Made by a program: the position numbers and the translations under genes | Shown here: positions 1 through 39,821 of the stretch, piece after piece | Numbering within the stretch: the first letter of the stretch is position 1 | Layout of the letters: every line of letters begins with the position of its first letter | Notes under the pieces: model-generated | Seen by the model: only the letters and a program-made list of their open reading frames with translations | What the model was told of the DNA's origin: nothing | The model's database searches: none | From: a virus | Virus record (IMG/VR): IMGVR_UViG_3300010938_000648 | Location: 1 to 39,821 of that record | Strand: one strand, 5' to 3' | Length of the DNA stretch: 39,821 nt

Positions 1-22
1 TGCAATTCGTGTGGAAAAGGTA

Positions 23-45
23 TCTCTGGACCTTTCAACCAGAGA
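23..45 (+). other. Hairpin following repeat 1
   Basis: TCTCTGG (23-29) and CCAGAGA (39-45) form a perfect 7-bp stem with a 9-nt loop. No T-tract follows, so an intrinsic terminator is unlikely. The hairpin after repeat 2 has the same geometry with a different stem sequence, suggesting that structure is conserved. Confidence 0.6.
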
Positions 46-96
46 CGCGCGCGGCTCTCCCGGTGCTCGCGGCTCTGCGGCCCAGTGGCAAGGGTA

Positions 97-119
97 TCTC
101 GACGCCTTCAAAGTCGAGA
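97..119 (+). other. Hairpin following repeat 2
   Basis: TCTCGAC (97-103) and GTCGAGA (113-119) form a perfect 7-bp stem with a 9-nt loop. Position and loop size relative to the 16-mer repeat match the hairpin after repeat 1, with compensating stem differences. Confidence 0.6.
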
Positions 120-191
120 CGTATCACGGCCCCCCGCACGCCGCAAGCCCGGAGGTAGTGGAAAGGGTATCTCGACACCGGATATCGGCAC

Positions 192-212
192 CGCCGTTAT
201 TCGATAACGGCG
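192..212 (+). other. 9-bp palindrome/hairpin ahead of the first gene
   Basis: CGCCGTTAT (192-200) and ATAACGGCG (204-212) are perfectly complementary around TCG. It lies about 20 nt before the ribosome binding site, where it could act as an operator or as a leader hairpin controlling the left operon. Confidence 0.55.
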
Positions 213-245
213 CGCCGTTTGTACTATGATGAAGGAGGCATGAAC

Positions 246-1028
246 ATGACGAAACCAAGAGAACCCAAACGCTTCACGAGACAGCAAGCGCACAACATCA
301 TGAAGGCGAAACTGAACCCTCGGTTCCCATTTGGGGACGCCTGGGGAAAACGCCTCATCTACCGAACCGTCCCAGAGGTCCTGGAGCTTCCCGTTCCCAA
401 CGAGGCAAAACTGTGGTTCGTCTGCCGACTCAACGTTCTTCCAGTGCGCACGCTTTTCCTGTTGATGGTGCGCGCGATCACCGAGTGCTGCGAACGCATC
501 GGCTCCAGGCGTCTCTGGAACGTTGTACCAGAACGCTGGCGTTTCCTCGACCTCGAGATCGCGAAGGACTACGCGATCCGCGAGTGGGCGGAGATGCTCC
601 GCGCGTCTGGACTCGTATGGGAACGCGCGTGTAGAATGGAACGCGAGGAACGCGAGGTTGACGACGAAGACCTGAAGGCGCTCGACGAGATGTTCAAGCA
701 TCTGGCCATCGCCGAGACCTCACTCGCCATTGGCATGTTCATCGTCAACAACGCCACGGGAGAACTCCCATTCACCAGCCATCGCATCCTCGGGCGCTGC
801 GCGAACGCCATGGAGGCCATCCGTTCGCAGCACGACCGCGCGATCGCCTCCGGCGTTTACACGAACATCCGGAAGTGCGTCGAGCAGTTCATTTCGTGGG
901 TGCCCGTCTATGCGCATTCCAATCAGTGGGCCGATGAGATCATCCTGTGGGCGCGCGAACTTGCCGAGGACGCCCCCAAACACGAGGAGTACGAGTTCGA
1001 GGACAGGGAACCGGAGGAACCGATATGA
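246..1028 (+). CDS. Unknown 260-aa protein, first gene of left operon
   Basis: I do not recognise this protein. It is predicted to be largely helical, with an acidic last 30 residues rich in Glu, and has no obvious membrane segment, zinc site or nucleotide-binding motif. ATG at 246 is preferred because GGAGG (234-238) sits 7 nt upstream; the ATG at 240 and TTG at 219 are too close to or before that site. The stop overlaps the methyltransferase start (ATGA at 1025-1028), so the two are probably translationally coupled. Its place directly after the repeat region suggests early expression, which is inference. Confidence 0.8.
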   Translation: MTKPREPKRFTRQQAHNIMKAKLNPRFPFGDAWGKRLIYRTVPEVLELPVPNEAKLWFVCRLNVLPVRTLFLLMVRAITECCERIGSRRLWNVVPERWRFLDLEIAKDYAIREWAEMLRASGLVWERACRMEREEREVDDEDLKALDEMFKHLAIAETSLAIGMFIVNNATGELPFTSHRILGRCANAMEAIRSQHDRAIASGVYTNIRKCVEQFISWVPVYAHSNQWADEIILWARELAEDAPKHEEYEFEDREPEEPI

Positions 1029-2134
1029 GAAGCAACGACGAGAGCATTTCAATGATGCCCGAGCATTCAACGAGCGTTGAACCTGTTGCGCCAGATGACG
1101 TTGATGATGCGCTTCGTCTTCACATGCCGCAACCCATGCGCGGATTCACAACGCCTTTCAGGTACTTCGGTGGAAAGCTGAAATACGCCGGTTGGATTCT
1201 CCGGCATCTGCCCCGCAATAACATCTATTGCGAGCCCTTCTGTGGAGCCGCTGGCGTCTTCTGGAACATCAACCCACCAATGCGCGTCGAGGTGCTGAAT
1301 GACATTGACCATAAAATCATCACCCTTTTCCGCGCGCTTCAGGACCCAAATGTTTTCAAGGCCCTTGTCCATCGGCTGCTCTGGACCCCATTCTCGCGCG
1401 AAGAGTATCGCAAGGCCATCTCGATCCTGAAGGCCGAAAGACCGACGGACATCCCAATGCTCGACCGCGCATGGGCGACGTTCGTCGCCATCAACCAGAT
1501 GCACACCCCACGCTCTGGCAACCTCTGCGACGGTTCCTGGGGCTACACGTTCTCCTGGCAGAAGCGATCTGGCCTCCCTTCGCAGGTGCACAACTGGCAG
1601 ATTCGACTCTCTTCGCTGCACTGGTGGCACTGGCGCTTGATGCGCGTCCAGATCGAGAGCATGGACGCCGTTCGTTGCATCAAACGGTACGACACGGCAG
1701 AAACGACCTTCTATCTGGACCCCCCATATCCGTCCCAGACCCGTTCCCGGAACAAGGTTTACAAGCACGAGATGGGCGATGACCTCCATCAACGTCTCGT
1801 CGCAACCCTTCTCGATATCCATGGCGCCGCCGTGCTCTCGGGGTACGAGAGCCCCATCTACGAACCCCTCATCAACGCAGGATGGCAGTGCATCAAAAAG
1901 ACCATCGTGACGCCGTCCATCCACACGAACAGACACACAGGGAGCGCACCGCGCGCGACACGCAAGGAACTCGGGGATAACGCACTCCGCACGGAGTGCA
2001 TCTACATCAACCCCCGCGCACTCGCCCTTCTCGAAGGACAGGCGCAACACGAACAGGAGGACCAAGATGAGCAGGTCGAAACAGAACTCGAAGTGGATTC
2101 AGAAGGCGATCAAGAAACCTGGGGCTCTCCATAA
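1025..2134 (+). CDS. D12-class DNA N6-adenine methyltransferase
   Basis: Predicted to transfer a methyl group from S-adenosylmethionine to adenine in a specific DNA site, typically to protect phage DNA from restriction or to mark it. The alpha-group order is visible: FRYFGGK at residues 45-51 (N-terminal D12 signature), EPFCGAAGVFW at 70-80 (SAM-binding motif I), NDID at 92-95, and catalytic DPPY at 232-235. The first 40 residues precede the domain and the last 30 are acidic. The 369-aa length is longer than Dam (about 280). No partner endonuclease is adjacent, so it is probably an orphan enzyme. Its recognition site cannot be read from the sequence. GGAGG at 1013-1017 supports the start at 1025. 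Confidence 0.92.
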   Translation: MRSNDESISMMPEHSTSVEPVAPDDVDDALRLHMPQPMRGFTTPFRYFGGKLKYAGWILRHLPRNNIYCEPFCGAAGVFWNINPPMRVEVLNDIDHKIITLFRALQDPNVFKALVHRLLWTPFSREEYRKAISILKAERPTDIPMLDRAWATFVAINQMHTPRSGNLCDGSWGYTFSWQKRSGLPSQVHNWQIRLSSLHWWHWRLMRVQIESMDAVRCIKRYDTAETTFYLDPPYPSQTRSRNKVYKHEMGDDLHQRLVATLLDIHGAAVLSGYESPIYEPLINAGWQCIKKTIVTPSIHTNRHTGSAPRATRKELGDNALRTECIYINPRALALLEGQAQHEQEDQDEQVETELEVDSEGDQETWGSP

Positions 2135-2270
2135 AGCCCTCGGGGTGCCGCAGGGACAGAAGATTCCCAAGGACAAGATCGCCCAAGCCGCGAACAAAGG
2201 CGGCATCCTCGGAAGACGCGCGCGTCTCGCACAAACGCTCGCGAAGCTCCGAGGCAAGAAACAGTCTTGA
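2067..2270 (+). CDS. Small basic protein, 67 aa
   Basis: A lysine/arginine-rich protein overlapping the end of the methyltransferase gene by 68 bp in another frame. A strong AGGAGG lies just before ATG 2067. It contains WIQKAIKKPGALHKALG near residues 10-26 followed by a short basic helical stretch. From memory, small phage proteins with a KPGALxxxLGV pattern recur in unrelated tailed phages, usually as hypotheticals. The charge suggests nucleic-acid or virion association, but no function can be assigned. Confidence 0.8.
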   Translation: MSRSKQNSKWIQKAIKKPGALHKALGVPQGQKIPKDKIAQAANKGGILGRRARLAQTLAKLRGKKQS

Positions 2271-2496
2271 CCCCGGGTCCTGCCGCGTGGCAGAATCCAG
2301 GTCAACGGGTCGGGTGCCGGCTCGGCCAGCCGCCAACCTGATCCAGGGAGCAGAGGCTCCCGCGTGGCAGGTAGATGCCCCCCCGAGGCGCACGCCTCGA
2401 CCTCCGCGGCCTGTCACTCGGGCGCCAAAGGCCCGGCCCGTCACCATCTCGCGGAGGTCCGCGGCCATGCCGCGCCCGCAAACAGAGGATTGACCC
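2271..2496 (+). ncRNA. Highly structured leader before the replication gene
   Basis: This gap is dense in inverted repeats: CGAGGCG/CGCCTCG at 2384-2390 and 2393-2399, and a perfect 10-bp long-range stem GACCTCCGCG (2399-2408) with CGCGGAGGTC (2450-2459). Inside that stem lies a CGGGC/GCCCG hairpin (2419-2423 and 2431-2435). A CTGCC-GCGT-GGCAG hairpin sits near its start. It ends at the AGAGGA ribosome binding site (2484-2489). It could be a regulatory leader RNA controlling initiator translation, or a terminator/attenuator without a U-tract. Very high G+C makes chance pairing easier, so confidence is moderate. Confidence 0.45.
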
Positions 2497-3702
2497 ATGT
2501 ACGTGAAACTCTTCCAACGAATGCTCAACTCCTCCGTCTGGTTCGGCCAACCACCCCACGTCAAAATCACCTGGATCGGCCTCCTGCTGCTCGCAGACAA
2601 AGAAGGCATCGTCTACGGCACCGACGCCGCAATCGCCGCACGGATCGATATCCCTCTCGACCAGTTCCGCGATTCCCTTCGCATCCTCTCCGAACCAGAC
2701 CCAGAGACAACCACCCCCGAAGACGAAGGACGCCGAATCCGAAAGATCGCCACGAACACCTGGCAGATCATCAACTACACCCGCTATCGCGCCATCAAAG
2801 ACGAAAACGACTACCGCGAGAAGACCCGCGAGCGCGTCGCAAGATTCAAAGCAAAACAACGACTTGCGCGCGGTAACGTTACCGAAACGCATGGTAACGT
2901 AACAGGACAACCCGGCCAGGAAACATGCCCCGACAAAGGGCAAAAACCAGACAACGGCCAACAGGAAGACCAGCCGAACCATACAACCACAAATCAAGAT
3001 TATCACACACTTCCACGCGGTAACGTTACCCGGAACGTTACCAAAATCGAGGTAACGCCTGGTAACGCCATAACAGAAGCAGAAGCAGAGGCAGAGGCAG
3101 ATCATCCCCCTCTTACGCTTTCATCCTCTAACGAGGCTGAAAGCTCCAGAGGGTGTCCGCCTTCGCCCCCACGCGCGCAACCAGTCCCGTACTCCAAACT
3201 CGTCGAGGCTTGGAACGCCTCAATGCCTCCAGAGTTTCCGCGAAAGCGGACTCTCTCCGATACCGAGAAACAACGGATACGCTCTCAATGGCACTCCCAA
3301 CCAGGAACCACCGACTCCCTTGACTACTGGACCCGCACCTTCGAACGCATGGCCGCCTCAACCTTCATCCGCGAACACGGCCACTCCTGGGCCTCGTTCA
3401 CCTGGACCTTCGGACGCAACAAGAACGGCGAGAACAACCACGAGCGCGTCAACTCCGGCGCATTCGATGACCGCAACGCACCGCCCGCGGCATCCATTGC
3501 CTCCCCAGAAGCCCTCTGGACCTCCATTGTCAATGCCCTGCTCGCCGATCAGGACCTCGACGTGCCACAGGCCATAGAGAGCATCATCACCGCCATCGGA
3601 GGCCCAGACGCCATCCGTACCGCCGCCAGATACGACGCACAGCGCCTTCTCCGCCTGCGCGATGCCTTCATCACCTCGTGCAAGAAAGGAGCATCCCGAT
3701 GA
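2497..3702 (+). CDS. Phage replication initiator (O/DnaD-like replisome organizer)
   Basis: Predicted to bind the phage origin and recruit helicase and loader. Residues 1-110 look like the winged-helix N-terminal domain of phage replisome organizers (short helices with a TDAAIAARIDIPLDQFRDSLRIL stretch split over about 40-65). Residues 125-225 are a low-complexity linker with NVT repeats. The C-terminal part (about 230-330) has the W-rich pattern seen after the linker in phage O/DnaT-like proteins (RSQWHS, FERMAAS, WASFTWTF). The linker-coding DNA carries GGTAACG iterons, as lambda O carries its origin. AGAGGA 7 nt upstream supports ATG 2497. The downstream start overlaps the stop (ATGA). Confidence 0.8.
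   Translation: MYVKLFQRMLNSSVWFGQPPHVKITWIGLLLLADKEGIVYGTDAAIAARIDIPLDQFRDSLRILSEPDPETTTPEDEGRRIRKIATNTWQIINYTRYRAIKDENDYREKTRERVARFKAKQRLARGNVTETHGNVTGQPGQETCPDKGQKPDNGQQEDQPNHTTTNQDYHTLPRGNVTRNVTKIEVTPGNAITEAEAEAEADHPPLTLSSSNEAESSRGCPPSPPRAQPVPYSKLVEAWNASMPPEFPRKRTLSDTEKQRIRSQWHSQPGTTDSLDYWTRTFERMAASTFIREHGHSWASFTWTFGRNKNGENNHERVNSGAFDDRNAPPAASIASPEALWTSIVNALLADQDLDVPQAIESIITAIGGPDAIRTAARYDAQRLLRLRDAFITSCKKGASR
2872..3069 (+). other. Putative replication origin: GGTAACG iterons in the initiator gene
   Basis: Six copies of GGTAACG in either orientation: the 12-bp palindrome GGTAACGTTACC at 2872-2883 and 3019-3030, GGTAACGTAAC at 2893-2903, inverted AACGTTACC at 3034-3042, and GGTAACGCC at 3051-3059 and 3061-3069. 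The two clusters flank a segment with an A+T-richer patch near 2979-3010. Iterons plus A+T-rich DNA inside the linker of an initiator gene is the lambda-type origin layout. Confidence 0.7.
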
Positions 3703-4364
3703 CCACTCGCAACTTCTACGACCACGCCCTCCATCTGTTCCTCGGCGCCTTCCGCCGCCTCGGTCTCCGCGACCAAGACCTCGAGGCCTACCAGGTCGCA
3801 CTCCGCCTCGCAGACGTGAGGCAACAACACCTACTCGCCGCCGTGAACCACCTGATCTCCCATGCCTCCGAGTACGCACGACCCCCAGCACCCGACGAAC
3901 TCGTTGACCTCGCCATCCACCTGCCTTCCTCGGCTGTCCCGCAAGCATCCACGGAGAAATGCCCCGTCTGCCAGAACCGCCGGCGCCTCCCTCTCCTCCA
4001 GGTCACCTTCTCCCTCCCATCAGGTCCAGACGAAGCCCAGGATGTCCGCACGCTCTACTACACCCCCTCCTCCCTCTACGCGGACCCACCACCCTTCCCT
4101 TGGCCCCCACGACTCCCAGCAACACCCGTTCAATGGACTCTCACTCCACCGCCAACCGCCGTCCCGTGCCCTCGCTGCCACCGAGACCCACAATCCCCTC
4201 CCGCCTCCCTCTGGTTCTCACTCCCACAATCCAACTCCCAACCCGCCGCCAACGAATGGCAACTCTACATCTACGCCTGGCGCGTCCTCTTCTCCTCCCT
4301 CCAAGCATCCTTCCCCTCAGGCGCACCCAAACCACCTCGCATCGGTTTCCCCACGAACACCTGA
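3699..4364 (+). CDS. Zinc-binding protein, possible helicase loader
   Basis: A 221-aa protein coupled to the initiator gene by an ATGA overlap, with AAGGAG 7 nt upstream of ATG 3699. Residues 1-75 form a compact helical region ending in YARPPAPDELVDLA; this layout resembles the N-terminal domain of phage helicase loader/inhibitor proteins such as G39P, but similarity is only by pattern. Two CxxC pairs (C88/C91 and C157/C160) could make a zinc ribbon. Much of the rest is Pro/Ser-rich, reflecting a strong C bias of this DNA strand. A role in loading the host helicase fits the context and is inference. Confidence 0.7.
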   Translation: MTTRNFYDHALHLFLGAFRRLGLRDQDLEAYQVALRLADVRQQHLLAAVNHLISHASEYARPPAPDELVDLAIHLPSSAVPQASTEKCPVCQNRRRLPLLQVTFSLPSGPDEAQDVRTLYYTPSSLYADPPPFPWPPRLPATPVQWTLTPPPTAVPCPRCHRDPQSPPASLWFSLPQSNSQPAANEWQLYIYAWRVLFSSLQASFPSGAPKPPRIGFPTNT

Positions 4365-4726
4365 ATCCCACCTACCTACCCACACATTACGTCCGCCACT
4401 CCGTCCCCCGCAGAATACCCCCGCAATCGCGCGTAATGCCCTGTTCCTTGCATCTTCGTGCCCACGCCGCAATCATCCACCAGACAACCACCAATCTTCG
4501 TCGCAAGACCCCTGCGCGCCCCAAAAACAGGCAAAACCGCGTCAAATCAAGGCCCGCGAGCGATAGTATAGCCTGCGAGAGGTTGGTTAGACCGCGCCAG
4601 AACTGCTCCATCCCCGCCCCGGATTCCTAGCCTCCCCAAGCGCAACGGGCGAGCGGACAAGCAGGGACAAGGGGGAGAGCGCGCAAGCTCGGTTCGCGCA
4701 CATTCCACGCGCCTTTCCTTGTGCGC

Positions 4727-4750
4727 GTGTCCGTGTCCCTGTCCGCGTCC
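4727..4750 (+). repeat. Four NNGTCC hexamer repeats
   Basis: GTGTCC, GTGTCC, CTGTCC and GCGTCC follow each other without gaps. The period and GTCC core match the longer hexamer array at 6113-6196. Confidence 0.7.
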
Positions 4751-5029
4751 CTGCATCCATCGTCATTGACCGCGGATATCCATATACAACCCTGGATACG
4801 ATGCACCAGGGCAACGGGCGAGTCACGCGCGGATCGAGTCTCCCGAGTCTCCCGGGTACTCGGAGATTCCGGAGTCTCGCGCGCGTTCGTCCGTCCGTCC
4901 GTAATCTCGGAACATCCATCCACGCCCGTCCCGTCCCGAAACCGAGTCCCTAGAATGACCGCCTAATCAGGGTATATTAGCAGGTTGCGCGCGCGCGCGA
5001 AGAACTACCTTGTTCGCGGCAAAGTCACT

Positions 5030-5059
5030 ATGACCGCGCGAACGGGGTTCGCCGGTCAT
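5030..5059. other. Strong imperfect palindrome
   Basis: ATGACCG (5030-5036) pairs with CGGTCAT (5053-5059), and the inner GCGAAC (5038-5043) pairs with GTTCGC (5047-5052) around GGG, with C5037 bulged. The 13-bp stem has no T-tract on either side, so it is a weak terminator candidate for the minus-strand operon ending at 5169. A protein-binding site is equally possible. Confidence 0.6.
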
Positions 5060-5084
5060 TCGCTGTCCGTTCTATGACCGCCGA

Positions 5085-5097
5085 GACAATCGTTGTC
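5085..5097. promoter_or_regulatory. Operator-like palindrome, distal copy
   Basis: GACAA-TCG-TTGTC is a 5-bp inverted repeat with a 3-bp centre. The same half-sites and spacing recur at 5889-5901 beside the promoter of the minus-strand operon, so the two probably bind one regulator. Confidence 0.55.
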
Positions 5098-5168
5098 GCG
5101 CTCGTTCCGGATAGAGATTCGCCTTGTCCCGAATGTCTCTACCAGTTTTCGCGGATAACAATGTTGGA

Positions 5169-5363
5169 TCAGAACACCGGGCGATTCTGTTTCTCGAGGC
5201 GGTCAATCTTGCGAAGCGCGTTCTTTCGCGCGCGTTCCGCCTCGAGAAGGTCGTTGATCAGCTGTTCCGCATATCCTGCTGCTGCATCCAGATTCGCGGT
5301 TCCGAGTCGTTCGGCGAACAGCTGCAACACGTACCGATTCCAATGGTTGACTTCGATCCTCAT
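5169..5363 (-). CDS. Small helical protein, 64 aa
   Basis: Second gene of a two-gene minus-strand operon, starting one base after the upstream stop and preceded by GGGGAGGGGTGAA. The C-terminal half (about residues 34-62) is charged and likely coiled-coil. It has no recognised domain. A small helical partner beside a HTH protein could be an antirepressor or cofactor, which is only a guess from context. Confidence 0.7.
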   Translation of the reverse strand: MRIEVNHWNRYVLQLFAERLGTANLDAAAGYAEQLINDLLEAERARKNALRKIDRLEKQNRPVF

Positions 5364-5364
5364 T

Positions 5365-5841
5365 TCACCCCTCCCCTTTCGGGAACGTCAAGACCACGTC
5401 CGCCGGGATATCCTCGTTCCCTGGTTTCTTCGCCTTCACCACCGGGTTCATCCTCTTTCGCAACCCCTGGATGGTTCCCTCGCTGCACTTGATCGCCCGC
5501 GCGATACTCGCGTTCGCGAACCCTTCACGAATCCGATCGCGAATCCAATCTTTCTGTTTGTCGCCGAACAATCCGCGCTTTCCCGTGGACTCGCCGGACT
5601 CGCCGGACTCGCCGGGTTTCTTCGGCGAACCCGGTTTCCACGAATGGAAGTCCGGCCCGATCGCGATCCATCCGGTTCCGAGCTTTTCGCGAATCTCCGG
5701 AACCAGCTTGTCGAGGAACGACAAACGCGCTCGTTCCTCAATTTCCTTCGTCGCCGCCTTGAACCCGGCGACTACCGCCGGATGATCCGGCGGGAGATTC
5801 ATCGCTTTCGCGAGAATCTCGATTTTGAGTACGGTATCCAT
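5365..5841 (-). CDS. HTH-containing putative regulator, 158 aa
   Basis: Residues about 98-131 (DWIRDRIREGFANASIARAI and the following helix) fit a helix-turn-helix of the resolvase/Hin or sigma-like type: a helix, a short turn, then a recognition-type helix after CSEGTIQ. Residues 1-60 are helical, followed by a flexible Gly/Glu/Ser linker made of three GES units encoded by a 9-bp DNA repeat (5587-5613). AAGAGGTG precedes ATG 5841. The gene is read from a sigma70-like promoter carrying a palindrome over the transcription start, so it may be an autoregulated phage regulator. A DNA-binding role is inference from the HTH pattern. Confidence 0.75.
   Translation of the reverse strand: MDTVLKIEILAKAMNLPPDHPAVVAGFKAATKEIEERARLSFLDKLVPEIREKLGTGWIAIGPDFHSWKPGSPKKPGESGESGESTGKRGLFGDKQKDWIRDRIREGFANASIARAIKCSEGTIQGLRKRMNPVVKAKKPGNEDIPADVVLTFPKGEG
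5587..5613. repeat. Three perfect GGACTCGCC nonamers
   Basis: A 9-bp unit is repeated three times without change and encodes Gly-Glu-Ser triplets of the HTH protein linker on the minus strand. Perfect identity suggests recent expansion. Confidence 0.8.
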
Positions 5842-5886
5842 GTTGCACCTCTTTTCAGGATTTCCGCGAACCGCGCGGACGCGGAT

Positions 5887-5903
5887 CGGACAACCGTTGT
5901 CCG
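5887..5903. promoter_or_regulatory. Operator-like palindrome at the minus-operon transcription start
   Basis: CGGACAAC-C-GTTGTCCG is a perfect 8-bp inverted repeat with a 1-bp centre, directly downstream of the -10 (5912-5917) in the minus direction, covering the expected +1. Its core GACAA-CCG-TTGTC matches the copy at 5085-5097. Placement is classic for a repressor blocking its own operon. Confidence 0.65.
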
Positions 5904-5911
5904 ATACCTTC

Positions 5912-5940
5912 TATCTAATACTCGCTTGATATCTCGTCAA
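5912..5940 (-). promoter_or_regulatory. Sigma70-like promoter for the 5841-5169 operon
   Basis: On the minus strand, -35 TTGACG (5940-5935) and -10 TAGATA (5917-5912) are separated by exactly 17 bp, leaving a leader of about 65 nt before ATG 5841. The surrounding DNA is locally A+T-rich. This is the best-supported control for the HTH operon. Confidence 0.7.
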
Positions 5941-6112
5941 GATTTTTTTCTAGGTACGAAAACATCATATACTTTCGAACACTTGCGAGACTCGCGAGAT
6001 TGACTTATCGCGCGGTCTGCTATTGCGAAACGCGCGTGATATCCGTGACTTGCGAACCAGGGACAAGCGCAAGTCAAGCATTCACGCGGTCGAAACCGAT
6101 TTTCGCTTGTCC

Positions 6113-6196
6113 GAGTCCGAGTCCGAATCCGAGTCCGAGTCCAAGTCTGTCCATGAGTCCGAATCCGGGTCTCCGTCCGAGTTCGAGTCTCCGTCC
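6113..6196 (+). repeat. 14-unit GAGTCC-type hexamer array
   Basis: Fourteen consecutive hexamers, mostly GAGTCC or GAATCC with diverged GGGTCT, CCGTCC and GAGTTC units, cover 84 bp with no break in period. Many units create GANTC. All three frames on each strand yield low-complexity peptides, so a coding role is unlikely. Confidence 0.85.
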
Positions 6197-6269
6197 GATT
6201 CACCTATCGCGCGCGTTCCGTGCGCGGACTCCCGGCGCTCTGGACGCCAAGCATAGGGGTATGGCGTCA

Positions 6270-6319
6270 TGACAGCGTGCTATGACAGCGAGCCGCTGGC
6301 AGCGGGCCGCGTGACAGCG
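6270..6319 (+). repeat. Four TGRCAGCG iteron-like repeats
   Basis: TGACAGCG starts at 6270, 6283 and 6312, and TGGCAGCG at 6297, giving steps of 13, 14 and 15 bp. An A+T-richer patch follows at about 6372-6415. Short tandem repeats beside A+T-rich DNA resemble an iteron origin or cooperative regulator sites. Confidence 0.6.
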
Positions 6320-6539
6320 GGCCGAAGCGATGGGCCGATGCGTCGGTTCGGTTTCCGGAAGTTCCCCCCCCATACGAAAACGCGCGCAAATCCAGTATTC
6401 ATAAGGTTTTCTTGTGTCCCTAGCGCGTAAGTCCGCGTTATTCCTATGCTTTCTCTCCCTATGGGTACGGACATCTTGGGTTCGCGTGGTTCCGGAAACC
6501 CTTGATGTTGCTTGCCTTTCCGCAACCCCGAAAAAGTTC

Positions 6540-6568
6540 TTGACAAGGTTTCACGCGCGAGATATCCT
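6540..6568 (+). promoter_or_regulatory. Sigma70-like promoter for the ATPase/VWA operon
   Basis: -35 TTGACA (6540-6545), 17-bp spacer, -10 TATCCT (6563-6568). The leader to ATG 6642 is about 65-70 nt and contains palindromes. A perfect inverted repeat (6564-6579) covers the -10 and start site, implying repressor control. Confidence 0.7.
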
Positions 6569-6579
6569 GCAAGCAGGAT
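6564..6579. promoter_or_regulatory. Operator-like palindrome over the -10 box
   Basis: ATCCTGC-AA-GCAGGAT is a perfect 7-bp inverted repeat overlapping the -10 and probable +1 of the rightward promoter. A protein bound here would block polymerase. A further CCGGTC-CTC-GACCGG palindrome lies at 6591-6605 in the leader. Confidence 0.65.
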
Positions 6580-6641
6580 CGGGCGAGGAACCGGTCCTCG
6601 ACCGGCGAGTTGGCGCCGGTCTTGAAAAGGGGAGAAGCGCC

Positions 6642-7703
6642 ATGTTGAAACGGTTGTTCGATTCCGGCCTTCCGGCCCTGTTCTGGGGGCCGCCGGGGGT
6701 GGGCAAGTCCGCGCTCGTGCGGCAATTCGCCGCCGATCACGGCGTGGAACTGGCGATCATCTACGCCGGAAGGGAGGACCCGTTCGTCCTCAGTGGCCTT
6801 CCGGCGGTTATCGAGGGCCAGACCCGACGGGCCAAGCGTGACTGGCTGGCCCGTCTCGAGGCCGCCCATGCCGCGGGGCGGCCGACGCTCTTGTTCATCG
6901 ATGAGATCTCGACCGCGGCGCCGGCAACCCAGGCCGGCCTCTTGAGTCTGATTCTCGATGGGGAGCTGGACGGACTCCGGCTCCCCGCGAACACAAGGCG
7001 ATGGGCGGCCGCGAACCCGCCTGATCAGGCGGCCGGCGGGTTCGAGTTGGCTCCCCCGCTCGCGAACCGATTGCTGCACTTCGACTGGTCGGCGGTCTTC
7101 TCGGACGCCGACTGGCTCAAGTCTTTCCCGCAATATCTCCAGAACAACGGCGTTCCGCCCGAGGTCGCCGCGTTGACGGCGGCCTACTTGGAGGCGAACC
7201 GTTCGGACATTTGCCGCGTCCCCGCCGACGGCGATGAACGGCGGGGAAAGGCGTTCCCGAGTCGGCGGACCTGGGAATACGCCGCGCGCTTGCTCGCGGC
7301 GTGGAACTGGGCTCCGGGGCGAGAGATTCCGGAACACCTTGCGACGGCTCTCTCGGGGGCCGTCGGCGAGGACGCGGCTCTCAGGTTCTCCGAGTATCTC
7401 CGCTCGGCGGATTTGCCGCGGCCCGAGGACCTGATCTCGGGGGCCGCGGAGCTCCCGGCGAGGGCTGACCTCGCGGGGGCGGCCGTCATGAACTTGATCG
7501 CGTTCTTGCGAGAGCGCGGCGACGATGGCCTGTGGGACAAGGCATGGGGACGGTATCTGAAATGGGCCGAGACCACGGGATTGAAGGGGGTGCTCGCGGC
7601 CCATTTCAAACAGATGTTCGAGGCCAGGAAGACGCGCTCCTACAACATCCCCCTCGGCCCGTTCGAGGGGGTGGTCCGGGCCATGACGGAAAAGGGGGTC
7701 TGA
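6642..7703 (+). CDS. MoxR-type AAA+ ATPase
   Basis: A 353-aa ATPase expected to remodel protein complexes together with a VWA partner. Visible motifs: Walker A GPPGVGKS at 16-23, Walker B LLFIDEI at 83-89 (D87/E88), sensor 1 region AAANPPD around N125, and an arginine-finger-like ANR at 141-143. The N-terminus begins right at the nucleotide-binding core, and a helical C-terminal lid of about 150 residues follows. ATG 6642 has AAAAGGGGAG about 7 nt upstream; upstream codons in the same frame overlap the promoter and are rejected as start. The gene heads an operon with a metallopeptidase/VWA gene, the typical genetic partner of MoxR ATPases. Confidence 0.9.
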   Translation: MLKRLFDSGLPALFWGPPGVGKSALVRQFAADHGVELAIIYAGREDPFVLSGLPAVIEGQTRRAKRDWLARLEAAHAAGRPTLLFIDEISTAAPATQAGLLSLILDGELDGLRLPANTRRWAAANPPDQAAGGFELAPPLANRLLHFDWSAVFSDADWLKSFPQYLQNNGVPPEVAALTAAYLEANRSDICRVPADGDERRGKAFPSRRTWEYAARLLAAWNWAPGREIPEHLATALSGAVGEDAALRFSEYLRSADLPRPEDLISGAAELPARADLAGAAVMNLIAFLRERGDDGLWDKAWGRYLKWAETTGLKGVLAAHFKQMFEARKTRSYNIPLGPFEGVVRAMTEKGV

Positions 7704-7704
7704 C

Positions 7705-8361
7705 ATGGACTACCAGCGCAGCAAACGATTGTTTCTCGAAAGCGGTCTTGGCGAGGGGCCGTTCGATGAATTCTTGAAGACATCCGTCCACCAGGACCTG
7801 ACGATGGCCCTGGTGGAGGATGCGATGTCCCGCCGGTCGTGCTCGACCGCCGGCGGTCGGCTCGCCTACTGCATCATCGGGAATCCTCCCCCGCCGGTCT
7901 ATCGGCGGCGTAGGCGCATCGCGACGGAGAAGCTTGCGCCGGTCATTATGGACTTCGACAACGGCCGGGAAACGGAGGTCGCCGCCGTCCAGATCAGCGA
8001 CACGGTCACGGGGTGGCGCGACCTCACTTCGTTGTATATCAAAGACGACATCATCGCGCCGTTCATTGCGCGCGTCGAGCAAGCGGACCCGGACGCGCTC
8101 AGCGCCGGACCCATCAGGCGGGCGTTCGGCCTTGAGTTTGAGAGCCGTTTGGTTGTGCAGACCGAGCGGCTCCGCGCGACCCCGTGCGTCCGGGCCGCTG
8201 GAGGCTCTTGGGTTCCGAACGAAGCCGCGCACCTGGCTCTGAGGCTCTTTGAACAGATCGCCGCGACCCTCGGCATTCCGTTCCAGGATTGGGCCGCCGG
8301 TCGTTTCGATCCTGCGCGGCCGAACGAGATGCAGGTCGCGAAGGCCGTGGAGGCTCTCTGA
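7705..8361 (+). CDS. Accessory protein of ATPase operon, C-terminal tail family member 1
   Basis: A 218-aa protein lying between the ATPase and VWA genes. I do not recognise its fold. It is predicted soluble, mixed alpha/beta, with a basic RRRRR patch near residue 67-72. Its last residues, GRFDP followed by exactly 15 residues, match the ends of three downstream proteins. Start is one base after the ATPase stop, with AAGGGGG upstream. Its stop overlaps the VWA start as TGATG (8359-8363), so translation is coupled. It may be an adaptor or substrate-delivery factor for the ATPase; this is inference. Confidence 0.82.
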   Translation: MDYQRSKRLFLESGLGEGPFDEFLKTSVHQDLTMALVEDAMSRRSCSTAGGRLAYCIIGNPPPPVYRRRRRIATEKLAPVIMDFDNGRETEVAAVQISDTVTGWRDLTSLYIKDDIIAPFIARVEQADPDALSAGPIRRAFGLEFESRLVVQTERLRATPCVRAAGGSWVPNEAAHLALRLFEQIAATLGIPFQDWAAGRFDPARPNEMQVAKAVEAL

Positions 8362-9836
8362 TGAACACAGCGAACGACAGGGTGATCGCGGCGGTACGGG
8401 CGCTCGCGAAGAAGCGCCCGTTCATCTCGGACATCCTCTCCCGGCTCCGGCCGGTCGAGAGCAGCGAGTGTCCGACGGCCGCCGTCGACAAATGGCTCCG
8501 GGTGTACTACAACCCGGAGTTCGTCGAGCGGCTCACGCAAGACCAGCTGCAAGGGCTGGTCTATCACGAGACCCTGCATATCTTCCTCGCGCATCCGCGG
8601 CGCGGGGAACCCATGCAGGACAGAGCCACGGCGAACATCTCGATGGATTGCGAAATCCACGAGAAGATGCGCCGGGAGGACATCCCGATCCCTCGGCCCG
8701 ATGGTTTCAAGCCTTGCATCGCCCCGGAGATCGGATTGCCCGAGGACCTCAGCGCCGAGGAATACTACGAGGCGCTGAGAAAGCGGGGACAGAAGCCGTC
8801 TCAGGACGGAGACGGCCTTCCCGTTCCCGGCAACGGCGCGCGGGCGGACGAGAAGAGCGGCGCCGGCGGGGATGGTGACCAGGACGCCGACGACGACGAC
8901 AACGAGCCGAAGACCAAGGTGTCCCCTGGTCAAGGCGAAGACCAGGATGAAGAGGCCGGAGGCGCCGCTGGGTCCAGCGACCAGGACGAAGACGGCGACC
9001 AGGACGCCGATTCGGGGTCCGGCGACGGCGACGATGGCGACAGCGACGATGAATCCGGCGCGCCGCCCGCCCCCGGCGATTCCTCGGCGACCGGCGGGAG
9101 CGCCGAATGGGAACTCCCTCCGGATGATCCGAACGAGCCAGGCGTCGAACCCTCCGCGGTGGACGCCGCGGTGCAGAAAGCCTTGCGAGAGGCTTCGGAA
9201 GGCCGCGGCAACGCGCCTGGATGGGCGCGCGACTACGCGGGGGCCGTGCTCCGAGCACGTGTCCCCTGGCGTGTGCTGCTCTCCCGGTACATCCGGGAAG
9301 CGTGCACGCGCAAGGCCGGCGCGTCCGACTACAGTTGGGCGCGCCCGAACGGCTGCATCCCGAAGCCGTTCATCGCGCCTGGTGTGGTCGGTGGACATCC
9401 CCGCGTCGGCGTCATCCTCGACGCAAGCGGCTCGATGATGGGCGGCTTGTATGACCAGGCCGTCGCCGAGGTCGAGGGGATTTGCAAGGCCCTCGAGGCC
9501 GACGTTCACGTCGCCGTGTGCGACACGCGCGTGACGGCCCTGAAGAGGGTCCGCGGGCGCATCGAACTCCCGAAGCCGACCTTCGGGGGTACGGACCTTC
9601 GAGCGGGGTTCGAGGCCCTGCTCAGGGTCCGTCCGCGGATCGGCGTGCTCGTGGTCTTGACCGACTGCGACACGCCTTGGCCTGCGACGCGACCGGCGGT
9701 TCCGGTCGTTGTCGCCAAGATCGGAAACTACGACCGTCGTGCGCCGGAATGGGCGCGGGTCGTGGAGGTCCAGACGCGCTATTCCTTGATCCGAACTGGA
9801 ACCCGCGCGACGAACGCCATGTTGCGATCGCGCTAG
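8361..9836 (+). CDS. Zinc-metallopeptidase-like/VWA fusion (DUF2201 type)
   Basis: A 491-aa protein with an N-terminal putative metallopeptidase domain: HETLH at 69-73, a full HExxH, with H78 nearby and a conserved-looking ANISMDCEIHEKM stretch at 91-103. A long acidic Asp/Gly/Ser linker (about 165-265) follows. The C-terminal VWA-like domain has a MIDAS set: DASGSM, FGGTDL and LTDCD. DUF2201 proteins pair this arrangement with MoxR-type ATPases. Odd feature: the in-frame stop at 9834-9836 lies 16 nt before the next gene, while the -1 frame encodes the operon's shared C-terminal tail and stops at 9851-9853 in a TGATG overlap. A frameshift near the 3' end is therefore likely. Confidence 0.88.
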   Translation: MNTANDRVIAAVRALAKKRPFISDILSRLRPVESSECPTAAVDKWLRVYYNPEFVERLTQDQLQGLVYHETLHIFLAHPRRGEPMQDRATANISMDCEIHEKMRREDIPIPRPDGFKPCIAPEIGLPEDLSAEEYYEALRKRGQKPSQDGDGLPVPGNGARADEKSGAGGDGDQDADDDDNEPKTKVSPGQGEDQDEEAGGAAGSSDQDEDGDQDADSGSGDGDDGDSDDESGAPPAPGDSSATGGSAEWELPPDDPNEPGVEPSAVDAAVQKALREASEGRGNAPGWARDYAGAVLRARVPWRVLLSRYIREACTRKAGASDYSWARPNGCIPKPFIAPGVVGGHPRVGVILDASGSMMGGLYDQAVAEVEGICKALEADVHVAVCDTRVTALKRVRGRIELPKPTFGGTDLRAGFEALLRVRPRIGVLVVLTDCDTPWPATRPAVPVVVAKIGNYDRRAPEWARVVEVQTRYSLIRTGTRATNAMLRSR

Positions 9837-9852
9837 CACTTGAGGTCCTCTG

Positions 9853-10398
9853 ATGGTGCGCGCCGACGACATCCAGACGATGGTGAAGCGGGGCGAGGTC
9901 TTCATCGCTCTGATAGAACACAGGATCGTCGGCGCGGAAGTGCGCGGCAAGCGATTTATCATTGAAGAATCGCCGGCCGTACGATGGGAGCCGATCGGTT
10001 TTCCGTTCCTCCTGCTCTTTTATTATGACAACGAGCATGTCGGCCAGTTCATCTTTGACAGCTGCCGACACGAATTGCGCTGCCCCGACGGACTATCCTA
10101 CGAGGCCGCGATCTTCTGTCCTGGCGATATTGATGTCATCGCCGGTCTGCGATACGACCGCCAAGGCATGGCGTTTGAATATCACGCGCTCGTCGGCGGC
10201 ATACCACGATGGGTCCACATGCCCATAGAACGCTTGACGGATCGCAGAACGATAACCGAGACAGAAATGCGGCCGGCGTCCTACGTCTATCAAGAGTTCG
10301 CCAAAATAGGCGTGCCGTTGGCCGATTACCTGTCCGGAGCATTCAATCCACGTGAACAAGTTCACTGCGCGGTGGCCCGCGCACTGGAGGTGTTATGA
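9853..10398 (+). CDS. Accessory protein, tail family member 2
   Basis: A 181-aa protein of unknown function, probably beta-rich in its central part (LLLFYYDNEHVGQFIF near 54-69). It ends with GAFNP plus exactly 15 residues (REQVHCAVARALEVL), the operon tail. The start overlaps a TGA of the VWA reading in the alternative frame, and GAGGT 8 nt upstream acts as the ribosome binding site. Its own end overlaps the next gene by ATGA. It is distantly similar to the 218-aa neighbour around the tail only. Confidence 0.82.
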   Translation: MVRADDIQTMVKRGEVFIALIEHRIVGAEVRGKRFIIEESPAVRWEPIGFPFLLLFYYDNEHVGQFIFDSCRHELRCPDGLSYEAAIFCPGDIDVIAGLRYDRQGMAFEYHALVGGIPRWVHMPIERLTDRRTITETEMRPASYVYQEFAKIGVPLADYLSGAFNPREQVHCAVARALEVL

Positions 10399-10997
10399 GC
10401 AACATCAGTATCGGCTTTGAACTGCATGAAACACAGAAGACCCTAACATACTGGGTCATCAACAAGGGAGAGCGCGGCGTCTCCGCCGACATCATGTTTG
10501 ACAGCCTGGAGTACGTCGTCGAGGGCATCCTCCTCACACGCGGCGGCGCCAGCATGGTGCTCCAGACAAGCGACTGGGACGAGTACGGGCAGAGGGATAT
10601 CCGTCTCGTGTCCGATATCCCGTCGGCCTTCCGCGCCGATGGGTTTTACCAGCAGGCCCGCGGACTCGTGCTGCCGGAAAACATCACATCCGGCGGCGCA
10701 CTCATCTGCGGCTGCGAGCGCGGGTCGTATCAAATCTCCGACAACATCGCCGCCTCATACAACGATCTCATCGAGCCGGATGGGAGCAAGTATTTCGTCA
10801 GAGAATGGTTCTGTTTCAGATATCGCAGGGCCAGTTTCAAACTCTGGCCGTTGATCCCGCGGTCGGAGTACAACGAAGAGGCGTGGCAGGCAATCAGGAA
10901 GATGCCACTCGACATCTATCTGGACATCATGAATGGCCGCCTGAACCCATTGGATGACCAGGCCAGGAGGACCATGTTTGCAATCGGCCTGATCTGA
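10395..10997 (+). CDS. Accessory protein, tail family member 3
   Basis: A 200-aa unknown protein. It is clearly a paralogue of the next gene: both share a segment [SD]-x-x-P-[SA] then xxDGxY (around 76-85 here), a REWFCFRY/RKWFVFEL strand (about 137-144), and a LDIxNGxx[ND]P ending followed by 15 residues. No membrane segment or metal site is obvious. G+C is somewhat lower here than in the ATPase gene, suggesting separate acquisition. GGAGG in the preceding gene's last codons supports ATG 10395. Confidence 0.82.
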   Translation: MSNISIGFELHETQKTLTYWVINKGERGVSADIMFDSLEYVVEGILLTRGGASMVLQTSDWDEYGQRDIRLVSDIPSAFRADGFYQQARGLVLPENITSGGALICGCERGSYQISDNIAASYNDLIEPDGSKYFVREWFCFRYRRASFKLWPLIPRSEYNEEAWQAIRKMPLDIYLDIMNGRLNPLDDQARRTMFAIGLI

Positions 10998-11009
10998 AAG
11001 GAGGACGCC

Positions 11010-11588
11010 ATGAAAGAAAGTTGGACACAGTTGGACGTTTTCTTCTTTCCAGAAAGACATCTCCTGGAGCTTCGTTTGATGACCAAAGGGGAAGAGCCGT
11101 CTTTCCGTTCATCATTCAATGCAGAGATAGCACGCTTCGCGGCCGATCATTTTGTGTTACGTGTGGGGGATGTCGAGCTGCGCTGCGAGACGTATACCCA
11201 TTTTCCCAATATCAAGATTCTCGACCTTCTACCGGCGGTCCTGAAAACGGACGGGCTCTACGAATGGGCCAGCAAAAATCTCGTCCAATGTGGACGCGGA
11301 TACCTGATTGGATACGATGGCCCAGAGCATCGTACCAAGTATGCGATCCTACGTGAAAACCAGGTCATTGAGCCACGAGAGACTCCGTATCTGACGCGGA
11401 AATGGTTTGTGTTCGAACTCATCTGCGCTGGCGGAATACTCTGGCCTTATCTGCCGATGGACGAAGGGCGGTCCGCTGTATCAACTGGCAACATCGACAT
11501 CGCGATGCTGCTTGACATCGCGAACGGCGTCGTGGACCCATTCGATGAGCAGCAGCGCAAGGCCATGCTCGCCGTATCCGCGATCTAG
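11010..11588 (+). CDS. Accessory protein, tail family member 4
   Basis: A 192-aa paralogue of the 200-aa protein upstream, probably by tandem duplication followed by divergence. It has the same RKWFVFEL strand and a final NGVVDP plus 15 residues. AAAGGAGG lies about 7 nt before ATG 11010. Its TAG stop (11586-11588) shares the palindrome CTAG with the TAG of the convergent terminase gene, leaving no space for an intergenic terminator. Function is unknown; context points to the ATPase/VWA machine. Confidence 0.82.
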   Translation: MKESWTQLDVFFFPERHLLELRLMTKGEEPSFRSSFNAEIARFAADHFVLRVGDVELRCETYTHFPNIKILDLLPAVLKTDGLYEWASKNLVQCGRGYLIGYDGPEHRTKYAILRENQVIEPRETPYLTRKWFVFELICAGGILWPYLPMDEGRSAVSTGNIDIAMLLDIANGVVDPFDEQQRKAMLAVSAI

Positions 11589-13468
11589 GCCCGCCCGAAT
11601 CGCGTACCCAGGACGCGCCGCACCCACGAGTCCGGGTCGTCGTCGGCCGGAAGAACGTCTGGCAGCGCGCTCGCATCCCAAGCATCATGCCCATCGCGCA
11701 TCCATGACTGTTCCGTGACCAGCGCCGTCCATGCATGCGCGGCCGCCCAAACACGGTCGTCGCGCAGCCGTCCGACTGGCAGCCCGTTCTTCACGATGAA
11801 CTCGGCGATCTCCTCGGCGAGTCCGGGCGAACGCACGACAGCGCGCCCAGATTCGAGCATCGCTCGAAATCGCGTCAGATACTCCATGCGCGTGCGGGGC
11901 GATACGAGCGAGCCAGGAACAGCGGATGCCGCCGTGCCCTTGCGGTCTGTCAGATACGTGTAGTGCTGGCGCACGTCCTCGCGCTCTTCCATCGCGTGGG
12001 CCAGAGATGACCCGATGTGATTGCGTTCGATGTTCACGAGCGCGTCGTTGTAATGCTTGGCAAGCGCCACGATGTACTCGACGAGTTCCTCTGCGTGAAT
12101 CTCTGGGGACCAGAACTCGGCGACCTGTTCGCCGGTCTGCGACCACACAGAGATCACGCTCGCAGAGACATCGTGCTGGTTGTCCAGGCGCACGATGCCC
12201 TGGCCAAGCGCGCAGTCAACGCCGACGTAATACGAGACGCCCTCCCGAGGCGGCTCCCAAACGCGCATGTACATGAACTTGCCAGGAATACCCGAATGCC
12301 GTCTGATGTACGGCGGCTCCTGACTCGACACGTATTCCATCTCGACGAAGGATTTCTCTTCGGAGGTCCGATGCGCAGCAGCAATCACCTTCGGAGAGAA
12401 GAACGCCGAGGATGTCGCGAGGAAAGCATCGCCAGGGCTCGCCGGGAATTCCTGGTTGAACTTCCCGAGGTCTCCGTTGGCCTTGAGCATTCCGTCGTGC
12501 AGGAGCCACCAGAAGTTCCCTGGGGTGATTTCGCCTGGGTGCTCGTGCAGCAGCCGATAGACGTAGTGATACCAGTTCGTGACAGCCTGGTTCGTCACCG
12601 GGACCCGTAGGGCCTCCGCGATCAGCCGAGGCCATTCCGCTTCCGGTGGTATCTCCTTGGCCTCAGGAATCGAGTACTTCTCGCACTCGTACCACGGCGA
12701 GAACAGGGCCTCGAGACCATTCGCACCCTGCTCGGCGAGTCGCCACATCTCGTAGAACAGGCCGGATGGTCCCCAGGCCGTACTCTCGATCGTCGCGTTC
12801 GCGTAGTGACAGACATGTGCGTCTGGTACACGGGCCAGGATCGCCTTCATCACATCGTCAGGGCTCCTGGCGACGCCCTCTGGCCAGAAGGCAAGTTCGC
12901 TCACATGAAGCAGTTGCGACGCCATGCTGCGCCCCGCGGCTCTGCCAGTGAAAGCGCTGACAATCCGCACCTCGCTGCGTCCAACCCTGAATGTGATGTC
13001 AGTATCAGTGCGCGGCGACGAGATTTTCGGCGGGTCCTTGAGCACGGTTCGCAGCTGGCAGCAGATTTCGTAAACGTAGTGATAGGCAACGTGCCGGGCC
13101 ACATCCATTTTGTTTGCGGCGATCGCCAGACGCGCACCATCGAAACGCATCAGGTCAATCGCATTGGCCGCACCGATGATAGTGGACATGCCGATCTGGC
13201 CTGGTTTCAGCACCACGATCTTCGGCGTTCGCCCCTCGTCGAAGGCCCTTTGTCGCATCTGGAGATAGCGTTTCTGTGGGGTCCAGAGTTTCCATGGTTG
13301 CGGGAGGCCGTCGGGTCCGGTCACCTTCAGATATCGTTCGATGATCTCTTCGTATGGCGGCCGCTCGCAGATCGGTCTATCGGCTTTCTTCTTCTTGACA
13401 ATCGGCAGGGCGCGCAGCTCGTCAAGCTCGGCCAGGAACACGCCTTTTCGTGGTTTCGCCTTCCACAT
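11585..13468 (-). CDS. terL: Terminase large subunit
   Basis: The packaging motor: ATPase that pumps DNA into the procapsid through the portal, plus the nuclease that cuts concatemers. The 627-aa protein has a deviant Walker A KPGQIGMST at 88-96 and a Walker B-like LLHVSE ending at S190/E191, the HxSE form known in some terminases in place of a DE pair. The C-terminal nuclease shows GVD (in YYVGVDCALG), NIERN and DDRVWAA, consistent with acidic metal ligands of an RNase H-like fold. ACGAGGACGC precedes ATG 13468. It is last in the late operon, as gp19 is in T7. Confidence 0.93.
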   Translation of the reverse strand: MWKAKPRKGVFLAELDELRALPIVKKKKADRPICERPPYEEIIERYLKVTGPDGLPQPWKLWTPQKRYLQMRQRAFDEGRTPKIVVLKPGQIGMSTIIGAANAIDLMRFDGARLAIAANKMDVARHVAYHYVYEICCQLRTVLKDPPKISSPRTDTDITFRVGRSEVRIVSAFTGRAAGRSMASQLLHVSELAFWPEGVARSPDDVMKAILARVPDAHVCHYANATIESTAWGPSGLFYEMWRLAEQGANGLEALFSPWYECEKYSIPEAKEIPPEAEWPRLIAEALRVPVTNQAVTNWYHYVYRLLHEHPGEITPGNFWWLLHDGMLKANGDLGKFNQEFPASPGDAFLATSSAFFSPKVIAAAHRTSEEKSFVEMEYVSSQEPPYIRRHSGIPGKFMYMRVWEPPREGVSYYVGVDCALGQGIVRLDNQHDVSASVISVWSQTGEQVAEFWSPEIHAEELVEYIVALAKHYNDALVNIERNHIGSSLAHAMEEREDVRQHYTYLTDRKGTAASAVPGSLVSPRTRMEYLTRFRAMLESGRAVVRSPGLAEEIAEFIVKNGLPVGRLRDDRVWAAAHAWTALVTEQSWMRDGHDAWDASALPDVLPADDDPDSWVRRVLGTRFGRA

Positions 13469-13477
13469 GCGTCCTCG

Positions 13478-13858
13478 TCACGAGGGGATTCCAAGCAGCG
13501 CGTGCGCGATGAACCGGACAGCCGCCGCGACGAACGAAATCGCCGCGCGCCGCGCCGCCTCGACCGCGCGCTTGCGCAGGGCCTCCTCGGTCCGTTGGTG
13601 CATTACGACGACCGCCGTGACCACGTTCCCGCGCGCGATGGAAATCGCCAACTGGTCCTCGGAGGTCGCGAGGAGCGCGAGCCATTCCGCTGTGTACCGC
13701 GCGACTCGCGTCCACATCTCCAGGATGCGCGGTACGTCTTCAACCGCAACGAGCCGCAGCGTACCCCCAAGAATGACCTCGGGGTCCTCTGGGGCAGCAC
13801 CAAGCACCTCGACGAGCAGGGCGTTCAGCGCATCCCTGTCCAGGACGGCCAACGGCAT
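13478..13858 (-). CDS. Unknown 126-aa protein, positional candidate for small terminase
   Basis: Directly upstream of terL with a 9-bp gap and a good GGGAGATG ribosome binding site. The protein is helical with a hydrophobic C-terminus (AAISFVAAAVRFIAHALLG), which could be one membrane helix or a buried oligomer interface. In T7-like operons the small terminase sits at this position, but I see no HTH. Alternatives are a spanin or another lysis factor. Function is unassigned. Confidence 0.75.
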   Translation of the reverse strand: MPLAVLDRDALNALLVEVLGAAPEDPEVILGGTLRLVAVEDVPRILEMWTRVARYTAEWLALLATSEDQLAISIARGNVVTAVVVMHQRTEEALRKRAVEAARRAAISFVAAAVRFIAHALLGIPS

Positions 13859-13862
13859 GGAT

Positions 13863-14084
13863 TCATCTCCCGTATTCGGGGCAGTCGCCAGATAGCCCGA
13901 CCTGGTGCCTCAGGTTCTCGGCCATTTCCCGCCTGAGCGTCTGCTCGTCGGGTTGCAGGGCCTCGTCCCGCGAGACGTAGGCCGCGTACCGGCAGGCTAC
14001 CACGTCGGTGGCCTCCTTGATCGCCGGCGTGATAGCGCCGCAAGCACATATGAAGGTCAGCGCGACAAGAATCCAGCGCATCAT
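13863..14084 (-). CDS. Small putative lipoprotein (spanin candidate)
   Basis: A 73-aa protein with an N-terminal hydrophobic signal (RWILVALTFICACG) in which C15 follows I-C-A, a near-consensus lipobox. The mature part is charged and helical. AGGAGGTG precedes tandem ATGs at 14084 and 14081; the first is better spaced and overlaps the upstream stop. Its place in the lysis cassette beside a holin-like protein suggests an outer-membrane spanin or similar, which would imply a Gram-negative host. This is inference; Pro content is low for Rz1. Confidence 0.7.
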   Translation of the reverse strand: MMRWILVALTFICACGAITPAIKEATDVVACRYAAYVSRDEALQPDEQTLRREMAENLRHQVGLSGDCPEYGR

Positions 14085-14545
14085 CGCGACACCTCCTCTG
14101 TGACGCCCGTTGGATCAACGCCGGCGTCTCTCAGAACGTCCCCGCCGCCCAGTCTCGACTCTGAAGATGTCGAGATATCCTTTTCGCCACCGCCAGCAGG
14201 AACCAGAAGAACATCAATGGTGACCTCATGGACCGCCTTCTGCACCACCTCCTGCTTGGAACCCGCGACCTCGCCGGCGAGGCTGCCTACGAGCGCGAGA
14301 ATGACGGCGACCGCCCAGGACGCCGGAGATACCGTCGAGGACCGCACGTCGGCGGTCACCGCGAGCACCGCCCGTAGCGCTTTGACCGCGACTGCGATGG
14401 CCGCGATCACCGCCGGAGGCACGAGTCCGGCCCCGTGTCCCAGAACCGCCTCTCCGACCCCGAGCAGCGCAGCCACGACGAGTGCCGCCCATTCGAGACC
14501 GCGCACCGTGTTCCACGCGCCTGTCCGCTCAAACGTCCTTGCCAT
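14081..14545 (-). CDS. Holin-like membrane protein, three predicted TM segments
   Basis: A 154-aa protein with hydrophobic helices near residues 18-35, 44-62 and 78-95, the first two separated by a LVPPAV turn like that seen in small phage holin-type proteins. The C-terminal 60 residues are hydrophilic. ATG 14545 is chosen over the adjacent TTG 14548 because AGGAGGTG is then correctly spaced. It lies between the endolysin and terminase genes. It probably forms the timed membrane lesion that releases or activates the M15 endolysin. Confidence 0.72.
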   Translation of the reverse strand: MARTFERTGAWNTVRGLEWAALVVAALLGVGEAVLGHGAGLVPPAVIAAIAVAVKALRAVLAVTADVRSSTVSPASWAVAVILALVGSLAGEVAGSKQEVVQKAVHEVTIDVLLVPAGGGEKDISTSSESRLGGGDVLRDAGVDPTGVTEEVSR

Positions 14546-14822
14546 CAAGCACCTCCTGGCGGGCCTTGTCGAGCACGTCCAGCGCCTTCTTGGCCTGCTC
14601 GATCAGATTCTCCACATCGCGCCGCAGGTCCGCAAGCCGGTTGACCGCGAAGACCCGCGCGGCGTCAGGTGTCTTGAACGTCTGCCGTGGCTCGATCCAT
14701 GTATCCGGTATGACACCCGTGAAGCCATGAGCGGTCAGCGAGACCGTGTAGAACGTCTCGCCGTCATGCTCGTCCTTGTGCAGGACAATCCGCAGTCGCG
14801 GCTCCCGCTCGACATGCCTCAT
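14529..14822 (-). CDS. Unknown 97-aa protein in lysis cassette
   Basis: Start at 14822 overlaps the upstream stop as ATGA; a longer open frame beyond it is arginine-rich shadow. Residues 8-45 look beta-rich and residues 60-97 form a likely coiled coil (LRRDVENLIEQAKKALDVL). It has no membrane segment. Its 3' end overlaps the holin-like gene by 17 bp. The ribosome binding site is weak, so expression probably depends on coupling. Function unknown. Confidence 0.7.
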   Translation of the reverse strand: MRHVEREPRLRIVLHKDEHDGETFYTVSLTAHGFTGVIPDTWIEPRQTFKTPDAARVFAVNRLADLRRDVENLIEQAKKALDVLDKARQEVLDGKDV

Positions 14823-15190
14823 CGCAACACCTGATACCAGAGCGTGACCGCCAGCGACGTGAAGGCCGCCGCCGCCGTCAGGATGGCGGCAATCGCCCGC
14901 ACCATGTCTCGCCGTTCGCGAGCCGAGTCCGCGAGCCGCTTCTCGGCTGCGCAACCGACCTTTGCCGCGTCCGCGACGGCCTCGAGGTGGTCGAGCCGCC
15001 GACCTTGCGCCGCGAAGGTCTTTGTTCCTTGCTCCAGGCGCTGCTCGGTCTCGCCGCGCCACGCACTGATCGTGGCCCGGAAGTCCGCGAACTCCCGCCT
15101 CAGCGCATCGAGCCGGTCGTCCACGGTTGCGAGTCGCCGGCAGATATCCTCGATCCGCCCCAAGAGGATTCCATCGTCAGTCGCGGCCAC
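14819..15190 (-). CDS. Coiled-coil protein with C-terminal TM (XhlA/holin-accessory-like)
   Basis: A 123-aa protein starting with GTG at 15190, supported by AAGGGGGTGATC upstream. A long charged helix (about 8-90) is followed by one hydrophobic helix at about 97-119 (AAILTAAAAFTSLAVTLWYQ). This arrangement resembles XhlA-type and other holin-accessory proteins encoded next to endolysins. It probably sits in the inner membrane and modulates lysis; assignment is by architecture and context. Confidence 0.72.
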   Translation of the reverse strand: MAATDDGILLGRIEDICRRLATVDDRLDALRREFADFRATISAWRGETEQRLEQGTKTFAAQGRRLDHLEAVADAAKVGCAAEKRLADSARERRDMVRAIAAILTAAAAFTSLAVTLWYQVLR

Positions 15191-15196
15191 AGGCGA

Positions 15197-15622
15197 TCAC
15201 CCCCTTTCACCGTCAAGCAGGTTATCCCACCTGGCCCACGTCCCACGGATATCGTAGTGCACGAAGCCAGCGGGCCGGTTTCCGCGCGCTCGGTAGTACC
15301 GGCCAATGCCGCCCTGGCGCATCTTGCCCATCGCGATCAACTCCTCGATGGCCTGCGCGATGTCGCGCACCGACAGACCGTCGATCCGGATGTCGGCGGC
15401 CCGCGAAAGCAGGTGCTGCGAGTGCTTGACGCCGCGCGCCGCCTGGTTGCACGCGAGGCACCGGTAGCCGGAGACGATCTCGATTGGTCTGCCACCGAGG
15501 TACTCACGGAGTGCCTCGAGGTTCTCGCAGACCTCCCGGGCGGCGGCCTCATCACCGATCAGACCGTGCCGGCAGACAAACTCATCCCGCGCGAAGTGCT
15601 CCGTCAGGCGGTCTCGCGGCAT
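15197..15622 (-). CDS. Endolysin, peptidase M15 family
   Basis: Zinc D-Ala-D-Ala carboxypeptidase/endopeptidase-type enzyme cutting peptidoglycan cross-links or stems. The M15 pattern is clear: HFARDEFVC at 9-17, SGYRC at 51-55, HSQH with H70 followed by AADI (D77), and GFVHYDIRG with H122 as third zinc ligand and D124 nearby. The 141-aa single domain has no signal peptide, so it needs a holin. It lies at the head of the lysis cassette, downstream of structural genes. Confidence 0.9.
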   Translation of the reverse strand: MPRDRLTEHFARDEFVCRHGLIGDEAAAREVCENLEALREYLGGRPIEIVSGYRCLACNQAARGVKHSQHLLSRAADIRIDGLSVRDIAQAIEELIAMGKMRQGGIGRYYRARGNRPAGFVHYDIRGTWARWDNLLDGERG

Positions 15623-15638
15623 GGCGTGCTCCTTCGTA

Positions 15639-15974
15639 TCATGCGAGCAGCGCCGTCACCTGGAACGTCGCGTTGGCGGTCTCGTTGCCCGCGGTCGTGA
15701 CAGCCACGGACCCGTCCGCCCCGACCGACACCGACGCGACGATCTGGTCATTCCCGGACACGGGAACGCACCCGATCACAGTCGCGCCAACCCATGCCGG
15801 GTCCGGCGCTGTGGAGCCAGAGTTCGATGCGGCAGCGATCGTCACGGTCCGGCTCGCGATGTCCTTCCTGAGGAAGAACGAATCTTCGGCGGCGAATCTC
15901 CCGACCCTCAGAATCGCGTTCGTTCGCACTCCACCGAATGTGATCCTCCTGATGTCGCTGAGTGTGAGAGCCAT
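15639..15974 (-). CDS. Small beta-rich protein, probable virion component
   Basis: A 111-aa protein opening with MALTLSDIRRITFGGVR, a start similar in style to small phage structural or assembly proteins. The body is Thr/Ala/Val-rich and predicted beta. AAAGGAGGATGATTC precedes ATG 15974. It lies between the fibre-like genes and the endolysin. No catalytic motif is seen. Virion association is inferred from position. Confidence 0.75.
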   Translation of the reverse strand: MALTLSDIRRITFGGVRTNAILRVGRFAAEDSFFLRKDIASRTVTIAAASNSGSTAPDPAWVGATVIGCVPVSGNDQIVASVSVGADGSVAVTTAGNETANATFQVTALLA

Positions 15975-15977
15975 GAA

Positions 15978-16154
15978 TCATCCTCCTTTGGTTTGTGGTT
16001 TCTTCCATCCCTGATGCTTGACGATCCAGTTCGCAAGTGCCCACATTGGGCGCTTGTCATTCCCGCCTTTTTGGCGGCCTGCCCCTTCTTCGGACAGGCG
16101 CGTCGCCAACTCGGTCAATGTCATCTTCTTGCCCTTGGGCGAGATCATCGGCAT
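15978..16154 (-). CDS. Small basic 58-aa protein nested with its neighbour
   Basis: A short frame starting ATG 16154, preceded by GGAGGTGACCC, with a second in-frame ATG at 16148. It begins MPMISPKGKKMTLTELATRL and ends with KKPQTKGG; the middle has WALANWIVKHQGW. It overlaps the 3' end of the 16057-16383 gene by 98 bp in another frame. The ribosome binding site and natural composition support it. Function unknown; basic charge suggests nucleic-acid or protein contact. Confidence 0.65.
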   Translation of the reverse strand: MPMISPKGKKMTLTELATRLSEEGAGRQKGGNDKRPMWALANWIVKHQGWKKPQTKGG

Positions 16155-16383
16155 GGGTCACCTCCAGCGCGGAGTTCCTGTGGTCACGCAGGTTCCGAAT
16201 CTCTTCGTGAAGCCGCGCGATCTCCCTGCGCAGCGCCCCGAAATGCCTCGCCAGATTCGGGTCCACGAATGGATGCAGGTCCCGCGGCCCGCAATGCGCC
16301 CATCGCTTCAGGTCCGGCCATTCAGTCGGCGAAAACTGAAACCTGCCTTTGTGCTTCAGGAACAGATCGTCTGCATCGCTCAT
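16057..16383 (-). CDS. Unknown 108-aa protein
   Basis: Begins at ATG 16383, overlapping the upstream stop as ATGA. It starts MSDADDLFLKHKGRFQF, then PTEWPDLKRW, and has a helical segment around 50-68 (ALRREIARLHEEIRNLRD) and a basic tail RRRGRPPKRRE resembling an AT-hook core (GRP). The last third overlaps another gene, so its C-terminus could be shaped by the other frame. Position suggests a minor virion or lysis-linked role. Confidence 0.65.
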   Translation of the reverse strand: MSDADDLFLKHKGRFQFSPTEWPDLKRWAHCGPRDLHPFVDPNLARHFGALRREIARLHEEIRNLRDHRNSALEVTHADDLAQGQEDDIDRVGDAPVRRRGRPPKRRE

Positions 16384-16655
16384 GCCTGCACCCCCATTGC
16401 GCAGATTCGCGCGTAGGACAGATCGCCATTGGTCTTCCAGAAACGAAACGGAAATACGCCGCTCGTGCTGTCCGTCACCCCGGCGCCAACGGACAGCACC
16501 GTGACCCAGGTGTTGCCATCGTGGGATGCTTGAATCGTGCCGCCTGCGGCACCGGAACCCGTCGCGATGACCGCGACGAAAGGCAAGCCATCCCGCAGCT
16601 TGATTGCGTCGGACGTGAGGTCCTCGGTTTGTGAGAGCATGAAACCCATCGTCAT
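16380..16655 (-). CDS. Small beta-rich virion-type protein, 91 aa
   Basis: The start at 16655 is chosen because it overlaps the upstream stop (ATGA) and has AGAGGAGGACA in front. Residues about 18-75 are Gly/Ala/Thr/Val-rich with SHDGNTWVTVLSVGAG, which looks like a small immunoglobulin- or jelly-roll-like decoration or fibre domain. It follows the giant internal virion protein. Function is inferred from composition and place only. Confidence 0.72.
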   Translation of the reverse strand: MTMGFMLSQTEDLTSDAIKLRDGLPFVAVIATGSGAAGGTIQASHDGNTWVTVLSVGAGVTDSTSGVFPFRFWKTNGDLSYARICAMGVQA

Positions 16656-19600
16656 TGTCCTCCTCTCGGTGGGGTCGGCAATCTGCGAACGCCAAGGTTT
16701 GGACGATACCGCTCGCGGTATTCGCGCCACGCTTCTCTGATCGCCTCTGGTCGCCGCGTCTCCGATGCGCGTCGTCTTGCGATGTTGACCTCTTGCAACC
16801 TGATCTTGCTTGGGCTGTAGGAGGCGGCTGGCTGCACGACCAGACCCCGCAGCAGGTCGCCCACAGTATATTCTGCCCCGCGACGCATTTCAATCTTCCG
16901 GCCAAGCACCTTCGGCGCGTAGGTCTGCTCGGCCTTCAACAGAAGTCTGTTGATCTCGCCAGGAAAAGCGAACGGCTGCGCGGTATCCCGAAGCGTCTTG
17001 TAAACCTTCCACCAGGCGGGGTCCGACTCGACGTAGAGTTCTTGGCCGGTCTTGATGTTGACAGGTGGCCTTCCGGTCAATGCCGTCGCGATGTAGCCGA
17101 CAGGTACGATTCCCCACCAGGTCTGCGTTCCCAGCGCCCGCATGAATCGCGTGTAGAAACTGTCGGATGGTTCCTGCGCCAACTTCAAGAAGTCAAGCGG
17201 AAGGGTCCGGAGAGAACCCCTGGACATGTCAATCCAGTACCGCTTCCCGTGCCTCCGCCCAAGATAGGTCATCGCGGACATGTAGACGGGATAGCGCCGG
17301 CGAATCCGTTCGATGTCCTCGTTGTCCGCCTCCGCGAAACCACGCTCCAACGCTTGTCCCATCGCGCGATAGTACGCGCCAAGCGAGAGGTAGGTGGAGA
17401 GCATGTCGGCCAGCTTCGGCGTCGCGTAGTAGGACCACGAGAAGAACGGTAGGAAGGTCCGCGAAAGCTGTTGTACGTTCGGCGGCAACTCGTGAATCGC
17501 CCCAAACTCTTCGGTCGCCGCTCGCGCGACATCCTCCAGGGTCGCGTAGCGACCGCTCTTTGCTGCGGCTCGCACGAACGCTTCCTTCGCCACCGTATCG
17601 GAGAACGGTCCCGTCGTGTAGAATCGCTCGCCCGCCGTGTAGAACATGCCAGCAGGTCTGCGCACGGCATGAAAGATGGCTCGGCTGACTGGGTTATTTC
17701 CCTGTGGCAGGCGCTCCCACAGGCTTTGTCCATGAGCGCCAGCCTGCGCGGCCTCTCCTTGGACGCCAAGCGCCTGCCAAATCTGGCCCCGCTTCACCTT
17801 GCCAAGCGGGCCGAGGTCAACAACGGCATCTGGATTCGCCGACATCGTGATCCAGCGATCCACCAGTTCCTTCGGGACATCCTCACCCTTCGCCAGATAT
17901 CTGTTGATGGACCGGACGATATCAGGTCGTGCGTACTCGGCCATCACCTCCGGAAACTCCCTCAGCAGCCCAGGAAGCCTGTATTTCATGGCTGCGTGCG
18001 GCATCAGGAAGAACATCTGGCTCATCGCATTCAGAACGGGGACCTTCATGGACAGAAAAAGAACGGTCCTCGCGAAGGTCGTGTGGAGCATATCTAGGAA
18101 CTGGCCAAGTTTGCCCGGTAGCCAGCGTTTCCATCCGATGACCTTGTTCTTCGCGAAGATTGACTCAACGGCGTTCGCGATGGATTCCGGAACCACCTTC
18201 TCGGTGAAGGGTTTCTGCGCGGCCATATCCGCGTTCACCTTCCGGAAGAAACCACGATAACCACGTGGAATCTGCTCGATGGACAGTTCCTCAGGGAGCG
18301 GCGCGATCTGCGGTTTCTCGGAGAGACGATCCAGAATGCTCTTGAGCGATGCATGAGACTTCCGTACGAGTTCGATCTGCTGCCGAAGTCCTGTCAGCGA
18401 TTCCCCCATCTTTCCGCCGGGAATGTCCTTGAGCCGGTTGTGGAGTGCGTCCGTCAAATCCGCAATCGCGCGCTGTTTCTCGATGGTCTCCGCGAGGGAC
18501 CTCTGGGCGGCTTCCATCGCAGAACTCACCACATCATCAGGTACTCTCGGGTCGTTGATCGCATCGAGCACCTTCTGAAAGTGGTCCGCGGCACCAACAA
18601 GTTCTTCCAGTCGCCTGCGCACAGCCGGCAGAGCGACCCGAAGCGCCTCTACATCGTCAAAGACCTCCGCCGGAACGACCTCTGTGCCAACTGCGTCCAC
18701 CGCGCGACGCACGTATGGTTCGAGCCCGGCGTCCAGAACTTGCAGCGTGTCGCGCGTATCCCGCACGGCCTGAGCGATCAGATCGCGTTGCTGCTTGATC
18801 CAGTCATGCAGGGTCTGTTGCTTCCAGATGCCACGCAGGAACTGCGATGCATGGCCAGGAAGCTCCGACGGTCTGATCGTCTTCAGGGGCTGGACTTCGC
18901 CAAGTATCTCCGCAACGAAACGTCGTGCGCTTGGGTCCAGGATATCCAATTTGATCGGCCGCAAACGCTCCGCGGTGCCTGCCGCCTGCTGCTCGCCCTG
19001 TTGATTCATCCAGTCCGTGACGATGCGTCGGACCTCCTGCATCGCGTGCAGAGATGCGCCCAACTCGTACATCTGCGCACGGTAGTTGTTCAGGAAGCCG
19101 GGGTCCACGTATTCGCCGGCTAGGAATCTATCCCACCATCCTGGCTGTCTGATCTTTGTCAGCTGCTGTTCCGCCATCACTGGGGACCAGGTGCCCTGTT
19201 CATGCGCGGACAGCGCCCGTTCGTAGAGACCTGGCGTGAACAGCTTCTTGTGGCCGATGTACCGGATGTTGCCCGCGAACTCGGCTGGGTCGGCATCCAG
19301 TTCCATCGCCGTCTTGAAAAGCCAGTTCGCGCGCAATGCCATGAGTCGCTCTGCGGCGATCCGCGCGCCTTCTGGAGCACCGGCCTTCTCGAGATTCACG
19401 CGATATCGGAACTGGACCCCAGGCGTAGATGCAGCGAGTTCCTTCATGTTCGCGAGCGCGCTTTCGACCCGCTGGGAATCCATCTGGCTCTTCTGATAGA
19501 TGGGAATCTCGTATCTCGCGACAGGTTCCGTCGCATCGGGTGATGATGCCTCGATGATGATCTTCCCGCTGTCTGGATTCGTGTAAATGTCCTCGATGGC

Positions 19601-20800
19601 GGATACGTCCGTCATGTCCTGTTCAGCGCGTTTCGCATGTTCGACCGCGGCTTCTGCCTCCGCCTGGGCCTCTGGGGATTGCGCGCGTTGCTCTGCCTCT
19701 TCTGCGACCTGCTCTGGGGTGCTCGTGTCAACCTTCGCGCGTTGTCGCGCATCCTCGATGATGTCATTGACCTCGGATGCGACCCCCGTCGCCTTCATCT
19801 GAAGACCGGCCTGTTCCTCGATTTCACGGGGTTTCAGCCATCCCCATTCCCACTCAGGATGCGCGCCGCCAGTCAGGCGGTTGGCAACGCGTGGAGCAGC
19901 CTGCGCCGCCTCCATGGCCCCACGCAGCGGAAGTGCCATGAAGTTGCGTGGGTTCACGGTGAACAGGTCTATGGGCAAGGTCGCTGCCGTCGCACCTACG
20001 TTGCCAGCGATTTCGGCTGCGTGCGCAAGTTTACCGGTCGCCCCTGCGGCTTCTGCTGCGGTTCGCGCTGCGCGCCCAAGGGTCCCCCCAAGTTTCGCCC
20101 CGACCGACGGCACGGGTAGCGGAACCACCGTTGCGACGGCAACGGATAGTCGGGCCGGATCGGCGAGAATGGCACGCGGATTCTCGAGAGCGCCATGGAT
20201 ATATCCAGCCTCGCGAGTGAACATCGTCGGCATGTCCGTGACGACCTTGCCAAGCGCGTGCTGCGCCCGCGCCCTCTCGCCTGGCATCGTAGAAAACAGA
20301 GACGGGACCTGGCTCGCCGCGGAACCAAGGCCAGAAAGAATCTGCATGACCTGTCCACCGGTCCGCATCGCAACGTCAGATATGCCGATCGGTGCCTCGG
20401 ACATTTCGGCGGCTTCCTTCCTGCCGTATTCATACGGATCGATGCGCTCTGCGCGCAACTCTGGCGTGGTCGCTGGGGACATGCCCCTGAAGAGACGCGA
20501 CCAGAACGGCGGTTCCCGTTTCTCTGCTTCCTCAATCTGTTGCTGTAGCAGCTTGTCCTCGGCAAGGGAACGCCAAGTGCCCCGCAACAGAACATCTGGG
20601 TCTGGATGAAAGCCGCTTGACGGTCCTACCACGCCGCGCGTCAACCAATCATATAGCGGCTGATCTGGAGGCACGGGAATCGGCTGATATTTGTAGAAGG
20701 GACCTTCGTATCCCTGGGGCTGCTGTGGCGTCTGGGCCTGGGCGCGCTTTTTCGGGGCCTCCTCGTAGAGCACCCGTGCTGTATCCTCCCAGCCCATCAT
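16652..20800 (-). CDS. Giant internal virion/ejection protein, 1382 aa
   Basis: The largest gene of the window, in the slot of T7 gp16. N-terminal 120 residues are polar; about 125-290 hold several hydrophobic Ala/Gly helices; about 350-420 and 640-850 are long charged helices; about 900-1260 contain more hydrophobic helices and the LPPNVQQLSRTFLPFFSWSY stretch, a pattern I associate with large polyvalent/ejected phage proteins. No transglycosylase or polymerase motif is evident. It is probably stored in the capsid core and ejected to help DNA cross the envelope. Tandem ATGs lie at 20800 and 20797; GGAGGA is close, and the first overlaps the previous stop. Confidence 0.8.
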   Translation of the reverse strand: MMGWEDTARVLYEEAPKKRAQAQTPQQPQGYEGPFYKYQPIPVPPDQPLYDWLTRGVVGPSSGFHPDPDVLLRGTWRSLAEDKLLQQQIEEAEKREPPFWSRLFRGMSPATTPELRAERIDPYEYGRKEAAEMSEAPIGISDVAMRTGGQVMQILSGLGSAASQVPSLFSTMPGERARAQHALGKVVTDMPTMFTREAGYIHGALENPRAILADPARLSVAVATVVPLPVPSVGAKLGGTLGRAARTAAEAAGATGKLAHAAEIAGNVGATAATLPIDLFTVNPRNFMALPLRGAMEAAQAAPRVANRLTGGAHPEWEWGWLKPREIEEQAGLQMKATGVASEVNDIIEDARQRAKVDTSTPEQVAEEAEQRAQSPEAQAEAEAAVEHAKRAEQDMTDVSAIEDIYTNPDSGKIIIEASSPDATEPVARYEIPIYQKSQMDSQRVESALANMKELAASTPGVQFRYRVNLEKAGAPEGARIAAERLMALRANWLFKTAMELDADPAEFAGNIRYIGHKKLFTPGLYERALSAHEQGTWSPVMAEQQLTKIRQPGWWDRFLAGEYVDPGFLNNYRAQMYELGASLHAMQEVRRIVTDWMNQQGEQQAAGTAERLRPIKLDILDPSARRFVAEILGEVQPLKTIRPSELPGHASQFLRGIWKQQTLHDWIKQQRDLIAQAVRDTRDTLQVLDAGLEPYVRRAVDAVGTEVVPAEVFDDVEALRVALPAVRRRLEELVGAADHFQKVLDAINDPRVPDDVVSSAMEAAQRSLAETIEKQRAIADLTDALHNRLKDIPGGKMGESLTGLRQQIELVRKSHASLKSILDRLSEKPQIAPLPEELSIEQIPRGYRGFFRKVNADMAAQKPFTEKVVPESIANAVESIFAKNKVIGWKRWLPGKLGQFLDMLHTTFARTVLFLSMKVPVLNAMSQMFFLMPHAAMKYRLPGLLREFPEVMAEYARPDIVRSINRYLAKGEDVPKELVDRWITMSANPDAVVDLGPLGKVKRGQIWQALGVQGEAAQAGAHGQSLWERLPQGNNPVSRAIFHAVRRPAGMFYTAGERFYTTGPFSDTVAKEAFVRAAAKSGRYATLEDVARAATEEFGAIHELPPNVQQLSRTFLPFFSWSYYATPKLADMLSTYLSLGAYYRAMGQALERGFAEADNEDIERIRRRYPVYMSAMTYLGRRHGKRYWIDMSRGSLRTLPLDFLKLAQEPSDSFYTRFMRALGTQTWWGIVPVGYIATALTGRPPVNIKTGQELYVESDPAWWKVYKTLRDTAQPFAFPGEINRLLLKAEQTYAPKVLGRKIEMRRGAEYTVGDLLRGLVVQPAASYSPSKIRLQEVNIARRRASETRRPEAIREAWREYRERYRPNLGVRRLPTPPRGGQ

Positions 20801-22575
20801 TCCTCCGGAGGCGGATAGTTCGGCTGCAGGATTCCGTTTTGCACCGCGTATTGGTACGCAGCCATCCGCTGTTCAATAGGAATGGTCAGATTGTTGATGA
20901 TGCCAATGAATCTCGCGGCATCTGCGTGGGATGGCGGTCTCGGTTGCGGTTCCGGTTTCGGTGCCTCCTTGGGGAGCACGACTGGCGGCGTCGGTAACCA
21001 TGGCGCGGCTTCAATGCCAGATTGACGGTAGAGGTCTCTCATCTCCGACATCAACTGCGCCCTCTCTTCGGCGTTGAGCGTTGGATTCTGTAGCGCCTTC
21101 GTGATCTGCTCCATCCGTGTGCGCGTCTCCGGACGCGGGGCGTCTGGGGCCGCCAATCCAAGTGCGTCGTTCGGGTCCAGACCGACAACCCTCGAGAGGG
21201 CCTTCACAGCGGCGACGTTTGCCTGAATCATCATATCCAGGCGCGCCGTGTTTCTGTCGGCCTCCTCTTCGGTGATCGCTTTGTTTGTGAGCTGGGATGC
21301 GATGTTGCGTTCGGCCTCAATCGCCTGTTCCCGCGCCTTGTTCAGATTGGTGATCAACTGATACGCCTGCGGCTTGAACGCCTGACGACTCGCGACGCCA
21401 GTCCTGTCCATCGCCGCGACCTGTGCCATGACCTGGTTCGCCATGCTCATCGCGAGTCGCGCGGATGTGTCGAAAAGGTGCGCAGCCAAGGTGGTATCCT
21501 GCCCATGCATCTGCGCCATCTGCGGCGAGATCATCAGATTGCCGAGTTGTAGGTACTCGTGAATCTTTGGCCCAGCCGAGTTCACCGCTGCGACAATCGC
21601 CATGTCCGGGCCGATGCGTTCTCGCACCTGTTTCGTTGCCCACGTCATGAAATGCAGCACGTCGTTCAGATTGTCCTCGTCGGGCATGTAGCCCTTCTGC
21701 CTCCGCGTTTCCTCGACGTAGCCAGGCCACAAACCCATGATGTTGTTCTCGACGGGCTGGCCTTTCCGCGCAGCCAGTTCCCGCGCGAGCCTCACACGAT
21801 TCGCGTTGACCGCCGCCGCGGTACGCACAAACTGTTCGCGGCCAGAGATATCGCCGCGCAGCGCACGCTCGTTCTCGGCTGCCGTCTTGCCTGTTTCGGC
21901 CTGGGCCGCTGTCAGTTCCGGAGGAATGAGTTTCTGAATCTCCGGAGCAGCGTTCCCCAATGCCTGGCGCACAGTCGCGGCATACTTGAAACCGAGGGTC
22001 CTCCGTGTCGGTTGCTGCGTGGTGGAGGGTGGCGGCGGGGGCTGTTGGATGCCTGGGATATTGGAGGGTGGCTGTTCTATGGTTTTTTCAGGAGGGACTC
22101 TTTGTCCCCCGCCGCCAAGCAATCGCATAACTTGATCGCGGAAACCAGCGAGGATATCTGTAGGCGATGATGCCTGGTTCGTCGCTGGAGATGGAGGTGC
22201 CTCTTGGGTTCCAATGGTCGGTTCGCGTGGAGCGACGGGCGCGCTCATCTCCGGCGTCTGTGTGGATGGGGTAGGCACGCCCTGATAGAGCAGTCCTTCG
22301 CCGATGGCCTGATTCCGGGCCTCGATATCCTTGCGCGCCTGGTTGAGGTCCTCAGCGCCAAGTTGTGCAAGGATGCTGTGCGCCTGGTTCTTCTCGCGTC
22401 GCTGCTGGGCGAGGTAGTTCGCGAGTTCGTTGAATCCGAAACTGACGCCTGCCGCCGGAATCTGTCCCGCCAGGCTTCCGAGGGCCTGACCGGCCCCCAT
22501 CCGCAGAGCCTCGGCGAATGTTGGGTAGCCGCGTGGTTTCTCTGGGAGCAGGTCAATCCCGTATCCACCAGCCAT
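20797..22575 (-). CDS. Internal virion protein, 592 aa
   Basis: Mostly helical Ala/Gln-rich protein with a Pro/Thr/Gln-rich disordered stretch at about 100-190 and long helices from 200 to 490. The N-terminus has a hydrophobic Gly/Ala segment (AGQALGSLAGQIPAAGVSFGF). GGAGGTGTCGG precedes ATG 22575. It lies between a Gln-rich protein and the giant ejection protein, matching T7 gp14-gp15-gp16 order. Role in an ejection core is inference from context. Confidence 0.78.
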   Translation of the reverse strand: MAGGYGIDLLPEKPRGYPTFAEALRMGAGQALGSLAGQIPAAGVSFGFNELANYLAQQRREKNQAHSILAQLGAEDLNQARKDIEARNQAIGEGLLYQGVPTPSTQTPEMSAPVAPREPTIGTQEAPPSPATNQASSPTDILAGFRDQVMRLLGGGGQRVPPEKTIEQPPSNIPGIQQPPPPPSTTQQPTRRTLGFKYAATVRQALGNAAPEIQKLIPPELTAAQAETGKTAAENERALRGDISGREQFVRTAAAVNANRVRLARELAARKGQPVENNIMGLWPGYVEETRRQKGYMPDEDNLNDVLHFMTWATKQVRERIGPDMAIVAAVNSAGPKIHEYLQLGNLMISPQMAQMHGQDTTLAAHLFDTSARLAMSMANQVMAQVAAMDRTGVASRQAFKPQAYQLITNLNKAREQAIEAERNIASQLTNKAITEEEADRNTARLDMMIQANVAAVKALSRVVGLDPNDALGLAAPDAPRPETRTRMEQITKALQNPTLNAEERAQLMSEMRDLYRQSGIEAAPWLPTPPVVLPKEAPKPEPQPRPPSHADAARFIGIINNLTIPIEQRMAAYQYAVQNGILQPNYPPPEE

Positions 22576-22587
22576 CCGACACCTCCA

Positions 22588-23802
22588 TCACGGGGCAACC
22601 ATCGGCCAGACGTAACCACCGCTGAGCGCATTCAGGACCGTCGATAGAGTCTCCTCATCCGTCGTGTCAAGGCCGAGTTGCTGCAGATTGTAGAGCATCG
22701 TCATCGCATCGTTCAGCGTCGCCTCGCGCTGCTGGAACTGCGCGACCTGGTTCTGGAGATCGAACGCCTGCTGCTGGAGGTCGGCCTGCCGTTGCTGCGC
22801 CCAATCCTTCAGTTGAAGATTGCCCTGGCTCTCCGCGAGTTGTCCGAGCTGTTGCGTGTACGCGAGTTCGTTCTGAATCTTCTGCTGATCAAGTTCAGCA
22901 GCCATCGCCGCCTTCTTCGCGGAATACTGGCCCTCGATGGCAATGGCCAAAGCATCCCTGGCACCCGAAGAGAGAGCCCCTCGCGCCCCGAACGTTGCGA
23001 GCGCCTGGTTCAGGGCCTTGCCCTTCTCCTGATCGAGCAGGTCCAGCGTATTCTTCTTCTGCTCCTCGATGTTCTGATGCGCCTCCTGGATGGATTGCGG
23101 CAGATTGCCATAGACGGCGCTCTGGACCGATTGCGTATCCTGTCCTGGCGCATACTGCTGTTGATACTGGAAGGATTTGGTCTCGATGGCTTCCTTCGCC
23201 GATGGATTCACCCATGGCTCATTTCCGATGGTTTGTATCTGAAACGGATTGACCAGCGTATATCCAAGCGGGGCCTCTTGTGCGAAAAGGCCGCCCGGGT
23301 AATACGGCCCGCCCTGTTGTCCCTCACCCTGGAGCGCCGAGGTCTTTGTCTGCCAGAGCGGCGTTCGGAGGGCTGAGTTGATTTGCGGTCCAGCGATGCT
23401 CCCGCCGATCTGGTTCTGTGGGTTGGCGATCTGACTCGCGAGCCCCGCGAACGTGGATGTCTGCTGCCCAAGTTTCAGAGGCAGACTTTGCTGCTGCATC
23501 GTCGAGAGCCGTGGAATGGTGCGTGTCGGCTGAGGATACTGCTGCGAGGGTTGCTGCCACGTTCGTACCGGTGGAGATGACATCGCTGGCAGTCGCGATG
23601 CGCTCACGGCCGCTTGGCCTTGTGTCTGTCCCGGTGTCGGGAGCGTCCCCATCTTTGGAACGTTCGATGGCGGTGGATAGACGATTGGCGGCTTCTGCAT
23701 CGAGGGGCCAGGAATCTGCCCAGGGAGCACTTGCGCATTCGGTACCTGCGGTTGCGGCTTCTGGTACTTGATCGCCTGAGCGAGGTTGTAGAAGACCGCC
23801 AT
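22588..23802 (-). CDS. Gln/Pro-rich internal virion protein, 404 aa
   Basis: Residues 1-170 are Pro/Gln/Ser-rich and disordered; 200-380 form a Gln-rich coiled coil with heptad-like repeats and a GARGALSSGARDALAIA segment at about 272-288. That Gly/Ala segment in a coiled coil is reminiscent of T7-like gp14-type internal proteins and tape-measure-like factors. GGAGG lies 9 nt before ATG 23802. It is the first of three consecutive internal virion candidates. Confidence 0.75.
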   Translation of the reverse strand: MAVFYNLAQAIKYQKPQPQVPNAQVLPGQIPGPSMQKPPIVYPPPSNVPKMGTLPTPGQTQGQAAVSASRLPAMSSPPVRTWQQPSQQYPQPTRTIPRLSTMQQQSLPLKLGQQTSTFAGLASQIANPQNQIGGSIAGPQINSALRTPLWQTKTSALQGEGQQGGPYYPGGLFAQEAPLGYTLVNPFQIQTIGNEPWVNPSAKEAIETKSFQYQQQYAPGQDTQSVQSAVYGNLPQSIQEAHQNIEEQKKNTLDLLDQEKGKALNQALATFGARGALSSGARDALAIAIEGQYSAKKAAMAAELDQQKIQNELAYTQQLGQLAESQGNLQLKDWAQQRQADLQQQAFDLQNQVAQFQQREATLNDAMTMLYNLQQLGLDTTDEETLSTVLNALSGGYVWPMVAP

Positions 23803-23805
23803 GGC

Positions 23806-24363
23806 TCATGCCTCCGTGCTCGCGACGATGACCCCGGTGACCCAGAGATGCACGGTCGCCTTCTCCCATTGCGTCAGCGGGTTCGTGTCGGATGGCGCAA
23901 ACGTCACGTAGATGACGTGCGACGCCGGATTGAACTGATACGAACTCGCCGCCAGGTCAATCGCCTTTCGCTGCTCGTTTGTCGCCATGCTGAGGACGTA
24001 GGACCAGACCTCCGCGCCGCTGTTTTTGTCATGGCAGGAAACGGTCACGTATCGAGGACCGAAAGCCTGCGTATCCGTGTAGGCAAGGTCCGCGCGATGT
24101 CTGGATACGGCGAAACCGGTCATGGACGTGTTCTGAAGAGCCGTGATCGTTGGGAAGACGATCTGCGCGCGGAGTCCGGTTGTGTTCGCGGCCGTCGCCG
24201 CGAGGAAATCGGCGGTCGCTGGTACGCAGACCTGATTCGTCGCGATGTTGTCCCTATCGAGGGACCCATTGACTAGGTTGTGAATCTTGTTGAGCTCATC
24301 GTTGAAGAGCGTTGCGGTGATGTACTGTCCGGCTGTCACGTTGTCTCTCTGGATCAGAGGCAT
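23806..24363 (-). CDS. Probable fibre or tail-associated protein, 185 aa
   Basis: A beta-rich protein opening with RDNVTAGQYITATLFNDELN, then KIHNLVNGSLDRDNI, the type of N-terminal linker seen in phage fibres and baseplate-attached proteins. The C-terminal part has repeated strand-like stretches (HVIYVTFAP, VHLWVTGVIVAS). AAGGAGGTG precedes the start. It sits between the beta-helix protein and internal virion genes. A tail appendage role is inferred. Confidence 0.72.
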   Translation of the reverse strand: MPLIQRDNVTAGQYITATLFNDELNKIHNLVNGSLDRDNIATNQVCVPATADFLAATAANTTGLRAQIVFPTITALQNTSMTGFAVSRHRADLAYTDTQAFGPRYVTVSCHDKNSGAEVWSYVLSMATNEQRKAIDLAASSYQFNPASHVIYVTFAPSDTNPLTQWEKATVHLWVTGVIVASTEA

Positions 24364-24378
24364 CGGGCACCTCCTTCC

Positions 24379-24918
24379 TCAGGTCACTGTACCGAACGAA
24401 CCAGCGACCGTCAACTGGCCGGACCCGTAATGGATGTACGACTGCATATCACACCCGACGACCGCAGCCTTGCCACCATCGAGTACCCGGAACCCATCCG
24501 TCCCGCCGTCTCCAAGTAGCCCAAACGCACGCACGGACCCGGCTGACTTCACCAGCACGTAGCAGTCATCCGGCGTCGTCCCAGAGAAACGGATACCGCT
24601 CAGGATGACATCCGCCCCAGCCTCGATGTTCAGGGAGCAGTTGAAGAGATTGAGGTTACGGATGCTGGACGCGGCGTTGATGTGTTGGATGCTCTCGTAC
24701 GCGAAGATGATCTCCGCTCCGTTCCCTTCGATGAACGGCGCGTTGATCTCAATGGAAACCGGCTCAATGTAGTACACGCGCCCAGGCTTCAGCAGAACGA
24801 TATCACGACTCGCAAGCGCGAACAGCAACTCCGCCTCATCGGCGACCTGGTAGTTTCCGCGTCGCAACAACGAGGCGAGCGTCGCGCGAGGACGTACTGC
24901 CGAACGAGCGGGCATCAT
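24379..24918 (-). CDS. Parallel beta-helix protein, tail-spike-like
   Basis: A 179-aa protein whose body repeats a hydrophobic/small-residue rung pattern with Asn and Gly turns (INAPFIEGNGAEIIF, IRNLNLFNCSLNI, DVILSGIRFSG), typical of right-handed beta-helix phage spikes and pectate-lyase-like folds. It is much shorter than full spikes, so it may be a spike domain or part of a multi-protein receptor-binding tip. No catalytic acidic pair is obvious. GGAGG lies before tandem ATGs at 24918 and 24915; the second is better spaced, the first overlaps the upstream stop. Confidence 0.75.
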   Translation of the reverse strand: MMPARSAVRPRATLASLLRRGNYQVADEAELLFALASRDIVLLKPGRVYYIEPVSIEINAPFIEGNGAEIIFAYESIQHINAASSIRNLNLFNCSLNIEAGADVILSGIRFSGTTPDDCYVLVKSAGSVRAFGLLGDGGTDGFRVLDGGKAAVVGCDMQSYIHYGSGQLTVAGSFGTVT

Positions 24919-26591
24919 TCGCCTCCATCGAAGAACAGGTCGGCGCCAAGGAAGCCAATGTTGTCGCCGATGATACCGACGAACATGAATCCAGGACCGT
25001 TATCCTGCTTCAGATGAAGCCCCACATCAACAGAGAACGCGGTTGGGATGCGCATCCCATATCGCGCGTTCAGATCACGCTGACCGCTGTCCGGTTGAAA
25101 TTTCGCCAGATCGAAGAATGCGTGACCTGGCACGTATTCATCGAGACCCGATTGTTGCAAACGGCTCCATATCTGATGGGAAGGTAGTTCGATATTGAAG
25201 TGGTGGTCTTCTGGGGCAAAGCAGGAATCGTCTTCGGCCGTACGCATGAGGTCGTGTAGATGGCCGAACTCCAGCCAAAGTGAATCTGGGGCCGAAGACA
25301 GATAGACCGTGGCCTTACGCAGAAAGGCGCTGGTCGGTGGCAGAGCGAAGGCGATGTATCCGGTTGCTGTGACCTTCCGCGTCTTCAGGAGGTTCAGGCC
25401 ACCTAATCCACCCACGATGACCTCGTCTTCCGTACCGATACCCATCCTCGAAACAGGAAAAGCGGTGGTCCAGTCGCCTCCTTCAGACGCGAGAGATGCG
25501 TATCCATCATCGAGATTCACAGCAATATCAAAGCCATGCGGCACGTGCAACAGGTATCCGCTCCCGTTGCCGATCACCGTGCCAACGGTTTCTGCGAGAT
25601 CGCTGTAGGGATTCTGGATGCGTCGTTCATCGAAACCGGTCCAGAACTGATTCAGATCAACGGCGCGCTCAAGTTGACCGTTCATGCGGTAGCGCCAGAT
25701 AATGCCCTGTCCGAGCCAGAAGACGGAATCTCCGATGGAAACCGCTGAACGTGGCGCAACACATGACGCCCATTCGCTGATCGTTGATGTGATAGCCTCC
25801 GCTGGGTCCTGCCCCTCCAATTTGTAGGTGCCAGCGCTCGTCAGAACCAGGAGGCCGTCCACGACGGGGACAACGGCCTGAATCGCTCCACCATAGGTTC
25901 CGACCGCGGTCCACATCGAGGACCATTGCACGGAGAACGGCTGAAACGGATCGCTCCAGAGCAGGTCCGATTGACTGAGGCGCATCAACGCTGGCTCGAT
26001 CAGGCGTTCAGAATCGCCGTACTGCTTCTGGACATCGGTCGGTTCGAGTGATAGTCGCACATCGGAAGCCTCGCGCAACCAGTAGATGTATCTCCCGTTG
26101 AAGTAGCAAGCCCCAAGCGTCGGGAGAGATTCTTGATCGATGTATGGGGTCTGTCCAGCCTCGAGACCAGGGCTGAATGTCTGCTTGGTCACCGCAAGCG
26201 TGTAGAGGTCAACCTGATAGATACGCGACAGACCAAGCACGAACAACGTATCCGAGTTTTGGATGAAGCACGCCGGAAATCGCGGAACTCCCTCTCCGAA
26301 GAGTTCGGTCATGTCGTATTCGCAGGCCCTGCCGGTTTCATCGGAGACGGTCATCAGGAGGCGGCGATTCGTGCTGTTCGCTGTGAGCGTGACCCATACG
26401 GAGCCCGTCGGGCGTCCGGCGACGTATAGACCCTTCTCTGCCTTTCTGGTCTGATCCAGGATTCTCGCACCGACGGCAACATATGGCACGCCGTTCCGCC
26501 AGATAACGTTCGACGTGCCGATCACGCCGCCATTGATCGCGTTCTGCGGGTTCTGCTTGCTGAACGGTGGTCTGATCTGTACGGCTGGCAT
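24915..26591 (-). CDS. Tail nozzle/DNA stabilisation protein (T7 gp12 or P22 gp10-like)
   Basis: A 558-aa beta-rich protein with repeated propeller-like strands (VPYVAVGARI, TLFVLGLSRIYQVDL, YFNGRYIYWLR, GLLVLTSAGTYKLEG, SVFWLGQGIIWRY). The opening PAVQIRPPFSKQNPQNAING, with asparagines near a planned initial strand, is common to tail tubular B/nozzle proteins. It follows the adaptor gene, exactly as gp12 follows gp11. It should form the hexameric tube below the adaptor that keeps DNA in the head. GGAG is spaced 8 nt before ATG 26591. Confidence 0.82.
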   Translation of the reverse strand: MPAVQIRPPFSKQNPQNAINGGVIGTSNVIWRNGVPYVAVGARILDQTRKAEKGLYVAGRPTGSVWVTLTANSTNRRLLMTVSDETGRACEYDMTELFGEGVPRFPACFIQNSDTLFVLGLSRIYQVDLYTLAVTKQTFSPGLEAGQTPYIDQESLPTLGACYFNGRYIYWLREASDVRLSLEPTDVQKQYGDSERLIEPALMRLSQSDLLWSDPFQPFSVQWSSMWTAVGTYGGAIQAVVPVVDGLLVLTSAGTYKLEGQDPAEAITSTISEWASCVAPRSAVSIGDSVFWLGQGIIWRYRMNGQLERAVDLNQFWTGFDERRIQNPYSDLAETVGTVIGNGSGYLLHVPHGFDIAVNLDDGYASLASEGGDWTTAFPVSRMGIGTEDEVIVGGLGGLNLLKTRKVTATGYIAFALPPTSAFLRKATVYLSSAPDSLWLEFGHLHDLMRTAEDDSCFAPEDHHFNIELPSHQIWSRLQQSGLDEYVPGHAFFDLAKFQPDSGQRDLNARYGMRIPTAFSVDVGLHLKQDNGPGFMFVGIIGDNIGFLGADLFFDGGE

Positions 26592-26605
26592 CGCACGAAC
26601 TCCAT

Positions 26606-27295
26606 CTACGGCGTATCCTTCCAGACCACCGATGGCACTGGTTCATTGGCTGCAATCTGGCCACGACCGACATCGAGCAATTGTTGGATAGCCTCCTGGT
26701 AGAGCGCCTGCATCGCCTGGAACTCCCCGCCGCGCACAACAACGAGATCGCGGGCTGCGGCGAGAACAGCCGCGCGTGCCGCGTGATCCTTGATCGCTGA
26801 GCCGTAGTCCGCGAAGATTTCGTCGCTCGCGTTCTGTGGGAGGGTTGCCAAGATGCGCGCGATGCCAACCCGCAATGCGGTTGCTGTTGTGGGCGGTGGA
26901 TACAGGTAGAGATTGCCGGCCGCGTGCTTCCATCGAACCGTCGAATACGTGTCCCCCCGGAAGTCCTTCGAGTAGATACCCGCGAGGTCGCGCTCGTCAG
27001 CCGGTGCGTAGGTTTCGAGCGTCGTCAGGGTATCATCCGATGCGAGTCCAACATGAACGATGATCGCCCCGCCAGTCGGAAAACCTGGCAGTTGCGTCAG
27101 GTCGTATGACTGCGTGTTGGCCGGATAGGTGAAGGCGAACCACGAGACCGCTCGGCCGCAGAGACCAAAGGCCATCTGTGTGGCAACGCTGCGTATCGCC
27201 TCGGATAGAAATGCCTTGACGAGACCGTCAACGGCCGTGAACTCGGTTGCGTTCGCATATCTGCGGACCTGGTTCATGGCCTCGGTCAGGGTCAT
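26606..27295 (-). CDS. Head-tail adaptor (tail tubular protein A-like)
   Basis: A 229-aa protein with an N-terminal helical part (MTLTEAMNQVRRYANA...), then beta strands (YDLTQLPGFPTGGAIIVHVG) and later WKHAAGNLYLYPPPTTATAL, a strand-turn-strand with LYLYPPP that recurs in podovirus gp11-type adaptors. A C-terminal helix closes it. It is coupled by ATGA to the upstream 170-aa gene and sits between capsid and nozzle genes. It should bind the portal as a dodecamer. Confidence 0.82.
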   Translation of the reverse strand: MTLTEAMNQVRRYANATEFTAVDGLVKAFLSEAIRSVATQMAFGLCGRAVSWFAFTYPANTQSYDLTQLPGFPTGGAIIVHVGLASDDTLTTLETYAPADERDLAGIYSKDFRGDTYSTVRWKHAAGNLYLYPPPTTATALRVGIARILATLPQNASDEIFADYGSAIKDHAARAAVLAAARDLVVVRGGEFQAMQALYQEAIQQLLDVGRGQIAANEPVPSVVWKDTP

Positions 27296-27804
27296 GTGTG
27301 GTCCTCGCTTGTTCTCAGGGAGAACGCGGCATCACCCAGCCGCCGTAGTTCCATTCGGTATTCCTCGCACCGCTGTTTGATGGTCAGGTCGTCCTCGAAT
27401 CGCGCCAGGTCCGCGAAGTATTCCTCGAAGCCAGGCATGAACCTGCGCGTCAGGTCTTTGAGCCGCCTGTCTGTTTCTTTCTCTTGCTCCTCTGGATCGA
27501 ACTCTCTCGGTTTCTTGTGGGTCCGCCAGAGGTCGCGACGCCTGATCTCTTCGAGCAGCGCATGCTCCGGGATATCTCGCGGAACACTGAATAGCGGCAC
27601 CATTAGACCGTCCGGATTCGGGCCGCCGCGATTCCCGATTCGCACGACAACTTGATATCTCGGCGATCCAGCAATCGCCACGATATCAAGAGCTTTGTCG
27701 TGCCTCTGGATGGCCTTGCGGAGATGCTCGGGATCATAGAGGAGGGAGCGGCGTTCGCGAATCTCGCGATCGACCTTCGCGAAGAACGTCCACGCCGCTC
27801 CCAT
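27292..27804 (-). CDS. Unknown 170-aa protein between capsid and adaptor
   Basis: A highly charged protein with an RIGNRGGPNPDGLMVPLF stretch near 75-92 and a Glu/Arg-rich C-terminal half likely to be helical. It has no recognised domain. GGGGAGGCGAGAGG precedes ATG 27804. The slot between the capsid and adaptor genes often holds head-completion or minor capsid proteins, so a head role is possible. Confidence 0.72.
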   Translation of the reverse strand: MGAAWTFFAKVDREIRERRSLLYDPEHLRKAIQRHDKALDIVAIAGSPRYQVVVRIGNRGGPNPDGLMVPLFSVPRDIPEHALLEEIRRRDLWRTHKKPREFDPEEQEKETDRRLKDLTRRFMPGFEEYFADLARFEDDLTIKQRCEEYRMELRRLGDAAFSLRTSEDHT

Positions 27805-27825
27805 CCTCTCGCCTCCCCAGACGCA

Positions 27826-29088
27826 TCAGAAGTCGAGGTCCTGGCGCAGCAAGAAGTGATTCCGCAGACGGGTTCCGACGTTCCGGAGTTCCGCCCAGAC
27901 GAAGACGAACGAGGTCTTGTTCGTGACCCACTTGAGTTCGCCCCCGTCATCACGGAGCCAGTCCCCCTCGTCCAGCACGAACTTCATGAGGTCCTTGGCC
28001 GGGAACGCCAGGGCGCATTTCTTCGGAAACAGCGGATCGAACCAGATGGTCGCCGTGTTCCCGAGCAGGTCCCAGGAGACCTTCGACATGCCGCCCTTGA
28101 ACTCGCCCGGCTGATACCGGATGTAGTCGGCGAACATGTTGTAGAAGGCGGCCTTCGCGTTCGTGTGGAACAGGATCGTGTCCGGCTTGAATCCGTGAAC
28201 CTCTGGTTCCGTGAACAGGTCGTTCATGATATCCCCGTCCAGCGGTTCCGGATTGCCGGGTATCCCGCTGGTCAGCCTGAGCGGTGCCCACTGCGGGACG
28301 GTCGCCGGATCGATCCCCTCGTAGGCGACGGATCCATTCAGCAGGTCTGCGAAGCCGTTCATGGCGTTCCCGTAGTCGGCCACGTACCCTTTCGTCGCGT
28401 CGTATTCGCCGAACAGGATGCCGTATCCCGCCACTGCACCAGGGGACGCATCCAGCGTGATCGCGGTATCCGAGACACCGACGATGGTGAAGTGCTTCTG
28501 CGATGGAGCAGCCGGATAGTAGTCCGTGCCGTCGTGGAACACGATCTTGTCGCCGATGCGGAAGATGTGGCCCGCCGGCACCGTGTGGTTTCCTGCTCCA
28601 TCGCGGAGACCGTAGGCCGAGAAGACCGGGACCACCGCACCCGTCGGCGTTCCGGCATATGCCTGGATTCCAGAGCTGCCGGTGAAGTACGCCTTGAGAC
28701 GCCGTTCACGGATGCGCTTGACGAGTGTCTCCCGCTCCAGTTCCAGGGCCGCCCGGAACGCCCGCGGCTGTCCCATCGACATCTTCATGATGGCGTACTC
28801 GATGGAGCCCGTCGCGGTCAGTTGCCGGACCGTGACCTCGCCGTTCACCAGGTCGAACCCGTCTGCCGTGCGGATGTACCCGCTGTACGGCTGGAAGGTC
28901 ACGGAGTTCGGCCAACGGGTCAGGCAAGCGAACACCCATTTCTGGGAACCGACGTCGCCCTGCGGAGCCTGGTCGAACTTCGGGAAGAGTTTCTCGAGGT
29001 CGAAGAACTCGTTGACGAGAGACTGCATCCGATCCTTGTCGTAGGTGATCTTCAGCAGCTTCGTGCCAAGACTTCCGTAGTCAGCCAT
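27826..29088 (-). CDS. Major capsid protein
   Basis: A 420-aa protein in the HK97-type capsid position directly after the scaffold. It shows the N-terminal helical region (LVNEFFDLEKLFPKFD), a long E-loop/P-domain region (AFRAALELERETLVKRIRER) and, from about 160 to 260, an inserted beta-rich stretch with TPTGAVVPVFSAYGLRDGAG. The C-terminal HTNAKAAFYNMFADYIRY and final WVTNKTSFVFVWAELRN are in keeping with P- and A-domain elements. GAGGAGGAATCAGCG precedes ATG 29088. Identification rests on operon order, length and composition. Confidence 0.85.
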   Translation of the reverse strand: MADYGSLGTKLLKITYDKDRMQSLVNEFFDLEKLFPKFDQAPQGDVGSQKWVFACLTRWPNSVTFQPYSGYIRTADGFDLVNGEVTVRQLTATGSIEYAIMKMSMGQPRAFRAALELERETLVKRIRERRLKAYFTGSSGIQAYAGTPTGAVVPVFSAYGLRDGAGNHTVPAGHIFRIGDKIVFHDGTDYYPAAPSQKHFTIVGVSDTAITLDASPGAVAGYGILFGEYDATKGYVADYGNAMNGFADLLNGSVAYEGIDPATVPQWAPLRLTSGIPGNPEPLDGDIMNDLFTEPEVHGFKPDTILFHTNAKAAFYNMFADYIRYQPGEFKGGMSKVSWDLLGNTATIWFDPLFPKKCALAFPAKDLMKFVLDEGDWLRDDGGELKWVTNKTSFVFVWAELRNVGTRLRNHFLLRQDLDF

Positions 29089-29101
29089 CGCTGATTCCTC
29101 C

Positions 29102-29860
29102 TCATGTCATGAGACGCAGCTCTTCGAGCTGGCGCACGATGTCATCCGCCTCCTCGTCGAGCTTCTTGATCCTGTCGGGTTCGGGAATGGCCTGCGTGCT
29201 TGGGGCGCTCCTGGGAGGACGCGCCTGTGGGGCTTTCGCCTTGGCCGCCTTCTCGACGAACCCAGCGAGTGCCTTGTCGAAGTCATCCAGGTATTCTTTG
29301 AATGGCCGATATCGTCCTGAGCGCTGATGATCTTCCATCGCCCGTTTCTGGACGTATTCGGCCGCGAGCTGCTTGATCTGCTCGTTGTCCTGCCAGGCGC
29401 GTTCCCGCGCTGCCGCCGTGAACTCCCCTTCCAGTTGGGCCGCGACCCGCTCTGTCTCGATCTCCGCGAGCCGTTTCGCGGTCGTCTCGTGGGTTTCCTG
29501 AAGGGCTCGCAGCTGTTGTCGCAGTTCCTCGATGGGGTTTGTTACCTGCGGGCGCATGGCACCAGCCGTCTGCTGTTGCGCTGCTCCGCGCAGGTAATCG
29601 AGCACGGAGCGACCATCGGGGAGTTTCCTCTGCGCGAGTTCCTGTTCAAGATGCGCGATCAGTGTCCGCGTGTACTGCTGGAAGGCTTCGTGCTTGCCGG
29701 AGCGGAAGGCTTCGAGTTCGCGCAGGTCCTCTTCGCTGAAGCGCGGCGTCTGCGGCTGATTCTGCCGTTGCGCGGCACCACCCGCATCTTGCGGCGTTGC
29801 ACCGGCAACATCTCCAGCATCGGTCTGTCCGGTCGTGTCGTTCGTCAGATCGTCTGGCAT
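29102..29860 (-). CDS. Scaffolding protein
   Basis: A 252-aa acidic, Gln/Glu/Ala-rich, almost wholly helical protein with low-complexity N-terminus, a long coiled coil (about 55-180) and a basic Pro-rich stretch near 205-225. These are standard features of podovirus scaffolds, which bind the capsid protein during head assembly and leave before DNA fills it. AGGAGGAGTC precedes ATG 29860. It lies between portal and capsid genes, as gp9 in T7. Confidence 0.87.
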   Translation of the reverse strand: MPDDLTNDTTGQTDAGDVAGATPQDAGGAAQRQNQPQTPRFSEEDLRELEAFRSGKHEAFQQYTRTLIAHLEQELAQRKLPDGRSVLDYLRGAAQQQTAGAMRPQVTNPIEELRQQLRALQETHETTAKRLAEIETERVAAQLEGEFTAAARERAWQDNEQIKQLAAEYVQKRAMEDHQRSGRYRPFKEYLDDFDKALAGFVEKAAKAKAPQARPPRSAPSTQAIPEPDRIKKLDEEADDIVRQLEELRLMT

Positions 29861-29868
29861 GACTCCTC

Positions 29869-31791
29869 CTACTGCGGCACTCCCAAGTTCAGGTTCTCCG
29901 CGAAGTCCACCCCGCCCAATCGCGGCGGCACACCCGCGGACAATTCCGGTGGCAGCCCCTGCGTGTCGGGCACCCCACCGGCAATCGGCTGTTGCATCTG
30001 GCCAGCTTCTTGTCCGGCCTGTTGCTGTTGAGCCTGCGCATCTTGCGCCTCGGCCCGTGCCTTGAGGTCATTATACAGCGCCACGAGATTTTGCAAGACG
30101 AGCTGATCAAGTGTTCCGGCTCTGTTGCTCTTCAGGTAGTCGCCGAGTTCCTTCATGGCGATCTTGGGATCGATGATGTCAATCGTCGGTTCTACCGGAA
30201 GTCCGGCGGTCACGTTCCTGATCTGTCGCCGCACCCATGTTCTGTCGCCAAGGCTCTCGTCGGCCCTTCGATATTCCGCCCCGAGGTCCGCCGCGAGCTG
30301 AAGGAATCTCTCCTTCGTGATGATCTGGAGCTGCACGAGTTCCTTCAGCTCGTTGATCTTGGCCTGCTTCGAGATCGCGAGGACCTCGGTCGGGGACAGA
30401 TGCAACCTACGGGGACCAGAGACAGCATCGGACCTGACGAGAATCGTTGGTTCGTCTGGAGCAATGGTCGTCGCCAGCTCCTTCGGCCCGTATTTCAGCC
30501 AAAGCTCAATCAACTGATCGCCAACGACGCAAAGGGCGTTCGCGAGTCGTTCTGCTGGCGCGTAGTATTGGCGCGACACCTGTTCGAGCATCAGAGAATA
30601 CGTACGTCCGGAGACGCGAGAGAACGGCGCGTTTCCGAAGATGACGCCCTGAAGGCCGACGATCAACTCGAACTGTTTGACGAGGTTGTCAACAAAGTTG
30701 ATCGCCCACTGCGGCATGGCAGGAATCTGTGTGATCACGGGCGGCGGGAGACCAGCCTTCGCATCGTACTCGTTGCGCGCGGCTGGCGCGTAGGATGGCG
30801 GACGCTGCATCGTGCCCTTTGGGGCCATTACCGCCGGAGCGTTGATGCGGCTGGCGTTATCGAGGATGTCGCTCAGCAGCCTGTTCAGTTCCACCTGGAC
30901 GGGAATCGCCTGGATGAATGGTGTCATTCCCCATTGGGAACCCGGTCGCGTGTAGAGTTTCAGGTGAACGACCGGCAACTTCGTGCTCGGCCATTCCTCG
31001 ATGGAGAGCAGTTTCGTCTTCGTCGCATGGACCAGAAGGCCCTGTGGATATTCCTCGCAGGGTATCTCCCAGTAATGATAGAGCAGGATGCCATTGCGTT
31101 CGCTTTGCGCGCTTTCGCTCTCGTCTCTGAATGGCACATCGCCCATCGTCGCGTCTGGTTGGAGGTCTTTCGCGGCGTCTCCATATCGCGCGACGAGTTC
31201 GTCCTTTGGGATCACCGAGAGTAGATAGGCCCATCGCGATTCTTCGAGGGGTACGAGCGTATCGTAGCCGCCATGAAACGGAGAGAAGGCCACGATCTTC
31301 GGAAGGCCATATTTCCGTTGTGCTCCAGTTTCTGGGTCCAGGTAGTATTCTTCACCAAGGGCTTCGTCCCACATCGAGACCAGGAAGGCGTTTCCTGTCA
31401 GGACCATCCAGAGGACCGCTTCCTCCGCGGCATTGCGGATGTTGGCCTCCCTTGTCATCCAGATGTAGTTCATCAAGGCGTTCAGCGCGTTGACCCGCTC
31501 GAGCGTCTCTGGTTCGTCGTTCTCAGGGATGACCTCTGGCTGAATGGTCCCTGTCGTCAACATCGAAACCGCGCCATTGGCATATGCCTGGTAGATGTTC
31601 AGGACCGCTCGGCTCGCCGTCACATCTGTACGCGAGTGCATGATCGAGATCGCATCCCTGATGATCGCCCACTGTTTGCCGGTGTAGATGGCGACGCTCT
31701 GCCTCCATTCGTCCTTCAGACGGGCCTTCGTCCTCTCGCAGCGCTGGGCGCGAGAGACGACGCGCTCAAGGATTTGCGCTTCCAGTTCCAA
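29869..31791 (-). CDS. Portal protein
   Basis: A 640-aa protein forming the dodecameric DNA gate. Podovirus portal traits: SVAIYTGKQWAIIRD near the N-terminus, LTTGTIQPEVIPEND, WMVLTGNAFLVSMWDE, and a long helical stem/crown toward the C-terminus ending in a Gln-rich tail. The start needs care: codons upstream in this frame are Arg/Ser-rich and overlap another gene. I chose TTG 31791, which has GGAG 7 nt upstream and gives a natural N-terminus (LELEAQILERVV). This overlaps the preceding gene by 26 bp. No ATG or GTG fits better. Confidence 0.88.
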   Translation of the reverse strand: MELEAQILERVVSRAQRCERTKARLKDEWRQSVAIYTGKQWAIIRDAISIMHSRTDVTASRAVLNIYQAYANGAVSMLTTGTIQPEVIPENDEPETLERVNALNALMNYIWMTREANIRNAAEEAVLWMVLTGNAFLVSMWDEALGEEYYLDPETGAQRKYGLPKIVAFSPFHGGYDTLVPLEESRWAYLLSVIPKDELVARYGDAAKDLQPDATMGDVPFRDESESAQSERNGILLYHYWEIPCEEYPQGLLVHATKTKLLSIEEWPSTKLPVVHLKLYTRPGSQWGMTPFIQAIPVQVELNRLLSDILDNASRINAPAVMAPKGTMQRPPSYAPAARNEYDAKAGLPPPVITQIPAMPQWAINFVDNLVKQFELIVGLQGVIFGNAPFSRVSGRTYSLMLEQVSRQYYAPAERLANALCVVGDQLIELWLKYGPKELATTIAPDEPTILVRSDAVSGPRRLHLSPTEVLAISKQAKINELKELVQLQIITKERFLQLAADLGAEYRRADESLGDRTWVRRQIRNVTAGLPVEPTIDIIDPKIAMKELGDYLKSNRAGTLDQLVLQNLVALYNDLKARAEAQDAQAQQQQAGQEAGQMQQPIAGGVPDTQGLPPELSAGVPPRLGGVDFAENLNLGVPQ

Positions 31792-31978
31792 GGATTTGCT
31801 CCAGCATCTCCTGGATGCGTTTGCGCCGCAGCAACTGCGGGTCCAGCGTCTGGCCCTGGGTTTGCGCCGGCTGCTGCCGCCAGTAGTCCTGGGCGTTGAA
31901 GCCGGGTTCCTTGACACTGGCGATCTGAGATGCCAGCGGTCCGAACGTGCTATCCTTCGCGCCAGGGTAGTAGTACAT
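31766..31978 (-). CDS. Small virion-associated protein, 70 aa
   Basis: Starts MYYYPGAKDSTFGPLASQIA and ends in a basic-helical segment (LRRKRIQEMLEQIL). The start overlaps the upstream stop (TGATG) and is preceded by GGAGG. The short tyrosine-rich opening and Gln-rich centre resemble small head proteins encoded ahead of portals in podoviruses. Function unknown. Confidence 0.75.
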   Translation of the reverse strand: MYYYPGAKDSTFGPLASQIASVKEPGFNAQDYWRQQPAQTQGQTLDPQLLRRKRIQEMLEQILGTGSANP

Positions 31979-32508
31979 CAGAACCCTCCGATGCTACGTC
32001 CACCGATTGGCATGAATGGTTGCTGCTGTTTCGGTTGCTGCATGAAGAGTCGTTGGAAGAGCGGGGCCATCATGCTTTGCATGGTACTTCCGGCGATGGT
32101 CGAGGCCAACTGGCCCCATCCGGACCCGCCCTGCTGCGGAGGTTGCGGAGTCGTCGCTGTCGTGCTCGGTGTTTGGGGCGTCCCGATGGCCGCGACGGTC
32201 TCGGGTTTGAGCATCAGGTCTTGAAACTGCGGATTCAGACCTGAGACTCCCAATGTCGGCTGCTGGTTGGCGGTCAATGCTTGCGCGAGACCACCGAAGC
32301 CGCCGCTTGTTGTTGGATTCGCGCCTGTGAACGAACCCGATGCGGGTCCACCGTCACCAAGCGATGCAAGTAGCGGCTGCGGCTGTTGGACGCCAGCGCC
32401 CATTGGGTAGAACTGTCGCGGCGTCTGTGGTTTGCTACCGAACGCCTTGTTCAGCAGGCCACCGGTGAGCGCTGATCCGATTCCTAGGAGGCTTCCCCAG
32501 AATCCCAT
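31978..32508 (-). CDS. Gly/Gln/Pro-rich head-region protein, 176 aa
   Basis: N-terminal GFWGSLLGIGSALTGGLLNK is a hydrophobic Gly/Leu helix, the rest is disordered, rich in Gln, Pro, Thr and Gly, with a second hydrophobic helix near 140-160. GGGGTG precedes ATG 32508. Similar GxLLGIGSxLxGG starts are seen in minor virion or internal proteins. Its place before the portal suggests a capsid-associated or ejected protein. Confidence 0.72.
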   Translation of the reverse strand: MGFWGSLLGIGSALTGGLLNKAFGSKPQTPRQFYPMGAGVQQPQPLLASLGDGGPASGSFTGANPTTSGGFGGLAQALTANQQPTLGVSGLNPQFQDLMLKPETVAAIGTPQTPSTTATTPQPPQQGGSGWGQLASTIAGSTMQSMMAPLFQRLFMQQPKQQQPFMPIGGRSIGGF

Positions 32509-32511
32509 GTT

Positions 32512-32649
32512 TCACCCCATCATGTTGCCAAGACCGTCTCTCTCTGTTGTCGGCTTCACGATGATGAATAGCCTGACGCGCCTCCCGACAACGAAGCCTA
32601 CCACCAGACCAACTATGAGGCCCGCCATGCTGGTGATGGCCAGTTCCAT
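32512..32649 (-). CDS. Single-TM small protein, 45 aa; first gene of the late operon
   Basis: Starts MELAITSMAGLIVGLVVGFV, a single strongly hydrophobic helix (about 7-27) followed by a basic stretch GRRVRLF and a polar tail. The adjacent promoter (32685-32656) would start transcription at about 32649, so this gene may be translated from a leaderless message; no ribosome binding site is seen. Longer upstream frames cross the promoter and are rejected. It could be a small membrane peptide of the lysis or superinfection-exclusion type; that is a guess. Confidence 0.6.
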   Translation of the reverse strand: MELAITSMAGLIVGLVVGFVVGRRVRLFIIVKPTTERDGLGNMMG

Positions 32650-32655
32650 GGCTTC

Positions 32656-32685
32656 ATGGTAGTGAAGCGCGAAAACCGATGTCAA
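32656..32685 (-). promoter_or_regulatory. Sigma70-like late promoter (minus strand)
   Basis: Minus-strand -35 TTGACA (32685-32680) and -10 TACCAT (32661-32656) with an 18-bp spacer, pointing into the 32649-11585 operon. It is the only good candidate for driving virion genes. The divergent rightward promoter lies about 165 bp away with a large palindrome between them. Confidence 0.65.
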
Positions 32686-32729
32686 GTGTTTTTTTGGTGA
32701 GAGCCATGAGCCACGAATCCGCGGTTGTC

Positions 32730-32771
32730 TCGTGACATAAATCGCCCTGAGGAACGGGATTTTTGTCACGA
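32730..32771. promoter_or_regulatory. 42-bp imperfect palindrome between divergent promoters
   Basis: TCGTGACA (32730-32737) and TGTCACGA (32764-32771) are perfect complements. Inside them AAAT (32739-32742) pairs with ATTT (32759-32762) and CCC (32745-32747) with GGG (32756-32758). It lies between the late promoter and the right-arm promoter, which makes a shared operator likely. Confidence 0.65.
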
Positions 32772-32797
32772 CCCATCTCCCCCCGTTCTCCCCCCAC

Positions 32798-32840
32798 AGT
32801 TGCATCATAACATCCTGTATCTATTGCGAAAATAGTTGCA
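32798..32840. promoter_or_regulatory. AGTTGCA direct repeats and CTATT/AATAG dyad
   Basis: AGTTGCA occurs at 32798-32804 and 32834-32840, and CTATT (32821-32825) with AATAG (32831-32835) makes a short dyad just upstream of the right-arm -35. Candidate activator or repressor sites; short motifs, so tentative. Confidence 0.4.
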
Positions 32841-32849
32841 CAAAAATAC

Positions 32850-32878
32850 TTGACAAGTTTTCTTGCCGGTGTCATGAT
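32850..32878 (+). promoter_or_regulatory. Sigma70-like promoter for the right-arm operon
   Basis: -35 TTGACA (32850-32855), 17-bp spacer, -10 CATGAT (32873-32878). The expected start near 32885 leaves a short leader with GGAGG (32893-32897) before ATG 32907. Local DNA is A+T-rich. It would drive all genes to the window end. Confidence 0.7.
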
Positions 32879-32906
32879 CTGCTTGGGAACGCGGAGGAAT
32901 CGGGGG

Positions 32907-33575
32907 ATGACCCTCCGACAGACAGACCTTCGGGACTACCTGGCATGTCCGCGGAGGTTCGAACTGCGGGTTCTGCGGGGCGTCAACCCCGTGACCGCCG
33001 CAGGAATGTTTGGAACCGCGTTCCATCGCGGGATGAAGATTCTCGCGGAATCCCTCGTTGCTGAACCTGTTGAAGATGTCGTCGCCGAGGTTCTTCAGAC
33101 GGACCTGGGCGGTATCCCTATCCGTGTGGACAGGCTGATGCGCCTGCTTGCCTTTGGGCGCATCTTCCTCGATGCCCATCCGCCGAAGATGGTCGAGAAG
33201 ACTTTGTCCTTCGAGGTGGATGGGTATCGTCTCCAAGGGACCCTCGACCTTCTCGATGTGCACGGATGCTTGTGGGACTACAAGACCGGCCGGCATCCGG
33301 CGCCAGATGCCGCGGAGATATCCTTCCAGTTGTCTTTCTACGCTTACGCGCTCTGCCTCGTGGAAAGGATACTTCCTGAAGAGGTTGGGATTGCCTGGTT
33401 CGGTCCCAACAGGATCGAACGGTTCGTCTCCAAGAGGAGCGGCGAGCGGTTGATCCGCTTCCGTGACAATCTGGAGATGCTGGTAGGGGCTATCAAGCGT
33501 GGGAGTTTTCCACCACGAACTGCGTCTTGTAGGTTCTGCACGGTGCGGCCGTGGTGCGAGTATGGGAGGCGGTGA
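32907..33575 (+). CDS. Cas4/RecB-family PD-(D/E)XK nuclease with Fe-S cysteines
   Basis: A 222-aa nuclease predicted to resect or process DNA ends. Motifs: C14 in YLACPRRF, H40, GTLD with D114, WDYKTG with D124 and K126, Q141 in FQLSFYAYAL, and three C-terminal cysteines C208, C211, C217. C14 plus these three is the 4Fe-4S ligand set of Cas4 and AddB-type nucleases. No CRISPR genes are present, so this is a stand-alone phage recombination nuclease. GGAGG precedes ATG 32907. It is coupled by TGATG to a second exonuclease gene. Confidence 0.88.
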   Translation: MTLRQTDLRDYLACPRRFELRVLRGVNPVTAAGMFGTAFHRGMKILAESLVAEPVEDVVAEVLQTDLGGIPIRVDRLMRLLAFGRIFLDAHPPKMVEKTLSFEVDGYRLQGTLDLLDVHGCLWDYKTGRHPAPDAAEISFQLSFYAYALCLVERILPEEVGIAWFGPNRIERFVSKRSGERLIRFRDNLEMLVGAIKRGSFPPRTASCRFCTVRPWCEYGRR

Positions 33576-34477
33576 TGGAGCAAGGCATCACGATAGGTGG
33601 TTCGGAGATTGCGGCTGTCGTTGGCCTGAATCCATGGCTGACGCCGCTCGCATTGTGGCGGCGGAAGGTCGGCCTGGACGAACCCCAGGCCGACAACCCA
33701 TCCATGGCGGAGGGGCGGGCGATGGAGCCTGTCATCGCGGAGGAATACCGCGAGATGACGGGTGCGACCTTCCTCGAGATTCCGCCGTTCTCGGACCCTG
33801 CGCGACCGTGGCGCAGGGCCTCGCTTGACCGCCTCGCTCAGATGCCGTCGGGCGAGGTGCGGGTCGTCGAGATCAAGTGGAGCGCTCGGGGCTTCGGTGA
33901 CGAGGTTCCCGCGCCCTACTACTTGCAGGTCCAGTGGTATCTGGACTGCTACCGCCTGCCTCGCGGCGACCTCGTGGAGCGCCGCGCGGGCGCTAGACCG
34001 ACCATTCACACCATCGAGGCCGCGCCTGACGTGCAGGCGTGGTTACTCGAGGAGGCTGAGAAGTTCGTGCTCTTGTGCCAGAACGGGATGCCGCCTGAGC
34101 CCGCGGACGATAACGAACGGGCTCAGGTGGCGCTCGCGCGGGTGCCGTCGCGCGGGGTGACGATGCGCCCGGACGAGGCCCTCGATCTCGCTGTACGCGA
34201 AGTGCTCGTGCAGAAAGAGTATCTCCGCGATGTTGAGCGGAAGGTCAAGGCGGTCGAGGCCGCTCTTCTGGAAGCGATGGCGGCTTGCGGCGCGACGCGC
34301 TGCGAGTCGCTGTCGGGATGGTCATGCGCGCTCGTCGAGCGCGAGGGCGCGGTGCGATGGAAGGATGTCGCCGAGGCCCTCGGCGCTCGCGAGCATCCGG
34401 AGTTGTTGGAACGATACCGCGGCGCTGGGTCGCGGTATCTGCGATGGTCAACAAACAAGGAGAGGAACCATGGATGA
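33575..34477 (+). CDS. YqaJ-like viral exonuclease
   Basis: A 300-aa lambda-exonuclease-type enzyme that makes 3' single-stranded ends for annealing. It starts with TIGGSEIAAVVGLNPW (6-21), then EGRAMEP (46-52), ASLDRL with D85, VEIKWS with E99 and K101, and YYLQVQWY at 115-122. These are the catalytic D-ExK-Q elements of the YqaJ family. The C-terminal 90 residues form helical accessory parts. ATG 33575 overlaps the previous stop, with GGGAGG upstream. Its 3' end overlaps the putative annealing-protein gene by 8 bp. Confidence 0.9.
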   Translation: MEQGITIGGSEIAAVVGLNPWLTPLALWRRKVGLDEPQADNPSMAEGRAMEPVIAEEYREMTGATFLEIPPFSDPARPWRRASLDRLAQMPSGEVRVVEIKWSARGFGDEVPAPYYLQVQWYLDCYRLPRGDLVERRAGARPTIHTIEAAPDVQAWLLEEAEKFVLLCQNGMPPEPADDNERAQVALARVPSRGVTMRPDEALDLAVREVLVQKEYLRDVERKVKAVEAALLEAMAACGATRCESLSGWSCALVEREGAVRWKDVAEALGAREHPELLERYRGAGSRYLRWSTNKERNHG

Positions 34478-35816
34478 ACAGAAGGCACTCGTGCCGCAGT
34501 CGGAGGCTGCGGCCCTGGTCCGACCCGAGACGGTCTCGGCGGACCAGACGGGACTCTTGGAGGCCCGCATTCGCGCTGATGCGCAGGTGCGGGCGACCCT
34601 GGCACTCGCGAGGCCGCGGGACCTATTGCGGGTCCGCGAGCGCATCCTGGCGGACGCCCGGCGTCCGGCGTTCGCTGCGCAGGCCGAATACGCGGTCCCT
34701 CGCGCCGGCACGACGATCAGGGGGCCGAGCATTCGGTTCGCGGAGTCCGTCATCAGGGCTCTCGGCAACGTGACCGTCGAGGTTGCGGTGGTGGCCGAAG
34801 ACGAGGAACGCCGCCTCGTCGAGGTCACCGTCTGTGACCTTGAGGCGAACGCCCTGTACCGGCAGGGCTTCGTCGTGCGGAAGGTGGTCGAGCGGCGGAA
34901 GTTGCCGCCGAATCAGAGGCCCGAAGACGTGCTCGGGACCCGCACTGGTGCGGACGGCCAGACCATCTACCTGATCCGAGCCAGTGAGGCCGACCTCGCG
35001 ATGATGCAGGCGTCGCAGGCGAGCAGGGTCATTCGGAACTTGGGTCTCCGCCTCGCCCCTGGGGACCTCGTGGAGGAAGCCCTGCGCGAGTGCGCGCGGA
35101 CCCGCGAGGGCGAGGCCAAGGCGGACCCGCAGGCCGCAATCCGCCGGATCGCGGATGCATTCGCGGAACTGCGGGTCTCAGTGCAGGACCTTCAGGACTA
35201 TCTCGGACATCCGCTGGTGCAGGCGTCGCCGGCGGAGATCGAGACCTTGCGCGGCGTCTGGACCGCGATCAAAGAGGGCACAACGACCTGGGCGCAGGTC
35301 GTCGCTGAGGCGCGGCCTGCCGTGCAGGCGGAACAGCCGGCGGCAACGCAGTCGCAGCCTGAGGCGCCTTCGGCTGGCGTCCCGGAACAGGTCAAGGAGC
35401 GGATGCGCAAGGTCCGCTCGGACAAGGGCGTGCCTCGCGGGCCGAGGGTCCCGAAGGCGGAGACGGAGGTCATCGAGGTGACGCCGGAGACGTCGCCCAT
35501 CGCTCCGATTCCGGCACCCGCGCCGGTCCAGGCTCCTGTTCCCGCGCCTGCTCCGGCGGCTGCGTTGCCCCCGACGCAAGACCGGATCATCGCGGGTCCC
35601 GGCCCGCGGGCGTTGGAACTCTCGCGCATCTGCGCGGAACTCGGCGTTTCCTCATCGTTCGCCGAACAGGTGATTCGCGGGATGTTCGGGACGATGACGA
35701 CGGAGGGGCTTGAGTCCATGAACCTGTCGAGGTACGTAGATTTGAAACACGCCATCCGCCGCGCGGCGCGCGAGCGGATGGAAGGCTCCGAGGAATCCAT
35801 CGAGGAGATCATCTGA
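34470..35816 (+). CDS. Putative single-strand annealing protein
   Basis: A 448-aa protein immediately after the exonuclease, where phages usually place an annealing protein (Bet, RecT, Erf). The conserved-looking block at about 60-150 includes ALARPRDLLRVRERIL, then GTTIRGPSIRFAESVIRALG, and DLEANALYRQ; I recall such RGPSIRFAE segments from annotated phage recombination proteins, but the family cannot be confirmed here. Residues 285-380 are Pro/Ala-rich linker and a conserved C-terminal helical region follows. AAGGAGAGG precedes ATG 34470; earlier codons lie inside the exonuclease gene. Confidence 0.75.
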   Translation: MDEQKALVPQSEAAALVRPETVSADQTGLLEARIRADAQVRATLALARPRDLLRVRERILADARRPAFAAQAEYAVPRAGTTIRGPSIRFAESVIRALGNVTVEVAVVAEDEERRLVEVTVCDLEANALYRQGFVVRKVVERRKLPPNQRPEDVLGTRTGADGQTIYLIRASEADLAMMQASQASRVIRNLGLRLAPGDLVEEALRECARTREGEAKADPQAAIRRIADAFAELRVSVQDLQDYLGHPLVQASPAEIETLRGVWTAIKEGTTTWAQVVAEARPAVQAEQPAATQSQPEAPSAGVPEQVKERMRKVRSDKGVPRGPRVPKAETEVIEVTPETSPIAPIPAPAPVQAPVPAPAPAAALPPTQDRIIAGPGPRALELSRICAELGVSSSFAEQVIRGMFGTMTTEGLESMNLSRYVDLKHAIRRAARERMEGSEESIEEII

Positions 35817-35918
35817 TGTCGAGTCGCGCCAGGGGCGGGAGTTTTCCCTCTTTTCGCCCGTCGCGTTCCGATGCCCGCCTCGTCCTGGCCGGGGCGGGCA
35901 CACAAGCGAGGTGCTGAG
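35817..35918 (+). other. Intergenic hairpin before the Cro-like gene
   Basis: TGCCCGCC (35872-35879) and GGCGGGCA (35893-35900) form a perfect 8-bp stem with a 13-nt loop. A short T-rich tract lies before rather than after it, so a terminator is doubtful. It could attenuate transcription or affect translation of the regulator gene that starts at 35919. Confidence 0.45.
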
Positions 35919-36134
35919 ATGCTGAATGTCAAGCGGGTCCGGGAACTCGCGCGGGAGCGTGGGTTCCCTGAGGCGGGGCTGTCCGACGCTCTGATGCGCG
36001 CGCTCGCCCGCGAGGGCGTGGATGTTGCGCATCAGACCATCAATGGCTGGTTGCGCGGGGCCTACGAGCCCATGGGGCGGAACCTGATCGCGCTGGCGCG
36101 GGTTCTCGGATGCAAGCCCGAGGACCTGCTGTGA
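35919..36134 (+). CDS. Cro/CI-type HTH regulator, 71 aa
   Basis: Compact XRE-family protein: five predicted helices, with recognition helix around 37-46 (VAHQTINGWLRG) and the typical last part NLIALARVLGCKPEDLL. The length matches Cro-like repressors without an oligomerisation domain. GCGAGGTGCTGAG precedes ATG 35919. It may bind palindromes in the divergent promoter region at 32.7 kb or in the 5.9-6.6 kb block; which one cannot be decided from sequence. Confidence 0.88.
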   Translation: MLNVKRVRELARERGFPEAGLSDALMRALAREGVDVAHQTINGWLRGAYEPMGRNLIALARVLGCKPEDLL

Positions 36135-36148
36135 GTGGGGGTGATGCC

Positions 36149-36943
36149 ATGTCGTGGTTCATGGCAACGGCTCGCGACGTGCGTGCCGCGATCATGGATG
36201 TGCTGCCGGCGGTCTGCGATGAGGAGGACCGCAAGCACGGTCTTCTCATCGAGACAGAGGATGACGAGGTCCATTTCGTGGCCACGGATGGCCATCGTGT
36301 GATGCGCGCGTCCGTGCGGCCTCTGGCGCTCGCGCAGGGCGCGAGCAGCATCGTCATCGGCCAGGACGTACTCCGTGGCCCGATGATGTCGGTGCTGAAG
36401 GCCGCCAAGCCCAGGGAGCGGTTCATCGTTGAACTTTCCGGCTCCGACGCATCCATCCGGATCGGCGACAAGACGTTCGTGGTCACCGGTGGCGTGGACG
36501 CGAAGTTCCCGCCGTACCGGCGCATCGTGCCGGAGCAGTACGCCTGGTCGTTCAGGGTCGTGGACCCCAACGGCTTGAAGCACATCGTGCGAGCGGCTGC
36601 CAGTGTCCTTGCACACGACAAGACGCGGAGCCATGCGCTCGTTGTATACAAGGAGAACGGCGAATACACGGTCAGTCTCCAGTTCAAGTCCTGGTCATTC
36701 GGGACGGCCTGTGCCGCTGCTTTCGCGGTGTATCGAGACGATGGATTCCCGGCGGTCGCGTGTAAGTTCGCACTGGACGCGCGATACCTGCTGGATGCGC
36801 TGATGCATCTAGCAGACGCTCGCCGTGGTGTTCTGTTCGCCGGCAATTCTTTCGAGGACCCCATCGTGCACGTGGCGGCATGGTTGGACTCGTCGCGGTC
36901 GCATTGGATCGCGTCCATCAGGCTGAAGGACATCGGGGAATGA
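36149..36943 (+). CDS. Two-domain homologue of the DNA polymerase III beta clamp
   Basis: A 264-aa sliding-clamp relative. FVATDGHRVMRASV at 43-56 aligns with the second domain of bacterial DnaN (ATDGHR), and FPPYRRIVPE at 120-129 matches the FPDYRRVLP junction before its third domain; FALDARYLLDAL near 207-218 matches the DnaN third-domain motif. The first DnaN domain is missing, which explains the shorter length (host about 366 aa). It could form a trimeric ring like T4 gp45 or act as a clamp decoy. A GGGGGTGATGCC context precedes ATG 36149. The 3' end overlaps the next gene by ATGA. Confidence 0.85.
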   Translation: MSWFMATARDVRAAIMDVLPAVCDEEDRKHGLLIETEDDEVHFVATDGHRVMRASVRPLALAQGASSIVIGQDVLRGPMMSVLKAAKPRERFIVELSGSDASIRIGDKTFVVTGGVDAKFPPYRRIVPEQYAWSFRVVDPNGLKHIVRAAASVLAHDKTRSHALVVYKENGEYTVSLQFKSWSFGTACAAAFAVYRDDGFPAVACKFALDARYLLDALMHLADARRGVLFAGNSFEDPIVHVAAWLDSSRSHWIASIRLKDIGE

Positions 36944-37356
36944 TCGCGCTGGCACATGCGGTTCTGATGGCGCTCGCGGTGGTCCCGCACGTTCCGCTGC
37001 ACGGCGACGAGCATCGTGCGGTCGCGCGGGCGGCCTTGCGCGTGTACGCGCGGGACGCGCGCGAGGTCCAAGAGATGGAGCGGCTCGCGCAGGTCGAGTC
37101 CGGTTGGAGACCCGCGGCTGTCTCGGATAAGGGGGCCTGCGGGCTCTGGCAGGTCCGGCCCTCTGTCTGGGGTACTACGTGCGAGGCGCTGCGGACCCGA
37201 CCGTTGCACTCGGTCGCGCTCGCGCTGACGGTCAAGCGCCGGATGGAGGCGCGCTGTGGGCGCGCATGGAAGGTCTGTTATCAGTACGGCCCGTCGCATC
37301 CGCGCGCGCTACGGTCCGTGAAAGGAGTTGTTCATCATGGCAATCAACGTCGCTGA
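36940..37356 (+). CDS. Secreted SLT-type lytic transglycosylase
   Basis: A 138-aa enzyme expected to cut the glycan strand of peptidoglycan. A hydrophobic N-terminus (ALAHAVLMALAVVPHVPLHG, about 3-22) looks like a signal peptide. The SLT signature is clear: QVESGWRPAAVSDKG with catalytic E53, then ACGLWQVRPSVWG at 66-78. The start overlaps the clamp stop by ATGA. It lies among DNA-metabolism genes, away from the lysis cassette, which is unusual; it may act early in infection or be packaged. Confidence 0.85.
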   Translation: MIALAHAVLMALAVVPHVPLHGDEHRAVARAALRVYARDAREVQEMERLAQVESGWRPAAVSDKGACGLWQVRPSVWGTTCEALRTRPLHSVALALTVKRRMEARCGRAWKVCYQYGPSHPRALRSVKGVVHHGNQRR

Positions 37357-37684
37357 CGCACGGCTCGTTGGGATCGCTGTTGGTTTCCGGAAGGACAGGC
37401 CGGAGGAACGGCAGTTGAAGGTCGCGTTGACCTTCGAGGTGCCGTGGCGAGAGGCATTGATGCGATACGCTTATCAATGGCACGTCTCGCTGGTCGTTTT
37501 CAGCGACCGACCCGCGTTGAAGATCATATCGCGAACGCGATGGCGGTTGTACGGGGTCCATCCTGAAAAAGACCTCATGACCATCCGGGTCGAATACGAG
37601 GATGGACCGGTCGCTGGCATGTTGTCCGTCTGGCACTACCTCGGCACGGTCGGAGTCCTGACCTTGCGGACGGAGGCCGCGTGA
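37337..37684 (+). CDS. Unknown 115-aa protein, paralogue of the 132-aa protein downstream
   Basis: Shares with the product of 38265-38663 an opening NxxxARLV, a VALxF or VSLxF strand and ALMRYA (about 38-43). Beta-rich with no recognised motif. AAAGGAG 9 nt upstream supports ATG 37337 over the TTG at 37328. It overlaps the transglycosylase end by 20 bp. A nuclease gene lies between the two paralogues. Confidence 0.75.
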   Translation: MAINVADARLVGIAVGFRKDRPEERQLKVALTFEVPWREALMRYAYQWHVSLVVFSDRPALKIISRTRWRLYGVHPEKDLMTIRVEYEDGPVAGMLSVWHYLGTVGVLTLRTEAA

Positions 37685-38268
37685 CCGCTTCTACGATCAT
37701 CGAGTTGCTCGCGGCCCGACACGCCGCGGACCTGTTCGTCCCTGAGTGCAAGGTCGGGGGCACCCTGTACTCGACAGGCGACACCCTCCGCCTTGACGCC
37801 TGGGTAATGCGCAAGTCCTGGGCCGATTTCCGGTGCATCGGGTACGAGATCAAGGTCTCGCGGGGCGACTTCACGCGCGACAAGAAGTGGCGCCGCTACC
37901 TGCCCTACTGCCACGAGTTCTACTTCGTGTGCCCCGCCGGCTTGATCCGCCCAGACGAGGTTCCGGACGGCGCTGGCCTGATCTGGGCCGGGCCGCGCCT
38001 CCAACGCAAGGTGCCCGCGCCCTGGCACGAGCCGGACCCCTCGCGACTCGTGCGGCTGATGGCCTACATCCTCATGTGGCGGGTTCCGACTCACACGCGG
38101 CCTCCGCGTGACATCGAGGGGGTCCGCACGCGGCAGCAGATGGTCGAGGAGGCGGAAGCCCGTGGGCGTCTCGCGGAGTTCGTCGCGCGCCACATCCGCG
38201 ACATGGTATCCAGGGCACGCGCCGACATCGAGGAGGCCCGCGCGGTCAAGCGCTTGGTGAAATCATGA
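37681..38268 (+). CDS. MmcB-like PD-(D/E)XK nuclease
   Basis: A 195-aa protein starting with GTG 37681, overlapping the previous stop, with GGAGG 4 nt upstream. The nuclease core shows LRLDAW (D39), CIGYEIKVSRGDF (E56, K58), then RDKKWRRYLPYCHEFYFVCP, the layout of MmcB-type DNA-repair nucleases. The C-terminal 70 residues are basic and helical. The likely role is DNA repair, recombination or host DNA attack; substrate unknown. Confidence 0.82.
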   Translation: MTASTIIELLAARHAADLFVPECKVGGTLYSTGDTLRLDAWVMRKSWADFRCIGYEIKVSRGDFTRDKKWRRYLPYCHEFYFVCPAGLIRPDEVPDGAGLIWAGPRLQRKVPAPWHEPDPSRLVRLMAYILMWRVPTHTRPPRDIEGVRTRQQMVEEAEARGRLAEFVARHIRDMVSRARADIEEARAVKRLVKS

Positions 38269-38663
38269 TCAACCTACCCAAAGCCCGGCTGGTCAGTGCG
38301 AACATCACGTTCCACGAATCACATCCTCATTGGGTGGCCGTGTCCCTGCACTTCTGGGCGCGCCTCAACGCGGACAACCACGCGGCGCTCATGCGCTACG
38401 CACAACCGGATGGCTGCGGCGTTGGGTTGCAGATCGTGCCGCGCGTTCCGGTCTCGCGGTTCGAGATTCAGGACGGCGAGCCGCCCTGGGTCGTGGCCGT
38501 CCGGTCCACGTTGGAAGCGTGGGTCTATCCGTCATCAGGCGAGATATCGTTCATCCTCTCCTACGACGAGGACCCTGGGGAGTGGATGCTGTCGGTGCGC
38601 ACCTTGATCGGGCGGGCACACGCGCTGTCCCTGTGGCCGGAGGCAGAAGGAGGTCTCGCATGA
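38265..38663 (+). CDS. Unknown 132-aa protein, paralogue of the 115-aa protein
   Basis: Begins MINLPKARLVSANITF and has HWVAVSLHFWARL and AALMRYAQ (about 40-47), matching the product of 37337-37684. Beta-rich; no catalytic motif. It is coupled by ATGA at both ends. The pair flanking a nuclease suggests duplication followed by insertion, or a functional trio. Confidence 0.75.
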   Translation: MINLPKARLVSANITFHESHPHWVAVSLHFWARLNADNHAALMRYAQPDGCGVGLQIVPRVPVSRFEIQDGEPPWVVAVRSTLEAWVYPSSGEISFILSYDEDPGEWMLSVRTLIGRAHALSLWPEAEGGLA

Positions 38664-39187
38664 ATCCGTTCATCTATCAACCCCATCCGTGCCCCCATTG
38701 CAATGGCACGGGCACGGACCCGCAGAGGCCGCGCGGCGGCAAGTGCGACGAGTGCCGTGGGACGGGCCGCCTGCGGGAGTACGTCATCATCCAACTCCGC
38801 GCGCAGTCAGAGACGTTTCGCGCCGCATTCGCGCTGTACGCGGCGGAAAGGCTCTCTGCCGAGCAGTTGGAGCACATCTACTTCCAGAGCCCATCCTATC
38901 ACGAGGCGCTCGCTGCGCAGGTACGCCTGAATAGGGAGGCCCGCAGGGAGTGGCGGCGCACGTACCCGAAACCGCGGGAGCCGCGGCCTCCGCGCGTCTG
39001 CGCGGATTGCGGCGAACGAATCATCGAATACAAGGGCCACGTCGAGTGGCAGGACCCTGAGTTGAAGCGCGACCCGCCACGCTGGCGCTGTCGCTGCGCC
39101 TACTATTGGCGCAACGGGTGGGCGCGATTGCGGCATCCAAGTTTCTTCTATCGCATGGCTTGGAGGTGGGACGATGGACAGGGTTGA
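38660..39187 (+). CDS. DnaJ-type zinc-finger protein, 175 aa
   Basis: Two CxxCxGxG units, CPHCNGTG (11-18) and CDECRGTG (29-36), form a DnaJ-like zinc centre. A second cluster near 115-150 has CADCGE and CRC spaced for another zinc site. A helical Arg-rich stretch lies between. There is no J-domain. The start is at 38660 (GGAGGTCTCGC upstream, ATGA overlap). Such phage proteins may bind nucleic acid or chaperone partners; function unknown. Confidence 0.8.
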   Translation: MNPFIYQPHPCPHCNGTGTDPQRPRGGKCDECRGTGRLREYVIIQLRAQSETFRAAFALYAAERLSAEQLEHIYFQSPSYHEALAAQVRLNREARREWRRTYPKPREPRPPRVCADCGERIIEYKGHVEWQDPELKRDPPRWRCRCAYYWRNGWARLRHPSFFYRMAWRWDDGQG

Positions 39188-39608
39188 TTTCACTGTCCCC
39201 GGCACCCCGCTCGCGTGGGCGCGGGCGCGCGTGCTCGCGAAAGACGGCAAGCCGCGGTTCTTCACGCCGCCTGCGCGGCTCCAATACATGAACCACGTGG
39301 TCATGTGCGCGCAGACCAGTTTGGATTGGCCGAGCGAGCCGTGGGACGGGCCGGTCTATCTCGAGGTGCGCGCGGTGTTCCCGCGTCCGAAGCGGCTGAT
39401 GCGTCGCAAGGACCCCGACGGGGAGGTCTGGTGCGTCCGCAAGCCGGATTTGGACAATCTCATGAAGATTGTCTGCGATGCGCTGACCCGCGCAGGTCTC
39501 TGGCGCGATGACGCGCAGGTCGCGATGGTCGTTGTGCGGAAGGTGTGGGCTTCGAAGGTCGCAGCGCCGCGCCTCGAGGTCCACGCGGAGCGGATGAGGG
39601 CATCATGA
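39174..39608 (+). CDS. rusA: RusA-family Holliday junction resolvase
   Basis: A 144-aa endonuclease resolving branched recombination or replication DNA before packaging. The RusA core is plain: FTVPGTPLAWARAR at 6-19, KPDLDNLMKIVCDAL at 90-104 and RDDAQV at 111-116 with the acidic pair. The length is usual for the family (about 120-145). The gene overlaps the previous one by 14 bp and is followed by an ATGA-coupled small gene. Confidence 0.93.
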   Translation: MDRVDFTVPGTPLAWARARVLAKDGKPRFFTPPARLQYMNHVVMCAQTSLDWPSEPWDGPVYLEVRAVFPRPKRLMRRKDPDGEVWCVRKPDLDNLMKIVCDALTRAGLWRDDAQVAMVVVRKVWASKVAAPRLEVHAERMRAS

Positions 39609-39814
39609 GGATTCTCATCCCAGAGGGCACCTGCGGGTCGTTCTACGTGGCCTCGTGCCCCTACCGGCACGACGACATGTGCGACCATCCGGCGGTCCGT
39701 TCCCATGACCCGCTGTGGTCTTGGAGCGGCCAGCCGGTGTTGCGGCGGTTCTCCAACTGCCCGTTCGGGAAGGGCGACTTTGAAGTGGAGGTGCCAGACC
39801 GGCGCGTGACGTAG
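39605..39814 (+). CDS. Small Cys-rich protein, 69 aa
   Basis: Starts at ATG 39605, overlapping the RusA stop. Four or five cysteines (CGSFYVASCPYRHDDMCDHP, then SNCPFG) plus histidines could bind zinc. It is unlike any family I know. It is the last gene in the window, ending 7 bases before the edge, and would be followed by the repeat region at 1-245 if the molecule is circular. Confidence 0.75.
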   Translation: MRILIPEGTCGSFYVASCPYRHDDMCDHPAVRSHDPLWSWSGQPVLRRFSNCPFGKGDFEVEVPDRRVT

Positions 39815-39821
39815 GCGATCC

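Follow-up and report, generated by a model that had tools for sequence, protein, structure and literature searches.

A phage AAA+ ATPase and metallopeptidase-VWA gene pair accompanied by accessory proteins with a shared C-terminal module

Introduction

Which proteins of a compact six-gene phage operon belong to a known machine, and how might the others relate to it? The operon occupies positions 6642-11588 of a 39,821-base window (the whole stretch of DNA analysed here), itself part of the 41,841-base (41.8 kb) IMG/VR virus record IMGVR_UViG_3300010938_000648. An earlier note, made from the letters alone, read the locus as an ATPase and VWA remodelling pair with four accessory proteins, forming a candidate undescribed system. 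We find that the core pair is already known from phages, and that the new elements are a C-terminal module shared by the accessory proteins, the paralogy of two of them and an out-of-frame fifth copy of the module.

Results

Organisation of the operon and its surroundings

All six contiguous plus-strand ORFs at 6642-11588 were confirmed by a codon-usage gene caller (6/6 found, scores 18-80), each with ribosome-binding sites. The features of the operon are as follows.

6540-6568, plus strand: sigma-70-like promoter TTGACA-N17-TATCCT, 10/12 consensus matches
6564-6579, no strand assigned: perfect 7+2+7 palindrome ATCCTGC-AA-GCAGGAT (ATCCTGCAAGCAGGAT), overlapping the promoter -10 region
6642-7703, plus strand: AAA+ ATPase (P0001), AAA_5/midasin-like, PHROG_1297, N4 gp24 homolog
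7705-8361, plus strand: accessory protein P2 (P0002), 218 aa, with C-terminal shared module
8361-9836, plus strand: metallopeptidase (HExxH)-acidic linker-VWA protein (P0003), DUF2201, PHROG_1314, N4 gp25-type
9853-10398, plus strand: accessory protein P4 (P0004), 181 aa, with C-terminal shared module
10395-10997, plus strand: accessory protein P5 (P0005), 200 aa, paralog of P6, with C-terminal shared module
11010-11588, plus strand: accessory protein P6 (P0006), 192 aa, paralog of P5, with C-terminal shared module

The promoter and palindrome that had been attributed to the operon are both present, and the palindrome has one exact occurrence within the window. Promoter-like sites in the region are not in excess of those in shuffled sequence (2 vs 1.2 ± 0.9), so the relevance of both elements is judged from their placement; the position of the palindrome suggests an operator-like role. 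Base composition divides the operon: the ATPase, P2 and VWA genes have a GC content of 65-68% (64.7% for P2), as opposed to 53-57% for P4, P5 and P6, with the step down from ~68% beginning at ~9850, at the start of P4. This suggests that P4, P5 and P6 arrived or evolved apart from the core. The GC drop had been overlooked in the earlier note, as had the shared module, the P5-P6 paralogy and the out-of-frame copy at 9770-9853.

By PHROG matches, the minus strand encodes portal, major head, internal virion and terminase-like proteins at 11585-32808, and the plus strand of the window encodes methyltransferase, replication-initiator-like and recombination proteins. The view that the operon sits apart from virion genes is half right, as its 3' end overlaps by 4 nt a convergent gene (11585-13468) that resembles the terminase large subunit (PHROG_38, E=0.0027). 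Searches of the window returned no tRNA and no Rfam RNA family. The operon DNA had no match among 50,697 phage records, and the terminase-like protein, used as a query for sister phages in IMG/VR, retrieved no relatives.

The core is a known phage ATPase and VWA pair

The ATPase has both Walker A (GPPGVGKS) and Walker B (LLFIDE) motifs and is a member of PHROG_1297 (E=4.4e-39). Against Pfam it matched AAA, and AAA_5 passed at 30 bits (cut-off 22), with the MoxR model AAA_3 (PF07726) at 14.0 bits, under its cut-off of 27. When a profile built from six phage ATPases was compared with the PDB, midasin was the best match (E ~1e-49), the next non-midasin entry following at 6e-12. The label 'MoxR-type' used previously is thus a loose one. 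In midasin, the VWA domain works together with the AAA ring.

The VWA protein is a member of PHROG_1314 (E=2.7e-49) and matches the Pfam families DUF2201_N (putative metallopeptidase, E=1.7e-35) and DUF2201 (VWA-like, E=2.4e-21), both above cut-off. It was correctly recognised from the outset as a HETLH-peptidase/VWA fusion: the HETLH motif lies at residue 69, and the MIDAS motif is intact (DASGS 354, GGTD 409, TDCD 434). Residues H69, E70, H73, H78, N92 and D96, together with the MIDAS residues, are invariant over seven VWA homologs.

Relatives of the ATPase were found in 360 phage records. One of them is N4 gp24, beside which lies gp25, annotated as a vWFA-superfamily protein. A VWA gene co-occurs at 81 of 95 viral ATPase loci, on the same strand in 79 of these 81; the loci lacking it include short contigs. 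Among cellular genomes, the nearest relatives (~37% identity) come from Actinomycetota chromosomes, where the two genes are adjacent. In the operon studied here a single 218-aa gene (P2) separates the ATPase and VWA genes, all on one strand. The record of the PA5oct ATPase bears an 'ESI-MS/MS' note.

A MoxR AAA+/vWA pair with an N-terminal metallopeptidase is described for group 2.2 jumbo phages by Iyer et al. 2021 (PMC7824862), where virion assembly with proteolytic processing is proposed for it. Judged by its sequence, the core is a phage AAA+/metallopeptidase-VWA remodelling pair of the N4 gp24/gp25 type, and we consider this assignment secure. The earlier proposal of a remodelling pair therefore stands; that of an undescribed system is ruled out for the core, because the pair is widespread in phages, falls in PHROG_1297 and PHROG_1314 and has been described in print (PMC7824862).

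The accessory proteins end in a common module

P2, P4, P5 and P6 gave no match in Pfam, NCBIfam, PADLOC or phage genomes and none of significance in PHROGs; nor did P4 or a P5/P6 profile find anything significant among PDB sequences. No relatives were recovered by tblastn of the accessory proteins against 50,697 phage records (E≤1), by five IMG/VR and genome (GTDB) scans, in which contig scans reach close relatives only, or by profiles of the accessory bodies and module run on fetched loci (127 loci examined). The AlphaFold models obtained for P4 and P5 were unusable (pLDDT 39). Profile searches of the six proteins, suggested in the earlier note, thus place the core pair in known families and leave the accessories without significant match, and the suggested phage survey finds the core pair in many phages and the accessory set in none, so that the refuting condition named in that note holds for one half of the gene set only.

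At the level of databases, the four accessory proteins are indeed unplaceable. They are, however, related to one another: P5 and P6 are full paralogs (135 residues aligned, E=2e-16), and the last 27 residues of P2, P4, P5 and P6 form a gapless module in which a hydrophobic-[ND]-P motif precedes an alanine-rich, helix-like stretch. A further copy lies at the end of the VWA gene.

8278-8361, plus strand: module copy 1 (P2), PFQDWAAGRFDPARPNEMQVAKAVEAL, followed by a stop
9770-9853, plus strand: module copy 2, -1 frame relative to the VWA gene, PDALFLDPNWNPRDERHVAIALALEVL, followed by a stop
10315-10398, plus strand: module copy 3 (P4), PLADYLSGAFNPREQVHCAVARALEVL, followed by a stop
10914-10997, plus strand: module copy 4 (P5), IYLDIMNGRLNPLDDQARRTMFAIGLI, followed by a stop
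11505-11588, plus strand: module copy 5 (P6), MLLDIANGVVDPFDEQQRKAMLAVSAI, followed by a stop

In leave-one-out profile searches of 800 window C-termini, the omitted copy was the best non-training match in 5/5 cases (E 4e-5 to 0.016), and the first background match was 0.11 or weaker in every run. The pairs P2-P4, V-P4 and P5-P6 (V being the copy at the VWA gene) score 63-65 (z ~13). Among 29,161 tail pairs of related loci, only three score at least 60, one of them from a repeat protein and two from low-complexity sequence. Likeness between the P2/P4/V and P5/P6 groups is modest and weaker than within either; a profile made from P5/P6 only misses the P2/P4/V group, and one made from P2/P4/V only misses P5/P6. 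The module was absent from the VWA proteins of other phages.

Outside the module, the bodies of P2, P4 and P5/P6 have no mutual homology, their scores being at shuffle level. Neither these scores nor hhalign, which gave a null result, support full-length homology of P2 and P4 to P5 and P6. The opposite extreme, four unrelated accessory families, is rejected in part, given the shared module and the P5-P6 paralogy. The common C-terminal segment, together with the fifth copy at the end of the VWA gene, makes the accessories look like a matched set; as far as their sequences tell, they are a lineage-specific, internally related group rather than four independent families. The module itself may act as a docking tail through which clients or adaptors reach the ATPase-VWA machine.

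An out-of-frame module copy at the end of the VWA gene

The copy at 9770-9853 lies near the P4 tail in sequence (z ~13). Codon-usage log-odds favour the VWA frame until ~9765 and the -1 frame from ~9780, after which the VWA frame is clearly disfavoured. This switch at ~9765-9780 coincides with the end of VWA homology, and VWA homologs in other phages stop where the 9770-9853 stretch begins or no more than a few residues from there. The VWA reading frame runs on for ~20 residues to its own stop. The stop of the -1-frame module overlaps the ATG of P4 (TGATG), an arrangement also seen at the junction of P2 and the VWA gene. A VWA peptide continuing into the -1-frame module would enter the stretch PDALFLDPNWNPR.

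We slightly favour a VWA-module fusion broken by one frameshift, whether this arose naturally or is an error in the sequence: the junction falls exactly where the module begins, and nothing of an accessory body remains. A programmed -1 frameshift is demoted to a minor possibility, since no slippery heptamer was found near the frame switch. The copy could instead be the decayed remnant of a deleted tail gene, irrelevant to the VWA protein, a reading compatible with any account of the operon as a whole and one that we consider a serious contender, though short of probable. The absence of a slippery heptamer, the continuation of the VWA frame to its own stop and the module-free VWA proteins of other phages, which end right where the module starts, all speak for a remnant; the position of the break at the module start with no accessory body before it, the codon-usage support for the -1 frame as coding and the overlap of the module stop with the following ATG, as at the P2/VWA junction, speak against it.

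Shared tails near the pair in other phages

At three other loci (L021, L033 and L057), arrays of small proteins with other shared C-termini lie beside the ATPase-VWA pair. In L021 the array comprises several downstream genes, the first being a reverse transcriptase ORF having the same type of C-terminus. Tail-sharing gene pairs (z≥5) are not enriched near the ATPase-VWA pair, with 13/4,220 compared with 19/4,428 for control genes on the same contigs, and the module of the window was not found in these three or the other fetched loci. That such arrays flank the pair as a general rule is rejected for lack of enrichment over control genes; as the module was not found at these loci either, the generalisation is a lead only.

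Discussion

Possible function of the operon

The reading that we tentatively prefer, at a little under even confidence, is a phage remodelling or processing pair served by lineage-specific clients or adaptors that share a docking tail. The ATPase would most likely assemble as a ring, on which the VWA protein would dock while gripping a client through its MIDAS site. The ATPase could then pull the client into an altered shape, and the HExxH domain could clip it. Its likeliest targets would be complexes of viral proteins, those of the virion or others. As a lineage-specific matched set arisen by duplication and module sharing, the four extra proteins would each combine their own body with the common 27-residue C-terminal tail by which clients or adaptors dock. 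A VWA-plus-module fusion probably once existed and is now split by a -1 frameshift, unless the module is what a deleted tail gene left behind. Counting against this proposal are the modest similarity of the module between groups, the lack of mutual homology among the bodies, the VWA proteins of other phages, which lack the module, and the finding that tail-sharing is no more frequent near the pair than in control genes.

An assembly role for such pairs draws on the published record. For N4-like phages, the core table of the panproteome includes both gp24 and gp25 (PMC7650795). The gp24/gp25 homologs of RPP1 have virion protein genes nearby, within a module whose expression is inferred to fall in mid-infection, and a similar non-late structural cluster is reported for LIT1 (PMC4193335). 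The assignment of the ATV pair p618/p892 to tail development (PMC4124505) and the 'ESI-MS/MS' note on the PA5oct ATPase are further leads to such a role. N4 gp24/gp25 are expressed as middle genes (PMC4193335); since they are middle rather than late genes, the fit to an assembly role is weakened.

Middle expression would suit host takeover or counter-defence, in which host complexes are taken apart or cut early in infection by the ATPase/VWA-peptidase and the extra proteins act as adaptors selecting host targets. We regard this as unlikely, though not negligible. The operon's own promoter and operator-like palindrome, its orientation, opposed to that of the virion genes and shared with the methyltransferase and replication-initiator-like genes, and the lineage specificity expected of target adaptors would all agree with it. 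However, published proposals and the neighbouring virion proteins favour assembly, PADLOC yields generic AAA matches only, and no operon protein could be linked to any host target. The PADLOC result, which assigns the operon to no known anti-phage defence system, with weak generic AAA matches for the ATPase and none for the other five proteins, also bears on whether the operon could be a phage version of the MoxR-vWA ternary conflict systems, aimed at competing phages. Pairs of this kind with diversifying third components have been proposed as conflict systems (PMC7159879). We disfavour this relationship as highly improbable: the bpMoxR model scores 11.7 bits against a cut-off of 27, no third component (VMAP, iSTAND, FtsH, beta-propeller) was recognised, with P2, P4, P5 and P6 lacking Pfam or NCBIfam matches, PADLOC gives no specific match, and the pair belongs to a phage family.

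The four extras might also be mere passengers, a small duplicating family beside the ATPase-VWA pair and working independently of it, which we judge rather unlikely. The fall in GC at the start of P4, the absence of accessory relatives from other loci with the pair and the equal frequency of tail-sharing gene pairs elsewhere in these phage contigs are consistent with passengers. They are harder to reconcile with P2, which sits between the ATPase and VWA genes with a composition close to both, with the abutting or overlapping genes and their stop/start overlaps (TGATG, ATGA), and with the module copy joined to the end of the VWA gene.

Returning to the docking-tail reading, its boldest extension, which we think improbable, is that a short common C-terminal tail serves as an address label, directing unrelated bodies and, through a -1 frameshift, some of the VWA partner as well into a single machine. 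Different tails may be used in this way by other phages, the three loci with tail-sharing arrays (L021, L033, L057) being candidates. For the gp24/gp25-type pair, the literature found reports no demonstrated substrate in tailed phages, and the module-tagged proteins of this operon are concrete candidates for its clients or adaptors. Binding of the module to the machine would account for target choice by machines of this kind; if there is no binding, the locus is a known pair beside a small orphan gene family.

Comparison with known systems

The MoxR-vWA ternary conflict systems (Kaur et al. 2020, PMC7159879) share with the operon the MoxR-vWA logic and additional components, but their defining third components are not recognised here and the ATPase scores below the bpMoxR cut-off. 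Closer to the operon are the N4 genes gp24/gp25, neighbours on one strand that encode members of the same AAA+ and metallopeptidase-VWA families. N4 has a 70 kb genome compared with the 42 kb of this record, and module-bearing accessories were not detected in it, whereas here one lies between the pair and three follow. The jumbo-phage pair, a chaperone and its cochaperone, likewise combines an ATPase with a vWA protein fused to an N-terminal metallopeptidase; the passage on it in PMC7824862 mentions no tail-sharing accessories, and the ATPase here is of the AAA_5/midasin type, not Pfam MoxR.

In the archaeal virus ATV, the MoxR-type ATPase p618 and the VWA protein p892 were assigned to tail development (Scheele et al. 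2011, as summarised in PMC4124505), and the same source states that the ATPase binds further virus proteins. This is again a viral ATPase-VWA pair whose ATPase binds other viral proteins, likened here by description and not by sequence, and no metallopeptidase domain is reported for it. Midasin (Rea1/Mdn1), the top solved-structure match of the phage ATPase profile, also joins an AAA ring to a MIDAS/VWA domain. It is a single giant eukaryotic polypeptide acting on ribosome precursors, whereas in the phage operon the ring and VWA components are separate proteins and the VWA protein has a peptidase domain.

Repeats upstream of the operon

GTCCGA/18-nt tandem repeats were found at 6109-6198 of the window, within the stretch that separates the minus-strand genes on the left from the promoter of the operon. 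An inverted element is also present in the window:

5923-5955 and 6525-6557, inverted element of 33 nt, arms 76% complementary

Both arms consist of TTGAC-containing promoter-like sequence, and they lie upstream of the operon and of a divergent gene (5365-5841) with weak HTH similarity.

The VWA partner and gene neighbourhoods of related pairs

The metallopeptidase and VWA domains of the ATPase's partner protein are joined by an acidic low-complexity linker (window 8853-9191), in which D/E account for 35 of 111 residues. PHROG_1314, the family matched by this protein (window 8361-9836), is annotated as 'HNH endonuclease', although it is a family of metallopeptidase-VWA proteins; in several phage records, the matching gene is named HNH or homing endonuclease.

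In two other loci (L033:7440-10256 and L057:10983-11992), small genes that separate the ATPase gene from the VWA gene or follow the two have a common C-terminus, L..LSPE.IARA.A, distinct from the module of the window's accessory proteins. In another phage (L021:12901-14369), a reverse transcriptase (RVT_1, E=6e-15) is encoded immediately 3' of the ATPase-VWA pair, and its C-terminus is similar to the tails of the small genes that follow it. It could be a retroelement, diversity-generating or of another kind, that is associated with the pair.

The nearest cellular relatives of the ATPase (L100-L129) are themselves members of adjoining ATPase-VWA gene pairs, mostly on chromosomes of Actinomycetota (Nonomuraea, Acidimicrobiales), and show higher identity to the window ATPase than most phage relatives do.
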